Shown here in pieces: positions 1 to 64,000 of a stretch of DNA of 64,000 nucleotides. Positions within the stretch are counted from its first letter, which is position 1, and each line of letters starts with the position of its first letter. The DNA is from Gemmatimonadota bacterium (lineage in GTDB: Bacteria; Gemmatimonadota; Gemmatimonadetes; Longimicrobiales; Gaopeijiaceae). The stretch lies in assembly GCA_027623325.1 (NCBI GenBank), contig JAQBXY010000004.1:124001-188000 (forward strand), read 5' to 3'. The notes under the pieces were generated by a model that saw only the letters and a list, made by a program, of their open reading frames with translations, had not been told where the DNA came from and did not search any database. The position numbers and the translations under genes were made by a program.

Positions 1-1272
1 CTCGACGAGAGCCATCGGCACGATCGGCACATAGGTGACGAGGAGCAGCATCGCGACCAACACCGCGATGAAGTACACGTTCACTTTGCTCACCTCCCAG
101 ATGTCGGCCTTGGCGACCGAACACGCCGTCACGAGCACGGAGGCCACGGGAGGGGTCTGTTGTCCGATGCCGAGATTGAGCGTCACGATCAGTCCGAAAT
201 GCACGGGATCGATGCCGGCCGCCTGCACGAGCGGCATCACAATGGGTACTACCAGGATGATCGCTGCCGCCGAGTGAAGAAAGAGTCCTATGATCAGGAA
301 GAAACCGTTCAGCAGCAGAAGGATGGCCCAGCGAGCCTCGGTCAGCTCCATAATTCCCGAGGCAACTCGTTGCGGCACACGGACTTCCGTTAGATAGTCT
401 CCCAGCAGGGCCGACGCCGCGATGAGCAGCATGACCACTGCCGTCTGACGGCCACCCTCGAGCATCGCCTCGCGCAGCTGAGGCCCGTCCAGCTCACGGT
501 AGATCACGCCTCCAATGAACATCGCTGCTACGACGGCAAGCCCCGCCCCTTCGGTCGCCGTGACCCATCCGGAGAAGATTCCCCCCAAGATGATCGCCGG
601 TAACAAGAGCGCCCACCCGGCCTCCTTGAAGGTCTGCCAGACCCGTTCCAGTCGAAACGCCTGCTCTCGCGGAAAGTCATGACGGCGCGCGAGCAGATAG
701 GCGACGAGCATCAGCAGTAATCCGCCCAGAACCCCAGGCACGATCCCGGCCACGAACAGTTCCACGATCGAAGATCCCGACATTACGCCGTAGATGATCA
801 TCGGAATCGAAGGAGGAATGATCACCGCGAGCGTGGCAGACGACGAGGTCACGGCCGCAGCGAATGCGCGAGAATAGCCCTTCTCCTTCATGGCAGGGAT
901 CAGAATCGAGCCCAGTGCTGCCACGTCGGCGACCGCAGACCCGCTGATTTCGGCAAAGAACAGCGAGGCACTGATCGTCACCATCGCCAACCCACCCCGA
1001 ATGAATCCCACCAGGGACGACGCAAAGGCGATGAGTCGCCGACTGATGCCCGACGCGTTCATGATGGCACCAGCCAGAATGAACAATGGAATCGCGATCA
1101 GTGGGAAGGACGTCGCCCCGGTGTACATGATCAGGCCAGCGTTGGGGAGCGACCCGGCTCCCCCCGGGCCCGTGACCATCGCCGCCATGGCGGTGAGCCC
1201 CAGCGCCACCGCGATCGGGATGCCGATCACGACGAGCGCCAGCAGGAGCACGCCGATCGCGAGGAGGCTCAT
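1..1272 (-). CDS. dctM: TRAP transporter large permease DctM (partial)
   Basis: Large membrane subunit of a tripartite ATP-independent periplasmic transporter, which uses an ion gradient to import organic acids delivered by the periplasmic binding protein. The frame stays open from the ATG at 1272 to the window edge (424 codons), close to the usual full length of about 425-430 residues, so only the extreme C-terminus is missing. The translation is a series of long hydrophobic segments typical of DctM. Its start overlaps the stop of the small permease gene by 4 bases (ATGA), so the two are translationally coupled. The substrate cannot be read from sequence; the coupled aminotransferase and the divergent 2-hydroxyacid dehydrogenase suggest a small hydroxy or keto acid. 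Confidence 0.9.
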   Translation of the reverse strand, partial: MSLLAIGVLLLALVVIGIPIAVALGLTAMAAMVTGPGGAGSLPNAGLIMYTGATSFPLIAIPLFILAGAIMNASGISRRLIAFASSLVGFIRGGLAMVTISASLFFAEISGSAVADVAALGSILIPAMKEKGYSRAFAAAVTSSSATLAVIIPPSIPMIIYGVMSGSSIVELFVAGIVPGVLGGLLLMLVAYLLARRHDFPREQAFRLERVWQTFKEAGWALLLPAIILGGIFSGWVTATEGAGLAVVAAMFIGGVIYRELDGPQLREAMLEGGRQTAVVMLLIAASALLGDYLTEVRVPQRVASGIMELTEARWAILLLLNGFFLIIGLFLHSAAAIILVVPIVMPLVQAAGIDPVHFGLIVTLNLGIGQQTPPVASVLVTACSVAKADIWEVSKVNVYFIAVLVAMLLLVTYVPIVPMALVE

Positions 1273-1766
1273 GAGCCGTCTTCCTCAGCGGGCGATGGGG
1301 GCCGTCGGAGCACCTCGGGGAGTGACAGCAGCTGGGCTGCGATGAACAGCACCGCCCCGATCGGAATCACCGACTGCGCCACCGACGCCGGCACGAACGG
1401 AAGGGACACGAGTGTGGTCCCACCGAGAACCGACAGCACGCGCACGCCGGCCCAGGTCAGCACCCCGAAGAAGGTGAGGACACCGACTTCCCCCACCACG
1501 ACCAGTACGAGGCGGGTACGGGTGGAAACGCGCTCCAGCAGTGTCGGCATGCCGATATGCGCTCGGTGTAGCGCCGCGAGCGCTGCTCCGTAGTAGGTCA
1601 ACCACGCGAGCAGGATGGAGGCCACCTCGTCGTACCACACGAGCGAAGCCCCGAACTTCCGGAATCCGACACCCACGACGACCACGACGGCGAGGCTCGC
1701 CATGAGCACGAGCACGGCGACTTCCAAGACTCCCCGGAGGCCGTCTCTGGCCCGACCGACGTTCAC
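1269..1766 (-). CDS. dctQ: TRAP transporter small permease DctQ
   Basis: Small membrane subunit of the TRAP transporter, partnering DctM. From a GTG at 1766 it encodes 165 residues with four hydrophobic segments, the normal DctQ size and topology; the tract W-Y-D-E-V-A with nearby L-A-W-L is typical of the family. The frame is open further upstream, to 1865, but that region lies inside dctP. A TTG at 1793 is the other plausible start and would overlap the dctP stop by 14 bases. No strong ribosome binding site decides between them. The gene lies between dctP and dctM with minimal spacing, so it belongs to one operon reading leftwards. Confidence 0.88.
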   Translation of the reverse strand: MNVGRARDGLRGVLEVAVLVLMASLAVVVVVGVGFRKFGASLVWYDEVASILLAWLTYYGAALAALHRAHIGMPTLLERVSTRTRLVLVVVGEVGVLTFFGVLTWAGVRVLSVLGGTTLVSLPFVPASVAQSVIPIGAVLFIAAQLLSLPEVLRRPPSPAEEDGS

Positions 1767-1779
1767 TGGCTCATGTCGG

Positions 1780-2781
1780 TCAGCGGGACCCAACTCTAGA
1801 AGCCCGCTCCACCAGCTCAGATCCGCCTTCGACCACCTGACCGTACTCCGCATACATGGGAGCACTGGCCAGCACGAAGCCTTCCCGACTGGGCTCGTTC
1901 ACAGCCACGCCGGCTGCGCGAATCTGCTCAAGCAGGTCCGAGTCGAGTCGAGCGGCCGTCTCGTGCACGAACATCTGCGTCGCCCTCGCTTCCCCCTCGA
2001 GGATCGCACGCACGTTCGCAGGCAGGCCGTCCCATCGGGCGGGGGAGGTCACGACGAACGCCGGTGTGTAGACGTGACTCGTGAGCGACAGGTAGTCCTG
2101 CACCTCGTACAACTTCGAGCCCCAGATCTGAGCGAGCGGATTCTCCTGTCCGTCGATGACCCCTGTCTGCAGGCCGATGAACACCTCGGACAGCGCCATG
2201 GGGGTAGGGTTGGCGCCGAGCGTTTGAAAAAGTTTGACGCGCCAGATCCCGCTCGGCGTACGGAGCTTCAAACCGGCGAGGTCAGTCGGTGTCTCGATGG
2301 GCCGCCAGCTGTTGGTGACGTGTCGAAAGCCGTTCTCCCAGACCGCCACGATGCGATACCCTGCGGCCTCCGCGAGCGGCACCAAATCAGGCCATACCAC
2401 TTCTTCCTCGATGGCCCTCATGTGCGCACGATCACGAACGAGATACGGCATCTCGAACAAGCCGAATTCATCGATTTGTGACGACATGATCGTCGACGGC
2501 AATGAAAAGTCGACGGTGCCGAGCTTGATCTTCTGAAGCAATTGCTCGTCCCCACCGAGTTGGCTCGAGCCGTAGGTAACGACGCTCCAGCCGTCTGGCA
2601 GGCGGGCATTGGCCCGCCGGGCAAACTCATCGGCCGAAGCCGCGAACAACGACCCAGGCTCACCGACATGCCCGAACTTCAGTTCTCGAGGCACGGACGG
2701 ATCGGCAGAGCAAGCGGCCAGCGCAAGCGTGAGAACGATGCTCGTGATGGCGACGTGTTGCGCCCCTCGAGCAGGCGTCAT
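1780..2781 (-). CDS. dctP: TRAP transporter substrate-binding lipoprotein DctP
   Basis: Periplasmic solute receptor of the TRAP system, 333 residues. The N-terminus is a signal sequence ending in a lipobox (L-A-A-C, Cys about residue 24), so it is probably lipid-anchored. The body matches the DctP fold: G-S-L-F near residue 43, the G-L-K-L-R-T-P segment that contributes the conserved ligand-binding Arg, and V-I-D-G-Q-E-N-P late in the domain. Its start codon overlaps the stop of the upstream aminotransferase (ATGA at 2778-2781), tying transport to transamination in one transcript. The ligand is unknown; the conserved Arg fits a carboxylate. Confidence 0.93.
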   Translation of the reverse strand: MTPARGAQHVAITSIVLTLALAACSADPSVPRELKFGHVGEPGSLFAASADEFARRANARLPDGWSVVTYGSSQLGGDEQLLQKIKLGTVDFSLPSTIMSSQIDEFGLFEMPYLVRDRAHMRAIEEEVVWPDLVPLAEAAGYRIVAVWENGFRHVTNSWRPIETPTDLAGLKLRTPSGIWRVKLFQTLGANPTPMALSEVFIGLQTGVIDGQENPLAQIWGSKLYEVQDYLSLTSHVYTPAFVVTSPARWDGLPANVRAILEGEARATQMFVHETAARLDSDLLEQIRAAGVAVNEPSREGFVLASAPMYAEYGQVVEGGSELVERASRVGSR

Positions 2782-3995
2782 CGGAGGTCTCCCAGCTCAG
2801 TCGTCAGCACCGTCATAGCGGCTGCGACGCCCCCTGAATTGTGCGGCATGCCCACCATCTTCATCCCCATTTCGACTCCAGCGAGGGTGCCCAAGAGCGA
2901 GAGCGGGCTCAGGTCTCCGAGGTGTCCGATTCGGAACACCTTCCCCTTATACTCGCCGAGTCCAGTACCGAGTGACATGTCGAAGCGCTCGAGAATGAGC
3001 TCACGAAGTGCGTCCGCGTCGTGGCCATCGGGCACGAGCACCGCGGTGGCGGCATCACTCGACTCCCGGGAATCCAACGCGAAGACCTCGAGCCCCCATG
3101 CGATGACCGCAGCCCGCGTCGCTCGGGCGTATCGAGCATGCCGCTCAAAGACGTTCTTCAGCCCTTCTTCGCGGAGCATAAGGAACGCCTCCTCGAGTCC
3201 GTACATCAGGTGGGTGGCCGGTGTGTACGGAAACGCACCCTGCGCGTTGGAAGAGACGTGATCATCCCAGTCCCAGTACGACCGCGGCAGTTTCGCGTGT
3301 TCACGCGCCGCCATCGCCCGCTTCCCCACTGCGAGCAGGGCGAGGCCGGGCGGGAGCATCAGCCCCTTTTGAGAACCGGCCACCGTAACGTCGATGCCCC
3401 ATTCGTCATGGCGAAAGTCGGTGACCGCCAGGGAGGACACCGAGTCGACGAAGAGCAAAGCAGAGTGCCCCGACGATCGGATCGCCGCCCCGATCGATGC
3501 GACGTCGCTGGTGACACCTGTCGACGTCTCGTTGTGCACGACCAGCACGGCCTTGATCGCTCGGCCCTCGTCACCTGCCAATACATCGGTCACCGCCTGG
3601 GCGGTCAGCCCACGGCGCGCGTCCCACGACTCGAGGCGGACCACCAGCCCGAACCTTCCAGCGACACGGGCCCAGGACCGCGCGAAGACTCCTTGAGCGA
3701 ACACGAGCACCTCATCGCCCGGCGAGAGGGTGTTCGCGAGCGCAGCCTCCCATCCACCGCTACCGGACGCTGGGTACAGGAACACCGTCTGTTCCGTACC
3801 GAAGATCCAGCGCATTTCCACGAGAAGCCGATGAGTGAGAGCCGCGAACTCCGGACCTCGATGATCGATGGTCGGCTTCCCCATGGCACGGAGCACCCGA
3901 TCGGGCGTGTTCGTCGGGCCAGGCAGCTGGAGGAAGTGGCGTCCGCTGTGATGGGGCAAAGTCAGCTTCCTTCGGATGCGACGGGGGGCGCCCAA
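2778..3995 (-). CDS. serine-glyoxylate / alanine-glyoxylate aminotransferase (class V)
   Basis: PLP-dependent class V aminotransferase of 405 residues that probably transfers an amino group to glyoxylate. The N-terminus has G-R-H-F-L-Q-L-P-G-P-T-N and I-D-H-R-G-P-E-F, the core has V-V-H-N-E-T-S-T-G-V-T, and the PLP lysine lies in A-G-S-Q-K-G-L-M-L-P-P-G. This set is characteristic of the SgaA/AGXT branch. It is the first gene of the leftward operon with dctPQM, with an ATGA overlap. A divergent promoter region of 65 bases separates it from the FAD-linked dehydrogenase at 4061. A role in converting imported or oxidised C2/C3 acids to glycine or serine is inferred from this context; the exact amino donor is not determinable. 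Confidence 0.9.
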   Translation of the reverse strand: MGAPRRIRRKLTLPHHSGRHFLQLPGPTNTPDRVLRAMGKPTIDHRGPEFAALTHRLLVEMRWIFGTEQTVFLYPASGSGGWEAALANTLSPGDEVLVFAQGVFARSWARVAGRFGLVVRLESWDARRGLTAQAVTDVLAGDEGRAIKAVLVVHNETSTGVTSDVASIGAAIRSSGHSALLFVDSVSSLAVTDFRHDEWGIDVTVAGSQKGLMLPPGLALLAVGKRAMAAREHAKLPRSYWDWDDHVSSNAQGAFPYTPATHLMYGLEEAFLMLREEGLKNVFERHARYARATRAAVIAWGLEVFALDSRESSDAATAVLVPDGHDADALRELILERFDMSLGTGLGEYKGKVFRIGHLGDLSPLSLLGTLAGVEMGMKMVGMPHNSGGVAAAMTVLTTELGDLR

Positions 3996-4060
3996 CGGTA
4001 CGTTGCGCGCGATACGGAAGCGACAACTTAAACCGTCCGCGATCCCCCGACACCACCACG

Positions 4061-6949
4061 ATGGCCGAAACCAGTATCAAGCCCGGCGATCCAGCCCTCG
4101 CGGCTGAGCTCCGTCGCGCGATCCAGGGGGAGGTTCACTTCGATGCCTTCACGCGGGGCCTCTACTCGACGGACGCATCGCACTACCAGGTAGAGCCGCT
4201 CGGCGTGGTCTTCCCCCGCTCGACGCAAGACGTGGAGGCGGTCTTCGATGTTGCGCGGACATGGGGCGTGCCCGTGCTCCCGCGCGGCGGCGGCACCTCA
4301 CAATGCGGACAGACCGTCGGTCGTGCGGTCGTCCTCGACACGAATCGGCACCTCACGGGCATCGGCGATCTGACCGGTCGAGAGATCGAGGTTCAACCCG
4401 GCGTCGTGCTCGACCACCTGAACGCCGGATTGAAGTCCAGTGGCCTGTGGTTCCCGGTGGATCCCTCGACGGGGAGCCGCGCCACATTAGGCGGAATGGC
4501 CGGCAACAACAGCGCCGGCGCACGGTCCATCGAGTACGGCATGATGGCGGATAACGTGCCCGCGCTCGAGGTCGTCCTACCCGATGGCCGGCGCTTCTGG
4601 GTAGGTGAGGACGGCGTCGAGGCAGAGGCCATGCCTGACGAACTCGCTGCACTCCGAGCGATTTTCGCCCGCGAGGCCGACGAGATCGGCCGTCGCACTC
4701 CTCGGACCTCACGTAACGTCGCAGGCTACAACCTAGATCGATTGCGTCCCGATCGTGAGAATCTCGCTCAGCTTCTGGTCGGCTCTGAAGGGACCCTGGC
4801 ATTCTTCTCGCGCCTCCGGCTCAAGTTGAGCCCGCTGCCGAGACGGCGCGTGCTAGGTGTGTGTCATTTTTCAGGACTGCTCGAAGCCCTCGACACCGTA
4901 CAGCATCTGGTTTCGCTCGGACCGAGCGCCGTCGAGCTGGTGGATCGCAACGTCCTTGCCCTTGCGGCCGAACGCCCCGACTTCCGGGCTGCGATGTCGA
5001 GTTTCGTGCGCGGTGCGCCCGGCGCGCTCCTATTGGTCGAATTCGCTTCGCCGGACGCCGGTGCCGATCTCCGCCCGAGGCTGGAGGCGCTGGCTGCTCT
5101 CCTCGGCGATCTAGGCCACCCGGGCTGTGTCGTATTCTCGGAGTCGGCTGCCTCGCAGGCAGACGTGTGGAGCATCCGGAAGGCGGGGCTCAACATCGTC
5201 ATGTCGATGGCGGGCCCCCGGAAGCCGGTGTCCTTCATCGAGGACTGCGCCGTGCCCCTCGAACATCTCGCGGAATACGCGCGCCGCGTGGACGAGATCT
5301 TCGCTCGCCACGACACGGCCGGCACATGGTATGCCCACGCGTCGGTGGGTTGCCTCCACGTTCGGCCCGCGCTGAACCTCAAGGATCCGCATGACGTCGG
5401 GCTCATCCGCCGGATCGCCGAAGAAACTCACGAAGTCGTGCGAGAGTTCGGCGGGACCCATTCCGGCGAACACGGAGACGGTATCCTCCGTTCGGAGTTC
5501 CTGCGGTCGATGGTCGGAGAGCGGCTCACCTCGGCATACGGCGAGGTGAAGAGAACCTTCGACCCCTCGGGGATGATGAATCCCGGGAAGATCGTCGACC
5601 CCCCCCGCATGGATGACCGGACGCTGTTTCGGTACCCACCCAGTTATCGAGCGCGCGACTTGCCCGTGGTTCTCGACTGGGGAGCTGACGGGGGCTTCCT
5701 CGGTGCGATCGAACGCTGCAACAACAACGGCGCATGTCGAAAGTCGGATCCGGGTGTAATGTGCCCGTCGTTCCGAGTCACGCAGGATGAGCGGCACAGC
5801 ACCCGAGGCAGGGCCAACGCGCTTCGCCTGGCTCTGACCGACCAACTCGGCGACGACGGGCTCGACTCGCCCGAGATGGCAGATGCGATGTCTCTGTGCA
5901 TTTCGTGCAAAGGTTGCCGGAGGGAGTGCCCGACCGGGGTCGACATGGCCCGCATGAAGCTCGAGTGGCAGCACCGCCGCAACCAACGGTCTGGTGTCCC
6001 CACCCGGGAACGCCTGTTCGCCGCTTTGCCCAGAATCGCGCCGCGCGTGCACCGGTTCGGTCCACTCTTGAACGCGGCGGCTCGTACCCCGGCGACTCGC
6101 CTCCTCGGCATCGCGCCGGAACGGGTGCTACCTCGCTGGCACGGACATCCCTGGCGCGACGAGGAGATCCCGAACCAGCAGCGTCCCGAGGTCGCGCTGT
6201 TTGTGGATACGTTCGCACGCTGGTTCGAACCCGAAACCGCGCGCGCGGCGCGTACCCTGCTGACGTACGGCGGACGGCCCGCTACATCGCTATCTCCGCC
6301 GCCCGGCGAACGACCTCTCTGTTGTGGTCGCACCTACTTGAGTGCCGGCATGCTCGACGAGGCCAAGATGGAGGCCGGGCGTTTGCTGGCTGCTGCCCTA
6401 CCGTTGGCCCGAGCCGGGCTTCCCATCGTCGGTCTGGAACCGTCGTGTCTCTATACGCTTCGAGACGAAATCCCAGGACTCTTCCCGGGGCCGGACGCAC
6501 GTCTGGTGGCGGAACAGGCGCAATCGCTCGAGGAGTACCTCGAAGCCGAGTGGGGTCGCGATCGCACGCTACCCTTCGCCGAGCCATCGGACAGTGAGCG
6601 CAACGAGCCTTCTCGAGTGCTGGTCCACGGCCACTGTCACCAGAAGGCATTCGGAGGCGTCGACGCGACGCTGTCGATGCTCAGACGTATCCCCGGCGTG
6701 AACGTCGAGCCGGTCGCGTCGGGGTGCTGCGGAATGGCCGGCGCCTTCGGATATCACGCCGAGCACTACTCCACTTCGATCGCAATGGGTGAACTGGAGC
6801 TGCTCCCGAAAGTGAGAGCCGAGGATGCCCGCACGTGTATCGTCGCGAATGGTACGAGTTGTCGGGCCCAAATCGCGGATGGAACCGGTCGTCGTGCGGT
6901 GCACGCAGCCATCGTGTTGAGAGATGCGCTTGCAGACGGGTTGGCCTAG
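4061..6949 (+). CDS. FAD-linked 2-hydroxyacid dehydrogenase with 4Fe-4S and CCG domains (YdiJ-like)
   Basis: A 962-residue fusion. The N-terminal FAD_binding_4 domain is marked by L-P-R-G-G-G-T-S and later V-G-S-E-G-T-L; the FAD-oxidase C-terminal domain contains H-S-G-E-H-G-D-G. A ferredoxin-like module follows with C-N-N-N-G-A-C and C-I-S-C-K-G-C-R-R-E-C-P. Two CCG (cysteine-rich) segments end the protein (L-C-C-G-R and S-G-C-C-G-M-A-G). This is the architecture of YdiJ/GlcD-GlcF-type fusions, which oxidise D-2-hydroxy acids (D-lactate, D-2-hydroxyglutarate, glycolate) and pass electrons to an iron-sulfur relay. Divergent from the aminotransferase/TRAP operon, it is the likely source of the keto acid that the aminotransferase uses. 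Substrate uncertain. Confidence 0.92.
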   Translation: MAETSIKPGDPALAAELRRAIQGEVHFDAFTRGLYSTDASHYQVEPLGVVFPRSTQDVEAVFDVARTWGVPVLPRGGGTSQCGQTVGRAVVLDTNRHLTGIGDLTGREIEVQPGVVLDHLNAGLKSSGLWFPVDPSTGSRATLGGMAGNNSAGARSIEYGMMADNVPALEVVLPDGRRFWVGEDGVEAEAMPDELAALRAIFAREADEIGRRTPRTSRNVAGYNLDRLRPDRENLAQLLVGSEGTLAFFSRLRLKLSPLPRRRVLGVCHFSGLLEALDTVQHLVSLGPSAVELVDRNVLALAAERPDFRAAMSSFVRGAPGALLLVEFASPDAGADLRPRLEALAALLGDLGHPGCVVFSESAASQADVWSIRKAGLNIVMSMAGPRKPVSFIEDCAVPLEHLAEYARRVDEIFARHDTAGTWYAHASVGCLHVRPALNLKDPHDVGLIRRIAEETHEVVREFGGTHSGEHGDGILRSEFLRSMVGERLTSAYGEVKRTFDPSGMMNPGKIVDPPRMDDRTLFRYPPSYRARDLPVVLDWGADGGFLGAIERCNNNGACRKSDPGVMCPSFRVTQDERHSTRGRANALRLALTDQLGDDGLDSPEMADAMSLCISCKGCRRECPTGVDMARMKLEWQHRRNQRSGVPTRERLFAALPRIAPRVHRFGPLLNAAARTPATRLLGIAPERVLPRWHGHPWRDEEIPNQQRPEVALFVDTFARWFEPETARAARTLLTYGGRPATSLSPPPGERPLCCGRTYLSAGMLDEAKMEAGRLLAAALPLARAGLPIVGLEPSCLYTLRDEIPGLFPGPDARLVAEQAQSLEEYLEAEWGRDRTLPFAEPSDSERNEPSRVLVHGHCHQKAFGGVDATLSMLRRIPGVNVEPVASGCCGMAGAFGYHAEHYSTSIAMGELELLPKVRAEDARTCIVANGTSCRAQIADGTGRRAVHAAIVLRDALADGLA

Positions 6950-6980
6950 CGCTCAAGACGACCCAGACACGTAGCTGCAC

Positions 6981-6994
6981 CGAACTAGAGTTCG
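6981..6994. terminator. short hairpin over the beta-CASP gene stop codon
   Basis: The sequence CGAACT-AG-AGTTCG is an inverted repeat lying on the stop codon of the leftward nuclease gene, 30 bases beyond the stop of the rightward dehydrogenase. It could act as a weak bidirectional terminator for this convergent pair. There is no T-tract, so a role in termination is only a suggestion. Confidence 0.3.
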
Positions 6995-8379
6995 AACGAC
7001 TCCCCACGAGAGGGCCCGTGGGCGTTCTCGTACCCGTTCGCACGTAGGGCGTCGAAGAGTGCGAGTTGGCGCACCGGATCACCGTGCACGAGGAAGATCT
7101 TCTTGAGTCGTTTCCGATCTAGGTGACCGACAAACCGAACGAGCTCCGGCTCGTCTGCGTGGGCGGAGTACGCGTTCATCACTTCGACTTCAGCTCGAAG
7201 CCTGTGTGGCTCACCGAAGATCTTCACTTCGCGACGGCGCTCGACGATCCGACGGCCCAGCGTGTGCTCGGCACAGTAGCCGACGATCATGATGGTGTTC
7301 TTCGGGTCCTCGATCGTGTGCCGCAGATGATGAAGAACGCGGCCGGCCTCGCACATGCCCGAAGCAGAGATCACCACCATGGGCAGTGATGACACGTTGA
7401 GGCGCTTGGACTCTTCGACATCGCGGACATACGTGAGTCGAGCGAACCCGAAGGGCTCGGCATCCGCCTCCATGTAGCGGATCAGTTCCTGGTCGTAGCA
7501 CTCAGGGTGCCGCCGATAGATGTCGGTAACGTTGACCGCCAATGGGCTGTCGACATACACAGGAATAGCAGGAAGCCGATTCTCGTTCGTCAGCTCGTCG
7601 AGGCGGTACACGATCTCCTGCGTACGCCCGACAGCGAAGGCCGGAATGATCACCTTCCCACCACGCCGGGCCGTCGCGCCCACGACGTTGGCCAGCCGAT
7701 CCTTGGCCCGATCCGTCGGCTCGTGAACCCGTCCGCCGTACGTGGACTCGCAAATGAGATAGTCGCAGTCCGACATCGGCTGCGGATCCCTCAGAATGGG
7801 GCGCTGTTCCCGCCCCACGTCGCCGGTGAATCCGATCTTCACGGTTCGCCCATCCTCCTCGACTGTCAGCATCATCGATGCCGACCCGAGAATATGACCA
7901 GCGTCGCGGTACTCGACCTCGAGGCCGGGGAGAGGCCGAAAGGTCTCGCCGTAGCCGACCGTGATGAATGCGCGGAGAACGCCATCGACGTCCTCACTCG
8001 TGTATAGCGGCTCCACCTCATCGTCACCGTGCCGCTTCTCGCGACGATTCACCCAAGCAGCGTCCTTCTCCTGGATGTGCGCGCTATCGGCGAGCATCGA
8101 TTCGCAGAGGTCCCGGGTTGCAGGCGTCGCGAACACGGAGCCGCCAAACCCTTCGCGGTACAGCTTCGGCAGGAGGCCGGAATGGTCGATGTGTGCGTGC
8201 GAGAGGAGCACGACGTCGATCGATGACGGATCGGCCGGGAACTCCTGGTTGAAACGTTTGGCGTCAGCGCGACGACCCTGGTAGAGCCCGCAGTCCATGA
8301 GGACCCTGCCACCCTCGAATTCGAGCAGGTGCATGGAGCCCGTGACGGTCTGTGCGGCCCCCCAGAAGGTGAGTCTCAC
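6985..8379 (-). CDS. MBL-fold beta-CASP RNA nuclease
   Basis: A 464-residue metallo-beta-lactamase/beta-CASP protein of the CPSF73/YSH1-like prokaryotic group, cytoplasmic, probably an RNA endo- or exonuclease. Seen in the translation: an N-terminal strand with G-A-A-Q-T-V-T-G-S, the zinc motif H-A-H-I-D-H-S-G, the later E-S-T-Y-G-G segment, a beta-CASP cap, S-A-S-G-M-C-E-A-G-R near residue 340, and a C-terminal S-A-H-A-D. Length fits the family (about 450-470). It is convergent with the dehydrogenase on its left and lies 25 bases downstream of the EF-hand gene on the same strand. The RNA target is unknown. Confidence 0.9.
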   Translation of the reverse strand: MRLTFWGAAQTVTGSMHLLEFEGGRVLMDCGLYQGRRADAKRFNQEFPADPSSIDVVLLSHAHIDHSGLLPKLYREGFGGSVFATPATRDLCESMLADSAHIQEKDAAWVNRREKRHGDDEVEPLYTSEDVDGVLRAFITVGYGETFRPLPGLEVEYRDAGHILGSASMMLTVEEDGRTVKIGFTGDVGREQRPILRDPQPMSDCDYLICESTYGGRVHEPTDRAKDRLANVVGATARRGGKVIIPAFAVGRTQEIVYRLDELTNENRLPAIPVYVDSPLAVNVTDIYRRHPECYDQELIRYMEADAEPFGFARLTYVRDVEESKRLNVSSLPMVVISASGMCEAGRVLHHLRHTIEDPKNTIMIVGYCAEHTLGRRIVERRREVKIFGEPHRLRAEVEVMNAYSAHADEPELVRFVGHLDRKRLKKIFLVHGDPVRQLALFDALRANGYENAHGPSRGESFEL

Positions 8380-8404
8380 CCCGAAGTCCTCCGATCGTGG
8401 ACTC

Positions 8405-8956
8405 TCATGCTCCGTACGGACCGAACAGGATGTTGCCGGCCGCCTCTACGTCATTTCCGCGGTAGAACTGACGGCTGATCTCAAGGAGTTCAGAGCGTGA
8501 GATCGCACCATCTTCGTTCGAATCCAACTCGACGAACACAGTTTCGGCGAGGCTCACGGCGAGGCCGAACACGCCATAGAAGTCCGCGAACTCCCCAAGC
8601 CCGATCGAGTCGTCGCCATCCAGGTCGAATAGAGCGAACAGGCGGTCCGTGATGGCCGCTACTTCGGCCTCGTACCTGTCGTCGTCTTCGAGAGCGAGTT
8701 GCCAGTAGGCAAGCCACTCATCCAGGTCGATACCTCCGTCGAGATCGCCGTCTGCTCCTTCACGCAAACGATCCCAGAGGGCGACGTATGCCGCACGGAG
8801 CCCGTCGTAGCCTGTGGATCCATTTCCTGCGTCGTGGAGGACGCGGACGTTCTCGATGATTCGCTCGAAATCCGTCGCCGCGATTCGACCATCGTCGTCG
8901 ATGTCGTAGACCTGGAAGTATCGGGTCAGCTTCTTCGTCTGTAGATCGCTAAGCAT
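8405..8956 (-). CDS. four-EF-hand calcium-binding protein (calerythrin-like)
   Basis: A 183-residue soluble protein without signal peptide that contains four recognisable 12-residue EF-hand loops. They start at Asp18 (D-I-D-D-D-G, ending in Asp), Asp69 (D-G-D-L-D-G, ending in Glu80), Asp111 (D-L-D-G-D-D, ending in Glu122) and Asp145 (D-S-N-E-D-G, ending in Glu156). The size and spacing match the calerythrin/sarcoplasmic calcium-binding type, which buffers or senses calcium in the cytoplasm. Loops 2-4 carry the bidentate Glu at position 12; loop 1 has Asp, so it may bind more weakly or prefer magnesium. It sits between serA and the beta-CASP nuclease on the same strand; no functional link to either is evident. 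Confidence 0.88.
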   Translation of the reverse strand: MLSDLQTKKLTRYFQVYDIDDDGRIAATDFERIIENVRVLHDAGNGSTGYDGLRAAYVALWDRLREGADGDLDGGIDLDEWLAYWQLALEDDDRYEAEVAAITDRLFALFDLDGDDSIGLGEFADFYGVFGLAVSLAETVFVELDSNEDGAISRSELLEISRQFYRGNDVEAAGNILFGPYGA

Positions 8957-8999
8957 CGTTGGCCCGTGGGTAAGGATGAATCAGAGCCTCGAGAATGTC

Positions 9000-10601
9000 C
9001 TATCCTAGCTTGACCACCACCGCCCTGGACACCTCCGGGAGTTCGAGCAAGGCTCCTCGCACGGTGGCATCTACGTCACCGTCGACCGCAATCGCAGCAA
9101 GCGCCTCCCCTCCCTTCGAGGCACGAGCCTGGTGGTAGCCGGCGATGTTGATCTGGTGGCTCCCGAGAATGGTGCCCACTCTCCCGATGACGCCTGGAAC
9201 GTCGTCGTTCTTCAGCACGATCAGTGTGCCGCTGGGAACAACGTCCACATGATAGTCCGCGATGCGAACGATTCGAGGGTGGCTGTCTCCGAGCATGGCC
9301 CCGGCAAGCCTCAGATCGCCGCGCTCGGCATTCACGACCAACTCGACGTATTCGGTATAGTCGGAGTGTCGGGACAATCTCGTCCGGGCCACACCGATAT
9401 CTCTTTGGCGAGCCAGGTGACTGGCACTGACGAAGTTGACCTGATCGGACCCGAGGACGTCTCGAAGGAGCCCGATCAAGACGTAGGCGGTCAGCGGCTC
9501 CAGGGCCTCGTCGGAGTCGCCGGCGTAGCGCACCTCGACCTCCCTGACCCCTCCCGGAGCGAGCGCACAGGCGAGTTGCCCGAGCGCCCTTCCGAGCTCG
9601 AACAACGGGCCGAGAGCCCTCATCGTTTGGCCGCCGATCGCAGGCGCGTTGAGCGCCCGGGAAAGGTCGCCATCCGCCAGCGCCGCGCGCACCGCTTCCG
9701 AGATCTCAGTAGCCACCAGTTCCTGTGCCTCGACGGTGGAGGCCCCTAGATGTGGAGTCAGAACAAGATTCGGAGCACCCCGCAGCGGTGAGTCCTCTTC
9801 CAAGGGCTCGTTCGCGAAGACGTCAAGCGCGGCCCCTGCCAGGTGGCCAGAAGTGAGGGCAGCCGCAAGCGCGACCTCATCGACGATCCCGCCTCGGGCG
9901 ACGTTCACCAGAAACGCACCCTTCTTCATCCCCGAGAGGGCTGCTGCGTCGATCATGTCCCGAGTCGCGTCGGTGAGCGGAACGTGGAGCGAAAGCACAT
10001 CCGCCCGCTCGAGCACCTGTTGCAACTCCGCCCGCTCGACCCACAAATCGGACGCTCGCTCCTCCGTGAGATACGGATCGAACGCGATGACCGCCATGCC
10101 GAACGCCCTACAACGCCTGGCGACCTCGCCGCCGATTCGACCCGCCCCGACCAGGCCAAGCGTTCGACCACGCAACTCCGCGCCATTGAAGCGCGACCGG
10201 GCCCACTCGCCCCTCCGCACCGATGCATCCGCCTCAGCTACGCCGCGGACCATCGACAGAATCAAGGCCAGGGTCAGCTCGGCAGCAGAAACGGTGTTTC
10301 CGGCTGGCGCGTTGAGCACAGCAACGCCTCGGCCCGTCGCCTCAGCGAGGTCGATATTATCCACCCCCACTCCGGCTCTGCCGACGACTCGCAGCTGGCT
10401 CGCTCGAGCGAGCACGTCGCTTCGCACCTTGGTCGCGCTTCTGACGATGAGGCCATGGGCGCGTGGAAGGGCCTCCCAAAAGGCTTCGCCGGACGAGTCA
10501 TCGATCTGAAGGACTTCGAAGCGAGAATCCCGATGCAGGGGTTCGAGTCCCGACTCGGAGATCTTGTCGGTGACCAGGACCGTGAACCGCTCTTCGGTCA
10601 C
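9000..10601 (-). CDS. serA: D-3-phosphoglycerate dehydrogenase
   Basis: First step of phosphorylated serine biosynthesis: oxidises 3-phosphoglycerate to 3-phosphohydroxypyruvate with NAD. From the GTG at 10601 it has 533 residues, the length of the long three-domain SerA. Visible parts: an N-terminal T-V-L-V-T-D-K-I-S, the Rossmann G-L-V-G-A-G-R-I-G-G-E-V, the active-site stretch ending in H-L-G-A-S-T, the intervening (ASB) domain, and a C-terminal ACT domain with D-V-P-G-V-I-G-R-V-G-T. The frame is open further upstream but that part belongs to the aminotransferase gene. The GTG overlaps the TGA that the upstream aminotransferase gene would use if its frameshift were repaired (GTGA), so the pair is built as a coupled operon. 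Confidence 0.95.
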   Translation of the reverse strand: MTEERFTVLVTDKISESGLEPLHRDSRFEVLQIDDSSGEAFWEALPRAHGLIVRSATKVRSDVLARASQLRVVGRAGVGVDNIDLAEATGRGVAVLNAPAGNTVSAAELTLALILSMVRGVAEADASVRRGEWARSRFNGAELRGRTLGLVGAGRIGGEVARRCRAFGMAVIAFDPYLTEERASDLWVERAELQQVLERADVLSLHVPLTDATRDMIDAAALSGMKKGAFLVNVARGGIVDEVALAAALTSGHLAGAALDVFANEPLEEDSPLRGAPNLVLTPHLGASTVEAQELVATEISEAVRAALADGDLSRALNAPAIGGQTMRALGPLFELGRALGQLACALAPGGVREVEVRYAGDSDEALEPLTAYVLIGLLRDVLGSDQVNFVSASHLARQRDIGVARTRLSRHSDYTEYVELVVNAERGDLRLAGAMLGDSHPRIVRIADYHVDVVPSGTLIVLKNDDVPGVIGRVGTILGSHQINIAGYHQARASKGGEALAAIAVDGDVDATVRGALLELPEVSRAVVVKLG

Positions 10602-10689
10602 TGGAACACATCCGTGAGAACGTGGAGCAGTCCTTCGACTTGATCGGGCGTGTGATCGCCCATGTGCCCGATCCGGAAGGTGGAGTCCT

Positions 10690-11715
10690 TCAGCTTTCCA
10701 TAGCCCCCCCCACCAGCCATCCCCGATCCGCCACACGGTCCACCACTTCCGGACCCGTCATGCCCTCAGGCGCTCGAACCGCAGTGACCGCAGGCGAACG
10801 GAATCCGGGCGGAGCAACGATCTCGAGGCCGACACCCGTCTTGTTCATTTCGTCGACCCAGCCCCATGTCATCTCGGCCATCAATTCGTGTCGCGCCCAG
10901 CGCGCGTCCATCCCCTCCTCACGCATCCTCTCCAGCTGCACCTCCAAGGCGAAGAGAACGGAGAGCGCCGGGGTCGTCGGGGACTGGTCCTTGTCGTGGT
11001 CCTCGGCAAAGGTCACGAGATCGAAGTACACGCCGCGGTTCGGCGCGGTAGCTGCCCGCGCCATCATCCTCTCGGAGGCGACGCCGAACGCCAACCCCGG
11101 CGGTAGCGCAAACGCCTTTTGTGAGCCCGTAAGAAGAAAGTCGATACCCCACTCGTCCGGCCGCACCTCCGCGGCTCCGAAGCCCGAGACCGAATCGACC
11201 AGGACCAACGTATCGTCGTGCTGCCTCACCACCCCCGCCAATGTCCGAATGTCGTTGAGCACGCCGGTGGAAGTCTCTGAGTGAGCCATGGTCACCGCGT
11301 CGTACGAGCGCTCGCGAAGCCTCTCGGCAACAGCTTCTGGATCGTGCGCCTCCCCCCAAGGGATCTCCACCTCATCCACGGCGAGGCCGCACGCCCGCGC
11401 GATGTCGGCGAACCGCTTGCTGAAGGCCCCGTTCACCAAAGAGAGAACTCGCGTCCGCCCGGCATTTCGGACCGCGGCCTCCATGAGGCCGGTCGCCGAC
11501 GACGTAGAGATGAAGACCGGGCGCTCCGTGACGAAGACCCGCTTCAGGCCTACCTGGAGCTCGCGCATGAACGCCTGGCTCGCTTCACCCCTGTGGCTGA
11601 CCATCGCTCGGGTCTGGGCGTGGAGTACCTCGGGGTGGACCTCGGTAGGACCGGGAAGAAAGAAGCGTCCGTACTCCAGCTCGGCGCCTCTGAGTGCTCT
11701 CGGATTCAATATCAA
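10690..11715 (-). CDS. class V aminotransferase, frameshifted near the C-terminus (phosphoserine/alanine-glyoxylate type)
   Basis: As read, 341 residues of a PLP-dependent class V aminotransferase: N-terminal F-F-L-P-G-P-T-E-V-H-P, central H-S-E-T-S-T-G-V-L, and the PLP lysine in T-G-S-Q-K-A-F-A-L-P-P-G. The frame stops abruptly after a run of eight G (minus strand). Adding one G restores a family-typical C-terminus (Y-G-K-L-K-D-S-T-F-R-I-G-H-M-G-D-H) that runs to a TGA at 10598-10600, overlapping the serA start. The intact gene would be 10598-11715, about 372 residues. Next to serA it is the natural candidate for the phosphoserine transaminase step, but a glyoxylate-type reaction is equally compatible. 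Whether the frameshift is real cannot be told from one sequence. Confidence 0.85.
   Translation of the reverse strand: MILNPRALRGAELEYGRFFLPGPTEVHPEVLHAQTRAMVSHRGEASQAFMRELQVGLKRVFVTERPVFISTSSATGLMEAAVRNAGRTRVLSLVNGAFSKRFADIARACGLAVDEVEIPWGEAHDPEAVAERLRERSYDAVTMAHSETSTGVLNDIRTLAGVVRQHDDTLVLVDSVSGFGAAEVRPDEWGIDFLLTGSQKAFALPPGLAFGVASERMMARAATAPNRGVYFDLVTFAEDHDKDQSPTTPALSVLFALEVQLERMREEGMDARWARHELMAEMTWGWVDEMNKTGVGLEIVAPPGFRSPAVTAVRAPEGMTGPEVVDRVADRGWLVGGAMES
10704..10711 (-). repeat. homopolymer of eight C/G at the aminotransferase frameshift
   Basis: Eight consecutive C on the plus strand (G on the coding strand) exactly where the aminotransferase frame breaks. Nine would give a full-length protein. 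Such runs are prone both to polymerase slippage in vivo and to length miscalls in sequencing. Confidence 0.85.
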
Positions 11716-11836
11716 GTCACCCGAAGTACCGACTCCGGGTCCTATGGTTGATGGTGTGGAAAGGGTGTGCGCGTAGTCTAGCCAATCGACAGATGTTTCC
11801 CAGAGCCGACGGCATGTCGACTGCTAGCACAAGCTG

Positions 11837-12358
11837 CTAATCCCTCCACTCGTCCTTCCAGCGCGCGTAGTGAACCGCACACACTCCCGCACGCTCGAGA
11901 ATCTCCAGGCCGGCCGAATCGCGGTAGGGCTCCCGGTAGAAGAGGTGAGCGACGCTCGCCTGCACCATCAGCTTTGCACACATGACGCAGGGGCTCGCCG
12001 TGATGAAGGCGACCTTGTCGCGCATCTGGCCCGGGGCCTTCACGAGCGCGTTCATCTCAGAGTGAATACACCCGCACTTTCCGGCCTCGGACGAATCGCA
12101 TCGGTTTGGAAAACCCCGGGCGTTTCCGTTGTACCCGATGGCAACGACGTTCTCGAGTGCCGCATCGGTAATCACGGTACCGACTTGGAGACGAGCGCAC
12201 GTGGAGCGCTTCGCGAGCTCTTCGGCCATGCGCATGTATACCTCGTACAGCGGAGGCCGATCGACGGCGATCTCCTGATCCGCTTCATCACCAGCCCGCT
12301 CCACGACGTTGAGCGGGTGTTCGTTTGCCCGAACGCCATCTTTGTAGAACAACGGCAT
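11837..12358 (-). CDS. dCMP / cytidine deaminase family protein
   Basis: Zinc-dependent deaminase of 173 residues, most like deoxycytidylate deaminases that turn dCMP into dUMP for thymidylate synthesis. The zinc site is visible as C-I-H-S-E-M-N-A and S-P-C-V-M-C-A-K-L. The N-terminal half has the dCMP-deaminase segments A-K-R-S-T-C-A-R-L-Q-V-G and G-Y-N-G-N-A-R-G-F. The first 30 residues are an extension not typical of the core domain. It lies 28 bases downstream of the membrane/SpeE-fusion gene on the same strand and may share its transcript. Free nucleotide versus nucleoside specificity is not decided by these motifs. Confidence 0.88.
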   Translation of the reverse strand: MPLFYKDGVRANEHPLNVVERAGDEADQEIAVDRPPLYEVYMRMAEELAKRSTCARLQVGTVITDAALENVVAIGYNGNARGFPNRCDSSEAGKCGCIHSEMNALVKAPGQMRDKVAFITASPCVMCAKLMVQASVAHLFYREPYRDSAGLEILERAGVCAVHYARWKDEWRD

Positions 12359-12386
12359 CGACCCGAGGCCCTCCTGTTCGTTCGAA

Positions 12387-13901
12387 TCAGTTCCAGCGAA
12401 AGCCCTGCGCGAACACCTTGGCCTGAAGATACTCGACCGGAGCCCACGAATCGGTCAGCGGACGCCCACGTGCACTGATTTCTGTTTGGGCCCAGTCCAC
12501 ATCGGGCAACGCCGAGGCATCGTTGGCCGCCATGACGACAAGGTTCTGGGTCGCCCCAGCATCTAGCGTCGAATCCGTCACGTACACACGGGACACCGCG
12601 AACACCGCCTCGAGTGTCGCGCGAAAGCGCTCCAGGAATTCAGTCCCGCCTCCATTGAGCGGAGACAGCACGTTGGCTGCAAACACGCCACCCGGTCCGA
12701 GCCTCGCCGACATGTCACCGAGCGCCTCCACGGTCACCATCGTCCAGGGCACCGTGAGCAGATGATCGAAGACGTCGAGGTAGACAAGATCGTAGAGCCG
12801 ATCGCTCCGGCGGAGAAAGACGCGGGCATCGTCGTGCACGACCTCGATCCTCGGGCGGGGCGACTGGCCATACTCGAAGTGCTCGACGGCGAGCCGCGTC
12901 ACCGCTCGGTCGATCTCGACAACGTCGATCGAGGCGTCTGGGCGGCGGTTGGAAAACGCTACGGGGAGCGTGAGCGCCGCCCCTCCCAAAACCAGGACCG
13001 CGTCTGCCCGGCCGAGCACCTCGTCCAGCAGTACCAAGCTCACCTGAGCATAGACATGGGCCGGCTCCCCCGACGCATACTCTGCAGAGGATGATCCACC
13101 ATTCTGCCATAACTCCCGGACGACTCGCCCGTCCCTCCAGGGGCGCTCGGTAACCGCGACCGACGAGTAGATCGTCTGTTCCGCATGGAGCGTATCCGGC
13201 GGTTGGTTGGCCGCTAGGAGACCCAGCCCCGGGAGTGCGATGAGTCCAATCGCGATCCCGGCACGATCCACACGATCACCGATCAAGCGGCCGGCGAGTC
13301 CGGACAGTAGGAGCAGCATGACGGCTGTCGCACTGAGCAGTATCGGTAGCGGCATCAGGGGTAGCAGCACGAACCCGGTCAAGAAAGAACCCGCGATCGA
13401 GCCCGCGGTCGCGGCGGCACCCATGTCGCCCGAGCGCCGCCCCACGCTCTCGAGGCTCTCGGTGTCGCCCTGAATCAAGAAGGGCACGACCGCACCGAGG
13501 CAGAGAACGGACGGCGCAAAGAGGATGGTCGCACTCAGGACCGCACCCGGAATGAACCCGAAGGCCTCACGCGCCCACCCGGGGAAGCCAACGGCGACGA
13601 CCGGGAGAACCCCCGTCAGGGCCGCGATGAACAAGATCCGCGACAGGGGAAGTGTTCCGGCGTCGGCGGCTCGGCCACCGAGGTGATTCCCGACGGCGAG
13701 CGCGGCGAGGATCACCCCGATGACAGCGGTCCACGGCACCGCGGAAAGTCCGAACACCGGAGCAATCAGTCGAGCGCCTGCGATCTCGATCGTGAGCACC
13801 GCGAAGCCCGAACCGAACGCGAGACAGAAGAAGCCGGCTCGGCGCGCCGAAGCGCCGCGATGCAACGCCGGCTCGATTCGATCTGGAGCGTCCGAGTTCA
13901 C
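12387..13901 (-). CDS. membrane protein fused to spermidine-synthase-like domain
   Basis: A 504-residue protein. Residues about 20-240 form a polytopic hydrophobic domain; the remainder is a SpeE/polyamine aminopropyltransferase-like Rossmann domain with V-L-V-L-G-G-A-A-L, I-D-V-V-E-I-D-R, H-D-D-A-R-V-F-L and Y-D-L-V-Y-L-D-V-F-D. The family is widespread and annotated as fused MFS/spermidine synthase, but its reaction is not established. The GTG start overlaps the stop of the thioredoxin-like gene (GTGA at 13898-13901), implying translational coupling. A second, larger member of the same type is at 48304. The frame runs open upstream of the GTG but overlaps the preceding gene. Confidence 0.8.
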   Translation of the reverse strand: MNSDAPDRIEPALHRGASARRAGFFCLAFGSGFAVLTIEIAGARLIAPVFGLSAVPWTAVIGVILAALAVGNHLGGRAADAGTLPLSRILFIAALTGVLPVVAVGFPGWAREAFGFIPGAVLSATILFAPSVLCLGAVVPFLIQGDTESLESVGRRSGDMGAAATAGSIAGSFLTGFVLLPLMPLPILLSATAVMLLLLSGLAGRLIGDRVDRAGIAIGLIALPGLGLLAANQPPDTLHAEQTIYSSVAVTERPWRDGRVVRELWQNGGSSSAEYASGEPAHVYAQVSLVLLDEVLGRADAVLVLGGAALTLPVAFSNRRPDASIDVVEIDRAVTRLAVEHFEYGQSPRPRIEVVHDDARVFLRRSDRLYDLVYLDVFDHLLTVPWTMVTVEALGDMSARLGPGGVFAANVLSPLNGGGTEFLERFRATLEAVFAVSRVYVTDSTLDAGATQNLVVMAANDASALPDVDWAQTEISARGRPLTDSWAPVEYLQAKVFAQGFRWN

Positions 13902-14452
13902 GCGGCCGGAGCGACGATGTGAAGCAACTCCGAAAGGGTCGTGCGACCGCGGTCCTTCGCGTACCACCGGCGTATCACCTTGTACCGCTCCGGCGAGGAG
14001 ATCGCGAGACCCTCTCCCATGACCCAGGCCTGGATCTCCGACGGTCTGGGGCCCCACCAACCCACCTCGTTGAAATCCTTGTCGAATACGATCACGATCG
14101 GGATCGAACGGCTCCGACCGTTGGTCAAGTGCCCTTCCATCATATCTGGGTTCTCATCCCGACCGAGCACTCGAAGGTCCCACCCTGCTTCATCCGCCAG
14201 ACGAGCAACGACCGGAAGCGTGTTCACCGCATCGCCGCACCAGTCCTCGGAAAGGGCGACGAGATGCCATCCGCCGAGGACCCGGCGCGCCTGGTCGACG
14301 AGGTCATCGGGCAGTCGCACCCGCTCGTAAACGTCGTGCCAGAGTTCGCGGTTCTTCTGGACAGATTCCAGGTACTGTTCGAAGGTCGCCGCGCGTTCGA
14401 AACGTTCTCTATCCACTGAATCACCTCTATGACCGTTCGTCCGAGGCTCCAA
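13898..14452 (-). CDS. thioredoxin-like family protein (single-cysteine WCGD motif)
   Basis: A 184-residue protein with a thioredoxin fold of the thioredoxin_9 group. The active-site position reads S-E-D-W-C-G-D-A-V-N-T-L-P, so the usual second cysteine of CxxC is absent (C-G-D-A). A cis-Pro-like S-I-P-I-V-I-V-F follows, as expected for thioredoxins. With one cysteine it cannot do classical dithiol exchange alone; a monothiol, peroxidatic or non-redox role is possible. No signal peptide is seen. It is the first gene of a short leftward operon with the SpeE-fusion and deaminase genes, and is divergent from the serine hydrolase at 14571. Confidence 0.75.
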   Translation of the reverse strand: MEPRTNGHRGDSVDRERFERAATFEQYLESVQKNRELWHDVYERVRLPDDLVDQARRVLGGWHLVALSEDWCGDAVNTLPVVARLADEAGWDLRVLGRDENPDMMEGHLTNGRSRSIPIVIVFDKDFNEVGWWGPRPSEIQAWVMGEGLAISSPERYKVIRRWYAKDRGRTTLSELLHIVAPAA

Positions 14453-14570
14453 CCGGGGTAGCAGGCAGCGCCTCGGGCCCGTGTAACATCACTCATCACC
14501 CATAGAATCCGAACGGGTTCCCGGTCGGGAAATCCGTTGGCCCCCGTTGCGTAGAGGAAGGTGAGGCAAC

Positions 14571-15707
14571 GTGCGGAGTAAGCCGACGAGGATCCACGTG
14601 TTCGAAAGACGAAGAGTGCACGCCGCGGCTCTCCTGACCGCCCTGAGTTTCGGCTTCGCCAGTGGGTGCGATGGCGGGCCGACGGGGGTCCCGCCGGAAG
14701 GTGCGATCGATCTGTCGCTCCCGTGGATTCAGGCGGCTCCCCACGCAGTCGGCCTCGATGCGAACGCGCTCTTCGTTGCAGGGGAGCAGGGCGAGGGCAT
14801 CACACGCCTCCGTAGTCTGGTGGTCATACGGCAGGGGCGGCTCGCCTACGAACGCTACTACGGCGGGGCGACCGTCGATTCGCTCGCTGACGTCCGATCG
14901 GTCACGAAGAGCGTGGTCTCGGCTCTGGTAGGCATCGCGATCGACCGCGGGGACATCGACGGACTCGATCAGCCTATGACGGACTTCGTCGAGGCTCCCG
15001 AATTCGCAGTGCAACCCCCGCACGCCGCCATCACGGTCGGTCACCTGCTGACGATGACGAGCGGTTTCTTCTGGTCGGAGAACAACGTCGCCGGATACAA
15101 CGACTGGCTTCAGTCGGGCGAGCCCGAAAACTACCTGCTGGCGCGGCCGATCTCGGCGCTGCCGGGACAATCATTCACCTACAACTCTGCTGCGGTACAT
15201 CTACTTTCGGTTCTTCTGGAAAAGGCGGTCGAGCCCCCGCTCGACGCTTTCGCGGACGAAGTCCTCTTCGTCCCCCTCGGGATTCGACGGCGCTCCTGGG
15301 AGGAACTCTCGAGCGGGTACGTGAACGGCGGCTCCGGACTCGACCTTCGGCCGCGCGACCTCGCGAAGTTCGGTCAGCTCTACCTTCAGGAGGGCTGGTC
15401 CGACCAACGGTCTCTGATTCCCGCCGAGTGGATTTCGCGATCGACGGATGTTTCCGTAGGCAACCTGGGGTCCGTCGGACCGATCCAGCGCCTCTCCTAT
15501 GGCTTCCTGTGGTGGCTCGATCTCGATCGATCTGCATTCTTCGCCTGGGGTTTCGGGGGTCAGTTCGTCTACGTCGCCCCTCACCTCGATCTTGTCGTCG
15601 TCGCCACGACCGACTGGCGGGGCGTGACACAGGACATCGGCAACCAGGCGCTTCAAGCACGGGTCCTTTCGCTCATCATCGACGCGGTGCTGCCCGCGGC
15701 TCGCTGA
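14571..15707 (+). CDS. serine hydrolase lipoprotein, class C beta-lactamase/DD-peptidase family
   Basis: A 378-residue secreted protein. A hydrophobic leader ends in a lipobox (F-A-S-G-C near residue 30), so it is likely lipid-anchored. The catalytic S-x-x-K is S-V-T-K in D-V-R-S-V-T-K-S-V-V-S, the Y-x-N is Y-N-S in F-T-Y-N-S-A-A, and a W-G-F-G-G-Q near the C-terminus replaces the KTG box. This is the pattern of the broad beta-lactamase-related esterase/D-aminopeptidase family rather than a proven beta-lactamase. Substrate unknown; other genes in the window for peptide and D-amino-acid handling make an amidase or peptidase role attractive. The frame may start at GTG 14571; the leader fits that choice. 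Confidence 0.85.
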   Translation: MRSKPTRIHVFERRRVHAAALLTALSFGFASGCDGGPTGVPPEGAIDLSLPWIQAAPHAVGLDANALFVAGEQGEGITRLRSLVVIRQGRLAYERYYGGATVDSLADVRSVTKSVVSALVGIAIDRGDIDGLDQPMTDFVEAPEFAVQPPHAAITVGHLLTMTSGFFWSENNVAGYNDWLQSGEPENYLLARPISALPGQSFTYNSAAVHLLSVLLEKAVEPPLDAFADEVLFVPLGIRRRSWEELSSGYVNGGSGLDLRPRDLAKFGQLYLQEGWSDQRSLIPAEWISRSTDVSVGNLGSVGPIQRLSYGFLWWLDLDRSAFFAWGFGGQFVYVAPHLDLVVVATTDWRGVTQDIGNQALQARVLSLIIDAVLPAAR

Positions 15708-15780
15708 TCGATTCTGGATCGGGCCTCGCCCCGCGTGAGCCCAAACCACATTGTAGGGACAGTCCCCGTCGGAGAGTGCT

Positions 15781-16107
15781 GTGTCCGAACACCGAAATGA
15801 GATCGTGCAGCGGGTGGTCGATGCGCTCGAGGAATCCCACGATCCCCCGGCACTCGTCTGGTCGTACTTCGACGAGGACCGGGCGGTCGTTATTGAAGCG
15901 GCGCGGCAGACCCTCGAAGCCACTCGCGAAGACGTGTCCGCCGAACGCGTCGCGGCGGTGGTGGATCGGGAGTTGATCGAAGCCCTCCGCTTCCCGGCGA
16001 ACCGGAAGCTCGGCATTGCGGCATCGCTCTACCTGCACCGGGGCCGAGTCGCTTTGACCGGTGTCCTGGCGACGATCGCGACGATCTTGTCTCTCCTGCT
16101 CATCTGA
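15781..16107 (+). CDS. small tail-anchored membrane protein, unknown
   Basis: A 108-residue protein that I do not recognise. Residues 1-85 are charged and helical in character with many Glu, Asp and Arg. The last 20 residues are one hydrophobic segment that ends the protein (T-G-V-L-A-T-I-A-T-I-L-S-L-L-L-I), the layout of a tail-anchored protein with its body in the cytoplasm. The start is a GTG. It is followed 4 bases later by the coiled-coil gene at 16112 on the same strand, so the two are probably made together. Confidence 0.6.
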   Translation: MSEHRNEIVQRVVDALEESHDPPALVWSYFDEDRAVVIEAARQTLEATREDVSAERVAAVVDRELIEALRFPANRKLGIAASLYLHRGRVALTGVLATIATILSLLLI

Positions 16108-16111
16108 CCCC

Positions 16112-17572
16112 GTGATAAGCGGCAAGCTCGCGCTCGGAGGCATGTCGGTAGAGTTCGGCAACGCGAAGGAACGATTCGAACATCTGTCAGCCCGCTCCAA
16201 AACGCTGACGGCTCGCCAAGCCAAATTGCTCGCCGAGGAGGCGAGTATCATCGAAACGCTCGCCGAACTCTATCTCCCGGAACTGAGTCCTGAAGCCGTC
16301 TCGGCAGGTCTCACCCAGCTATCGTCGAAGATGGATGATGCTCTCGCGGCGCAGGCAGAGCATCGCCGTGTGCTAGCGGAAAGACTGGCCACCGTACCCG
16401 AGGAGGTGTCTCGCAAAGAGTTCCTCGTCGCGGAGGCCGAAGGTGCCGAAGAGCGCGCCGCGCGCGGGTTGGATGGCGTGCGAAGAGAGGTCGAACGCGA
16501 ACTCGGCGAACGACCGGAGCACGCCGAAGCCATCCTCGAACACCGCGCGGTCATGGAGCGTCGGTCGATCCTGAAGGACCGACGCTCGCGCCTGCAGACC
16601 ACAGCCAACGTCGAGAAATTCAACTACGAACAAGACCGAGCCTTCGCGTATCTGCAGAGAAGGGCATTCGGTGAGCCCGAGTACCGGGGCGGGGCTCTCG
16701 CCCGCCGGCTCGACGGTTGGCTTGCCCGTCGGATCGACTATGAGGTACTCCGCCGCAACTACCGCATCCTCCGCACGGGGCCGCATGCCATCCAGGCGGA
16801 GCTCCGAACGCTCACGGAACGGGCCACAGCACTCGAGGCCATCATCGATGGCCATGAGTCGCAGGTAGCGGCCCGCACCGGCTTCATCGCCGCACTCGAA
16901 TCTGAGACCAAGGCCCAGGAGAGCCTCGTCGAAGCGCGCGAGGCGTTGGCCGAGTCACGCGCGCTGTACGATCGACTGGCCGGAGAGATTCGCGCCGCCG
17001 ATGCCAACCTCGGGCGTCCGTATGAGGACGCGCTCGCCACCCACCGCGAGTTCCTGGAAAGCAGAACCATCCGGGAGCTGCTGGAGATCGCCCGTTCGAC
17101 GCCCGACCCCAGAGACGACGGGTTGGCTTCGGACCTCGAGAAGATCCGCTCAGAGCTGACCGCAATCGGGCGCGAGCTGCGACCGGTACGAGATCAACTG
17201 GAAGAGACGAACACAAAGGTCACCAACTTCAGCGACCTGGTGAGGAACGCCGCCACTCACTTCACGTCGAGAAGGAGCTACTTCTCAGAGGAACTCGACG
17301 TTCCAATGCTCCTGAGCAAGATGATGGATGGGCGAACCGACCCCGCATCAGCCCTGGCGGCTCTCGCTACAACGCATCGGAAGACACCGTTGCTCGTGGC
17401 CGAGCGAGCGAGCGACTACGACAGTTGGTTCGCTGATCTCTCGGCTCCGTACGACGTCGAGCTCGGGGCCGTCGAGGTCCGAGAAGAGCGCGGAACCGAA
17501 GCGGAGTCCGAGGTTGTCGTGTACGACCAGCACGGTCGAGTCCTCCACCGACGCGTGACGAAACGAAGCTGA
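16112..17572 (+). CDS. large coiled-coil protein, unknown
   Basis: About 486 residues from a GTG at 16112, or 476 from the ATG at 16142. The protein is rich in Glu, Arg, Leu and Ala with long heptad-like stretches over residues 15-190 and 230-390, so it should form extended coiled coils. I see no enzymatic motif, signal peptide or transmembrane segment. The C-terminal 90 residues are less helical and end V-V-V-Y-D-Q-H-G-R-V. It directly follows the tail-anchored protein gene, suggesting that the small partner recruits it to the membrane. Structural or scaffold roles are guesses only; its function is unknown. Confidence 0.65.
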   Translation: MISGKLALGGMSVEFGNAKERFEHLSARSKTLTARQAKLLAEEASIIETLAELYLPELSPEAVSAGLTQLSSKMDDALAAQAEHRRVLAERLATVPEEVSRKEFLVAEAEGAEERAARGLDGVRREVERELGERPEHAEAILEHRAVMERRSILKDRRSRLQTTANVEKFNYEQDRAFAYLQRRAFGEPEYRGGALARRLDGWLARRIDYEVLRRNYRILRTGPHAIQAELRTLTERATALEAIIDGHESQVAARTGFIAALESETKAQESLVEAREALAESRALYDRLAGEIRAADANLGRPYEDALATHREFLESRTIRELLEIARSTPDPRDDGLASDLEKIRSELTAIGRELRPVRDQLEETNTKVTNFSDLVRNAATHFTSRRSYFSEELDVPMLLSKMMDGRTDPASALAALATTHRKTPLLVAERASDYDSWFADLSAPYDVELGAVEVREERGTEAESEVVVYDQHGRVLHRRVTKRS

Positions 17573-17586
17573 CCTTCCCCTCGGGG

Positions 17587-17590
<4 letters not shown>
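17569..17590. terminator. inverted repeat between convergent genes
   Basis: CTGACC at 17569-17574 and GGTCAG at 17585-17590 form a perfect 6-bp stem that carries the stop codons of both convergent genes (coiled-coil gene and bipA). No T-tract is present. A bidirectional terminator role is plausible but unproven. Confidence 0.35.
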
Positions 17591-19434
<1,844 letters not shown>

Positions 19435-19496
19435 GGGATCTACTGGGCACGCCAAAGGCGAGGAATTCAAGTCATAGCCCTGAAAGCTAACTCACC

Positions 19497-20570
19497 CTAG
19501 CCCCGTCTCCCACCCATGAAGGGGATGGAGCTACGAAAGCCGTCCCAGGTCCGCTGTAGGTCCTCGCGACCCGGATCCCCCGCGACGGGCCGCGAGAACG
19601 ACTCCACCAAGAAGGCGAGAACGATTCCCAGCATGCCACCAAGTACGATCCCGAGGGCGATCCTCGACAGAAGCCTGCGATCGTCTGGGCCGGGCGGGAA
19701 GAACGGTGCCTGAAGGACGGTGAGGACCGGTGTATCACGAACTTCGGTGATCCTGGCCTGCTCGTAGGCCTGCACCAGGGTCGTCAGCACGGACTGCCGA
19801 AGCGAGACGTCACGTTGGAGTCCGTCGTGCTGCAGCCTCAATAGTGGCGAGTTCTCCCACTGACGGTTCGCTTCGAGGAAGATTCGCAGCATGTCTTCAA
19901 CCTCGTCCAGCTCCCGCTCTCCTTCCTCGACACGCGTCGCGATGAACGCCCGCTCCGTCGCCGCCTGAGACTGCCGAGTATCGAGATGGAAGCGAGAAAC
20001 CTCGGCAAGAAGCCCTTCGGCGATCGCCTGGGACAGGTCGGCCCATTCCGTCTTGACCGTGACGGTGACCGTTCCAGTCTCACGCCCAGTCGACACCGAG
20101 ACGGCTTGTTCCTGGAGCCATAGAATCGACTCCTCGTCGCGAAGGGGTTCGGTGTCTTCCTCGATCTCTAGGAGATCTTTGAGCAGGATAGTGCCGGCAC
20201 CTTGGACCGAGTACCTCACGGTGGCGACACGCCCCAGAATCTCTCTCGAGGTGAGCAGCTCCGCGTAGAAAGCCGGGCTCGCTTCCTCGGAACCACCGCC
20301 TGGCACGTTCACTCCGAATTGGCTGGCCAAAGCCATCAGTTGGGAGTTTGAGGCTTCGGACCCCTGCGGCCGGAATCGCGCCGAAGTCGTGTAGGTGTCC
20401 GGCGCCGGAAAGGTCATTTTGATCGCCATGGCGGCTACGAGCACCGTACTCAACAGGATCGTTCCCCGACGACGCAACAAGACAGCGAGCACCTCCCAGA
20501 GGGAAATTTCGTCGTCGGTCGTGTGCGGTCGTGCTTGTCCGCTTGCGCCAATGGCGCTCTGATCCGTCAT
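19497..20570 (-). CDS. Wzz/chain-length-determinant-like membrane protein
   Basis: A 357-residue inner-membrane protein of the polysaccharide co-polymerase (Wzz) type. A first transmembrane segment lies at about residues 35-55 and a second near residues 305-325 (I-A-L-G-I-V-L-G-G-M-L-G-I), with a large extracytoplasmic region between them containing helical charged segments. Such proteins set chain length in O-antigen or capsule export. No glycosyltransferase or Wzx/Wzy genes are nearby, so its partner pathway must lie elsewhere. The ATG at 20570 is preferred over longer reading because M-T-D-Q begins the cytoplasmic tail; it overlaps nothing and is divergent from the M20 gene. Confidence 0.75.
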   Translation of the reverse strand: MTDQSAIGASGQARPHTTDDEISLWEVLAVLLRRRGTILLSTVLVAAMAIKMTFPAPDTYTTSARFRPQGSEASNSQLMALASQFGVNVPGGGSEEASPAFYAELLTSREILGRVATVRYSVQGAGTILLKDLLEIEEDTEPLRDEESILWLQEQAVSVSTGRETGTVTVTVKTEWADLSQAIAEGLLAEVSRFHLDTRQSQAATERAFIATRVEEGERELDEVEDMLRIFLEANRQWENSPLLRLQHDGLQRDVSLRQSVLTTLVQAYEQARITEVRDTPVLTVLQAPFFPPGPDDRRLLSRIALGIVLGGMLGIVLAFLVESFSRPVAGDPGREDLQRTWDGFRSSIPFMGGRRG

Positions 20571-20781
20571 GTCGCTGCCTCGGCCACGAGACGTGGACGC
20601 GCTCACTGTGAATTCGGTTCGGAGTATCGCCCTCCCAGATCGTTGCAGCAACCCGATCTACGCACGACCGCAGGCCTCGTTCGAGCTTTCCTGGATCGTC
20701 GCAGGGACCCTCGGTCGTGTAACGTCGGTATCCTTCTCGCTCATCCGTTCACCGCTCGAAACCCGACTCGGAGCCACGACC

Positions 20782-22080
20782 GTGCGCAGACTGGCCTTCC
20801 ACTCCGTCCCTTTGCTCCTCGTTCTACGTGCCATAGCACCGGTCTCGGCACAGACCGTGGCTCGGCAATACACCGACGAAGCGCGTGACCTCGTAGCCAA
20901 CCAAGCGGTCGCCGAAGCCATCCGCTTGGCCGAAGAGCACGACGAGTGGGCGCTGGAACGTTTGATCGAGCTGACCGAGATTCCAGCTCCTCCCTTCATG
21001 GAGACCGCGCGGGGCGTGCGCTTCGCCGAGTTGCTGCAGGAGACCGGGGCCGACTCCGTGTGGACCGATGAGGAAGGCAACGTGATCGGCCTGCGCCGAG
21101 GACGGACCGGGGCACGCAAGATCGGATTCGGCGGACACCTGGACACCGTCTTTCCCGAGGGTACGGACGTCCGCGTGCGACAGGTGGGCGATACCCTGTT
21201 CGCCCCGGGAGTCGGAGACGACACTCGCGGGCTGGTCTTGGTGCTCTCAGTCCTTCGAGCGCTGGAGGAAGCGGGCGTCGAGACGAATGACGACGTCTAC
21301 TTCGTGGGTGTGGTGGGCGAAGAGGGACTCGGCGACCTACGGGGCATGAAATACATCTTCCAGGAGGGTGGGCTCTACCCAGATGCATGGATCGACGTCG
21401 ACGGGGGGAATCTCGCCCGGATCGTGTCCATGGGTCTCGGATCGGTTCGCTATCGGGTCACCTTCGAGGGCCCCGGCGGCCACTCTTGGGGCGCGTTCGG
21501 CACGGCCAATCCAACCCACGCGATGAGCCGCGCGGTCCGCCACTTCCAAGACGTCGCCGACACTCTCACCCGGTCGGGTCCAAAGACGAGCTATAACGTC
21601 GGACGGATCGGCGGGGGCACCTCCGTCAACTCGGTTCCGTTCGAGTCCTGGATGGAGGTCGACATGCGCTCGGAGAGCCCCGAGAGCCTCACCCGGATCG
21701 AACAAGTGTTCGTCGCGGCGATGGATCGGGGCCTCGCCGAAGAAAACGCGCTCCGACGTGAGGGCGACCCACTCACCGTCGACAAGGACCGGATCGGCAT
21801 GCGCCCGTCGGGCGAGATGGACCCGAACGCCCCACTGGTTCAGCGTGCGCTCGCGAGCACGGCGGCGTTCGGAGTACAGGCAGAGTTGGAGCGTTCCTCG
21901 ACCGACTCGAACGTCCCGATTTCAATCGGGGTTCCGGCCGTGACGATCGGCAGGGGCGGCCAGAGTGCGAATGGCCACGCCCCCGACGAGTTCTGGATCA
22001 ACCGCGAGGCCTATCTCGCCGTGCAACGAGCGATCCTCCTCGTCGTTTCAGAGGCAGGCTTCGCGGGACCGATCTCCTAG
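20782..22080 (+). CDS. secreted M20 family metallopeptidase
   Basis: Di-zinc amidohydrolase/peptidase, 432 residues from a GTG with an upstream CGGAG at suitable spacing. The first 25 residues are a cleavable signal peptide ending in V-S-A-Q, so it acts in the periplasm or outside. The metal and catalytic residues are visible in order: G-H-L-D-T-V-F, G-V-G-D-D-T-R-G, G-E-E-G-L-G-D-L, D-V-D-G-G-N and N-G-H-A-P-D-E-F. The dimerisation domain lies between, with G-P-G-G-H-S-W-G. It resembles peptidase-T/acetylornithine-deacetylase-like secreted peptidases; substrate not determinable. The frame is open upstream to 20569 but the signal peptide fixes the start. Confidence 0.9.
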   Translation: MRRLAFHSVPLLLVLRAIAPVSAQTVARQYTDEARDLVANQAVAEAIRLAEEHDEWALERLIELTEIPAPPFMETARGVRFAELLQETGADSVWTDEEGNVIGLRRGRTGARKIGFGGHLDTVFPEGTDVRVRQVGDTLFAPGVGDDTRGLVLVLSVLRALEEAGVETNDDVYFVGVVGEEGLGDLRGMKYIFQEGGLYPDAWIDVDGGNLARIVSMGLGSVRYRVTFEGPGGHSWGAFGTANPTHAMSRAVRHFQDVADTLTRSGPKTSYNVGRIGGGTSVNSVPFESWMEVDMRSESPESLTRIEQVFVAAMDRGLAEENALRREGDPLTVDKDRIGMRPSGEMDPNAPLVQRALASTAAFGVQAELERSSTDSNVPISIGVPAVTIGRGGQSANGHAPDEFWINREAYLAVQRAILLVVSEAGFAGPIS

Positions 22081-22137
22081 TAGCCGCGGGACGGAGGCTC
22101 CGTACGAGCGAGGACGACGCCCACTGCCGATGTCTCT

Positions 22138-23133
22138 CTAGTCGCCCAGGACCCAGGCACAAATGAGCGGTGCGACGATGGCGGCGTCGGAGTTGATTTC
22201 GAATCTCGGCGTCGTCGGCTCCAGCTTGCCCCACGTGATCTTCTCGTTGGCGGGTGCACCCGAGTACCCACCGTACGAGGGCTGCGCGTCCGTGATCTGA
22301 CAGAAGTAGCCCCAGTACGGGACTTCGCGCTCCAGGTCCTGGGTAATACACGGCACCGTGCAGATCGCGAAATCGCCGGCGATCCCCCCCCCGATCTGAA
22401 AGAAGCCGACCGAGGGGTGCGCGCCTTCGCCGTGGTTCATCAGGTACCACTCGATCAGCGCCTGAAACTGTTCGGTTCCCGACTTCACGCAGGAATGGCT
22501 CCCGACCACACCCTTCATGACGTTGGCCGAGAACATATTGCCCATGGTGGAGTCCTCCCACCCGGGTGCGAACACCGGGATTCCGATTTCCTTCGCGGCC
22601 AACATCCAAGAGTGGGCGGGATCGATCTGATAGTGTTCCTCGAGCGACGGGTCGGACAGCACCTCGAATAGGAACTCGGGAGCGGTCTTTCGCGTCCCCG
22701 TCTCCACGGCTCGCTGCCAGCAGGCGATGAGTCGGCCTTCGATGTGCCGCATGACCGTTTCGGGAATACACGTATCCGTCACCCGATTCATGCCGCGATC
22801 GAAAAGCGCTTGCTCGTCCGCGGTCGACAGCTCGCGCCACGATTGAATGATCTCGTAGTCACGGTTCGCGACCAGATTGAACACGTCCTCCTCGAGGTTC
22901 GCTCCGGTGCACGAAATCGCGTGCACCTTCCCGGCTCGAATCATGCGAGCCAGCGATATGCCGAACTCTCCCGTAGACATGGCTCCCGCCATAGCGACGA
23001 GCATCTTCCCGCCCGCATCGACGTGGGCTTCGTAGGCCTTCGCCGCGTCGACGACCTCTCGGGCATTGAAGTGGAGATAGTGCCTCTCCATGAAATCGCG
23101 TATCGCGCCCAACTCGATCCTCCTGTGAGCCAT
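22138..23133 (-). CDS. deoxyhypusine-synthase family protein
   Basis: A 331-residue NAD-dependent enzyme homologous to eukaryotic and archaeal deoxyhypusine synthase, which moves the aminobutyl group of spermidine. Family features: A-M-A-G-A-M-S-T-G-E, S-C-T-G-A-N-L-E-E-D, the H-S-W-M-L-A-A-K-E segment, V-G-G-G-type I-G-G-G-I-A-G-D-F, and the catalytic lysine in K-I-T-W-G-K (Lys303). The usual protein acceptor, eIF5A, is absent from most bacteria, so bacterial homologues are thought to act on small amines (homospermidine-type chemistry) or an unknown acceptor. The start at ATG 23133 gives the common M-A-H-R-R-I. It overlaps nothing and faces the crotonase gene head to head, 64 bases apart. 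Confidence 0.88.
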   Translation of the reverse strand: MAHRRIELGAIRDFMERHYLHFNAREVVDAAKAYEAHVDAGGKMLVAMAGAMSTGEFGISLARMIRAGKVHAISCTGANLEEDVFNLVANRDYEIIQSWRELSTADEQALFDRGMNRVTDTCIPETVMRHIEGRLIACWQRAVETGTRKTAPEFLFEVLSDPSLEEHYQIDPAHSWMLAAKEIGIPVFAPGWEDSTMGNMFSANVMKGVVGSHSCVKSGTEQFQALIEWYLMNHGEGAHPSVGFFQIGGGIAGDFAICTVPCITQDLEREVPYWGYFCQITDAQPSYGGYSGAPANEKITWGKLEPTTPRFEINSDAAIVAPLICAWVLGD

Positions 23134-23197
23134 GTACGGGGGCAGAAGTCTACCCCGATTCCACATTTCTGGCGATGTGCCCGCGTCCACCGATAGA

Positions 23198-23980
23198 ATG
23201 GCCGGTGTGACTACTTCGACCAGCCCCTCAGGCATTCGCCTCGACTTCGACGGTCCCCTGGCCCGCATCACGCTCGACCGGCCAGAGGTGCACAACGCGC
23301 TCGAGGCATCGGACATCGCCGACTTCCGGGCGGCACTCGACCGGTGTGAACTGCAGAGCGGAGTGCGCGTGCTCGTTCTCACGGGCCGTGGCGACCAGAC
23401 CTTCTCTTCGGGCGCTTCGCTCGGGCAGATGCAGAGCGGGGCCCTGACCGGAGACGTCTTCGAGACGCTCACGAACCGCCTGGCCGAGGTGCGGCTACCC
23501 ACCGTGTGTGCCCTCAACGGAAGTGTGTACGGAGGTGGGGCCGAGATCGCGCTCTGCTGTGACTTCCGAATCGGCGTGAAAGGAAGTCGACTCTCGGTCC
23601 CCGCCGCGGCTCTGGGTGTGTGTTACCCACTCGGCGGACTGCGGCGCTACGTGCAACGACTCGGGCCGACGGTCGCCTCGCGAATCCTGCTCGCCGCAGA
23701 GGAGTTCTCGGCAGACGAGATGTTTCGCGTCGGCTTCCTCACGCACCTGGTCGATGCCGGGGAGCTGACCGGTGAGGCGGACGCACTCGCGATGAGGCTC
23801 GCGAGCCTCGCACCACTCGCCGTGCAGGGTATGAAGCGGCTCCTCACTCAGGTCGCGGCCGGAACCATCGCCCCATCCGAGGCCGCCGGTATCGTGACGC
23901 GCTGCGCGGAGTCGGCCGATCTGATCGAGGGGCTCAAGGCCCGCAAAGAGGGGCGCCCCCCGGTCTTCGAGGGACGATGA
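23198..23980 (+). CDS. enoyl-CoA hydratase/isomerase (crotonase) family protein
   Basis: A 260-residue crotonase. The two oxyanion-hole segments are seen: F-S-S-G-A-S-L and G-S-V-Y-G-G-G-A-E-I-A-L-C-C-D-F. At the position where hydratases carry the catalytic glutamate of P-E-x-x-L-G, this protein reads V-P-A-A-A-L-G-V, so ordinary hydration of enoyl-CoA is doubtful; an isomerase, hydrolase or decarboxylase-like reaction is possible. A short C-terminal helix domain completes the fold. The ATG at 23198 was chosen over an upstream extension that lies in the divergent deoxyhypusine-synthase leader. Convergent with the amidohydrolase on its right, 23 bases apart. Confidence 0.85.
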   Translation: MAGVTTSTSPSGIRLDFDGPLARITLDRPEVHNALEASDIADFRAALDRCELQSGVRVLVLTGRGDQTFSSGASLGQMQSGALTGDVFETLTNRLAEVRLPTVCALNGSVYGGGAEIALCCDFRIGVKGSRLSVPAAALGVCYPLGGLRRYVQRLGPTVASRILLAAEEFSADEMFRVGFLTHLVDAGELTGEADALAMRLASLAPLAVQGMKRLLTQVAAGTIAPSEAAGIVTRCAESADLIEGLKARKEGRPPVFEGR

Positions 23981-24003
23981 CGAGACTCCGGACCGGCCCT
24001 CGA

Positions 24004-25590
24004 CTACTCGGAGACGTCCCGGACCGTCTTTCGGAGCACCCGACCGGCACGGTCCCCGGTGAAGGCCCCATCGCGGATCGCCGCCACGCCGTTCACGAAG
24101 ACATGGACCATCCCCTCCGAATAGCGATGAGGATCGGTGTAGTCGGCGACATCGCGAACCGCAGCGAGGTCGAAGACCACGATGTCCGCGGCGGCGCCAA
24201 CCCGGAGCGTGCCACGATCGGACATGCCCGCGACGGAAGCCGGTAGCGAGGTCATGCTGCGAATCGCCTCTTCCAGCCCGACCGTCCCCTTCTCGTTGAC
24301 GTAGAGTCGAATCTTTCGGGCGAAGGTCCCATAGGAACGCGGGTGCGGCACGCCCTCGCCCATGGGCACGAGATCCCCGTCGGACGCGGTCATCGTCCAC
24401 GGCTGCACCATGAGCATCTCCACATCGTCGTCATCCATGTTGAAGGACACGATGCTCGGGCCTCCGGTCCGTATCAGGTCGATCGCCGTGTCGATAGGAT
24501 CCTGACGCCGCTCGGCGGCCAGATCGCTGAGGAGTCGTCCCTCGATCGACGGATCCGCCCGGTGACGGCGAAACTGGATGCGGTCGGCGCCTCCTCTCAG
24601 GGCCAGCCCTTCGATCATGCCGTCTCGGATCCGAGCCATCGTGGCGGGGTCGTCCATGCGCGCCAACAGCGAGTCACGCCCGCCGGCCTGAGACCAACGC
24701 GGCAGCAACGCGGGCTCCAACCCTGTCGCCGAGGCCGTGTACGGATACTGATCCGCGAAAACCTGAACCCCCTCGGCGCGCGCCCGTTCGACACGTTGGA
24801 CGATGGCCGACCCGAACCCCCACACCATCGGTCCGAGTGCCTTGACGTGCGTGAGCACGACCGGAATGCCGGCCGCTCGCCCGACATCGATGACCTCATC
24901 CACGGCGGCAATGAGGCCTACACTATAGGTCGACTCGTCGCGCAGGTGACTCGTGTAGAAGCCGCCGAAGGGTGCCACGACCTCGGCGAGCGCTTCCAAC
25001 TCCTCGGGAGGAGCGTAACTACCGGGCGCGTAGAACGTGCCCGACGAGAGCCCCCACGCGCCCTCCTCCATTCCGGCCCGAACGAGTGAGCGCATTCGGT
25101 CCATCTCGGCCGGGGTGGCCTGTCGGTCCTGACTCCCGACCACGCTCTGCCGGACCGAACCGTGCGGAACGAGTTGCGCCACATTGAGGCCTAGCTCGCT
25201 CGCGAGGAGCTCGGACCTCTGACGGGCCTGGTCGACGGGTCCACCTCCGTCGGGATTCACGAATACGGTCGTCAGGCCCATCGCCAGGAGCGGTTCGGCG
25301 TGACTCAGGCCGGCCGAAGCCAGTCCTGGCCCCGCGTGCGAATGGGCATCGATGAAGCCGGGTGAAACGTAGAGCCCCGAGGCGTCGATGACCTCGTCCG
25401 CCTGCACGTCGCGGAGGATGCCGATCTCGGCGATGCGGCCGCCTCGGATCAGGACGTCGGCCTGGACCCACGGATTCCCACTCCCGTCCATGACCCGCCC
25501 GCCACGAATCAAGACCGTGCGATCCTGGGCGGAAAGGCCCATGGTCAGCGCCAGGCTCATCACCCCGATCATCGAGAAGGCACGGCACAT
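24004..25590 (-). CDS. secreted N-acyl-D-amino-acid deacylase family amidohydrolase
   Basis: A 528-residue metal-dependent amidohydrolase of the D-aminoacylase/dihydroorotase-like type. An N-terminal signal peptide (about 22 residues, ending L-S-A-Q) points to export. Typical features: V-L-I-R-G-G-R-V-M-D-G-S-G-N-P, V-I-D-A-S-G-L-Y-V-S-P-G-F-I-D-A-H-S-H (metal site), later T-S-H-L-R-D-E and V-L-T-H-V-K-A, and the C-terminal G-A-A-D-I-V-V-F-D. It should cleave N-acyl-D-amino acids or related amides. A second member lies at 53078. The ATG at 25590 was chosen because it directly precedes the hydrophobic leader; 25632 is an alternative. Divergent from the M16 gene. Confidence 0.9.
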   Translation of the reverse strand: MCRAFSMIGVMSLALTMGLSAQDRTVLIRGGRVMDGSGNPWVQADVLIRGGRIAEIGILRDVQADEVIDASGLYVSPGFIDAHSHAGPGLASAGLSHAEPLLAMGLTTVFVNPDGGGPVDQARQRSELLASELGLNVAQLVPHGSVRQSVVGSQDRQATPAEMDRMRSLVRAGMEEGAWGLSSGTFYAPGSYAPPEELEALAEVVAPFGGFYTSHLRDESTYSVGLIAAVDEVIDVGRAAGIPVVLTHVKALGPMVWGFGSAIVQRVERARAEGVQVFADQYPYTASATGLEPALLPRWSQAGGRDSLLARMDDPATMARIRDGMIEGLALRGGADRIQFRRHRADPSIEGRLLSDLAAERRQDPIDTAIDLIRTGGPSIVSFNMDDDDVEMLMVQPWTMTASDGDLVPMGEGVPHPRSYGTFARKIRLYVNEKGTVGLEEAIRSMTSLPASVAGMSDRGTLRVGAAADIVVFDLAAVRDVADYTDPHRYSEGMVHVFVNGVAAIRDGAFTGDRAGRVLRKTVRDVSE

Positions 25591-25736
25591 CTTCAGGGCT
25601 CCGGGTCGAGAGTGGTCACGCGCGCGCCGCATAAAGTAGGGCCGGAGGGCCGAACCGTCATGGCCGACTCGTGTAGAGTATCGACTGTCGCTGGGAGGCG
25701 ACGCTCGCCGGGTTCCATCTGAAAGGGAGATGTGGG

Positions 25737-28502
25737 ATGTGGAATCGACTCGTACGACCCTGCGGCGCCGCGCTCTTCGCGGCCGCACTGACCGTCCCGG
25801 TATCGTCGGCAGGACAGCAGTCGGCGGCCGACCTGACCCCACTCGCCCGTGTCGAGGGGATCACGGAGTACCAGCTGGAGAACGGGCTCCGCGTCCTGCT
25901 CTTCCCGGACCCGAGTAAGCCACAGATCACCGTCAACATCACCTACATGGTCGGCGCCCGGCATGAGGCCTACGGTGAGACTGGCATGGCCCACCTGCTG
26001 GAACATCTGCTCTTTCAGGGAACTCCCAGCCACCCAGATATCCCCGACGAGCTGACCTCGAGGGGTGCCCAACCCAACGGCACGACCAGTCTCGATCGGA
26101 CGAACTACTACGAGATCTTCCCGGCGTCGGAGGACAACCTGGCCTGGGCTCTCGACCTCGAGGCCGATCGGATGATCAACTCCTTCGTCTCGGCAGACGA
26201 CCTGGCTTCCGAGATGACCGTCGTCCGAAACGAAATGGAGGCCGGAGAGAACAACCCGTTCGGCATTCTGTTGGAGCGGACGCTCAGCACCGGCTATTTG
26301 TGGCACAACTACGGCAACTCGACGATCGGAGCACGGTCCGACGTAGAGAATGTGCCGATCGAGCGCCTCAAGGCGTTCTATCGAAAGTACTATCAGCCGG
26401 ACAACGCGGTGCTCGTCGTGGCCGGCAATTTCGAGGAGTCGTTCGCGCTCGACAGAATCGTCGAGGAGTTCGCCTCGATCTCCAGACCGGACCGAGAGGG
26501 GGACAACCTCATCTTCTCCACCTACACCGCCGAGCCCCCCCAGGACGGCGAGCGCTCGGTCACTCTTCGTCGGGTCGGCGACGTACCGATCGCGATGGCG
26601 ATGTACCACGTCCCTCCCGGAAGTCACGAGCACTTCGCGGCCATCGACATTCTTTCCTTCGTGCTGGGCGACGCACCGTCCGGGCGCCTCTACAGAGCCC
26701 TGGTCGAGGTCGGCGCGGCAACCCAGGCGGGCTCAGGCGCGCTTCAGCTGCGCGAAGCAGGGCCGCTCCTGACCTTCACGATGGTAGCAGCTGACGGGGA
26801 CATCACGGCCGCGCTTCAGACGATGAACGCGACCACCGAGGCCGTGCTCACGAACCCCGTGACAGGCGCCGAGGTCGATCGGGCGAAGGCCTCGCTGTTG
26901 AACAGCATCAACCAGTCGTTCAACTCATCGACTGGAATCGCCCTCCAGCTCTCGGAGTGGGCCGCGATGGGAGACTGGCGCCTCTTCTTCCTCCATCGAG
27001 ATCGTATCGAATCGACCACCGCCGAGGATGTGAACCGGGTCGCTCAGTTGTACATCAAACCCGACAATCGGACCGTGGGTGTCTTCCGTCCGACCGCCAA
27101 CCCGGATCGGGCTGAGATTCCTGCCGCGCCCGATGTGGCTTCGCTGCTGGAGGGCTACACGGGCCGGGCCGCGGTCGCGCAGGGCGAGGCCTTCGATCCA
27201 TCCCCGGCGAACGTCGACGCACGAACGATCGAGTATGAACTGTCCAATGGAGTGAAGGTCGCCCTCTTACCCAAAGAGACGAGGGGTGATGTGGCGATGG
27301 TGCGCATCCGGTTGCACTTCGGCGATGAAGCCTCACTCATGGGCCGCGGCACCGCCGGCGGCATGGCGGGGTCGATGCTGATGCGGGGAACCGAGATTCG
27401 GTCTCGGCAGGAGATCCAGGACGAACTCGACCGCCTGCAGACGAGCGGGTCGGTCGGCGGTGGGCCGTCGATCGCGACGGGCCAATTCCAGACCGTGCGG
27501 GACAATGTCGCTGATGTGGTCCGGCTGATGGCAGAGATCGTGCGGCGGCCCGCTTTTCCACAGCTCGAGTTCGACGTTATCAAGGAACAGCGCATTGCGG
27601 GCCTCGAAGGGTCGCGCTCCGATCCACAGGCGTTGGCACAGATCGAACTGGCTCGCCGGATGGACCCGCGCCCAGTCGGGCATCCGAGCTACAACGAGAC
27701 GATCGAGGAAGCGATCCAGGCAATCGCACAGACGACTCTCGCCGACGCCCAGGCCTTTTATCGAGACTTCTGGGGTCCACAGAGTGGCAATGTCGTCATC
27801 GTGGGCGACTTCGATGAAACGGAAGTCCGACAGGCCATCGAAGAGGCCTTTGCCGACTGGCAGAGCCCGCACGCCTTCGAACGAATCGGATCGTCCTTCC
27901 TGGATCCCGCACCCGAGAACATCGAGATCGAAACGCCGGACAAGGCGAACGCGATCATCTTCGCCCGACAACACCTCGAACTCCGCGATACGGACCCCGA
28001 CTACCCAGCCCTGATCATGGCCGCCGAGATCATCGGCGGCGGCTTTCTCAACTCCCGACTTTCCACACGGATCCGCGATGAGGAAGGGTTGAGTTATGGC
28101 GTTCAGGCCGTCATCTCGGGACACCCTGTGGACCCCGTGGGTCAGTTCGCGGCTGCAGCGATCTTCGCACCCGAGAACGTCGATAGGGTGGAAGCCGTGC
28201 TCCTCGAGGAGCTGGAAAAGGTCCTGGCCGAGGGGTTCACACAGGATGAGCTGGACGCCGCGATCCAGGGGTGGGTCGAATCGCGCCAGCTCGGGAGAGC
28301 GCAAGACGGGAATCTCGCGGGGGCTCTCTCCCAGAACCTGTACTTCGGCCGGAGCTTCGCCTACGACGCCGAAATCGAGGATCGGGTGAGAGCGCTGACC
28401 CTCGAAGAGGTAAACCAGGCGATCCGAGACCGCCTCGACATCTCGAAGCTGACCATCGTGAAAGCGGGCGATTTCAGCAACAAGCGAGTTCCCATCGGAT
28501 GA
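25737..28502 (+). CDS. secreted M16 zinc metallopeptidase (two-halves, pitrilysin-like)
   Basis: A 921-residue exported peptidase. A signal peptide of about 26 residues (ending S-S-A-G-Q) leads into the first M16 half with the inverted zinc motif H-L-L-E-H (residues 86-90) and the third ligand region R-N-E-M-E-A-G-E-N. The second half, from about residue 480, keeps the fold (K-V-A-L-L-P-K-E-T, later Y-N-E-T-I-E-E-A) but lacks HxxEH, which is normal for the regulatory half. It probably degrades peptides in the periplasm. An AAGGGAGA ribosome site precedes the ATG. Its stop overlaps the start of the next gene (ATGA at 28499), so the two are translationally coupled. Confidence 0.94.
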   Translation: MWNRLVRPCGAALFAAALTVPVSSAGQQSAADLTPLARVEGITEYQLENGLRVLLFPDPSKPQITVNITYMVGARHEAYGETGMAHLLEHLLFQGTPSHPDIPDELTSRGAQPNGTTSLDRTNYYEIFPASEDNLAWALDLEADRMINSFVSADDLASEMTVVRNEMEAGENNPFGILLERTLSTGYLWHNYGNSTIGARSDVENVPIERLKAFYRKYYQPDNAVLVVAGNFEESFALDRIVEEFASISRPDREGDNLIFSTYTAEPPQDGERSVTLRRVGDVPIAMAMYHVPPGSHEHFAAIDILSFVLGDAPSGRLYRALVEVGAATQAGSGALQLREAGPLLTFTMVAADGDITAALQTMNATTEAVLTNPVTGAEVDRAKASLLNSINQSFNSSTGIALQLSEWAAMGDWRLFFLHRDRIESTTAEDVNRVAQLYIKPDNRTVGVFRPTANPDRAEIPAAPDVASLLEGYTGRAAVAQGEAFDPSPANVDARTIEYELSNGVKVALLPKETRGDVAMVRIRLHFGDEASLMGRGTAGGMAGSMLMRGTEIRSRQEIQDELDRLQTSGSVGGGPSIATGQFQTVRDNVADVVRLMAEIVRRPAFPQLEFDVIKEQRIAGLEGSRSDPQALAQIELARRMDPRPVGHPSYNETIEEAIQAIAQTTLADAQAFYRDFWGPQSGNVVIVGDFDETEVRQAIEEAFADWQSPHAFERIGSSFLDPAPENIEIETPDKANAIIFARQHLELRDTDPDYPALIMAAEIIGGGFLNSRLSTRIRDEEGLSYGVQAVISGHPVDPVGQFAAAAIFAPENVDRVEAVLLEELEKVLAEGFTQDELDAAIQGWVESRQLGRAQDGNLAGALSQNLYFGRSFAYDAEIEDRVRALTLEEVNQAIRDRLDISKLTIVKAGDFSNKRVPIG

Positions 28503-30286
28503 CGGCCGACCGGGCCACTCGGCCCGCCGGGACTCTGGATCTTCCACACGACATCCCGTGTTTGGCGCCGTCTCTATCGGGGCTTGAACTCCACGGAGGT
28601 CCCTCGAGCGGCCCGTTCCTCGTCACCGGGGCGCGCGGCGAAGTGACCGGCGATCGTCGGAGTCCCGGCGGCACGGTCACGATCGACGGTATTGCTCGAC
28701 TGGCCCGCTTTGAAGGCGGCCACGGAGTGGCCGCGAACCTCACGCTCTTTCCAGGAGTCGCTCGCCGGGAGTTCGTAGGACGTGAGGGAACGTGGCTCGA
28801 ATCCATCGTCGTCGCCCCTGCGTTGCCCTTCGTCGTCCTTCAATGGGGGACCCAAGGCGGACTCGCGCCGCGACGAATCGAGTTCGATCTCCTGACTTCG
28901 GATCGCAGCGGCCGGCCCGAGGTCGGTGACCGGGGCCTGGTCTCAGAGGACGCGACCGGTGACGGAGTCGCCATGGCCGTTTCAGCGGAAGGGACCACGA
29001 TCGAGGTGCTCGAGGGCACGTCGGGGATCCTCCGAGTCGTCGTACGTACGGCCGGGGTGGGGCCGGTCAGTCTCGTCGTGGCTGCCGGAACACCCGCAGA
29101 ACGACGCGCGGGGTTCACCGCGGCGGCGCATCTTCAGGGACACACGATCCGGGCGGCCGAGGGACCGGCCAGCCACGGTCTCACCTTGGCGACGGGCGTC
29201 TCGGAGATCGACGACGGAGTCGCATGGGCCCGGGCGCGCCTCAGGCACACGATCGATCGACTCACCTGGGGCAACTCCGATTCCGTGGCCTCGAGCGAAC
29301 GTTCGATCGTATCGCCCCTGGTGTTCATGACCGGACTCGCCGCCGCCGCCGTTGGCGACCGGGAGGGCACCCGGCACGCCTTCTCGGCCTCAGGGATCCG
29401 GGATAGCGCGGAGCGCAGCTTGTTGGCCGCCCGGCTCGCGTCGGTCTTCGGAGATGCCTCGCACGCACTCCGCGTGGCGCGCGACAGGACCGAGGTCAAC
29501 GAGTCGGCCAGGCCCGGTGCGGGGCCACAGGCGGAATTGCAGGCCCTCGCCGGGCGGGCCCTCGCCGACGGGCTGCGGTACTCGGCTCCCGAAGCATTGA
29601 TCGCCGGGCTGAGGCGTGAGCGCGGGTCCTCACGCGGTGGCGCCCTGCCTATGGTCGGCCGAAAGGAGGCCAGTCCGACGTTGGCCGCGTGGCTCGCATC
29701 TCTCCTCAGCGGAGAGCCGACCTCCTCGTCACCCTCGATCGGCGCGGCCAAGATCCAGGCGATGCGTGGCACCTGTGGGCGGTTCCGGACGGATCCTGAT
29801 ACCGCCTGGGGCGACTGGAGGGCTGCGCTCTCCGCGGGCCTATCAGGAGGCCCATCAGGGCCAGGAACCTGGGACACCACCGACGCCGGCGCCGATTCTG
29901 ACTCGCTGACGGCTGTACTCCTGCTCGCGCTCACACAGGGACTGTTGGGACTGGAGCCGGACGCACCGGCGGGCCGAATTCGAATCGCGCCCCGGTTGCC
30001 GTCTCACATCAACGGGTTCACGGTGGCTGGAATCACACTCGGCGACGCCTCGATCGGCATGCGCTACACTCGGGATGGGACAACCCACCAATTCGTGCTG
30101 ACGCCCGATATCGCTCCGGTCCCGCCCCTCGTCGTGTTCGAGCCTGCCGTCGTCGGCAGAATCCGGGAGATCCGGATCGATGGTGAGGCCGCGGACCTAC
30201 ACGTGCGTCGCCTCGGTACGTCGACGGTGGCCCCCGTTCAGATCCCGATCGACGGGGTCCGCACGATGGAAATCACAACGGCCTGA
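28499..30286 (+). CDS. six-hairpin-glycosidase-like protein, unknown
   Basis: A 595-residue protein coupled by an ATGA overlap to the M16 peptidase gene. No signal peptide is evident. The N-terminal 250 residues look like a beta-rich domain; the middle (about 265-520) is helical and repetitive, and the C-terminal region has P-A-G-R-I-R-I-A-P-R-L-P and G-I-T-L-G-D-A-S-I, the kind of tail found behind (alpha/alpha)6 barrels of glycogen-debranching or rhamnosidase-like families. I cannot point to catalytic acids, so it may be a degenerate or non-enzymatic member. The frame runs open further upstream but that part is within the M16 gene. Function unknown. Confidence 0.65.
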   Translation: MTADRATRPAGTLDLPHDIPCLAPSLSGLELHGGPSSGPFLVTGARGEVTGDRRSPGGTVTIDGIARLARFEGGHGVAANLTLFPGVARREFVGREGTWLESIVVAPALPFVVLQWGTQGGLAPRRIEFDLLTSDRSGRPEVGDRGLVSEDATGDGVAMAVSAEGTTIEVLEGTSGILRVVVRTAGVGPVSLVVAAGTPAERRAGFTAAAHLQGHTIRAAEGPASHGLTLATGVSEIDDGVAWARARLRHTIDRLTWGNSDSVASSERSIVSPLVFMTGLAAAAVGDREGTRHAFSASGIRDSAERSLLAARLASVFGDASHALRVARDRTEVNESARPGAGPQAELQALAGRALADGLRYSAPEALIAGLRRERGSSRGGALPMVGRKEASPTLAAWLASLLSGEPTSSSPSIGAAKIQAMRGTCGRFRTDPDTAWGDWRAALSAGLSGGPSGPGTWDTTDAGADSDSLTAVLLLALTQGLLGLEPDAPAGRIRIAPRLPSHINGFTVAGITLGDASIGMRYTRDGTTHQFVLTPDIAPVPPLVVFEPAVVGRIREIRIDGEAADLHVRRLGTSTVAPVQIPIDGVRTMEITTA

Positions 30287-30296
30287 CTAGGGTCAG
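30283..30296. terminator. CTGAC-N4-GTCAG hairpin between convergent genes
   Basis: CTGAC at 30283-30287 and GTCAG at 30292-30296 form a 5-bp stem with a 4-base loop and contain the stop codons of both the six-hairpin-like gene and the small leftward gene. No T-tract; a terminator role is tentative. Confidence 0.3.
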
Positions 30297-30544
30297 CCCT
30301 TGGCGGCTACGATGTACCCCTTCTCGGTCAGGAGCACCTTCAGGCGCTTTTCCCGCTCCGGTAGATTCGTCATGGCAATCTCTCGGGCAAACTCGATCCG
30401 ATCGGACTCCGACACCTTGTCGAGGATGGCGATCGGAGCACCGTAGCGTAGGAGGATGCGCTTCGCATCGACTGCGACTGAATCATTCAAAGCTGTCGTC
30501 ACTCTGCGTTTCGGGGTCGTACCAAAGCCGCGAACGATAACCAA
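30293..30544 (-). CDS. small hypothetical protein
   Basis: An 83-residue basic, soluble protein that I do not recognise, starting with TTG and preceded by a GGGAGG ribosome site at good spacing. No signal peptide, transmembrane segment or metal motif. The C-terminal half (E-F-A-R-E-I-A then K-R-L-K-V-L-L-T-E-K-G-Y-I-V) has the look of a compact helical domain. It lies 21 bases downstream of apaG on the same strand and is convergent with the six-hairpin-like gene. Confidence 0.5.
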   Translation of the reverse strand: MVIVRGFGTTPKRRVTTALNDSVAVDAKRILLRYGAPIAILDKVSESDRIEFAREIAMTNLPEREKRLKVLLTEKGYIVAAKG

Positions 30545-30565
30545 GAAGGCCTCCCTCGGCCTAGC

Positions 30566-31003
30566 CTAGTTCATCGGACTCCGCTGATCCGAGCCGTCGA
30601 CGGACTCGGATCCCGCAGCCGGCAGGACCAATGGACCATTCAGGTGGAAGCGCGGGACCTCGACCCGAAAGTGGGCTCCATCGGGGCGGGCGAAGGTGTA
30701 GTAGCCCTCCATATAGCCAGCGGGTGACCGGAGCACGCAGAAGCTCTGGTACTCGTGGGAATCACCGGGCTGAATGACGGGCTGTTGCCCGACCACGCCA
30801 TCACCGTCGACCAAAGAATCGTCGCCCGCCGAGTCGTGAATCCGCCAGTGCCGGAAGAGGAGCTGGGCGGCTGATTCACCTTCGTTCGCCATGTTGATCT
30901 GATACGAAAACACGAAGGTGCCGTCGGCCGGAGCGGAGTCGGCCAGCGAGAACCGCGGCTTGACTCGGACCCTGATCCCCTCAGTGAATTTCTCGTAATA
31001 CAT
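30566..31003 (-). CDS. apaG: ApaG family protein
   Basis: A 145-residue single-domain protein of the ApaG/DUF525 family, an immunoglobulin-like beta sandwich. Family segments are clear: G-I-R-V-R-V-K-P, F-V-F-S-Y-Q-I-N-M-A-N-E-G, L-L-F-R-H-W-R-I-H-D, V-V-G-Q-Q-P-V-I-Q-P-G and G-Y-M-E-G-Y-Y-T-F. ApaG was linked to cobalt resistance and Mg/Co efflux in enterobacteria; its biochemical role is still unclear. The C-terminal 20 residues are an unstructured tail. It is followed by the small TTG-start gene on the same strand; the region to the pseudopilin gene behind it is 97 bases with no gene. Confidence 0.9.
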   Translation of the reverse strand: MYYEKFTEGIRVRVKPRFSLADSAPADGTFVFSYQINMANEGESAAQLLFRHWRIHDSAGDDSLVDGDGVVGQQPVIQPGDSHEYQSFCVLRSPAGYMEGYYTFARPDGAHFRVEVPRFHLNGPLVLPAAGSESVDGSDQRSPMN

Positions 31004-31100
31004 GCGGGCGGTCGGTTTGGGGTTCGTCAGAATTCCCTACACCCGCAGCCCAGGAAAGTCGCGCACATCCGTCGTGAGGACCCGGAATGCGCTCGGGCCG

Positions 31101-31604
31101 TCAACTTCGGTCGATGATGACAGTGTGCTTTCGCCCGACCGAAAATACGATCGACCCGCCGAGAAGTTCGACGACCGCGTTGGACATCTCCTCGAGATCC
31201 ACAGTGACCGAGACAGCTATGAGCTGGGTCGTAGTGGGATCTCCCGGCAGACCGCCCGGGAGGTTGTAGTTCTCGTACTTGAGCTCGAAGCCGTTGCCCT
31301 GGAAGGAGAAACCCTCCGGCAAGAAGCCGTTCAATTCCGGCGGGACGACGCCCTGGGCGGCATCCGCCGGCCAACGGTGCGTAGTGCCGTTGTAGCTCAA
31401 CGTGGCCACCCGAACCACTTCAAGGTCTCCGGCAACTTCGGTCGCGCGAGCCCGGTACGTCATGCCGCGCAGGTTGGGAATGGCTAACCCGGCGAGAATG
31501 CCGACGATCGAGAGCGTCATCAACAGCTCGATGAGCGAGAAGCCGCCACGCCGCGAGTCCCGCCGCCCGTCTCGCGGCCGCCTGATTCTGTTCATGATCA
31601 TCAC
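31101..31604 (-). CDS. type IV/type II pseudopilin (GspG/GspH-like)
   Basis: A 167-residue prepilin-like protein. A basic leader is followed by the prepilin peptidase site and hydrophobic helix G-F-S-L-I-E-L-L-M-T-L (Gly before the cut, Phe+1, Glu+5), then a small globular domain. Such proteins form the pseudopilus of type II secretion or minor pilins. Its ATG overlaps the stop of the upstream gene (ATGA at 31601-31604), so the two are coupled. No other secretion or pilus genes occur in the window, so the machinery must be encoded elsewhere. Confidence 0.85.
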   Translation of the reverse strand: MMIMNRIRRPRDGRRDSRRGGFSLIELLMTLSIVGILAGLAIPNLRGMTYRARATEVAGDLEVVRVATLSYNGTTHRWPADAAQGVVPPELNGFLPEGFSFQGNGFELKYENYNLPGGLPGDPTTTQLIAVSVTVDLEEMSNAVVELLGGSIVFSVGRKHTVIIDRS

Positions 31605-32122
31605 CCGGGCAGGGCCCTGGCCAGGTTGCCCGCGAAGTCAGCCGCCGTCTGAGTGGCCGAATCGTAGACAATCGTCTCAGTCTGGATCGTGGTAATCAGC
31701 AGATACGTGGAATCACCCTGTACGGAATAATCGATACCTTGGGCTGCGAGTTGGCTACCCGCCTCGACCAGCGTCGCGGGGAGACGTCCGTTGGCCGCCC
31801 GGAAGCTCTCGATCCTACTGATGCCATCGAAGTACATCGCCGTCCTCGTGCTCGCGATCACTTCGGCCGGAGGGCGAGGATCGTCCAGCGGATTGACGAC
31901 GAGGAAGTCCGGCTGCGCGATGAGAAAGTAGAGCGCAAGCACACCCAAGTTCAGCGTCAGGGGAAGCATCCACTTCGGTGGACCCTTCGGGGTTTCCCTC
32001 CGCTTCGACGCCTGCTCTCGAGCGGCCGCATGCTTCAGCACCTCCGCGACGACATCGGCGGCCTCTTGGCCGGGGGCGACATCCTTCGCGTGAAAGGGCT
32101 TTACCTGATCTTGTTCGCTCAT
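31601..32122 (-). CDS. single-pass membrane protein coupled to the pseudopilin
   Basis: A 173-residue protein. Residues 1-50 are polar and cytoplasmic, residues 52-70 form one transmembrane helix (M-L-P-L-T-L-N-L-G-V-L-A-L-Y), and about 100 residues follow outside. I do not recognise a domain, though the outer part (F-D-G-I-S-R-I-E-S-F-R-A-A-N-G-R-L-P) resembles the N-terminal helix and early loop of pseudopilin-type globular domains. Translational coupling to the pseudopilin gene suggests the products meet, perhaps as assembly partner. It is divergent from the DtxR-family regulator, with 141 bases between. Confidence 0.6.
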   Translation of the reverse strand: MSEQDQVKPFHAKDVAPGQEAADVVAEVLKHAAAREQASKRRETPKGPPKWMLPLTLNLGVLALYFLIAQPDFLVVNPLDDPRPPAEVIASTRTAMYFDGISRIESFRAANGRLPATLVEAGSQLAAQGIDYSVQGDSTYLLITTIQTETIVYDSATQTAADFAGNLARALPG

Positions 32123-32263
32123 CAGATCGAGTTTGCGGCCATTTCGAGAGGTGGGAGGGAGAGGTAGATCATATCCACGTACCCGAACGAACGAAAGAGC
32201 GATCCAAACCCACGGAGCCGCGATCTGGGTCGACGTTACCGGCCGGCCCCAGTAGCTTCGAGC

Positions 32264-32944
32264 ATGACCTCACGAGCACTCTCCCGGTCGGTCGAAGACT
32301 ACCTGAAGGCCATCTACGGGCTGTCGAACGGTGGAGATCCGGCGTCTACCTCGGCGATCGCAGAGCACCTCGACATTCAGCCGGCGTCCGTTACCGGAAT
32401 GATCAAGCGTTTGGCCGAGTCGGGGCTTCTCGAACATGTGCCGTACAAGGGAGTTCGACTCACGGAGCCAGGTACTCGGGAGGCGCTACGCGTGCTGCGG
32501 CGGCACCGGATCATCGAGACCTACCTGTGCGAGCGCCTGGCCTTCGCTTGGGAGGATGTCCACGAAGAGGCCGAACGCCTCGAACACGCAGCATCGGACA
32601 AACTCATCGACCAGATGGCCCAGGCGCTCGGGTATCCCAGTCACGACCCACACGGAGCCCCGATCCCTACCAGCGCAGGCGACATCGAGCTCACGGACGT
32701 CGCCACCCTCGCAGAGGCCCCGGAGGGCGCCCGACTGCGAGTTCGGGCGGTGAGGGACCAGGACGCCGCCCACCTGAAGTCGATGGCGGCCGAGGGCCTC
32801 GTGCCGGGTGCGCGGATTCTCGTACGGCCGCCCGTCGGCCGGGACGGGGCCGTGGGCATTTCGCTGGCCGACAACGCGTCGGAGACGCGTTCCGTCGATG
32901 CCGATATCGCGCGCAACATCTACGTCGTGCCGGACGAGAGTTAG
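32264..32944 (+). CDS. DtxR/MntR family metal-dependent transcriptional regulator
   Basis: A 226-residue regulator. An N-terminal winged helix (S-V-E-D-Y-L-K-A-I-Y-G-L, then I-Q-P-A-S-V-T-G-M-I-K-R-L) binds DNA; the metal-binding/dimerisation domain follows (about 65-140, with H-E-E-A-E-R-L-E-H-A); residues about 150-222 form an SH3-like FeoA domain. Such proteins repress iron or manganese uptake genes when metal is abundant. No metal transporter is adjacent, so targets cannot be named; the divergent pseudopilin operon and the convergent dehydrogenase are the only neighbours. Confidence 0.92.
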   Translation: MTSRALSRSVEDYLKAIYGLSNGGDPASTSAIAEHLDIQPASVTGMIKRLAESGLLEHVPYKGVRLTEPGTREALRVLRRHRIIETYLCERLAFAWEDVHEEAERLEHAASDKLIDQMAQALGYPSHDPHGAPIPTSAGDIELTDVATLAEAPEGARLRVRAVRDQDAAHLKSMAAEGLVPGARILVRPPVGRDGAVGISLADNASETRSVDADIARNIYVVPDES

Positions 32945-32973
32945 ACCGGCGTGCTGCCCGTCGGCACTCACGA

Positions 32974-34071
32974 TCAGCCGTTCGGTGTGATGATGGCCTT
33001 CGTCACACGAAGCGCCGCGACGTCGTCGAGCGCCTGTCCGGCCTGTTCGAGGGAGTAGCGCGCGCCGATCACGTCTCGAAACGGCAACCGATCCCGGTGG
33101 CGCGCGAAGACTCTCAGTGCTCGCGCGAGATGGTGGAAATCCGTTCCCCACTGGCCGCGCAGGTCGATGTGCTTGCGATTCAGGTCCGTGTGGGGATTCA
33201 TCGGGATCTCGCCCGCATCGGTGTAATGACCGGCAACGACGTAGCGGCCTCCGTCGCGAACCAGATCCAAGCCTTCCCGAATCGCCGCCGGGCTCCCGGC
33301 AGCCTCGATGACCACATCCGGACCGCGCCCGCCGGTCAAAGAACGAATCGCCTCAGCGCGCTCCCTCGCGTCCGTCCCGTCCAGGTTCCAAGTGGCGTCG
33401 ACGCCTAGCCGTACGCCGAGGTCAAGTCGCGCATCCGGAGCTCCGATCAAGAGCACCTGGCTCGCGCCCGCGATCCCGGCAAACGCGGCCGCGGCCAGCC
33501 CGACGGGGCCCGCCCCCTGGACCAAGACGACGTCGCCGAGTCGAACCTGAGCACGATCGACCGCGGCGAAGCCTGTGAAGAGGCCACACCCGCCGCCGAT
33601 GACATCGTCCGCGTCGAGCCCTCCCGTCAGTTTCAGAATCCGGACGCCGGGTTTCATGTAGATCCGCTCCGCCCACCCACCCAGCGGCCCGTCGTGCACC
33701 GAGTAAGTAATGCCGTACACCTTCCGACTCGGGCACCGGTTCGGCTGATGGGCCACGATGCAGTGGTAGCACGCGTTGCAGACCTCGTGCACGTCGAGGA
33801 ACGTCACGACGTCTCCGACCGCGAGCGGCTCACCGAGCGCGTCGACGGTGACGCCACGAGATTCGGTCACGCGGCCCACACTGACGTGCCCCGGAATGAT
33901 CGGGTACGGGACTCCCGCCAACCGACCGTGGTGAAGATGTACATCCGTTCCGCACACCTCTGAGGCAATCGTTTCCAGCATGACGCCGCCCTCTTCCACG
34001 ACGGGGTCGTCCAACGTCCAGAGCTCGAGGGGCTCGTTCGGCGCCGTCATCACACAAGCACGAATTGACAT
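32974..34071 (-). CDS. zinc-dependent medium-chain alcohol dehydrogenase
   Basis: A 365-residue NAD(P)-dependent dehydrogenase of the MDR family. Catalytic zinc region: S-E-V-C-G-T-D-V-H and I-P-G-H-V-S-V-G, where the glutamate usual after G-H is replaced by valine. The structural zinc lobe is present (C-N-A-C-Y-H-C then C, spacing 2-2-7). The Rossmann motif is G-A-G-P-V-G-L-A-A-A. It resembles sorbitol/threonine-dehydrogenase-like and glutathione-independent formaldehyde-type enzymes, but substrate is not evident. It lies 12 bases downstream of the DUF4249-like lipoprotein gene on the same strand and so may be in the TonB receptor operon. Convergent with the DtxR gene. Confidence 0.9.
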   Translation of the reverse strand: MSIRACVMTAPNEPLELWTLDDPVVEEGGVMLETIASEVCGTDVHLHHGRLAGVPYPIIPGHVSVGRVTESRGVTVDALGEPLAVGDVVTFLDVHEVCNACYHCIVAHQPNRCPSRKVYGITYSVHDGPLGGWAERIYMKPGVRILKLTGGLDADDVIGGGCGLFTGFAAVDRAQVRLGDVVLVQGAGPVGLAAAAFAGIAGASQVLLIGAPDARLDLGVRLGVDATWNLDGTDARERAEAIRSLTGGRGPDVVIEAAGSPAAIREGLDLVRDGGRYVVAGHYTDAGEIPMNPHTDLNRKHIDLRGQWGTDFHHLARALRVFARHRDRLPFRDVIGARYSLEQAGQALDDVAALRVTKAIITPNG

Positions 34072-34083
34072 CGTTCTGGATCT

Positions 34084-35028
34084 CTAGAGTGGAGGTGGTA
34101 CCGGGCAATCCGGCAGTCCGGGGATCGGGTTGGCACTCGAAACAACGTGGAACCGTCGCACGACGCTCGATCCGAAGACACCGGTTCCCCCGCCGCGAAG
34201 GCTCGGTACGCGCACCTGCCCCGATGGGTTGAAGTTCCCCCCTCGCACCCAGTTTACGAAGTTCCGGTCCACCGCGTTGATCGTGACTTCTGACGTCACC
34301 TCAGCGGGAAGCCCGCGCTGGAGGCGGACGGTGAGCGCCTGGTCCAGATCGAACCGACTGAACACGCCGAACTCCGACGGGAACACGATCGTGGTGTCGG
34401 CGTCGGATATCGAAAGACCGAGCAGGTACAGCGGGTCCTGCTCCACAGGGATCTGCTCTGGCTCGAGTGCAAGGCGGAGTCCTTGAATAAACGTCTCGTT
34501 GAAATACGCCCAAGCACCTTCGGCACGTGACCACCGAAGCGGCATGAGGGTGTCCGGCGTCAGCCGACACGTCGACAGAGCCCCGTCGATCTCAAAGTCG
34601 CCCGGCAGTCGGGTCACACCGAGTAGGACCTCTTCACCGCCGGCGTCGACGGTCACCTCGAGCGTGTCGCCTGGCCGGAATGAGGAGGCAGCCCCCGCCG
34701 AAGCAACGTGACACGCCCCAAGCTCGAGCGCACGGAATTCATTGAGGAGTCCATTCAGGCAGTCATCGATGTCGGTCTCGACCAACACGATCGAGAGGCC
34801 GTCCGCACGGGTGACGGTGACCATCGCGTCGCTCAGGGGTGGCAGCGCCTCGTTGGGAGAACCGATCGTACGATGGAGGTACGCGAGCACCGCGTGATCG
34901 GCGGGATTGGCTCCGAGATTCACATAGACCTCGGCGATCAGCACGGTTTCGGGATCGGCGATCGTGATCTCGGTGAGTTCGCACCCACTCAACCCGACGA
35001 CACACGCGGCCACCATGACCCGCCGCAT
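34084..35028 (-). CDS. DUF4249-like outer-membrane lipoprotein
   Basis: A 314-residue predicted lipoprotein: the signal sequence ends in L-S-G-C (Cys16). The mature part is beta-rich with P-E-T-V-L-I-A-E-V-Y-V-N-L near the N-terminus and V-T-V-T-R-A-D-G, as in DUF4249 proteins that accompany TonB receptors. Its ATG shares one base with the stop of the upstream TonB receptor gene (TGATG), so synthesis is coupled. A role as surface-exposed substrate-handling partner of the receptor is inferred. What it binds is unknown. Confidence 0.72.
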   Translation of the reverse strand: MRRVMVAACVVGLSGCELTEITIADPETVLIAEVYVNLGANPADHAVLAYLHRTIGSPNEALPPLSDAMVTVTRADGLSIVLVETDIDDCLNGLLNEFRALELGACHVASAGAASSFRPGDTLEVTVDAGGEEVLLGVTRLPGDFEIDGALSTCRLTPDTLMPLRWSRAEGAWAYFNETFIQGLRLALEPEQIPVEQDPLYLLGLSISDADTTIVFPSEFGVFSRFDLDQALTVRLQRGLPAEVTSEVTINAVDRNFVNWVRGGNFNPSGQVRVPSLRGGGTGVFGSSVVRRFHVVSSANPIPGLPDCPVPPPL

Positions 35029-37385
35029 CAGAACTTCACCTCGAGGCCGATGGTCGGCAGCACGGGGAACATCGACACCCCGGAGCGCGTCGCCGGCCTC
35101 GTCTCATACTGATAGAAGTAGAACAGCACGTTTCGCTGGTTGTAGACGTTCACGAGGTTGAGATAGGGAGTGAGGCCACCCCAGCGTTTGGTGAACGTGC
35201 GCCGGAAGCTGACGTCGAGACGATGATAGGTCGGGTACCGAGACGCGTTCCTGTCCTGAAGGACGACCCCGTAGTCCCCCTGGATCGGACCGGAGTCCAC
35301 GTTGAGACCGCCACCTCCCACATACCGCGGGGACAGATACGGGTACGATCCGAGCGCCCGCGTATAGGGAATCCCGGTGCCGAAGTTCCAGCGAAGGCCA
35401 CCCTGCCAACCCCATGGGGCTGGATAGGTCAGGACGAAGTCCAGGTCGACACGACGATCGAATACGGGAGGGTAGGTAACCTCCGGCCTAGGCTCGACCG
35501 TCGTCAGCGCGTCGGGGAACGTGCGTTGGGCCTTGAGAAGCGACAGGGCCACCCACCCGTTCACATCGCCCGTCTCCTTTCGGAGCATGAAGTCGACCCC
35601 GTACGAGAGCCCTTCGCCGTCGAGGATGTCGTCGAAGTCGTCGTTCGGATCGTCCGAGGGATTGAAGGTCACCACGCCGTCGAACGAGCGAGCGTACGCC
35701 TCGACCGACCAGAACCAGTCGATATCGCGGTACCCTTCGAGCCCGATCTGGACTTGATCGGACACCGTGTGCGGAGCACGCGCTCCGGCGAGGACCCAGA
35801 CATCGAGCCCCAGGGGCAACTCCTCGTCGCGGAGCGAGTGGAGGAACTGGGTGTAGCGACCCACCGCCAGCTTGAGCGCGACGTCACCGTCACCGAGGAA
35901 CCGTTTCACCGCCAAGCGAGGCGATATCTCCGCGACGCGATCTCCCGGATCCGGTGAGAAACCATCCGCCCGCAACCCTATCTCGACGAGCCACTCACGA
36001 GGGAGTGTCCAGCGCGTCTGGGCGTAGGCCCCCAGCAACACGCCAGTTCCGTCTCCTCCCACGAACTCCGTTCCTCCCGTCGCGAGTCGGTTCCTGTAGG
36101 ACAGGCGTTCAGCGCTCGTCCCGACCTGAACAGACAACCGGGGAGTGGGCCGCAAATCGAGATCCGCCCGAAGCTGAGCTTGTTGAATGCGACTCTCGAA
36201 CTCTGTGTCGGCAAAGTCCGGAAAACTCAGCCCGGTCTCGTATCGACTGAAGTTCGCCCTCACGTCGAGCGATCCACCGCCCCGGCGTGCTCGCGCCCAA
36301 CGCAAGCCGACCGCGTCGTTGCCCCAGTTCCAGTCGATGCGCAACGGGAAGTCCTGCGCATCGATGGATGTGAGGTCGAACACGTCGCGGCCCGTGTACG
36401 CCGTGACGGTCAGGCGATCCCCGGAGTGCGTCCACCCCTCCACGAAGGTCTGGAGGTCGGTGAGGTGGTAGGGGAAGTCGAACGCGGGCTTGAAGAGGAC
36501 GTCGAAGTAGGAGCGGCGCGCCGAAACGCGGTAGCGGATGTTCGCGTGTCCGAGAGCGTTCGCGAACGAATCGGGTAGGCGACCGCCTACGGCGATCCGA
36601 CTGGCCAACAGCGAGATCGCACCGTCTCCGCCGAACTCTCCGTCACCCGCATCGCTCTCGATTTCGAGGACCGATGACACCCTGCCGCCGTGCTCCGCAG
36701 CGAAACCGCCGGACATTAGCTCCACGCGGTCGATCATGTCGGCGTTGAACACCGAGAAAAGGCCACCGAGGTGGAACGGAGAAAAGACCGGCACTCCATC
36801 GAGGAGAATGAGGTTTTGGTCCTGTGACCCGCCGCGAACGTGGAAGGCCGCCGAGAAGTCCGAGGTCGAGATCACCCCCGGAAGGACTTCGATGGCCCGC
36901 ACCGGGTCTGGCTCTCCGACACCGGGAATGAAGCGGATCTCCTCGAGATCCAACTCCCGGACGGTCGGCCCACCGATGTCCTCGAAACGAACACGTTCCC
37001 GACTGCGCTCGGCTTCGACGGAGAGTCCCTCGAGTTCGAAGGCGTTTCGCTCGACTCGGATATCGAGTTCCATGATCGCGTCCACCCCGACAGTGAGCTC
37101 GACCATATACTCGGAGTATCCGAGCGCCTGCACGAGGAGTTCGTACGTCCCGACCGCGACGTCCGAAATCCGGAACGACCCCAGCCGATCAGTGTCCCCC
37201 GCCGCGACACGGGTCCCGGCCCGTAGGAGCGAGGCAGTAGCACCGTACACCGCCGTGCCTTCGAGATCGCGCACTCGGCCCTGTATCGTGGAGACCTGCC
37301 CCAGGGCCGGTGACGCCGAGACGAGGGCCATGCCAAACCACAGCGCGACGAACCACTTCCGGGGGTACTGCAAAATGAGAGTCAA
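35028..37385 (-). CDS. TonB-dependent outer-membrane receptor
   Basis: A 785-residue outer-membrane transporter. After a signal peptide (ending A-L-G-Q) come a carboxypeptidase-regulatory-like beta domain (about residues 32-115), a plug with G-G-S-Q-D-Q-N-L-I-L-L-D-G-V-P-V-F, and a long beta-barrel ending in a terminal aromatic-rich strand that finishes in K-F. Such receptors take up chelated metals, cofactors, oligosaccharides or peptides using TonB energy. Absence of SusD and presence of the DUF4249-like lipoprotein suggest a non-glycan ligand, but this is only inference. First gene of its operon; divergent from the deacetylase gene with 89 bases between. Confidence 0.93.
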   Translation of the reverse strand: MTLILQYPRKWFVALWFGMALVSASPALGQVSTIQGRVRDLEGTAVYGATASLLRAGTRVAAGDTDRLGSFRISDVAVGTYELLVQALGYSEYMVELTVGVDAIMELDIRVERNAFELEGLSVEAERSRERVRFEDIGGPTVRELDLEEIRFIPGVGEPDPVRAIEVLPGVISTSDFSAAFHVRGGSQDQNLILLDGVPVFSPFHLGGLFSVFNADMIDRVELMSGGFAAEHGGRVSSVLEIESDAGDGEFGGDGAISLLASRIAVGGRLPDSFANALGHANIRYRVSARRSYFDVLFKPAFDFPYHLTDLQTFVEGWTHSGDRLTVTAYTGRDVFDLTSIDAQDFPLRIDWNWGNDAVGLRWARARRGGGSLDVRANFSRYETGLSFPDFADTEFESRIQQAQLRADLDLRPTPRLSVQVGTSAERLSYRNRLATGGTEFVGGDGTGVLLGAYAQTRWTLPREWLVEIGLRADGFSPDPGDRVAEISPRLAVKRFLGDGDVALKLAVGRYTQFLHSLRDEELPLGLDVWVLAGARAPHTVSDQVQIGLEGYRDIDWFWSVEAYARSFDGVVTFNPSDDPNDDFDDILDGEGLSYGVDFMLRKETGDVNGWVALSLLKAQRTFPDALTTVEPRPEVTYPPVFDRRVDLDFVLTYPAPWGWQGGLRWNFGTGIPYTRALGSYPYLSPRYVGGGGLNVDSGPIQGDYGVVLQDRNASRYPTYHRLDVSFRRTFTKRWGGLTPYLNLVNVYNQRNVLFYFYQYETRPATRSGVSMFPVLPTIGLEVKF

Positions 37386-37474
37386 AAATCATATCGGGCG
37401 ACAACCGTGGCGGCGGCCCGTCCATTTTTCAGGTAACTTCTCGCGGCTACGATCGGATCTCCGACCTGAGACAC

Positions 37475-38380
37475 GTGCGCGCGTTCTACTGCGATCATTT
37501 CGTACTTCCGCTTCCGGCGGGACACCGCTTTCCGATGGAGAAGTACGGTCTACTGCGGGCGAGGGTGACCGAGATCGATGATATCGATTTCATCGTCCCC
37601 GAGGCCGCTACCCACGAAGCTCTTCGGCGGATACACACCGAGGAGTATGTCACGCGTGTGACCGAGGGTTCAATAAGCTTAGCGGAGGTACGAAGGATCG
37701 GGTTCCCGTGGTCGCCCCAACTCGTCGAGCGCTCGCGGAGATCGGTCGGTGGCACCGTCGCCGCCGCTCACGCCGCTCTGGAAGACGGTGTTGCCGTGAA
37801 TCTGGCGGGAGGCACTCACCATGCCTTCGCGGATCGCGGCGAGGGATTCTGTGTCTTCAATGACGTCGCCGTCGCCATACGAGACGTTCAAGCCGCCGGC
37901 GAGCGGCGGCGGTGCGCCGTTCTGGATCTCGACGTCCACCAGGGCAACGGGACCGCAGCGATCTTCGAGGGCGATGAATCCGTCTTCACGCTTTCGGTCC
38001 ACGGAGCCAGCAACTTCCCGTTTAACAAGGCCTGCAGTGACCTCGACATCGGGCTCCCCGATGGCTCGGGCGACGACCCGTTCCTCGACGCCGTCCGGAG
38101 CGGTGTCGACCGCGCGCTCGGCCAGGGCGTAGACATGGCCTTCTTCGTCGCCGGAGCCGATGCGTTCGAAGGAGATCGACTCGGTCGCCTCTCCGTGACG
38201 AAGGCTGGCATGCAAGAGAGAGACAACATCGTGTTCGAGGCATGCGCCCGGACGGGCACACCGGTGGCGGTCGTCATGTCTGGTGGTTATGCCCACGACA
38301 TCAGAGATACCGTCGACATCCACGCGGCCACGGTCCGGGCCGCCGCACAACGAACTCGAACTGTGACTGAGGCACCGTGA
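37475..38380 (+). CDS. histone deacetylase family protein, class IV-like
   Basis: A 301-residue zinc hydrolase of the arginase/deacetylase fold. The N-terminal F-P-M-E-K-Y, the His pair in G-G-T-H-H-A-F-A, G-E-G-F-C-V-F-N-D, D-L-D-V-H-Q-G-N-G-T (zinc ligands Asp and His), G-A-D-A-F-E-G-D (second Asp) and the catalytic-loop G-G-Y are all present. D-V-H-Q-G-N-G and F-P-M-x-K-Y are hallmarks of the HDAC11-like class IV branch. Bacterial relatives remove acyl groups from lysines or polyamines. Starts at GTG 37475. The stop overlaps the GTG start of the PLP gene (GTGA), so the two are coupled. Confidence 0.9.
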   Translation: MRAFYCDHFVLPLPAGHRFPMEKYGLLRARVTEIDDIDFIVPEAATHEALRRIHTEEYVTRVTEGSISLAEVRRIGFPWSPQLVERSRRSVGGTVAAAHAALEDGVAVNLAGGTHHAFADRGEGFCVFNDVAVAIRDVQAAGERRRCAVLDLDVHQGNGTAAIFEGDESVFTLSVHGASNFPFNKACSDLDIGLPDGSGDDPFLDAVRSGVDRALGQGVDMAFFVAGADAFEGDRLGRLSVTKAGMQERDNIVFEACARTGTPVAVVMSGGYAHDIRDTVDIHAATVRAAAQRTRTVTEAP

Positions 38381-39369
38381 AAGACATCGACGCCCTTCGG
38401 CGCCTCGAGGAGTGGCCTCGGACTCACTTGGCCAACCTTCCGACCCCGTTGATCAAGGCGGATCGGTTGGCAGGGCACCTGGGCATCGATGCGTTGCATA
38501 TCAAGATGGACGCCGAGACGGGTTTTGCTCTCGGAGGAAACAAGGTCAGGAAGCTCGAGTTCGAGTTGGAGCCCAATCGGATGGCCGGGGTGACGTGCCT
38601 CATCACCGCGGGGGGCGCGCAGTCGAACCACTGCCGCGTGACGGCAGCATTTGCGGCCCGACTCGGGGTACGCTGCATTCTCGTTACTCAGGGCGTGGAG
38701 CCGGCGAAGCCGACCGGCAACGCACTCCTGCATCGCCTGTTCGGCGCTGAAATCGTCACCGTCGCCGAACGGGCCGATCGGACACCTACGATGCACCGAG
38801 TCGCTGCGTCGATTGAGGCAGAAGGAGGGCGGCCCATGGTGCTTCCCATTGGAGCCTCCACCGGTCTCGGATGCCTCGGCTACGCATCGGCGGCTTTGGA
38901 ACTCACTCAGCAACTCGACGCGCTCGGTGACGGATCATCGGAGACGCTGCTCTTCGGCTCAACATCATCGTGCGGGACCATGGCGGGCCTCGTCCTGGGG
39001 CTGGCACTCCTCGGTCGCCCAGACGTGCACGTCTTCGGGGTCAGTGCGGACGCTCCCTCGGAGGAGCTGACCGCAATCACACTGGAACTCGCCCGAGAGG
39101 GCGCGGCACTGCTGGGAGCGTCGCCGGACCTCGCCAGCGTGCCCCTCGTCACCATCGACGACCAGGTGGGCGGCGGATACGGCGTGCCTACCGTCGCCGC
39201 CAGCGAGGCGACCGCCGACTTTGGGCGGTTGGAGGGCGTCGTGCTCGATCCTACGTATACGGCGAAAGCCGCAGCAGGGATGATAGATTGGATTAGCACG
39301 CACGAAGTCACTCGCAAGCAGCGTGTGGTATTCCTCCATACCGGCGGCCATCCGGGCCTCCTCGCCTGA
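38377..39369 (+). CDS. D-cysteine desulfhydrase / ACC deaminase family PLP enzyme
   Basis: A 330-residue fold-type II PLP enzyme. The N-terminal N-L-P-T-P-L-I-K-A-D, the PLP lysine in G-G-N-K-V-R-K-L-E-F, the nearby A-Q-S-N-H-C-R and the late H-T-G-G-H-P-G are those of the D-cysteine desulfhydrase/ACC-deaminase group. It probably breaks down a D-amino acid or cyclopropane/cysteine substrate, releasing ammonia. The start GTG overlaps the stop of the deacetylase gene. The link between deacylation and this reaction could mean that an N-acyl D-amino acid is de-acylated then broken down, but this is speculation. Confidence 0.87.
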   Translation: MKDIDALRRLEEWPRTHLANLPTPLIKADRLAGHLGIDALHIKMDAETGFALGGNKVRKLEFELEPNRMAGVTCLITAGGAQSNHCRVTAAFAARLGVRCILVTQGVEPAKPTGNALLHRLFGAEIVTVAERADRTPTMHRVAASIEAEGGRPMVLPIGASTGLGCLGYASAALELTQQLDALGDGSSETLLFGSTSSCGTMAGLVLGLALLGRPDVHVFGVSADAPSEELTAITLELAREGAALLGASPDLASVPLVTIDDQVGGGYGVPTVAASEATADFGRLEGVVLDPTYTAKAAAGMIDWISTHEVTRKQRVVFLHTGGHPGLLA

Positions 39370-39396
39370 CCGAACGACTCCCAATTACCCCCGACC

Positions 39397-39759
39397 ATGG
39401 CGACTCCCCAAGACCTCCTGGCGCGAATCCCTCTCTTCAGTTCGTTGGGTGAAGAGGACCTTGCCCACGTCGCCGCGATCGCGCGCGTCCGCACGCTCGA
39501 CAAGGGTGAGCGCGTCTTCGAGATCGGTGAACCGGGACGCTCCCTCTTCTTGATCACCGAGGGGTTCATTCAGATTCACCAGCCACACCGCGAAACCCAC
39601 TTCGAGTTGGCGCAGCTGGGCCCCGGAGATTTCTTCGGAGAAATGGCGCTCCTGAACGACGCCCCCCGAAGCGCGACGGCCAGGCCATTGAGCCGGCTCA
39701 GGTTCTCGTTCTGGAGAAGGCCGATTTCCATGCCCTCATCGTCGAGAAGCCAGGCGTAG
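39397..39759 (+). CDS. cyclic-nucleotide-binding domain, 5' part of a frameshifted gene
   Basis: First 120 codons as read. Residues 1-95 are a cNMP-binding beta-barrel (G-E-R-V-F-E-I-G-E-P-G, F-G-E-M-A-L-L-N-D, P-R-S-A-T-A-R). The Arg of P-R-S-A is the usual phosphate contact. From about residue 97 the frame becomes non-domain-like (arginine/serine-rich) and stops. In the +1 shifted frame the domain continues as A-I-E-P-A-Q-V-L-V-L-E-K-A-D-F and runs on into the GGDEF-type gene that follows. A single missing G at about 39682-39684 would restore one gene, 39397-40301, of about 302 residues. Whether real or a sequencing error is unknown. Confidence 0.75.
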   Translation: MATPQDLLARIPLFSSLGEEDLAHVAAIARVRTLDKGERVFEIGEPGRSLFLITEGFIQIHQPHRETHFELAQLGPGDFFGEMALLNDAPRSATARPLSRLRFSFWRRPISMPSSSRSQA

Positions 39760-39779
39760 CGCCCAAGCTGCTCGAGGCC

Positions 39780-40301
39780 ATGGCCGATCGCATTCGGCAC
39801 GCGGACGAGCTCATCAACGGACTCACGAACAACGCGGTGCGCGATCCGCTGACTGGGCTCCTCAACCGAACGGCGTTTAATGACGCCCTCGGCCAGGAGA
39901 TCGCCAGAACGCGACGGTACGGGGGGTCTTTCTCGCTCATCATCCTGGACTTCAACAACTTCACCCGGGTGAACCGCCAGGTTGGACGAGAGGCCGGCGA
40001 TGAGATCATCCAGTGGATGGGGCGCCTCCTCACCGAGCACACGCGCGCCTCGGACGTGCCATATCGGCTCGGACAGGACGTGTTCACGATCTTGTGTCCA
40101 TGGACTTCGGGCGACTACGCGGAAGCGGTCGCGGGTCGACTGACCGTTCTCGTCGCTGAGGCGAAGCCTCCCATCACGGTGGAGGGAGGCCTGAGCCTCG
40201 CTACCGGGACCGCAACCTGCCCCGGCGACGCTCAGGAAGCCCCGGCCCTCTTCCATGCTGCCGAACGGGCGCTCGCACGTTCGAAGGTCGCGGCCGGCTG
40301 A
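39780..40301 (+). CDS. degenerate GGDEF-domain protein, 3' part of the frameshifted gene
   Basis: The 173-residue part carries a GGDEF fold: D-P-L-T-G-L-L-N-R-T-A-F, I-I-L-D-F-N-N-F-T-R-V-N, and G-D-E-I-I near the middle. The signature position reads R-L-G-Q-D-V-F in place of R-x-G-G-D-E-F, so cyclic-di-GMP synthesis is unlikely; a binding or regulatory role is more likely. With the cNMP-binding domain restored upstream it would be a cNMP-gated GGDEF protein. Convergent with ligD, 3 bases apart. The ATG at 39780 lies inside the intact frame, so this start may not be used if the gene is one. Confidence 0.72.
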   Translation: MADRIRHADELINGLTNNAVRDPLTGLLNRTAFNDALGQEIARTRRYGGSFSLIILDFNNFTRVNRQVGREAGDEIIQWMGRLLTEHTRASDVPYRLGQDVFTILCPWTSGDYAEAVAGRLTVLVAEAKPPITVEGGLSLATGTATCPGDAQEAPALFHAAERALARSKVAAG

Positions 40302-40304
40302 CGG

Positions 40305-42818
40305 TCAGTCGAACCAGGTCGTCAGTCTCTCGAGGGCGCTGAGAAGGTCGGGCTCCAGGTCCAGGACCGGACGGAGCGGATCCTCACCTAGGCGTTTCAT
40401 TCGGCGAGGCATGCTCTTGATCGTGTGATTCTCGATCTTCAGCCGCTTGTTCACCTCGCTCCATTTCAAGGGAGCGGACACAGGAGCCGCGGGCTTCGGC
40501 CGGACCGTGAAAGGCGCGACGAGTAGTCGCCCGTGCCCATTCTGCACGAAGTCGACATAGACCTTCCCTTCGCGACGATCGGGATTCCTCGTCACCGTCG
40601 CGATCTCCGGCAATTCGGCGACGACCACTCGAGCGAGTAGCTGCCCAAGGGACCGTGACTGTTCATAGGTGAGCCGCCGGCCGAGCGGGATCAGAACATG
40701 GATGCCCGAAGAGCCGCTGGTCTTGGGAAATGAGGGCAGGCCGATCTCTTCACAGAGCGCGTGAATCGTGAGGGCCACCTCGACGACATCCGTGAAGGGA
40801 GCCTCCTTCGGGTCCAGGTCGAGAATGCACCAGTCCGGGGCGGCCAGCGTGGCGATTCTGCTCGACCACACGTGGAGCGGAATCGTCCCGAGGTTGATGA
40901 CGTAGAGCAGCGACTCCAGATCCTCGGCGACGAAGTACGAGAGCTCCCGCTCTGACCCCTCGCTCCAGACCGTGACGGTGCGAAACCAGTCGGGCGCGTA
41001 TGGCGGCGCATCCTTCTGAAAAAACGACTTGCCGTCGATTCCGTCCGGAAAGCGCGTCATGACCAGGGGGCGGTCTACGAGGTAGGGAAGCATCCATTCC
41101 GCGACCGAGCGGTGGTACTCGATGAGGTCGCCCTTCGTGTAGCCTTCCTCTGGCCAGAAGACCTTATCGAGGTTGGAGAAGGCAACGGTGCGCTCCTCCA
41201 CGACCTCGGCCACGGTGGCTTCGGCCGCCTCCTCGACGGGCTCTCCTTCGACGCGGCACTCCGACGCACTCTTGTCCGTCCGGAATCGTGAGAATGAGGG
41301 CTGACGGGCAAGCCCGTGATCGGTGAGTTCCTTGTACTTGACCTCGGCGACGAGCTCGGGGCGGACCCAGTGGTGCCCCTTCCCCTTGGGCACCGGACCC
41401 GCCGAGCACGGACACGTCTCGACCTCGAGCTCTTCCAATAGGCCGAGCAGTTCATCGAGCTCAGAGTCACGAAAGCCGCTGCCGACACTCCCGAGGTAGA
41501 CGAGGTCCTCATCGTCGTACTGGGCGATGTGGAGCGAACCGAAGCCCCCCCGCGAGCCCTTGGGTTCGGTCCAGCCGACGACGGCGAAGTCGTCGATGGT
41601 GACCGTCCTCACCTTGATCCAACTCTTCGAACGCCCTCCCCGGTAGGGCCCGTCCGCCTTCTTGGCGACGATTCCTTCGAGCCGCATGCGTTCGACCTGA
41701 GCGTACATGGCTTCGCCCTGCTCGGGAATGTGATCCGTGTAGCGGATCGGCCCGACCGATGGGAGCACCCGGCGTAGAATATCCTTCCGTTCCAGAAGTG
41801 GGAGGGCCCGCAGGTCATGGCCCTCGATGCCGAGCAGGTCGAAGGCCTGGAAGATCGCCGGCAGCTCCACACTGGATCGGAGTGCATCGGCCGGATTGAG
41901 AATGCGACCTCGCCGCTGCAATCGAGAGAACGAGGGCCGACCCGTCCCGTCCAGCACGACCACTTCCCCGTCGAGGACCAGATCGTCGAATGGGAGGCCC
42001 CGGACCGCTCGTGCGATCTCCGGGAAGGTGACCGTCATGTCGTGGCCCGCTCGGGAGCGGAGCATGGGCTCGCGCTGACTACGTTCCGCGAGGAGTCGGT
42101 ACCCGTCGTACTTGATCTCGAAGATCCATCCGTCGCGGGTAAAGGGCCGCTCCTCGGAGGAGGCCAACATGAGATTCACGTCGGCCGCCCTCACGACCCG
42201 TTCCTTCGCCCCCAACTCCCGCACGCGTGCCGCGATCTCTTCGGCATGGGCATCGGCATCGGGGAATTCCTCCACGGTCAGCCCGGAGTAGATGGAGTCG
42301 TCGGGGTAGTCCTCCGTGGAAGCCGTCGGGTCGAGGTAGGCATCGCGCTCCTTGATGAGCAGCCAGGAGTTCGGAGCCTGCTTCGTCTTCACCAGCGTCC
42401 ATTTCCCCAGGAGCTTATGGCCGCGCAGTTCAAAGAGGAGCTTGCCCTTCTCCAGTCCCTCGTGCGCGTCTTCGAGCGGGACCCAAACGCCACGATCCCA
42501 CACGATCATGGCGCCGGCGCCATACTCGCCCGCGGGGATCACCCCCTCGAACTCGGCATACTCGAGCGGATGGTCTTCGGTCTGCATGGCGAGCCGCTTG
42601 TCCGCCTGATTCGGGGACGGGCCTTTCGGAATGGCCCACGACAGGAGCACACCGTCGAGTTCGAGACGAAGATCCCAATGGAGATTCCGAGCCGCGTGCT
42701 TCTGGACGACGAAGATGCTGCCTCCGGCCACCACCCGCCCGCCGAACGGTTCGGGTGTGCGCGATGCGCTCCGCTTGTCGCGGTAGGTCGTGAGGCGTTC
42801 GTCGCGCGTCGGCGTCAT
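40305..42818 (-). CDS. ligD: multifunctional ATP-dependent DNA ligase LigD
   Basis: Non-homologous end-joining enzyme of 837 residues. The order is 3'-phosphoesterase (about residues 25-145: V-V-Q-K-H-A-A-R-N-L-H-W-D-L-R-L-E, H41 and H47), ligase (catalytic Lys236 in E-I-K-Y-D-G-Y-R, with later E-G-I-V-A-K-K), then polymerase/primase at the C-terminus (metal acids in I-L-D-L-D-P). It trims, fills and seals double-strand breaks together with Ku, as in Pseudomonas-type LigD. The ATG at 42818 gives the standard start; upstream codons are in the divergent region. It is divergent from ku with 111 bases between, which include a perfect 12-bp palindrome. Confidence 0.95.
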   Translation of the reverse strand: MTPTRDERLTTYRDKRSASRTPEPFGGRVVAGGSIFVVQKHAARNLHWDLRLELDGVLLSWAIPKGPSPNQADKRLAMQTEDHPLEYAEFEGVIPAGEYGAGAMIVWDRGVWVPLEDAHEGLEKGKLLFELRGHKLLGKWTLVKTKQAPNSWLLIKERDAYLDPTASTEDYPDDSIYSGLTVEEFPDADAHAEEIAARVRELGAKERVVRAADVNLMLASSEERPFTRDGWIFEIKYDGYRLLAERSQREPMLRSRAGHDMTVTFPEIARAVRGLPFDDLVLDGEVVVLDGTGRPSFSRLQRRGRILNPADALRSSVELPAIFQAFDLLGIEGHDLRALPLLERKDILRRVLPSVGPIRYTDHIPEQGEAMYAQVERMRLEGIVAKKADGPYRGGRSKSWIKVRTVTIDDFAVVGWTEPKGSRGGFGSLHIAQYDDEDLVYLGSVGSGFRDSELDELLGLLEELEVETCPCSAGPVPKGKGHHWVRPELVAEVKYKELTDHGLARQPSFSRFRTDKSASECRVEGEPVEEAAEATVAEVVEERTVAFSNLDKVFWPEEGYTKGDLIEYHRSVAEWMLPYLVDRPLVMTRFPDGIDGKSFFQKDAPPYAPDWFRTVTVWSEGSERELSYFVAEDLESLLYVINLGTIPLHVWSSRIATLAAPDWCILDLDPKEAPFTDVVEVALTIHALCEEIGLPSFPKTSGSSGIHVLIPLGRRLTYEQSRSLGQLLARVVVAELPEIATVTRNPDRREGKVYVDFVQNGHGRLLVAPFTVRPKPAAPVSAPLKWSEVNKRLKIENHTIKSMPRRMKRLGEDPLRPVLDLEPDLLSALERLTTWFD

Positions 42819-42849
42819 GGTCGACTGGTGTCGCTCGCGTGGCGGTGGA

Positions 42850-42861
42850 TTCTCATGAGAA
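42850..42861. promoter_or_regulatory. perfect 12-bp palindrome in the ligD-ku divergent region
   Basis: TTCTCATGAGAA equals its own reverse complement. It lies 32 bases upstream of the ligD start and 68 bases upstream of the ku start. A position between two divergent promoters suits a shared operator. Binding protein unknown; the MerR-TPR protein encoded behind ku is a candidate. Confidence 0.45.
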
Positions 42862-42929
42862 AGTACACCTCCGTCCCAACGTACACCGGCGTTGCGCCCG
42901 GAAGTCGTTGGAACATATGTTTTTCCCCT

Positions 42930-43796
42930 ATGGCTGCACGTGCAATCGGAACCTCGACCATCGCCTTCGGGCCCGTCTCGCTCCCCGTGAAGATTTACTC
43001 CACGGGCGAGTCGTCGCGTAAGGTCTCCTTCAACATGATCTGGAAGGAGCGGGGCGTCCGCGTCCGACAGCAGTACATAGATCCCGCGGACGGAGCCGTC
43101 GTCCCCAAGGAAGAGATCGTAAAAGGGTATGAGTTCGCGAAAGACCAGTACGTGCTCTTCACGAAGGAAGAACTCGAAGTCGTCGAGGCGCCCAAGTCCG
43201 ACGAGATCGAGATCGCGAGCTTCGTTCCTCACGAGACCGTCGGGCGGCTCTACTTCAACAAGGCCTACTACTTGGGGCCGGACAAGGGTGGCGCGCGGGC
43301 CTACCGGCTGCTCTCGGCGGCGCTTCGGAAGACGGAACGCGTCGCGATCGCAAAACACGCGACCCGTGGCAAGCAGTACATCGTCATGATCCGACCGCAC
43401 GAAGAGGGACTCCTTCTGGAGCAACTCTACTACGCGGAGGAAATTCGCTCCTTCGGTGAGGTGCCTCTGGAAGAGGGGGACGTCAACGAGCTGGAGCTCG
43501 GCCTCGCCATCCAATTGATCGATCAAGCCGCTTCGGAGGGTTTCGACCCCGCCCAGTTCAGGGACGAGGTTCTCGAAAAGACGCTGGAGCTCATCCAGAA
43601 GAAGGTCGATGGCCAGGAGATCACAGCCGCTCCGGCCGAAGAGTCCAAGACGAAGATCATCGACCTCATGGCCGCCCTCAGGGCATCGATCGAGAGCGAC
43701 GAAGGCGAGCGGAAGCCCGCAACTCGCGCCGGGAAGAAGACTGGTGCCACATCGGCCGACAAGAAGTCCACGCGAAAGAAAGCAGCGTCGGGCTGA
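42930..43796 (+). CDS. ku: Ku protein for non-homologous end joining
   Basis: DNA-end-binding ring protein, 288 residues, that recruits LigD to double-strand breaks. The N-terminus reads M-A-A-R-A-I-G-T-S-T-I-A-F-G-P-V-S-L-P-V, the usual bacterial Ku start. A K-G-Y-E-F-A-K-D-Q-Y-V segment and the bridge region follow, with E-L-E-L-G near the end of the core. The C-terminal 45 residues are lysine- and alanine-rich (K-K-S-T-R-K-K), a typical DNA-binding tail. The frame stays open far upstream, inside ligD antisense, but the canonical Met at 42930 is the start. The MerR-TPR gene follows 22 bases later. Confidence 0.96.
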   Translation: MAARAIGTSTIAFGPVSLPVKIYSTGESSRKVSFNMIWKERGVRVRQQYIDPADGAVVPKEEIVKGYEFAKDQYVLFTKEELEVVEAPKSDEIEIASFVPHETVGRLYFNKAYYLGPDKGGARAYRLLSAALRKTERVAIAKHATRGKQYIVMIRPHEEGLLLEQLYYAEEIRSFGEVPLEEGDVNELELGLAIQLIDQAASEGFDPAQFRDEVLEKTLELIQKKVDGQEITAAPAEESKTKIIDLMAALRASIESDEGERKPATRAGKKTGATSADKKSTRKKAASG

Positions 43797-43818
43797 CCCT
43801 CCTTCGGAATCCGAAGGA

Positions 43819-44673
43819 ATGAAGGGCTACACGACCCGGGAGGTCGCTGAGGTCCTCGGCCTTTCCAGCGCCAGGATCCTCTCCTGGACCCGGCTCGGAC
43901 TCATCGCACCCAAGCGTGGCCCTCGCGGAGCCTACCTCTTCTCCTTTCAGGACATCGTGCTCCTGCGCAACGCGCGCGCCCTGTTGGACGCCGACGTCCC
44001 CGCGCGCCGCGTCCGAGAATCTCTCGAGGCGCTTCGGGCTCAACTTCCCCACGGTCGGCCGCTGAGCGCTGTTCAGCTGTCGGCTCTGGGAGATCGGGTT
44101 CTCGTCTACGACGACACCACCCTTTGGGATCCCAATTCCGGACAGGTCCAGATGGACTTTGCCGCGACGGAGTTGGTGCGAGACTCTCCGCCGGTGGAAG
44201 GGCCCGCGCCTGCGCCCGCGGACCAGAGCGACGGTGAAGACCTCATCATGAGCGCCGACGATTGGTACGACTCGGCCGTCGATCTCGAAGGCTCGGCCGC
44301 GAGAGAAGCGATCGGCGCGTATCAACGGGCGCTCGCGCTCGATCCGACGCACTCGGACGCGCACCTCAACCTCGGCCGACTCTTGCATGAAGAAGGAAGG
44401 GTCGAAGAGGCCGAAGCCCACTACCGCGAAGCCGCGAGCGCTGACCCCCGTAGCGCACGGGCGCTCTACAACCTCGGAGTCGTGCTCGAAGATCAGGACC
44501 TGCGAATCGGAGCCGTCGAGGCCTACGAAGCCGCCCTTCGTCTCGACAGCGACCTGGCCGTCGCCCACTTCAACCTCTCCCGTCTCCTCGAGGCCGAGGG
44601 AAAGAAGACCGAAGCGCTCAGCCACCTGGCCGCATACAAGCGCATCATCGACCGGGCGGGACTAGGCGCCTGA
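43819..44673 (+). CDS. MerR-like HTH protein with TPR repeats
   Basis: A 284-residue two-domain protein. Residues 1-70 are a MerR-type winged helix (Y-T-T-R-E-V-A-E-V-L-G-L-S-S-A-R-I, then Y-L-F-S-F-Q-D-I-V-L-L). A linker follows. Residues about 150-280 contain three tetratricopeptide repeats (for example A-H-L-N-L-G-R-L-L-H-E-E-G, then A-L-Y-N-L-G-V-V-L-E, then A-H-F-N-L-S-R-L-L-E). No effector-binding cysteines are seen. HTH plus TPR suggests a regulator that senses a protein or peptide. It follows ku on the same strand with 22 bases between and a GAAGGA close to the ATG, so it is probably co-transcribed with ku. Function inferred only. Confidence 0.8.
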   Translation: MKGYTTREVAEVLGLSSARILSWTRLGLIAPKRGPRGAYLFSFQDIVLLRNARALLDADVPARRVRESLEALRAQLPHGRPLSAVQLSALGDRVLVYDDTTLWDPNSGQVQMDFAATELVRDSPPVEGPAPAPADQSDGEDLIMSADDWYDSAVDLEGSAAREAIGAYQRALALDPTHSDAHLNLGRLLHEEGRVEEAEAHYREAASADPRSARALYNLGVVLEDQDLRIGAVEAYEAALRLDSDLAVAHFNLSRLLEAEGKKTEALSHLAAYKRIIDRAGLGA

Positions 44674-44783
44674 CCCGCAATGCGCGGGATCGGTGCGTTC
44701 CCTGGCGGTGCAATTCGCCGCCTCTCATCATGTGTAGGTAGAGTTCGTTTCTTGCCACACGCTCTGAGCAGGGAGACCCGACG

Positions 44784-45065
44784 ATGGTCAACGCGGTCGT
44801 ACTCATCGAAGCCGAAGCCGACAAGATCACCCGGCTCGCCGAAGAGCTCGTGGAAATCGAGGGTGTCCCGGAGGTCTTCTCGGTTGCGGGGCGATACGAC
44901 TTGGTCGCGATCCTGCGCGTGGCCACGAACCAGGACGTGGCGGACGTCGTGAGTTCGAAGATCCGTCATCTCGACGGCATCGCGAAGACCGAGACTCTCA
45001 TTGCCTTCCGTGTTTATTCCCGGGAGGATATCGAAGGGATCTTCGCTCCGGGCGGAGGGTCGTGA
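44784..45065 (+). CDS. stand-alone Lrp/AsnC ligand-binding (RAM) domain protein
   Basis: A 93-residue protein that consists only of the alpha/beta RAM domain of Lrp/AsnC regulators, with no helix-turn-helix. The conserved pattern E-G-V-P-E-V-F-S-V-A-G-R-Y-D-L-V-A-I is clear. Stand-alone RAM proteins bind amino acids or other small ligands and act as co-regulators or sensors. The upstream 110 bases have no HTH-coding frame, so it is not a truncated regulator. The stop is 31 bases before the acyl-CoA ligase gene. Confidence 0.83.
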   Translation: MVNAVVLIEAEADKITRLAEELVEIEGVPEVFSVAGRYDLVAILRVATNQDVADVVSSKIRHLDGIAKTETLIAFRVYSREDIEGIFAPGGGS

Positions 45066-45096
45066 GATCGGGCAGGATGGTCCGAGGAAAGCGCAG

Positions 45097-46659
45097 GTGA
45101 ACCCGACGCGTCGAGCGTCTGACCTTCCGGAACGCTACAACGCAGTCGAAATCCTCGAGCGGAATCTCGAGACGCGTGGCGACTCGGTGGCTTTGTTCAC
45201 ACCTAGCCGGAATGTGACCTTCGGCGAGGTCTCGGCCGAGGTGAATCGGGTGGGTAACGCCCTGTTGGCGTTCGGCGTCCGCCCGGGCGAGAGCGTCGCC
45301 ATTCTCTCGCTCGATACCGCGGAGTGGGCGATCTCCTTCTTCGCCTGCCTCAAGGTCGGTGCCGTCGCGGTCGGCATGAACACGCTGCTCACGCCGCGAG
45401 AACAGGCCCACATCCTGCGCGACTCCGGTGCCCGCGTTCTCCTCGTACACGACGCACTACTCGCGACCGCCCGGCTGGCGCTGGAAGACGCGCCGACCAT
45501 CGAACACGTGGTCGTGATTGGCGGGGATTCGGAAGCGTCTGGCGACTTCATGCCGTACGACGCGTGGATTGAAGGGGCGAGCACGGAGTTGGTCGCGGCG
45601 GACACCCATCGGAGCGACTTCGGCACGCTCAACTATTCGAGCGGAACGACCGGGCAGCCGAAGGGAATCCTGCATGCCCATCAGGACTACCCGCTCACGG
45701 CACAGCTGTGGGGTTCGGACGTGCTGGGGATTCGAATGGACGACCGCACGTTCTCCGTGGCCAAGCTGTTCTTCACGTTCGGGTTAGGCGGCAACCTCAT
45801 CTTCCCGTGGTCGGTCGGGGCCTCATCGGTGCTCTTCCCGGGCAGCCCCCGCCAGGCCGCCGACGTACTCGATGGTATCGTGCGCTTCCGGCCCACGATC
45901 CTGTTCAATGCACCGACCGGGTACGCGTCCATGCTCGCGATCGACGACCTCACCGAGCGCTACGACCTCTCTTCTCTGCGGATCGGGGTCTCGGCCGGAG
46001 AGGCCCTCCCCGCACCCGTCTGGCACGAGTTCAAGGAACGCACCGGCTTGGAGTTGATCGACGGGATCGGCTCGACCGAGAACTTCCACATCTTCGTGTC
46101 CAACCGTCCGGGCGACATACGCGCCGGCAGCAGTGGCAAACCCTTCTCCGGCTACGAGTGCCGCATCGTCGACCAGGAGGGCGCATCAGTGGTACGCGGC
46201 GAGATCGGGAACCTCCAGATCAAAGGGGAGACTGCGGCACTGTCGTATCTGCACGACCCCGCTCGGTCCCGGCAGACCTTCCTCGGCGAATGGCTACACA
46301 CCGGCGACAAGTACTACGAGGACGAGGATGGGTACTTTTGGCACGCCGGACGAAGTGACGACATGCTCAAGGTCGGCGGTGTGTGGGTCTCGCCGGTCGA
46401 GGTGGAGAGCACGCTCATAGAACATGAGGCCGTGCTGGAATGCGCGGTCGTCGGCGTGTCCGACGATTCGGACCTGATCAAGCCCAAGGCGTTCGTCGTG
46501 CTGAAGGACAGCGCGGCCGCCTCGGCCGACCTGTCCGCCGCTCTCGTCGAGCACTGCATCGCACGCATGGCGCCGTACAAGCGCCCGCGCTGGATCGAAT
46601 TCGTGGACGAATTACCCAAGACCGCCACCGGCAAGATCCAGAGATTCCAGTTGCGCTGA
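45097..46659 (+). CDS. AMP-dependent acyl-CoA ligase (benzoate-CoA-ligase-like)
   Basis: A 520-residue ANL-superfamily ligase that activates a carboxylic acid as acyl-AMP then forms a CoA thioester. Motif A3 is Y-S-S-G-T-T-G-Q-P-K-G-I; the G-S-T-E-N-F-H segment forms the substrate pocket; W-L-H-T-G-D-K-Y and the hinge G-R-S-D-D-M-L-K-V-G-G follow; and the catalytic lysine lies in T-A-T-G-K-I-Q-R. The overall pattern is closest to aromatic-acid CoA ligases of the benzoate type. Starts at a GTG with GAGG about 9 bases before it; the open frame upstream overlaps the RAM gene. Substrate not determinable. Confidence 0.9.
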   Translation: MNPTRRASDLPERYNAVEILERNLETRGDSVALFTPSRNVTFGEVSAEVNRVGNALLAFGVRPGESVAILSLDTAEWAISFFACLKVGAVAVGMNTLLTPREQAHILRDSGARVLLVHDALLATARLALEDAPTIEHVVVIGGDSEASGDFMPYDAWIEGASTELVAADTHRSDFGTLNYSSGTTGQPKGILHAHQDYPLTAQLWGSDVLGIRMDDRTFSVAKLFFTFGLGGNLIFPWSVGASSVLFPGSPRQAADVLDGIVRFRPTILFNAPTGYASMLAIDDLTERYDLSSLRIGVSAGEALPAPVWHEFKERTGLELIDGIGSTENFHIFVSNRPGDIRAGSSGKPFSGYECRIVDQEGASVVRGEIGNLQIKGETAALSYLHDPARSRQTFLGEWLHTGDKYYEDEDGYFWHAGRSDDMLKVGGVWVSPVEVESTLIEHEAVLECAVVGVSDDSDLIKPKAFVVLKDSAAASADLSAALVEHCIARMAPYKRPRWIEFVDELPKTATGKIQRFQLR

Positions 46660-46713
46660 CGCTGGCTCCTCGTCCCGGGGACTACGCTCGGGTCAAGTCG
46701 CGCCTCTCTCCGG

Positions 46714-48210
46714 TCAGGTCGTGCCTCCCATGAGCTTTTTCACCTGGGGACTCACGACCAGCGCCACGATGCCGACGCCGCCGATGATCATGGCAACCGT
46801 CCGGAAGAGATCGGTCGGCATCATGGTCTCCAACTGGCCGCCTACCAGGCCTGCGAAGAGGTTGCCCAGCGCCGCTCCGACGAACCAGATACCCATCATC
46901 TGACCGACCCGCCGCTGCGGCGACAGTTTCGTGATCGCGGACAGTCCGATCGGAGAAATACAGAGCTCTCCGACCGTGTGCAGGAAGTACGTGACCACCA
47001 GCCAGGCCGGTGATACGAGGTTGCCGGCCGACGCGTTGGCCGAGCCCCAGGCGAGGACGAAGAAGCCCATCGCAAGGCCGAGAAGACCGAGTCCCGCCTT
47101 CATGGGAATCGATGGATTCACCTGCCGCGCCTCGAGCGTCACCCAGAGCATGCCAAAGACCGGAGCCAGCAGAATGATGAAGCCGGCGTTGATTGACTGG
47201 AGCCACGACGCGGGAAGCTCCCAGCCGAAGATCGTCCGATCGGTCAGATCCCGGGCGAAGAGATTGAGCGACGTACCCGCCTGCTCAAAGCCCGACCAAA
47301 AGACCGCGATCATCAAGAAGAGCCAGAAGATGACCGCCATCTTCTTGTTCTCTTCGGCGGTGTGGCCGCCCCACGTCCACACGTAGATGAAGTACCCTGC
47401 CACCATGACCAGGACGCCCTGCCCGAGGAGGCCTGCGATCTGGCTGATGCTCAGGCCGATCGTCCCGTTGGATACGAGGAAGCCAAAGGCTGCCGCGGCG
47501 GCGACGATCGCGAAAAAGCCACCGAAGAATTTTCGTGATTTCGCCGACACCTGCTCAGGGGTGTCCGTCGTCCGGAGGTGCCCGATGTCACCGAGGTGAG
47601 GCTGGCCCATCCGATATTGGATCAAGCCCGCGACCATTCCGACTCCGGCAGCCGCGAAGCCCCAGTGCCAGTGATATCCCTCGCCGAGCCAGCCCGTGAT
47701 GAGCGGCCCGAAGAAGGCGCCGAGGTTGATTCCCATGTAGTAGACGGAGAAGCCCGCGTCGCGCCTGGCTCCCCCCTCCGGATACAGATCGCCGACGATC
47801 GTCGAGACGTTCGGCTTGAGAAGCCCCGTCCCGCAGATGATGAAGAACAGGCCGAGGAAGAACGTTCGGTTCCCCGGGATCGCCATGGTGAAATGTCCGG
47901 CGGCGATGATCCAGCCACCGACCCAAATCGCCTTACGCTGCCCCCAGAGGTTATCCGCCACCCACCCCCCGGGAAGCGCCAGGATGTACACCAGACTGGT
48001 GTAGAGACCGTAGATCGCCCCCGCGGTGGCCACGTCCAAACCGAGTCCCGGATTGGCCCCCAGGGTGGCCGTGGTCATGAACAGCGTCAGAAGCGCCCGC
48101 ATGCCGTAGTAGGAGAAGCGCTCCCACATCTCCGTGAAGAACAAGGTGGACAGGCCACGCGGATGACCGAAGAAGGTCTTCTCACCGGTTGCTGCGGAAG
48201 TCGTCGTCAC
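46714..48210 (-). CDS. POT-family proton-dependent oligopeptide transporter
   Basis: A 498-residue inner-membrane transporter with about 12-14 transmembrane segments. The family signature E-M-W-E-R-F-S-Y-Y-G is at residue 28-37. N-terminal G-L-Y-T-S-L-V-Y-I-L-A-L-P-G-G-W-V-A-D and F-Y-M-G-I-N-type V-Y-Y-M-G-I-N-L-G-A-F-F-G-P follow. POT proteins import di- and tripeptides with protons. It is convergent with the acyl-CoA ligase gene and is followed upstream by the membrane/SpeE-fusion gene on the same strand, 93 bases away. Fits the peptidase-rich content of the window. Confidence 0.94.
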   Translation of the reverse strand: MTTTSAATGEKTFFGHPRGLSTLFFTEMWERFSYYGMRALLTLFMTTATLGANPGLGLDVATAGAIYGLYTSLVYILALPGGWVADNLWGQRKAIWVGGWIIAAGHFTMAIPGNRTFFLGLFFIICGTGLLKPNVSTIVGDLYPEGGARRDAGFSVYYMGINLGAFFGPLITGWLGEGYHWHWGFAAAGVGMVAGLIQYRMGQPHLGDIGHLRTTDTPEQVSAKSRKFFGGFFAIVAAAAAFGFLVSNGTIGLSISQIAGLLGQGVLVMVAGYFIYVWTWGGHTAEENKKMAVIFWLFLMIAVFWSGFEQAGTSLNLFARDLTDRTIFGWELPASWLQSINAGFIILLAPVFGMLWVTLEARQVNPSIPMKAGLGLLGLAMGFFVLAWGSANASAGNLVSPAWLVVTYFLHTVGELCISPIGLSAITKLSPQRRVGQMMGIWFVGAALGNLFAGLVGGQLETMMPTDLFRTVAMIIGGVGIVALVVSPQVKKLMGGTT

Positions 48211-48251
48211 GGTCGGATTAGCGCTCCATTAGGGGCCACACGGCACCACGG

Positions 48252-48265
48252 GTGTCTCAAGACAC
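48252..48265 (-). terminator. small hairpin downstream of the membrane/SpeE gene
   Basis: GTGTC-TCAA-GACAC forms a 5-bp stem with a four-base loop, 38 bases after the stop of the leftward membrane/SpeE gene and before the POT gene. It may separate the two transcription units; no T-tract, so low confidence. Confidence 0.25.
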
Positions 48266-48303
48266 GCCTCGTAATCGGGAATCGCGAGGGGGGGCGCAAG
48301 GGC

Positions 48304-50763
48304 TCAGCGTCCCGCTTCCCAATTTGCGACCAACATTCCCATACGCATCGGCGACCCCACGAAGAGCCCCTGGGGGAAGGTCCGATACGCCGCCATGTCC
48401 TGATAGATCGCGTCGGCCTGGTACAGGTTCACGCCAAGCCCCGCGAGAAACTGGAGACGCAGGTTGCGATCCCGGTTGATCTGCGCGTCGGCGAGCCAGG
48501 GGTCGATCTCCGGTCGCTTGGCGCTGAACGTCGACATGAGCTGAGCGGCATTGAAGAATCCCACTTCGGCAAGCGATTCGGCCACCGGCTGGTACTCGGG
48601 TCGGGCCAACTTCTCGTCGATCGCATCGAGATCGATCGGCGCCGGGTCGTTCTGGGCGAGCAGAACCACGTCGTAGCCCTGCCCGTACGCGAGGTTGGAA
48701 AACACCATCCCCTGGGGGAACACCTCGAGGAAGGTCCCGATCTCGCTCTTCACGGCCTCGAGGTTGCTCTCATAGAGCTGCACGAAGACGGTGATCACCC
48801 CTCCGGGATTGAGGTGGTCCTTGGCCTCTCGCCAGAACTCCTCGGTGTAGAGCGTGGCAGCCCCTTTCACCCACGGGTCGAACGGGTCGGACGTGATCGC
48901 GTCGAACTTCCGATCGGTGGTCAGCAGGAAATGCCGCGCGTCGTCGATGATGATCGTGGTCTTGGGATTGTCCACCACGTTGAAGTTGTGCTCCCCGAAG
49001 AGCGTCGACACGACCCGGGGCAACAGCGGCTCGATCTCCACGATCGTGAGGTCGGTCACGGTGGGGTCGATGCTGACGGCACCGGCCGTGACGCCCGCGC
49101 CACACCCGATAACGAGCACCGAGCCCGCGCGCGCCGGGACCAGCGTCGTCAGATGGCCGAGCATCCTCTGGAGGCGCATGTCTTGAGGCTCGCTCGACGC
49201 CTGCACCTTACCTGCATTGTGATAGTTGCGGTCTCCGTTCGCGAGTTCGGACACTGCCATGGACGAGTTCATCCCCTCGCCCACGTAGATGAAGTCGATG
49301 TAGTCCGACTTGCTGTACGTAGCCGCGTAGCGCCCGTAACCCACGAGAAGAGCCGGTACCGGTCCGATGGTGACGGCCATCGCAACGGCGAAGGCCGCAA
49401 TGGCCCCGGCCCGCACGAGCCCTCGTCCATCGACTTCCGGGCGCCGGGCACCCTCTCTCCATGCCGGCACGAGGAGGAGCAGCGCGCTCGTCGCGGCGAG
49501 CACGATGTAGATCCTTTGCGTGCCCTGCGTCCCGATCCATCCGATTAGAACGACCGACGAAAGGAGAGCTCCGACGATCGCACCCACGGTATTCGCGGCG
49601 TACACGTGTCCCACGAGCCTGCCGGGGTCCTGTCCCTGCCTGGCGGCGGCAGAAAGCGCGAGCGGGAAGCTCGCCCCCCAAAACACCGCGGCCGGCATCG
49701 CCACGAGCAGCGCTCGGAAGAAGTCGAACTGGAAGTTGAACCACGGCGAAGGAGCGATGTCCGGACTGACCGGCCAGTTGGGGAGCGCCCGCGTCAGGAA
49801 GTAGCCCGCCCACGCGAGCCCGGCCACCACCGACAGCTGCGACCAGCCGAAGGCGGCCCGCGCATCCGAGACGAAGCGCGACAGCCACGAGCCGACCCCA
49901 CTCCCCAGGCCGATCCCGAAGAGAAACGCCGCCAGGATCAGGGAGAACGTGTAGGTGGTGCCGCCGAAGTTGAGTGTGAGGAGTCGAGTCCAGACGACCT
50001 CGGCGCCCAGCGCCGACGCCCCGGAGAGGCCGATCGCCACGAGGACCACCGTACCGCCCGGGGCCATCGCAGGCCCGGAGTCACTCGCTGCCGCCGCCGG
50101 AGCCTCGTAGTAGAGCGAGCGCGTGGCGATCAGGCCGAGTGCGCCCACAACCACGTTCAGGGTCACGGCCGCATACGTCGCGACGGCGACGTCGTGCACG
50201 CGCAGGAGGTAGAAGCCGGCGACCAGGCAGCCTACGACCGCTCCGAGCGTGTTGCCGCCGTAGAAGAACCCGAGCCACGAGACACCCTTCGGTGTGGCCT
50301 CGACCCACCTCGCGATCGCCGGAAGCGTCGCCCCCATCATGATGGTCGGCGGTAGGAGGAACAGCGCACAGAAGAGTGCCCGCACCGCGATGCCCGTCAT
50401 CCCGGGACCACCGAAGGAGGTGTAGAGTCCGCCGACGTGGGGGAGGAGCCAGAGTACCATCAGCCCAAAGGCCCCGATCGCAAGCTCCAGTAGGGCATAG
50501 ACCTGCAACGGGTGGTGTCGAGCGGAGACCACCCGTGCCAATCCGACGCTCCCGATACACATCCCACCCATGAAGGTGGAGAGCAGTACGCCGAGAGAAA
50601 TGGCCGACGATCCGACGATGAGCGAGAGTAGCTGGAACCACACGATCTCGTAGATCAGCGCCGCACACCCGCTACCGACAAAAAGCACGACCAGCAGTGG
50701 TAAGTGCCGGTCGCGCGGCGACGGTTTCACGCTACCGGGGGGTGTGGCAGCGCTCGTGGTCAT
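48304..50763 (-). CDS. large MFS-like membrane protein fused to spermidine-synthase-like domain
   Basis: An 819-residue fusion. Residues about 20-480 are polytopic (12 or more hydrophobic segments, starting L-P-L-L-V-V-L-F-V-G-S-G-C-A-A-L-I-Y-E-I). The C-terminal part is a SpeE-type Rossmann domain: V-L-V-I-G-C-G-A-G-V, I-V-E-I-E-P-L, I-I-D-D-A-R-H-F-L and F-D-A-I-T-S-D-P-F-D-P. The family is annotated as fused MFS/spermidine synthase, with unproven activity. The frame is open to 50856 but the ATG at 50763 precedes a natural cytoplasmic N-terminus. It is divergent from the small membrane protein at 50901. A related, smaller fusion is at 12387. Confidence 0.82.
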   Translation of the reverse strand: MTTSAATPPGSVKPSPRDRHLPLLVVLFVGSGCAALIYEIVWFQLLSLIVGSSAISLGVLLSTFMGGMCIGSVGLARVVSARHHPLQVYALLELAIGAFGLMVLWLLPHVGGLYTSFGGPGMTGIAVRALFCALFLLPPTIMMGATLPAIARWVEATPKGVSWLGFFYGGNTLGAVVGCLVAGFYLLRVHDVAVATYAAVTLNVVVGALGLIATRSLYYEAPAAAASDSGPAMAPGGTVVLVAIGLSGASALGAEVVWTRLLTLNFGGTTYTFSLILAAFLFGIGLGSGVGSWLSRFVSDARAAFGWSQLSVVAGLAWAGYFLTRALPNWPVSPDIAPSPWFNFQFDFFRALLVAMPAAVFWGASFPLALSAAARQGQDPGRLVGHVYAANTVGAIVGALLSSVVLIGWIGTQGTQRIYIVLAATSALLLLVPAWREGARRPEVDGRGLVRAGAIAAFAVAMAVTIGPVPALLVGYGRYAATYSKSDYIDFIYVGEGMNSSMAVSELANGDRNYHNAGKVQASSEPQDMRLQRMLGHLTTLVPARAGSVLVIGCGAGVTAGAVSIDPTVTDLTIVEIEPLLPRVVSTLFGEHNFNVVDNPKTTIIIDDARHFLLTTDRKFDAITSDPFDPWVKGAATLYTEEFWREAKDHLNPGGVITVFVQLYESNLEAVKSEIGTFLEVFPQGMVFSNLAYGQGYDVVLLAQNDPAPIDLDAIDEKLARPEYQPVAESLAEVGFFNAAQLMSTFSAKRPEIDPWLADAQINRDRNLRLQFLAGLGVNLYQADAIYQDMAAYRTFPQGLFVGSPMRMGMLVANWEAGR

Positions 50764-50900
50764 GGCACTCCCTGATGTAGTTTCCGCCGCGATGGCACAG
50801 ATTGCGGACGAGAATCGTAAGAAGTCTTGTGCGTGTGGGACACCACCGGACCCCAACAGCCGATGGGTGGCGATCCAGAGACAACGTTTGAGGGCGAACC

Positions 50901-51086
50901 ATGGACGACGTGGCAGGGCTGGCCGAGTACCTCCTGACCAATCCGCTTTATCTGATCCCCATCCTGTTGCTGGTGGCGGTCATGATCTTCGCGCTCCTCA
51001 AGAAGCTCATGAAGATCGTCGCGATCGTCGTGATCGCCGGAGGCTTGTACGTGGCGCTGATCGAGTACTTCGGCGCGGGGCTGTAG
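50901..51086 (+). CDS. small two-segment membrane protein
   Basis: A 61-residue hydrophobic protein with two likely transmembrane helices (Y-L-I-P-I-L-L-L-V-A-V-M-I-F-A-L-L, and V-A-I-V-V-I-A-G-G-L-Y-V-A-L-I) separated by a lysine-rich turn (K-K-L-M-K). No homologue is recognised. It is divergent from the membrane/SpeE-fusion gene and convergent with the barrel-protein gene. The ATG at 50901 is preceded by the purine-rich GGGCGAACC, a poor ribosome site. Confidence 0.55.
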   Translation: MDDVAGLAEYLLTNPLYLIPILLLVAVMIFALLKKLMKIVAIVVIAGGLYVALIEYFGAGL

Positions 51087-51125
51087 GAAACTCAGCGCGC
51101 TCCCAGCGGGGGCGAAGTCTCTCCG

Positions 51126-51947
51126 CTAGAAGGGCAGCAGGCGGGTGAGGTTGAACCCGACCCTGAGTTCGTCCAGACCGAACTCGTTCGGCGTGCCTCC
51201 CAGGAACTGAGTCGGGTTCATTCTCGACTGATTGCTCACGACGATCTTGAAGAAGTGACCGCGAGTCTCGAGTTCGATACCGAAGGTTCCACTGCCGTTC
51301 TCCATTCCGAGGCGACCCTCACTGAAAACCCACTCGGCCAGTACGCTCATCGCCGAGGTCAGATACGCCTGACCGTGCACGCCGAGGACGAAGGCGTTCT
51401 CCGACTCCGTATCGAGAATCTCCGGATTGTGGAGAAGGGTGGGAACGACGCCGATCGCCGCGCGCTCACCGAGGAGCACGTTCGCCATCAGTTGGCCGTA
51501 GGACTGGGCCTCATTGGCTCGTAGGCCAGGGAACCCAGGGGTTTCGTCGACACTGGTATTCCACGCGATTCCGGCCATGGCGGCCACCTTGTAGCGCAGT
51601 CCCGTTGCGCCTCCGTCCAGGAGCGCGGCCTTCACGTTGAGCTCCAAGTTGTCGTCGTAGTTGGTCCTCAGCACCCCCAACATGACTCGATCGCTCGGGG
51701 CGAAGGTCAGACCGAAGCGGTTGTACACCGGTCCATCGAAGCCCCACAGCTCGCCTGCCCCGTCCGAGATCGTCGGCAAGAATCGGTGAGAAATCTCGAA
51801 TAGCCAGTTCCCTCCCCGCAGCATTTCCGCGGTCGGCAGGTTGGCCGACTGCGTTGAGTGGAAGATTTCTTGAGCGCGAGAGTCCGACGGAGTGACGACC
51901 AGCGTTACCAAAGCGAACGACGCGAACACAGACGATCGAAGAGTCAT
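51126..51947 (-). CDS. DUF5777-like outer-membrane beta-barrel protein
   Basis: A 273-residue exported protein. A signal peptide of about 25 residues ends in S-R-A-Q; the rest alternates in short beta strands with aromatic ends, with F-E-I-S-H-R-F-L-P near the N-terminus and a terminal strand ending L-T-R-L-L-P-F, typical of outer-membrane barrels. The H-R-F motif and length suit DUF5777-type barrels. The start is fixed by AAGGAGAGGT directly before the ATG at 51947. Monocistronic to my eye; convergent with the small membrane gene. Function unknown. Confidence 0.72.
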   Translation of the reverse strand: MTLRSSVFASFALVTLVVTPSDSRAQEIFHSTQSANLPTAEMLRGGNWLFEISHRFLPTISDGAGELWGFDGPVYNRFGLTFAPSDRVMLGVLRTNYDDNLELNVKAALLDGGATGLRYKVAAMAGIAWNTSVDETPGFPGLRANEAQSYGQLMANVLLGERAAIGVVPTLLHNPEILDTESENAFVLGVHGQAYLTSAMSVLAEWVFSEGRLGMENGSGTFGIELETRGHFFKIVVSNQSRMNPTQFLGGTPNEFGLDELRVGFNLTRLLPF

Positions 51948-52009
51948 ACCTCTCCTTGGGAAGCGTGGGAACCTCTTCACAAGTAAGCTACCCCGCACGC
52001 ATAGGTTCC

Positions 52010-52090
52010 CTACAGAACCCACAGAACGTAAACGGCAGCAATCGCGATCTGGACCAGTGCGAACGGTATCGCCTTCTTGACGAAGGCCAT
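52010..52090 (-). CDS. possible 26-residue membrane microprotein
   Basis: A very short frame encodes 26 residues: a K-K near the N-terminus followed by one hydrophobic stretch up to the C-terminus. It lies on the minus strand directly upstream of the barrel-protein gene, in an otherwise empty gap between that gene and the NmrA-like gene. There is no convincing ribosome site. It could be a chance open frame; listed because its composition (basic start, single transmembrane helix) is gene-like. Confidence 0.25.
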   Translation of the reverse strand: MAFVKKAIPFALVQIAIAAVYVLWVL

Positions 52091-52158
52091 GGCCGACCGT
52101 TACCGACTCGAAGTGAAACGGTGGTTTCGAGGCCGCCCGAAAGACCGACTCGAAGTGG

Positions 52159-53034
52159 TCAACTTTCGTCACGGATTGCCCACGACTCCTGGTGCTCCTC
52201 GGCGAACTGCTCAAAGGACCGCGCGGAGCGTCCCATCACCGAGATGATGTCCGCTGTCACGTCCTCCCGAACGCCACCGCGCACGGATTGGAAGAGTGCG
52301 ATGACGACTCCCGCGACATCCGGACGCCACCCCGCGCCGATAAGCCAGCGGAGCAATTCCTCGTCGCTGCACGACTCAAATTCCACATCGCGGCCGGCCG
52401 CGGCCCCGACAATTCCGGCGATCTCTGCGTGCGTGAGCGCCTCCGGACCGGTGAGCGTATACGCTTCCCCGAAGTGCTCGCTCGAGGTTAGTGCGCGGCA
52501 GGCAACGGCAGCCACGTCGCGTCCGTCCACGATGCTGACCTTCGCGTCCTGAACCGGCATCTTGAACCGGCCCGTTCTACGAATCCGGTCTCCGAGAAAA
52601 CCCTCTCCGAACGACTGCATGTAGAAATTGGGGCGCAAGAACGTGTACTCGACACCCAGCGACTCGACGTGGCGTTCGACTCGGCGCATGGGAAGGTCGT
52701 CGCGAACCTCCATGCCCATCGCCGAGATCGTGACCACGTGGTCGACGCCGGCCTGCACCGCCCAGTCCAGCAAGGGCATCAAGGTCTGGTGCGCGTCCGG
52801 ATCGAACGCCGGCGGCTGAAGGAAGATGCGGTCGGCCCATTCCACCGCCGCGTCGAAGGTGGCCGGCTGGGAGTAGTCCAACTCTACGACCTCGACGGCC
52901 GGATCGAACAGCTGTGCCGAACGATCGGGACGGCGCACACCCGCCTTCACGTCTGCGCCTTCCTCCAGAAGGAGGCGCACCAGTTCACGGCCGACGGGAG
53001 CCGTGGCCCCCGTCACGAGGATTTTGTCGCTCAT
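52159..53034 (-). CDS. NmrA-like NAD(P)-binding protein
   Basis: A 291-residue atypical short-chain dehydrogenase of the NmrA/HSCARG type. The nucleotide motif is I-L-V-T-G-A-T-A-P-V-G-R-E at residues 5-17, followed by V-K-A-G-V-R-R. A T-F-L-R-P-N-F-Y-M-Q-S segment and D-V-A-A-V-A lie in the substrate half. The catalytic Y-x-x-x-K is not seen, so it may bind NAD(P) as sensor or reductase of a quinone-like substrate. The ATG at 53034 gives the standard start; the upstream open frame has no family resemblance. It lies downstream of the second D-aminoacylase on the same strand, 43 bases apart. Confidence 0.83.
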   Translation of the reverse strand: MSDKILVTGATAPVGRELVRLLLEEGADVKAGVRRPDRSAQLFDPAVEVVELDYSQPATFDAAVEWADRIFLQPPAFDPDAHQTLMPLLDWAVQAGVDHVVTISAMGMEVRDDLPMRRVERHVESLGVEYTFLRPNFYMQSFGEGFLGDRIRRTGRFKMPVQDAKVSIVDGRDVAAVACRALTSSEHFGEAYTLTGPEALTHAEIAGIVGAAAGRDVEFESCSDEELLRWLIGAGWRPDVAGVVIALFQSVRGGVREDVTADIISVMGRSARSFEQFAEEHQESWAIRDES

Positions 53035-53077
53035 GAGCCCGAGTGTAGCCTCTCCGAAGCGCTCAAGCCAAGCCGGG

Positions 53078-54826
53078 CTACCGACCCAGGACGTCCTGGC
53101 GGACGAGGACCTCACCGGGAAGCGCGCCCGTCGCCTGACCGCCGTCGATGACCGGCCGACCATTGATCAAGACGTACTCGATTCCCTCGTTGTGCCCGCC
53201 GGGATTCATGATCGTGGCGTGGTCCTGAACCCGATCGTAGTCGAAGAGCACCAAGTCGGCCTTTTGGCCGACGCGCACGTACCCGCGGTCTGGCAGTCCA
53301 ATGATCTGAGCCGGTAGCCCCGTGGACGAGCGGACGAAGAAGGCGAGGGAGATCACGCCCTTTTCGCGGACGTACGTCGCGATCTTGTGCGGGTACGTCC
53401 CGTAGTAGCGAGGATGTTGGCCCGGCCCCGGCGATTCGACGACACCCCCGTCGGTCGACGTCGCCGTGTACTCCTGGCGCATATACCGCTCCACGTCCTC
53501 TGCGTGCCCCGCGACGCCCCGGAAGCGGACGCCCGAGCGGATCTCGGGAGAACCCTCGAGCGCGAAGTGGATCAGCTGCTCGGGCACCGTGCGTCCGTTC
53601 TCCTTCGCGACGTCATCGAGGGTCCGACCGACGAGAGACTCGTCGTGGGGCGCGTCGACGATGATGTGGCGGTCGGCACCTCCCTGCAGGTCGAGTATGG
53701 CCTCGGTGTCTTCGATGAGCTGCGCCCGCAGAATCGGGTCGGCCAAGTGTGCCCGGAGATTGGCCCGCGCATCATCCATGAGGCCCCGCCGATTCCAGTC
53801 GGGATCGTCGAGTCCCCCGCTGCGGTCCGTGCCGATCGGTGCGAAGTACCATCGGGGAATGACCTCCACTGATCCTCCGCCGAAGGTCTCGTATGGATAC
53901 TGGTCAAGGTAGACCTCGACCCCATCCGCCCGGGCGCGATCGATCGCCATGACATCGACCGCGGACTGCCCCCACGTCGTAGGACCCTTCGCCTTGATGT
54001 GCGAACCGACCACACGCATTCCGGTCTCGCGACCGATCCGGATGGTCTCGTTCATTCCATCGGTCGCCGTCAGGCGCCAACCCTTCGGCCAGGTCGGCGG
54101 CGGGGTGTAGTCCCCCGCGATGCTCGGCGTGAGCCAGAGCGGCAGCGGCGACTGGCTCCGCTGATGCGAGTAGTAGAAACCATCGTATTCGGCGACCACG
54201 TGCCCGAGCGCGACGAGCTCCTCGGTCGTCGAGAATCGTCCCGGTCGATACTCCGGGCCGGCTCCCAGGCCCCACGCCCCCTGCTCCATGCCGAGGCGAA
54301 CCAGATCTGCCATCTGGGCGATCTCTTCCTCGGTCGCGTGCCGTTCGTAGTCGTCCCCCATGACCAGGCCGCGCACCGTCCCATGGCCAACCATCGGCAC
54401 GATGTTCAACGCGGTCCCACCGTTTCGGTAGCCGAGGATCTCGTCGATCAACGGCCAGGTCGGGTTTCGTCCGTCCGGCCCCACGACGATGGTCGTAATG
54501 CCCTGGGCCACGAGGTTGGTGGCGCGCCGAGCGCGAGCATCACCGGCGTAGAGAGAACGGTCCGCGTGGGAGTGCATATCGATGAAGCCCGGGGTGACGC
54601 GCAGACCCGAGGCGTCGATCACCCGCGCCGCCGTCGCCCCGGACAAGTCACCCACCGCCACGATCTCACCACCGCGGATCCCGACATCAGCATTGAACTC
54701 GGGGTTGCCCGTTCCGTCGAGAATCCGCCCGCCTCGAACGAGCACATCGAAGGACTGTGCGTGTGTGAGGGACGGCGAGAAGGCGGACAGCACGAGAGCG
54801 ACCACAACCACGACGACGCGCCGCAT
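53078..54826 (-). CDS. second secreted N-acyl-D-amino-acid deacylase family amidohydrolase
   Basis: A 582-residue relative of the protein at 24004. A signal peptide of about 24 residues (ending L-T-H-A-Q) is followed by V-L-V-R-G-G-R-I-L-D-G-T-G-N-P, V-T-P-G-F-I-D-M-H-S-H-A-D (metal site), and a C-terminal K-A-D-L-V-L-F-D-Y. Compared with the first copy it is longer by about 50 residues in the central barrel. It should remove acyl groups from D-amino acids or cyclic amides. An AGGAGAGG before the ATG at 54826 confirms the start. The EEP hydrolase gene ends 10 bases before, on the same strand, so the two are likely in one operon. Confidence 0.9.
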   Translation of the reverse strand: MRRVVVVVVALVLSAFSPSLTHAQSFDVLVRGGRILDGTGNPEFNADVGIRGGEIVAVGDLSGATAARVIDASGLRVTPGFIDMHSHADRSLYAGDARARRATNLVAQGITTIVVGPDGRNPTWPLIDEILGYRNGGTALNIVPMVGHGTVRGLVMGDDYERHATEEEIAQMADLVRLGMEQGAWGLGAGPEYRPGRFSTTEELVALGHVVAEYDGFYYSHQRSQSPLPLWLTPSIAGDYTPPPTWPKGWRLTATDGMNETIRIGRETGMRVVGSHIKAKGPTTWGQSAVDVMAIDRARADGVEVYLDQYPYETFGGGSVEVIPRWYFAPIGTDRSGGLDDPDWNRRGLMDDARANLRAHLADPILRAQLIEDTEAILDLQGGADRHIIVDAPHDESLVGRTLDDVAKENGRTVPEQLIHFALEGSPEIRSGVRFRGVAGHAEDVERYMRQEYTATSTDGGVVESPGPGQHPRYYGTYPHKIATYVREKGVISLAFFVRSSTGLPAQIIGLPDRGYVRVGQKADLVLFDYDRVQDHATIMNPGGHNEGIEYVLINGRPVIDGGQATGALPGEVLVRQDVLGR

Positions 54827-54836
54827 GAGACCTCTC

Positions 54837-55613
54837 CTACCAGAGACGAAGTACGATGAAGATGGGCCGGTGATCCGATGCCACGGCCTCCGCAATGACT
54901 CTATGCTCCACCACCTCGAACGCGCTCCCTGGCCGCAACATCACGAAGTCGATTTCCCGAGCGGGCACGTCGGAGGGGAAGGTCTCGATCGGGCCGTCCT
55001 TGTCGACGACGAACCATCCATGTTCCCGAAGATTGCCCAGCACGATGTCGCCACGACGGGAGTTGAAGTCCCCCGCGAGCACGACCGGGTGCTCGACTTC
55101 CGCGAAGTACCGTGAAAGCGAATCCGCCTGAGCGAGTCTCTCCTCAGGCGTCATATAGAAGTGGATTCCCACGACCGACACCGGACGGGAGTCCGGGCCG
55201 ACTGCAACCCGCACCTCGAGCGCGGTTCTCGGCTCCTCTCCATCGGGCAGACGCACATTCGTGACCCCGAGTACCGGCAGGCGGGACAGCACCGCCATCC
55301 CGTATTCACCACCCTGGTACGGCATGAAGTCACCGAAGAAGGCCTCCATGCCCAGCAGTTCGCCGAGCCGGTGGGCCTGGTCGACGCCTTGGGTGCGAGT
55401 CACCCCCGTGTCCATTTCCTGCAGGGTGATCACATCGGCGTCGAGGGGGCGCAGCACGTTGGCCACCCGTTCGAGATCGATCACGGAATCCATCCCGAGA
55501 CCGTGCTTGATGTTGTAGGCCGCCACCCGAAGGGTCGCCTGGGCCTCGACGGGAGGCGCGACTCCGCAAAAAAGGGCTAGGGCGACAAGCGGCGCGCCCA
55601 CGCTGATTTTCAT
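54837..55613 (-). CDS. secreted endonuclease/exonuclease/phosphatase family protein
   Basis: A 258-residue EEP-superfamily metal-dependent phosphodiesterase. A signal peptide (ending V-E-A-Q) directs export. Catalytic segments: A-A-Y-N-I-K-H-G, T-L-Q-E-M-D-T-G, G-I-H-F-Y, G-D-F-N-S-R-R-G-D and S-D-H-R-P-I-F. Exported members cleave sphingolipids, inositol phosphates or nucleic acids; the substrate here is not clear. ATG 55613 (M-K-I-S-V) was preferred; an ATG three codons earlier at 55622 is the alternative. First gene in a leftward operon with the amidohydrolase; divergent from the aldehyde dehydrogenase gene. Confidence 0.87.
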   Translation of the reverse strand: MKISVGAPLVALALFCGVAPPVEAQATLRVAAYNIKHGLGMDSVIDLERVANVLRPLDADVITLQEMDTGVTRTQGVDQAHRLGELLGMEAFFGDFMPYQGGEYGMAVLSRLPVLGVTNVRLPDGEEPRTALEVRVAVGPDSRPVSVVGIHFYMTPEERLAQADSLSRYFAEVEHPVVLAGDFNSRRGDIVLGNLREHGWFVVDKDGPIETFPSDVPAREIDFVMLRPGSAFEVVEHRVIAEAVASDHRPIFIVLRLW

Positions 55614-55725
55614 TCCTGCCATCGTTCGACGTGCCTCGCCTTGCTCCGTGACTTCGCCCTGGGGCATCTTCGCGAGTCCCAACGTGCTGCCCCAAACGCT
55701 CGCGCGCGAGCCAGGTCGAGATACG

Positions 55726-57081
55726 ATGCCCCACCTCCCGTCCATCAACCCGGCCACTGGCGAAGTGGTCGGCGAGGTCCCCATCACCCCGGCCACAGAG
55801 GTGCAAGCGGCCGTCGATCGGGCCCGAAAGGCTCAGCCCGCGTGGAACGATCTGGGCCTGGACGGTCGAGCCACGGTGCTGAAGCGAGCGGCGGCCATTC
55901 TCAACGAGCGGGCCGCAGCGCATGGCGAGCTCATCACGCGCGAGATGGGCAAGCCGCTCCGGGAGGGTCTCGCCGAGGCCCGTTCCCTGGGCGAGAGCCT
56001 CGCGAGGGAAGTCGACGAGATGGTGGAGGCGCTGGAACCGGAGGTCCTCGAGGATGGCGTCGGGCGGTCCACCGTCTACCACGACCCCCTCGGAGTCGTC
56101 GGCGCGATCACCCCGTGGAATTTTCCGATGTCGATGCCGAGTTGGATGGTGCTGCCGGCCCTCGTCGCGGGAAACTCGGTAATCCTGAAACCATCGGAGG
56201 AGACTCCGCTGTGCGGGCAAGCGTACGCGGACGCCCTCAACGAGGTGCTCCCCGCCGGAGTGCTCACCGTCGTCCATGGAGCCGATGATCAGGGCAAGGC
56301 GCTCGTGCAGTCCAACGTCGACATGATCGCGTTTACCGGATCCCGTGAGGTCGGCAAACATATCCTGCGGGAGTCGAGTGGCACGTTGAAGCGGGTCGTC
56401 CTCGAGCTCGGCGGGAAGGATCCCATGATCGTCCTCGACGACGCCGACATCGAGAAGGCCGCCACATTCGCCGCCTTCAACTCCTTCCGGAACTGCGGTC
56501 AGGTCTGCGTCTCCACCGAGCGCATCTTCGTCCTCGATTCGATCGCGGATGAGTTCGAGGCCGCGCTCAGCGGCCTGGCCGCGGCGATGACGGTCGGCAA
56601 CGGACTCGACGACGTGGACGTCGGCCCCATGGTCAACGCCGGGCAGCGGGACCATGTGCTGGCCCAGGTCGACGCGGCGGTCGCCAGCGGGGCGATCGTG
56701 CTCACCGGTGGGCGCGGACACCACGACAACTTCGTGACGCCGACCGTGCTGACCGGTGTCACGGAAGCGATGGAGATCGGACACATCGAAACGTTCGGAC
56801 CTGTCGCGTGTGTCACCCGTGTGTCGTCCGACGACGAGGCGGTCCAGCGGGCCAACGACACCCATTTCGGTCTCGGTGCCGTCGTCTTCGGAGGTGATGA
56901 GGCTCGGACCTCGGCCGTGGCCCGTCGCCTTACCGCCGGAATGATCGGCGTGAACCGAGGCGTGGGCGGGGTCGTGGGGACGCCGTGGGTCGGAGCGCGC
57001 GAGAGCGGCTTCGGATTCCACAAATCGAAGGATGGCCATCGGCAGTTCACCCAAACTCGCGTTCTCACGAGGTCGCTCTAA
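55726..57081 (+). CDS. NAD(P)-dependent aldehyde dehydrogenase (succinate-semialdehyde type)
   Basis: A 451-residue aldehyde dehydrogenase oxidising an aldehyde to the acid. Seen: I-T-P-W-N-F-P-M (cofactor and oxyanion Asn), L-E-L-G-G-K-D-P (catalytic Glu), and N-C-G-Q-V-C (catalytic Cys). The short N-terminus and S-I-N-P-A-T-G-E suit the succinate-semialdehyde subgroup. The stop shares one base with the ATG of the GH20 gene (TAATG), so they are coupled. The start at ATG 55726 was preferred over the open frame upstream because it begins the family domain. Confidence 0.92.
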   Translation: MPHLPSINPATGEVVGEVPITPATEVQAAVDRARKAQPAWNDLGLDGRATVLKRAAAILNERAAAHGELITREMGKPLREGLAEARSLGESLAREVDEMVEALEPEVLEDGVGRSTVYHDPLGVVGAITPWNFPMSMPSWMVLPALVAGNSVILKPSEETPLCGQAYADALNEVLPAGVLTVVHGADDQGKALVQSNVDMIAFTGSREVGKHILRESSGTLKRVVLELGGKDPMIVLDDADIEKAATFAAFNSFRNCGQVCVSTERIFVLDSIADEFEAALSGLAAAMTVGNGLDDVDVGPMVNAGQRDHVLAQVDAAVASGAIVLTGGRGHHDNFVTPTVLTGVTEAMEIGHIETFGPVACVTRVSSDDEAVQRANDTHFGLGAVVFGGDEARTSAVARRLTAGMIGVNRGVGGVVGTPWVGARESGFGFHKSKDGHRQFTQTRVLTRSL

Positions 57082-58679
57082 TGCGGAGAGGTATCCTGTG
57101 GACCACAGCGCTCTGTGTGATGATGTCGGCCTGTGACGCGGGGCCCGAGCACTCCATCGTGCCGATGCCCCAATCCGTGGTCCCCGGGGACGGCTCGTTC
57201 ACGCTCGACGCCAGCACCGCGATCGCACTCGTCGACGCGACGGATACCGAGGCGCTCGGCGTCGCGAACCTGTGGGCGGCGCCCTTCCGCGCGAGCGCTG
57301 GGCTCCCCCTGCCGACTTCCTCCACCGGTACGATTCGACTCGGCGTCGACGGGGTGGGCATACCGGAGAGCTATCGACTCGATGTCACTCCCGACGGCAT
57401 TACCGTCACGGCGGCCGACCACGCGGGCCTCTTCTACGGACTGCAGACGCTGAGTCAGCTCCTCCCGCCCGGCACCGAGTCAGGCGAACCCAGCGGTGAA
57501 AGCGTGAGCGTGCGAGCCGTCCACATCGAGGACGCGCCGCGTTTCTCGTATCGCGGAATGCACCTCGACGTCGCGCGGCATTTCTTCGAGCCCGCGTTCG
57601 TGAAGCACTACATCGACCTGCTGGCCCGCTACAAGATCAATCGATTCCACTGGCACCTCACCGAGGACCAGGGTTGGCGCATCGAGATCGACGCCTACCC
57701 GCGGCTCACCGAGATCTCCGCCTTCCGAAACCAGACGCAGATCGGGCACGGTAGTGAGGAGTTCAACGGTGACGGGCAACGCTACGGCGGCTTCTATACG
57801 AAAGATGACATCCGCGACATCGTCGCCTACGCGCAAGAACGCTACATCACGATCATCCCGGAGATCGAGATGCCCGGGCACTCGCAGGCCGTCCTTGCCG
57901 CGTATCCGGAGTTGGCCTGCACCGAGGGCCCCTTCGAAGTCGCCATGAGCTGGGGTGTATTCGAAGACATCTTCTGCCCCTACGAAGAGACCTTCGAGTT
58001 TCTCGAGACCGTGCTCGCCGAGGTGATCGAGCTATTTCCCGGCGAGTACATTCACATCGGCGGAGACGAGGCACCCAAGACCCGGTGGGAGGAGAGCGAA
58101 TACGTCCGCCTTCTGATGCAACGCGAGGGACTGGTGGACGAGCATCAGGTGCAAAGCTGGTTCATTCAGAGGATCGAGCGGTTTCTCAACGCCAACGGCA
58201 AACGGATCATCGGTTGGGACGAGATCCTCGAAGGTGGGCTCGCCCCGAACGCCACCGTCATGTCATGGCGCGGTACCGTCGGCGGCATCGAAGCGTCCCG
58301 GCAGGGGCACGACGTCATCATGACCCCGTACAGCCATCTCTACCTCGACTACTATCAGTCCGAGGATCAGGCCAACGAACCGTTCGCCATCGGTGGATTT
58401 CTGCCCCTGGACACCGTGTACGCCTACGAACCCGTGCCCGAGCAACTCCGAGCCGCAGACGCCGCCCACATCATCGGGGCACAGGCCAACGTCTGGACCG
58501 AGTACATGAAGACACCCGAGCATGTGGAGTACATGGTCTTTCCGCGCATGTTCGCGCTATCCGAAGTCGTCTGGTCCGCCAAGGAGGCCCGAAACCTCGA
58601 AGGCTTCCTCGAGCGCCTGCCTTGGCACTTCGCACGGCTGGACGCGCTCGGCGTTAGCTATCGGCCGTTGGATCGCTAG
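57081..58679 (+). CDS. GH20 beta-N-acetylhexosaminidase lipoprotein
   Basis: A 532-residue glycoside hydrolase. Signal peptide with lipobox (M-S-A-C, Cys17) suggests a lipid-anchored enzyme of the periplasm or outer membrane. An N-terminal alpha/beta domain (about 20-160) precedes the GH20 barrel, which has R-G-M-H-L-D-V-A-R-H, H-W-H-L-T-E-D-Q-G-W-R, and the catalytic pair D-E in H-I-G-G-D-E-A-P. It removes terminal N-acetylglucosamine or -galactosamine from chitin fragments, peptidoglycan or glycans. Coupled (TAATG) to the aldehyde dehydrogenase gene; an unusual pairing whose reason is not clear. Confidence 0.93.
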   Translation: MRRGILWTTALCVMMSACDAGPEHSIVPMPQSVVPGDGSFTLDASTAIALVDATDTEALGVANLWAAPFRASAGLPLPTSSTGTIRLGVDGVGIPESYRLDVTPDGITVTAADHAGLFYGLQTLSQLLPPGTESGEPSGESVSVRAVHIEDAPRFSYRGMHLDVARHFFEPAFVKHYIDLLARYKINRFHWHLTEDQGWRIEIDAYPRLTEISAFRNQTQIGHGSEEFNGDGQRYGGFYTKDDIRDIVAYAQERYITIIPEIEMPGHSQAVLAAYPELACTEGPFEVAMSWGVFEDIFCPYEETFEFLETVLAEVIELFPGEYIHIGGDEAPKTRWEESEYVRLLMQREGLVDEHQVQSWFIQRIERFLNANGKRIIGWDEILEGGLAPNATVMSWRGTVGGIEASRQGHDVIMTPYSHLYLDYYQSEDQANEPFAIGGFLPLDTVYAYEPVPEQLRAADAAHIIGAQANVWTEYMKTPEHVEYMVFPRMFALSEVVWSAKEARNLEGFLERLPWHFARLDALGVSYRPLDR

Positions 58680-58948
58680 GTAGCGGACCCCAGCGAAACT
58701 TCCCCACGCCCATGCTCCGCAATGATGGCGCTTCTCGTGCTGACCCCCGAAACCTCATCCAGCCAAGAGCTTCGCTACGAGGACTACCGGAGCGGCGCGG
58801 GTAAGACGTGCGGTATGCTCGGGTCCGGGCTTCGAGGCCGGAGGCGGCACTCTTCATGAGTGCAAAACCGGGAGGCGAGGATGGATCACCGCGAGTCAGA
58901 GGCTGACCTGGTAGCGACACGAGTCCCTACAAACGGCAAGGAGGGTTG
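58680..58948. other. intergenic region with one short hairpin
   Basis: These 269 bases hold no gene that I can support. One perfect inverted repeat, GCACTC-TTCAT-GAGTGC (58847-58863), could form a hairpin; its role is unknown. A strong AAGGAGG ribosome site closes the region in front of the phosphotransferase gene. The segment also marks the change from the metabolic block to the accessory-looking right end. Confidence 0.4.
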
Positions 58949-59695
58949 ATGGGGTCTGATGATGCGAATCGAGAACGCCTGACGGGGAGGTCACGGACAA
59001 AGACTACTCTGCTGAGGCCGTGCGGCGACTACCTACGACGTGTGCTCCTACCGTGGGTGCCGCGGCGAATCGAGACGTGGCATCTCACGGGACTTACGGT
59101 GCCATTGGCGGCCTTGGTGGTGCTAGCGGGGTTTCTGGCGGGTACGAACATCCAGTGGATCTGGCTGATCTCAGGTGCCGTTGTCCTTCAGTACATCGCA
59201 GACCTTTTGGACGGTGCGCTTGGCCGAGCGCGGGGGACGGGACTGGTCTACTGGGGGTTTTACATGGACCATCTTTCAGACGCCGTCTTCATGGGCGCGG
59301 TGATCGCTGCCTACGTGCCGATCTACCCCGATTCGACACCGATTCTGATCGGAATCCTGATCGCTGCGACCGCTTTGTTCCTTCACGAGGCCCTCGCCTG
59401 CGTCTGCACGGGAGCGTACAACTGGGGCGGTCATCATGGCCTGGGCCTGGAGGAAGGTCGGTTGCTGGTCATACTGGTGAACATGGCCGTAGTCGTCTCG
59501 CGTCCCGTCTGGATACACTGGGTCTTCGTGGCTGTCCTCATCTTGCTTGGCTTCATCCTAATCGAGCAGTCGATCGTTACCCAACGCCGACTTTGGACCG
59601 CGGATTTCGCATCGCGGGACCGCGAGCGAGCCGCGAATCGACTGGTGGTGGCTGGCTTCGGGGATGACCCACCTGGACTGCCGGGTCCGAGTTAG
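58949..59695 (+). CDS. CDP-alcohol phosphatidyltransferase family protein
   Basis: A 248-residue membrane enzyme with about six hydrophobic segments. The family motif D-x2-D-G-x2-A-R-x8/9-G-x3-D-x3-D is present as D-L-L-D-G-A-L-G-R, then G-F-Y-M-D-H-L-S-D, with Gly in place of the usual Ala before Arg. Such enzymes join a CDP-activated lipid or alcohol to a second alcohol in phospholipid or osmolyte synthesis. The start at ATG 58949 follows an ideal AAGGAGGG site. The flippase-like gene begins 3 bases after the stop, so the two form an operon. Substrates unknown. Confidence 0.82.
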   Translation: MGSDDANRERLTGRSRTKTTLLRPCGDYLRRVLLPWVPRRIETWHLTGLTVPLAALVVLAGFLAGTNIQWIWLISGAVVLQYIADLLDGALGRARGTGLVYWGFYMDHLSDAVFMGAVIAAYVPIYPDSTPILIGILIAATALFLHEALACVCTGAYNWGGHHGLGLEEGRLLVILVNMAVVVSRPVWIHWVFVAVLILLGFILIEQSIVTQRRLWTADFASRDRERAANRLVVAGFGDDPPGLPGPS

Positions 59696-59698
59696 CGC

Positions 59699-60724
59699 TT
59701 GAGGATCGCCTGGAAGGCCTGGGCAGGGCTCGGCGTCTCCGGTCTCCTTCTGTGGTGGGTGTTTCGGGGCGAGGATCTCGGGGCCATAGCTCGACAGCTC
59801 GCTGCGGCGGATCTCGCCATATTGGCTGCAGTTGGTGCGATGTCGGTAACTGGCGGGTGCATCCGCGCGTTGCGGTGGCACCTTCTTCTCGAGCCGCTCG
59901 GCGTCTCCACCACGTTCATGGCACGGTGGGCGTCCATAAACATCGGATTCATGGTCACGAATCTGCTCCCAGCTCGACTGGGGGAGATCGTACGTCCTTT
60001 CGCACTCAGCAGGATGACCCGGGTGTCGATGTCGGGAGCGCTCGGGACGGTGGTGCTCGAGCGGCTCCTCGACACGGTCGCGATTCTCATTCTGCTGATC
60101 GCTACGCTCCTATCGCCGGCCTTCCCCACAGGTGCGACGGTGTTGGGTATGTCGATCGGCTACGCCGTGTCCGGGGCAGTCCTCGTCGCGGGTACGGCCT
60201 TGGCAGTCGTTGGCGTAGTGATCGTTCGGCCGCGCCGTGTCGCTGAGGTGGTCCACTCATTTGCCCGTGTATTCCCCGGTTCAACGGGAGACGGCCTAGT
60301 CGCCAGGCTCGAAGCGTTCCTCTTGGGCCTCGACTTGATTCGTCGGCCCGCAGCCCTGCTGAAAGCCCTGCTTTGGTCGCTTCTGCTTTGGGTGTGGATC
60401 GCCGCGTCCGTGTGGGTCGCGTTCCGTGCTTTTGGGCTCGAGCTGGGCTTTACAGCTGCAATGTTCACGCAATGCGTGATCTCGGGGTTCGTGGCGCTCC
60501 CGGCCGGACCTGGGTTCGTTGGCACCATGCAGGCCGGCATCGCTGTCAGCGTCCACGATGTGTTCGCTGTTCCTGCCGGGCTGACACTTTCGTTGGCCGT
60601 GGGCTACCATCTCGCGATTGTCATCCCGGCAACGCTTCTCGGGCTGTACTACGCGTGGACCCTGGGACTACGTCTCAATTCTATGGCGACCGATGCAGAG
60701 ACCGCGCTGGAGGCTGAATCTTGA
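59699..60724 (+). CDS. lysylphosphatidylglycerol-synthetase-like flippase domain protein
   Basis: A 341-residue integral membrane protein of the UPF0104/LPG_synthase_TM family, about eight transmembrane helices, starting at TTG 59699. Family marks: R-A-L-R-W-H-L-L-L (helix 2), N-L-L-P-A-R-L-G-E-I-V-R-P and E-R-L-L-D. These proteins move or flip lipid-linked or lipid molecules. It follows the CDP-alcohol phosphotransferase with 3 bases between, so the pair may make and translocate one membrane lipid or head group. No soluble transferase domain is attached. Confidence 0.85.
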   Translation: MRIAWKAWAGLGVSGLLLWWVFRGEDLGAIARQLAAADLAILAAVGAMSVTGGCIRALRWHLLLEPLGVSTTFMARWASINIGFMVTNLLPARLGEIVRPFALSRMTRVSMSGALGTVVLERLLDTVAILILLIATLLSPAFPTGATVLGMSIGYAVSGAVLVAGTALAVVGVVIVRPRRVAEVVHSFARVFPGSTGDGLVARLEAFLLGLDLIRRPAALLKALLWSLLLWVWIAASVWVAFRAFGLELGFTAAMFTQCVISGFVALPAGPGFVGTMQAGIAVSVHDVFAVPAGLTLSLAVGYHLAIVIPATLLGLYYAWTLGLRLNSMATDAETALEAES

Positions 60725-61310
60725 CTGAACTATGGAGTGGAGATGCCGACACACGCGTACGCGATCATGAAGGAGATGGAGGCCCGCACCTCCGCCCAGG
60801 AGTTTTCTTTTCCCCGACCTGGACCTTGGATAGTGGCGGGCTGGTGGGCCTTCGATTCGGCGGTGCCCACTTCGCTGGCCATCGTCTCAGAGTCTGGTCT
60901 CAGCTTCAATGACCGAACGATGCACGACTTGGTGGAGTGATCGGCTTGGTTCGAGAAGGCGTTTCCCGGAGTTGTTTGTGCGGGTCCCCCTGGACGAAGG
61001 AACCCGTGAGGTGGTGAAGGCGAACGTGGGCATTCGGCTAGTGTTCTGATGCTTCCGGTGGGGGCGCATCCTCCGTCCCCATCCAGGCGCAGGGGTCGTG
61101 ACCCTGGAGCCGAGCCCTGTCGCGTATCATGTCCGATTCCCCCAGATTTGCGAGACGTCTTTTCGCGTATAACCAGTCATGTGCAATTGAGCTTCGCGTG
61201 AGAGTTGGGGGGCGTTCGTGGCCTCCAGGTCCAGGAATAGCCGCGGATCAGCGGGAGGTCGGCGGGCGAGGCTCGTTGACCCTGCTTGGTCGGACGAGCA
61301 AATTCGGACC
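60725..61310. other. gene-poor region before the toxin-antitoxin block
   Basis: About 590 bases without a supported gene. Short frames exist: a 67-codon frame at 60737-60940 and, overlapping it, a 46-codon protein-like frame (about 60908-61048, with V-R-V-P-L-D-E-G-T-R-E-V-V-K), which look like remnants rather than genes. Near the end lies GCGTATAAC (61165-61173) directly followed by GTCATGTGCAATTGAG (61176-61191). Both recur, in similar form, in the inverted-repeat element at 61977-62137. Confidence 0.4.
61165..61191. repeat. short boundary motif upstream of the MntA-HepT module
   Basis: GCGTATAAC at 61165-61173 is identical to 61983-61991, and GTCATGTGCAATTGAG at 61176-61191 matches 13 of 16 positions of GTTATCTGCAACTGAG in the right arm of the 61977-62137 element. 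So both ends of that element are recognisable here in compressed form. The MntA-HepT pair lies between the two copies, as expected for a cassette flanked by direct repeats. Confidence 0.5.
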
Positions 61311-61601
61311 ATGGTCCAGATCAACAAGCCCCTTCTCGCAGAACTATGCCGGAAGCACGACGTTCGCGTGCTGAAGCTGTTCGGCTCGGCCGCGAGAGGC
61401 GAAGATACTCCCGCATCTGACATCGACCTCTTGGTCGAGTTTGAGGGTCGGAAGAGCCTGTTTGACCTCATTGGTCTGGAATTGGAGCTCACAGAGTTCC
61501 TCGGGCGAAGGGTGGACCTCCTAACCGAACCGTCGATTAGTCCCTATCTGCGGGACCGGATTCTCGCCTCGGCTTCGGTGATTTATGAGCGAACTGGATG
61601 A
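61311..61601 (+). CDS. mntA: MntA-type nucleotidyltransferase antitoxin
   Basis: A 96-residue minimal nucleotidyltransferase, antitoxin of the type VII MntA-HepT system, in which it adds AMP groups to the toxin to silence it. The G-S-x10-D-x-D site is clear: F-G-S-A-A-R-G-E-D-T-P-A-S-D-I-D-L-L-V. The third acid follows in R-V-D-L-L-T. A longer form starting at GTG 61218 is possible, but its extra 31 residues are arginine-rich and atypical of the family. The stop overlaps the start of hepT by 17 bases. Confidence 0.85.
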   Translation: MVQINKPLLAELCRKHDVRVLKLFGSAARGEDTPASDIDLLVEFEGRKSLFDLIGLELELTEFLGRRVDLLTEPSISPYLRDRILASASVIYERTG

Positions 61602-61941
61602 GTCGGTCTACGTTCGGCACATGCTGGACGCAATCGCCCGCCTTCGACGGCATGTCCAGGGTGTAGACCAACCCGAGTTCGAATCGAGCGAGATCATCCA
61701 GGACGCGGTGATCCGTCAACTTGAGATCCTCGGAGAGGCGGCGGGTCGTGTCTCGCGTGAGACATGCATCCTCTTCGATGAGATTCCGTGGCAGCGCGTC
61801 ACGGGCCTCCGGCATCGCCTTATCCACGACTACCTCGGGGTCGACGTGCAGTTGGTTTGGCAGGTCGTCACCGTCGAGCTCCCGAAGATCGTCGGCCCAA
61901 TTGAGACCATGCTGGAGGAACTAGCCGGATCTTCCGACTGA
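61585..61941 (+). CDS. hepT: HepT-like HEPN ribonuclease toxin
   Basis: A 118-residue four-helix HEPN protein, toxin of the MntA-HepT pair; active members are RNases, often acting on tRNA. The R-x4-6-H motif is seen as R-H-R-L-I-H-D-Y, with the Tyr that is the target of AMPylation in this family, so the toxin appears intact. The start overlaps the end of the antitoxin gene. The stop lies 42 bases before the GCGTATAAC at the left edge of the inverted-repeat element. Confidence 0.87.
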   Translation: MSELDESVYVRHMLDAIARLRRHVQGVDQPEFESSEIIQDAVIRQLEILGEAAGRVSRETCILFDEIPWQRVTGLRHRLIHDYLGVDVQLVWQVVTVELPKIVGPIETMLEELAGSSD

Positions 61942-61976
61942 GCTTAGAAGGACCTTGGTGACCTCTCCCGCACGGC

Positions 61977-62137
61977 TCAACTGCGTATAACAAACGGGTG
62001 CCGCCTTCGCTCGCTCCGGGGGACATGGCCCGATAGTATCTGCCAGATGAGGCGTGCAGGCGAGGACGAACGGAGTCGGAGCTGTTGGCCGCTCCTGGAG
62101 GGCCACGTCGGCACCCTAAAACGTTATCTGCAACTGA
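61977..62137. repeat. 161-bp imperfect inverted repeat, attC-like
   Basis: The left arm (61977-62003) begins TCAACTGCGTATAACAA and contains GGGTGCCG (61996-62003). The right arm (62109-62137) begins CGGCACCC and ends GTTATCTGCAACTGA. GGGTGCCG pairs with CGGCACCC exactly, ATAAC with GTTAT, and the inner parts ACATGGCCC (62023-62031) and GGGCCACGT (62100-62108) also pair with one mismatch. Bulges are asymmetric. Terminal TAAC/GTTA boxes, a long imperfect stem and a position between a TA pair and the next gene resemble integron attC sites, though the outer boxes do not match the GTTRRRY consensus exactly. No integrase is in the window. Confidence 0.5.
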
Positions 62138-62162
62138 GGGCTACGACGATGTGGAGAAGGTT

Positions 62163-62597
62163 TCAGTCGTTGGCGCGAGAGTCTGCGAGGACCCGATTGA
62201 GCCTTAGATCGGGGATGCGCTCGAAATGCCGGAGGTTGCCCGTGACGAGCTCAAGGTCGTGATAGAGGGCGGTGGCCGCGATCTGCAGGTCGGCGTCGGG
62301 GAGGATGTTGCCGCCTTGCTCGAGACGAGCGCGAATCTTGCCGAACACGCGAGCGACCCCTACGTCGTAAGGAAGGGTGGTTACCGCTGGGAGGATGCGC
62401 TCCTCGACATTCTTCAGGTGACGTTCTTGGGCAGAAGAGCGGTAGGCCCCCTTGAAGAGTTCACCGACCGTGACGGCGCTGCTGAACTGGTCTTCTCGAG
62501 GAATCGTCTTAAGCCAATCCAGATACAGCGGAAGGGGACGTGGACGGAGCAACTCCGAAATGGCGTCGGTGTCGAAGAGGTAGGCGACGGCGGTCAA
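62163..62597 (-). CDS. vapC: VapC-type PIN-domain toxin
   Basis: A 144-residue PIN nuclease, RNase toxin of a type II module. Acidic site residues are visible: Asp9 in F-D-T-D-A-I, Glu in V-G-E-L-F-K-G, and Asp pair in I-L-P-D-A-D-L-Q-I-A. C-terminal T-G-N-L-R-H-F is also typical. The ATG overlaps the stop of the antitoxin gene (ATGA at 62594-62597). Oriented opposite to mntA-hepT, and the stop is 25 bases from the inverted-repeat element. Confidence 0.9.
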   Translation of the reverse strand: MTAVAYLFDTDAISELLRPRPLPLYLDWLKTIPREDQFSSAVTVGELFKGAYRSSAQERHLKNVEERILPAVTTLPYDVGVARVFGKIRARLEQGGNILPDADLQIAATALYHDLELVTGNLRHFERIPDLRLNRVLADSRAND

Positions 62598-62872
62598 TCG
62601 AGGGAGGGGCCGCTGCGGCTGCCTACGCGGGACGACGTGTCCAGGACGCGAAGGAGGTCGTCAGAGTCTTCCCAACCACCGGCGAGACTCGCGAGCCCTC
62701 CTTGTGGACCGGCGGACCGCAGACGTTCGAGGGTCTGGAGTTCCTCGGGGCCCACGAGTGCAGCCACGGCCTGGCCGTGACGCGTGATTACCACGGGCTC
62801 GCCGTGTTCGGCAGCACGGATATACTCGCTGAGCTTGGCTTTGACTTCGGCGACGGATCGAACGTGAGACAT
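62594..62872 (-). CDS. Phd/YefM-family antitoxin
   Basis: A 92-residue antitoxin that pairs with the VapC-like toxin. N-terminal V-R-S-V-A-E-V-K-A-K-L-S-E-Y-I and V-V-I-T-R-H-G-Q-A-V-A-A-L-V are the Phd/YefM DNA-binding domain; the C-terminal half should bind the toxin. A GGAGG ribosome site precedes the ATG. Directly upstream are two tandem copies of a 9-base sequence, a probable operator for self-regulation. Toxin gene overlaps the 3' end. Confidence 0.9.
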   Translation of the reverse strand: MSHVRSVAEVKAKLSEYIRAAEHGEPVVITRHGQAVAALVGPEELQTLERLRSAGPQGGLASLAGGWEDSDDLLRVLDTSSRVGSRSGPSLD

Positions 62873-62899
62873 GTGCTACCTCCGGCGGAAATGGTTACT

Positions 62900-62917
62900 A
62901 TGACCATAATGACCATA
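62900..62917. promoter_or_regulatory. tandem 9-bp repeat, probable antitoxin operator
   Basis: ATGACCATA occurs twice in a row without a gap, starting 28 bases upstream of the antitoxin start. The centre TATGACCATA is nearly palindromic. Phd/YefM antitoxins bind such short repeats to repress their own operon, so this is the expected operator, overlapping the promoter. Confidence 0.5.
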
Positions 62918-63051
62918 ACAAGGGGAATCAAGGCGGCCGGACGGCCCTCAGCAGGAGAAGGCCGAGCGCCGCAGCGAGGAAGATGCCGCCAACTCGGCAT
63001 CCGAACGCAGCGCTGCGGGGGACGAGGCTCCGCCCGAATCGGGGCCGCCCG

Positions 63052-63690
63052 ATGACGGGTGACGTAGAACCCGCGCTCGACCGGGATCTGGACACACGCA
63101 TCAATGCGCTGTGCGAGGAGGGTCGTGAATTTTGGCACCGCTTCGATGCGGAGGTGCGTCAGGACGACTGGCACCCGTTCGTGGCCTCCGACTACGACGC
63201 CGTCCGAGCCGCGCTCGAGTCGGTCCGTAAGCCGGGCCGCCGATTTCTTGAGTGGGGCTCGGCCACAGGCGTCATCACGATCATGGCGGACTTGCTCGGC
63301 TTCGATGCCTATGGTATCGAGCTCGACTCCTCCCTTGTCGACGTGGCGCGGGACCTCGCGGCGCGATGGCATTCGAACGCGCAGTTCGCCGCTGGGAGTT
63401 TCATTCCGATGGGATGGGAGTGGAAGCATCCCGAAGGAAACGGTCGCCACGGAACCGTCGGCCGAGGGCCGTCCGGATACCTGGAATTTGGGTGTGCGCT
63501 AGGCGACTTCGATGTCGTATACGGCTTCCCTTGGATGGGGGAGGAGCCGATGATGCTCGACCTGATGCGCACCCATGGCGGCAAAGACGCTCATCTGCTG
63601 CTACACACGCCCCAAGGCGCGACGAGGACGTACCGAGACGGCAAGATCCTAGGTGAACTGATCTCAACCCCAACAGCACGGATCGACTAG
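63052..63690 (+). CDS. class I SAM-dependent methyltransferase-like protein
   Basis: A 212-residue protein with a Rossmann methyltransferase start: F-L-E-W-G-S-A-T-G-V-I-T-I (motif I), then G-I-E-L-D-S-S-L-V-D-V-A (motif II with acidic residue), and later D-F-D-V-V-Y-G-F-P-W (motif IV region). Methyl acceptor unknown. It stands alone between the VapC module and the end of the window with the start at ATG 63052; the open frame upstream runs through low-complexity sequence. The location among TA genes suggests cargo of the accessory region. Confidence 0.75.
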   Translation: MTGDVEPALDRDLDTRINALCEEGREFWHRFDAEVRQDDWHPFVASDYDAVRAALESVRKPGRRFLEWGSATGVITIMADLLGFDAYGIELDSSLVDVARDLAARWHSNAQFAAGSFIPMGWEWKHPEGNGRHGTVGRGPSGYLEFGCALGDFDVVYGFPWMGEEPMMLDLMRTHGGKDAHLLLHTPQGATRTYRDGKILGELISTPTARID

Positions 63691-64000
63691 ACCATGACCG
63701 TTCGTTAAGGACGGCCTCTCCGGCCATGCGCAGATGGTTGAGAGCTCGCTTCGCTTGTTCGGGCTAGACAATGCGCTGCGCCGGGAACTCGTCGAAGGGT
63801 CCCCCGAAGTCCACGCAGTGCCTGGCTACGGTGCGATCCAGATCGGACGACATGAGTTCTGCCACTGGGAGAACGGCGTTGGGGATTCCTGGTCTGGGGA
63901 ACCGGAACGGTTATCTGCAATGCCCCATCAGCTGTTGGCAAGCCCCGGATAGGCTCTCTGCACCTCAGCCCCGCTCCAGCGGCCGCGTCAGACACGTCGG
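63691..64000. other. window end: possible small gene and repeat core
   Basis: About 310 bases without a secure gene. A 72-codon frame at 63734-63952 reads protein-like in its first 55 residues (L-D-N-A-L-R-R-E-L-V-E-G-S-P) but I recognise no family and see no good ribosome site. GTTATCTGCAA at 63910-63920 is identical to 62123-62133, the right end of the attC-like element, so another boundary may lie here. No matching left arm is visible within the window. Confidence 0.35.

Follow-up and report, generated by a model that had tools for sequence, protein, structure and literature searches.

An imperfect inverted repeat stands close behind a toxin-antitoxin gene pair near the right-hand end of the window, i.e., the whole stretch of 64,000 nucleotides analysed here, and raises the question whether it is an integron attC site, some other folded recombination site, or a palindrome that arose by chance. 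A reading made from the sequence alone (the sequence-only reading) had left the choice between "a divergent attC class or a different folded recombination site", a proposal that is supported by the family data below. The element is very probably an attC-like cassette-end recombination site of an integron-like system that is distinct from IntI integrons, with the MntA-HepT toxin-antitoxin pair as one of its cassettes. The family of sites, its structure, the cassette rule, the adjacency of a recombinase, the missing insertion and the missing extrahelical bases are all read directly from the sequence.

The element occupies positions 61985 to 62129 on the forward strand, in the order R''-L''-L'-R'. 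The R'' box GTATAAC (61985-61991) is followed by the spacer AAAC and the L'' arm GGGTGCCG (61996-62003), which pairs completely, with no extrahelical base, with the L' arm CGGCACCC (62109-62116); the spacer TAAAAC then leads to the R' box GTTATCT (62123-62129). Between the L arms, the family alignment places an inner stem made of TGGCCC (62026-62031) and GGGCCA (62100-62105). The extended R'', CTCAACTGCGTATAAC (61976-61991), ends the MntA-HepT cassette, and R' together with the start of the next cassette reads GTTATCTGCAACTGAG (62123-62138). The imperfect repeat with TAAC/GTTA outer boxes, an L stem and a second inner pair was thus as first described, with all coordinates confirmed. No other TAAC...GTTA element with an L stem of at least 8 bp occurs on the forward strand of the 64-kb window, and none of 60 dinucleotide-preserving shuffles contained one; these shuffles and the family copies led to rejection of a chance inverted repeat. 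The folding energy of the bottom strand (z = -1.7) is uninformative taken alone and weak evidence for the element; its belonging to a conserved, covarying family is strong evidence.

Related copies, whose presence elsewhere in the genome the sequence-only reading had made a test of its proposal, were indeed found. A blastn search of the window's own genome returned partial copies on contigs C6 and C34, and GCGTATAAC pointed to more copies, which flank a toxin-antitoxin pair on C38 (C6:1545-1637; C34:83321-83478; C38:83960-84053; C38:81576-81732). With a pattern derived from the copies, 16 matches were obtained in 9 of 196 relatives, and none with the reversed pattern. In the alignment of 17 copies, R, L and inner stems are recognizable, the L stem being 8 bp long and uninterrupted, and two-sided changes occur in 42 cells (16.2 +/- 3.3 in shuffles) and in 12 pairs (8.2 in shuffles). 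The sites fall into two length classes, of about 94 nt and about 145-160 nt, and with a model termed R2 they were detected in at least 34 of the 394 genomes of the class, the majority of which belong to the window's family. A further covariance model (R3), built from 22 copies that did not include those of the window and C6, scored the window site at 84.6 bits (E 4.3e-21) and the C6 copy at 66 bits; since R3 was trained without the window copy, the assignment to the family is not circular. A blastn search of plasmids with the window element as query gave no match. In two genomes, a gene-free gap of only about 70-80 bp separates an ordinary attC from a new-type site (L233:157-432; L164:1545-1837).

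The sites occur in same-strand arrays, mostly spaced 0.5-2.5 kb apart, and usually enclose one or two ORFs that are mostly oriented towards the site. An integron cassette begins with the R' of the preceding site, and in the circular form this R' pairs with the cassette's own R''. Complementarity is therefore expected between the R' of site n and the R'' of site n+1, and is not expected between the two boxes of one site. At five variable positions, R'(n) and R''(n+1) matched perfectly in 25 of 56 adjacent pairs (shuffled mean 1.6, maximum 7 in 5000), while a perfect R'/R'' match within one site was seen in 2 of 88 cases; agreement by position between neighbours amounted to 78% vs 46% after shuffling. 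Arrays of ordinary attC sites, treated in the same way as a control, gave 41 of 50. In many neighbouring pairs, the match reaches 13 nt around a two-base mismatch. The complementarity of R'' and R' across the cassette, together with the covariation of the L stem, would best be explained if selection keeps the site of the circular cassette able to fold. Among 20 cassette proteins that were searched, the cargo includes GNAT, glyoxalase, GrpB and DinB proteins, a ParE toxin and proteins with no Pfam match, and by inspection the first cassettes of two loci (L227, L278) look like toxin-antitoxin pairs.

Applied to the window, the rule delimits a cassette. As the reverse complement of R'' CTCAACTGCGTATAAC is expected at the cassette start, that start should read GTTATACGCAGTTGAG. 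Leaving aside the R' of the element itself, only one position in 64 kb, 61176, matches it at 12 or more of 16 bases, and this position lies a short way upstream of the MntA gene. The sequence found there, GTCATGTGCAATTGAG (61176-61191, forward strand), read as a decayed R', matches the reverse complement of the R'' at 61976-61991 in 12 of 16 positions, and its four differences from the prediction are all transitions. The bases CGCGTATAACCA that precede this start are similar, without statistics, to the attI-like motif of relatives, and CTTTTCGCGTATAACCA (61159-61175, forward strand), directly before the first cassette start, is tentatively taken as an attI-like half on its resemblance, likewise without statistics, to their AAYAACGA|GTTA motif. 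The toxin-antitoxin pair reported just upstream of the element was identified by profiles as an MntA-like nucleotidyltransferase antitoxin (61218-61601, forward strand, with ATG 61311 as the likelier start; PF01909, PF18765; NF047752 at 57 bits, just missing the cut-off of 60) and a HepT-like HEPN toxin (61585-61941, forward strand; PF01934, E 8.5e-23). Judged from its boundaries, this pair is one predicted gene cassette that extends from 61176 to the R'' end at 61991. A second cassette begins at the R' at 62123 and holds, on the reverse strand, a VapC-like PIN toxin ORF (62163-62597; PF01850; NF047863 at 80 bits, not reaching the cut-off of 140); a Phd/YefM-type antitoxin ORF (62594-62872, reverse strand; PF02604, TIGR01552) and a methyltransferase-like ORF (63052-63690, forward strand; NF001790 at a weak 35 bits, no Pfam match) follow. 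Its right-hand site is not intact: an exact repeat of R', GTTATCTGCAA (63910-63920, forward strand), is possibly a remnant of the next site by sequence identity, the family model sees no complete right-hand site near 63910 even with filters off, and an R'' belonging to the second cassette was not detected anywhere in the window, where the closest candidate matches in 10 of 16 positions.

A candidate for the enzyme was revealed by an ORF search on the array contigs, in which a tyrosine recombinase heads the arrays in G050, a single-contig genome, and in G256. Its relatives occur in 44 of 394 genomes, i.e., in 19 among the 34 that have sites and in 25 among the other 360, raw counts that ignore kinship and include some weaker matches to other recombinases; many genomes have the recombinase and no detected sites, and some have sites and no recombinase. 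At eight loci, a family site lies directly downstream of the recombinase gene on the same strand, and in six of these an attI-like junction lies between gene and array, in which 9-11 of 12 positions agree with the reverse-complemented R'' of the first cassette, usually in the context AAYAACGA|GTTANNCGAAA. Many other recombinase contigs stop within about 1 kb downstream of the gene, as expected because assemblies break in arrays. The protein is an IntI-related tyrosine recombinase, and, as judged from its sequence, not a canonical IntI. It scores 204 and 223 bits with the integron integrase model TIGR02249, under the cut-off of 265 and with the match split in two stretches, and 210 and 212 bits with the XerA model (cut-off 220). 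The distance from KGxK to HxLRH is about 66 residues in most members and 107 in IntI, and the 41-residue insertion that contains the attC-reading helix of IntI is absent. The closest solved structure is that of the integron integrase IntI4 (2a3v), matched in two stretches and ranked above XerA. In a tree of 83 proteins, IntI forms one fully supported group, and the recombinases adjoin it at a distance from the two Xer-like proteins of the genome; Xer sequences are thinly sampled in this tree, rec_L310 is placed beside IntI, and the bootstrap is not settled. An N-terminal extension shows a likeness to HARP beneath the Pfam threshold. No relative of the recombinase was detected in a scan of IMG/VR.

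The same layout is found on plasmids of Bacteroidota. Plasmid 1 of Rufibacter tibetensis (NZ_CP012644.1) encodes a tyrosine recombinase of 484 residues (WP_245652382.1) that has no insertion (65 residues), and downstream of it a run of small same-strand genes with six palindromic sites, at least three of which have a perfect L stem of 8-9 bp. Its attI-like junction matches the first site in 7 of 7 positions, and all six junctions pooled match in 36 of 42 positions vs 14 of 42 within sites. Plasmid pls1 of Pontibacter kalidii (NZ_CP111080.1) is laid out as in Rufibacter, with two neighbouring site pairs matching 7 of 7. A Persicobacter plasmid carries a relative of the recombinase and no sites detectable by a simple stem scan, and on a Hymenobacter plasmid the site matches found do not obey the cassette rule; the Hymenobacter volaticus plasmid (L320) carries a split tyrosine recombinase, in two copies about 2.2 kb apart, with no cassette-rule sites by a simple scan. 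Transposases of the IS110 family are located inside both plasmid arrays (NZ_CP012644.1, NZ_CP111080.1) and next to the C38 sites; the loci noted with such transposases in or beside new-site arrays are L316, L319 and L166. Some IS110 relatives target attC sites, and those seen here may, by analogy, target the new sites. At L166 (G000:C38:81576-85500), an AbrB/PIN-type toxin-antitoxin pair lies between two inverted GTTATACGC ends, with IS110-family transposases on both sides.

The window's own genome, a draft of 3.35 Mb in 60 contigs, is the main source of uncertainty for this locus: no recombinase of the array-head type was detected in it at E <= 1e-45, yet it encodes a true integron integrase (C3:1069-2010, 395.6 bits, cut-off 265). 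IntI, which the sequence-only reading had proposed to look for, is present in the genome, but on a contig other than the window's and not near the window array, which looks orphaned. The integrase gene is encoded on the minus strand, close to the end of its contig and next to toxin-antitoxin genes of HigBA type (G000:C3:1-2061, L006), and in relatives IntI and its array run in the same direction, the opposite of class 1 integrons. Given this genome, the sites could represent a divergent attC subtype that is moved in trans by the canonical IntI of the same genomes, the neighbouring recombinase being incidental or a latecomer, and new-type sites do sometimes lie beside ordinary attC (C6, G104:C92). 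However, not one family site was found in 42 sequences (632 kb) of mostly IntI-proximal DNA of the class, in which ordinary attC sites do occur, and the single contig of G050 holds several arrays and the new recombinase with no TIGR02249 match at E <= 1e-60. Moreover, the L stem has no extrahelical base, and IntI1 and VchIntIA no longer recombine attC x attC once such bases have been removed from both partners (PMC2727003), so the new sites should be poor IntI substrates. Mobilization by IntI in trans is thus an unlikely explanation, if the best placed of the alternatives.

A decayed ordinary attC, as a relic of this genome's IntI integron, is far less probable still. A covariance model of 51 aligned attC sites from IntI loci of many lineages (R1), in all 51 of which the extrahelical base of the L box is unpaired, recovered attC sites of the genome itself, two on C56 (48.7 and 49.5 bits) and two on C6 (32.2 and 35.5 bits), so ordinary sites are at hand in the genome. 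The window element does have TAAC/GTTA boxes with the AAC and GTT cores of an attC (GTATAAC/GTTATCT), GTTATCT also serves as R' in an authentic array (L141), and in a ranking of half-sites over 134 kb the window's two GTATAAC 5' half-sites come directly after the attC half-sites. Yet R1 gives it 14.9 bits (E 0.29 over the window), near background, as against 32-50 bits for the genome's own attC and 84.6 bits with the model of its own family, and GGGTGCCG pairs fully with CGGCACCC where an attC would keep a base of L'' extrahelical. The family also has a conserved inner sequence and compensatory changes of its own. Since R1 found the true attC sites and left the element near background, the ordinary attC reading was rejected; the low score is attributable to a different class of site. 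An attC-like 3' half-site, GCGGCACACGGACTTCCGTTAGAT, at 372-395 of the window (17 bits) ranked just under true attC half-sites, and two decayed ordinary attC sites (14.5 and 22 bits) lie elsewhere in the genome without IntI (G000:C8:1661-1760 and 3121-3225, L165).

It is scarcely credible that the element is a MITE or REP-type palindromic repeat standing beside toxin-antitoxin genes by chance, a reading that was rejected. The copies are palindromic, dispersed and several per genome, but the two ends of one MITE copy match each other; in this family the variable bases at an end agree with the end of the next copy, on the far side of the cassette (25/56), and not with those of their own copy (2/88). 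The copies also form same-strand arrays, mostly at intervals of 0.5-2.5 kb that contain small ORFs, the majority of them oriented towards the site. The sequence-only reading had held that missing copies, a missing IntI and an attC covariance score at background would together reduce the element to a chance inverted repeat or a REP-type element. The three apply poorly here, because copies exist, IntI sits on another contig of the genome, and the near-background attC score reflects a different class of site.

For the preferred reading, a cassette-end site of an integron-like system, the following mechanism is proposed. The circular cassette would be closed by pairing of R'' with its own R', and one of its strands would fold into an R-L hairpin, so that the putative substrates are folded single strands. 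The recombinase, which presumably acts on the family sites that adjoin its gene, would carry out strand exchange in R', at its GTT, the partner being an attI-like or another site. As the sites have no extrahelical bases, strand choice would have to depend on the unequal length of the spacers and on the 5' arm, of which about 31 nt are unpaired. Against this reading speak the cassette rule, which holds less often than in ordinary arrays (25/56 vs 41/50), the second cassette, whose right-hand site is not intact, and the window's genome, with no recombinase of this type detected and with IntI and ordinary attC on other contigs.

The system resembles IntI integrons (TIGR02249, attI, attC) in its head tyrosine recombinase, the attI-like junction, same-strand cassettes that end in palindromic R-L sites, the R'/R'' rule and a diverse small cargo including toxin-antitoxin pairs. 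It differs in its recombinase, which has no IntI insertion and stays under the integron-integrase cut-off, and in its sites, which have an L stem with no extrahelical base, a conserved inner sequence, a long unpaired 5' arm and outer complementarity that often extends to about 13 nt. The window array shares with CALINs (attC clusters without an integrase) the absence of an integrase gene nearby, but its sites are not ordinary attC. The catalytic core is similar to that of Xer/XerA, in which the insertion is absent as well; however, the new recombinase is closest to IntI4 (2a3v), has an N-terminal extension and heads cassette arrays. No integrase with the additional domain lies near the array, complementarity between R'(n) and R''(n+1) is evident in the family (25/56) and at the decayed start of the window cassette (12/16), and a head recombinase with an attI-like site is found in relatives and on the Rufibacter plasmid and not in the window's genome. 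Because the defining features of an IntI integron were tested and not found, the system is not classed as one, although it appears integron-like in its working. No published description of such a system was found in text searches of the open literature, though one may exist among preprints or subscription papers.

The I2 helix of IntI has been described as necessary for cassette capture, conferring recombination of single strands, and as reported from no other protein, while the same paper notes that a causal role of I2 in the new activity has no direct proof (eLife 2020, PMC7790495). There is a slightly better than even chance that the window's class and Bacteroidota plasmids harbour a cassette-capturing system with folded single-stranded sites, in which the recombinase never had the I2 helix and the sites never had extrahelical bases, and which would be either the source lineage of IntI or an independent solution. 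If this is true, neither I2 nor extrahelical bases are required for cassette capture, and an integron-like system without the insertion and without the bases that it reads would provide a direct test of the I2 view. Searches that rely on IntI and ordinary attC models would probably miss the system, which carries toxin-antitoxin and other small genes and is found on plasmids, and which would serve as a comparator for the origin of integrons.
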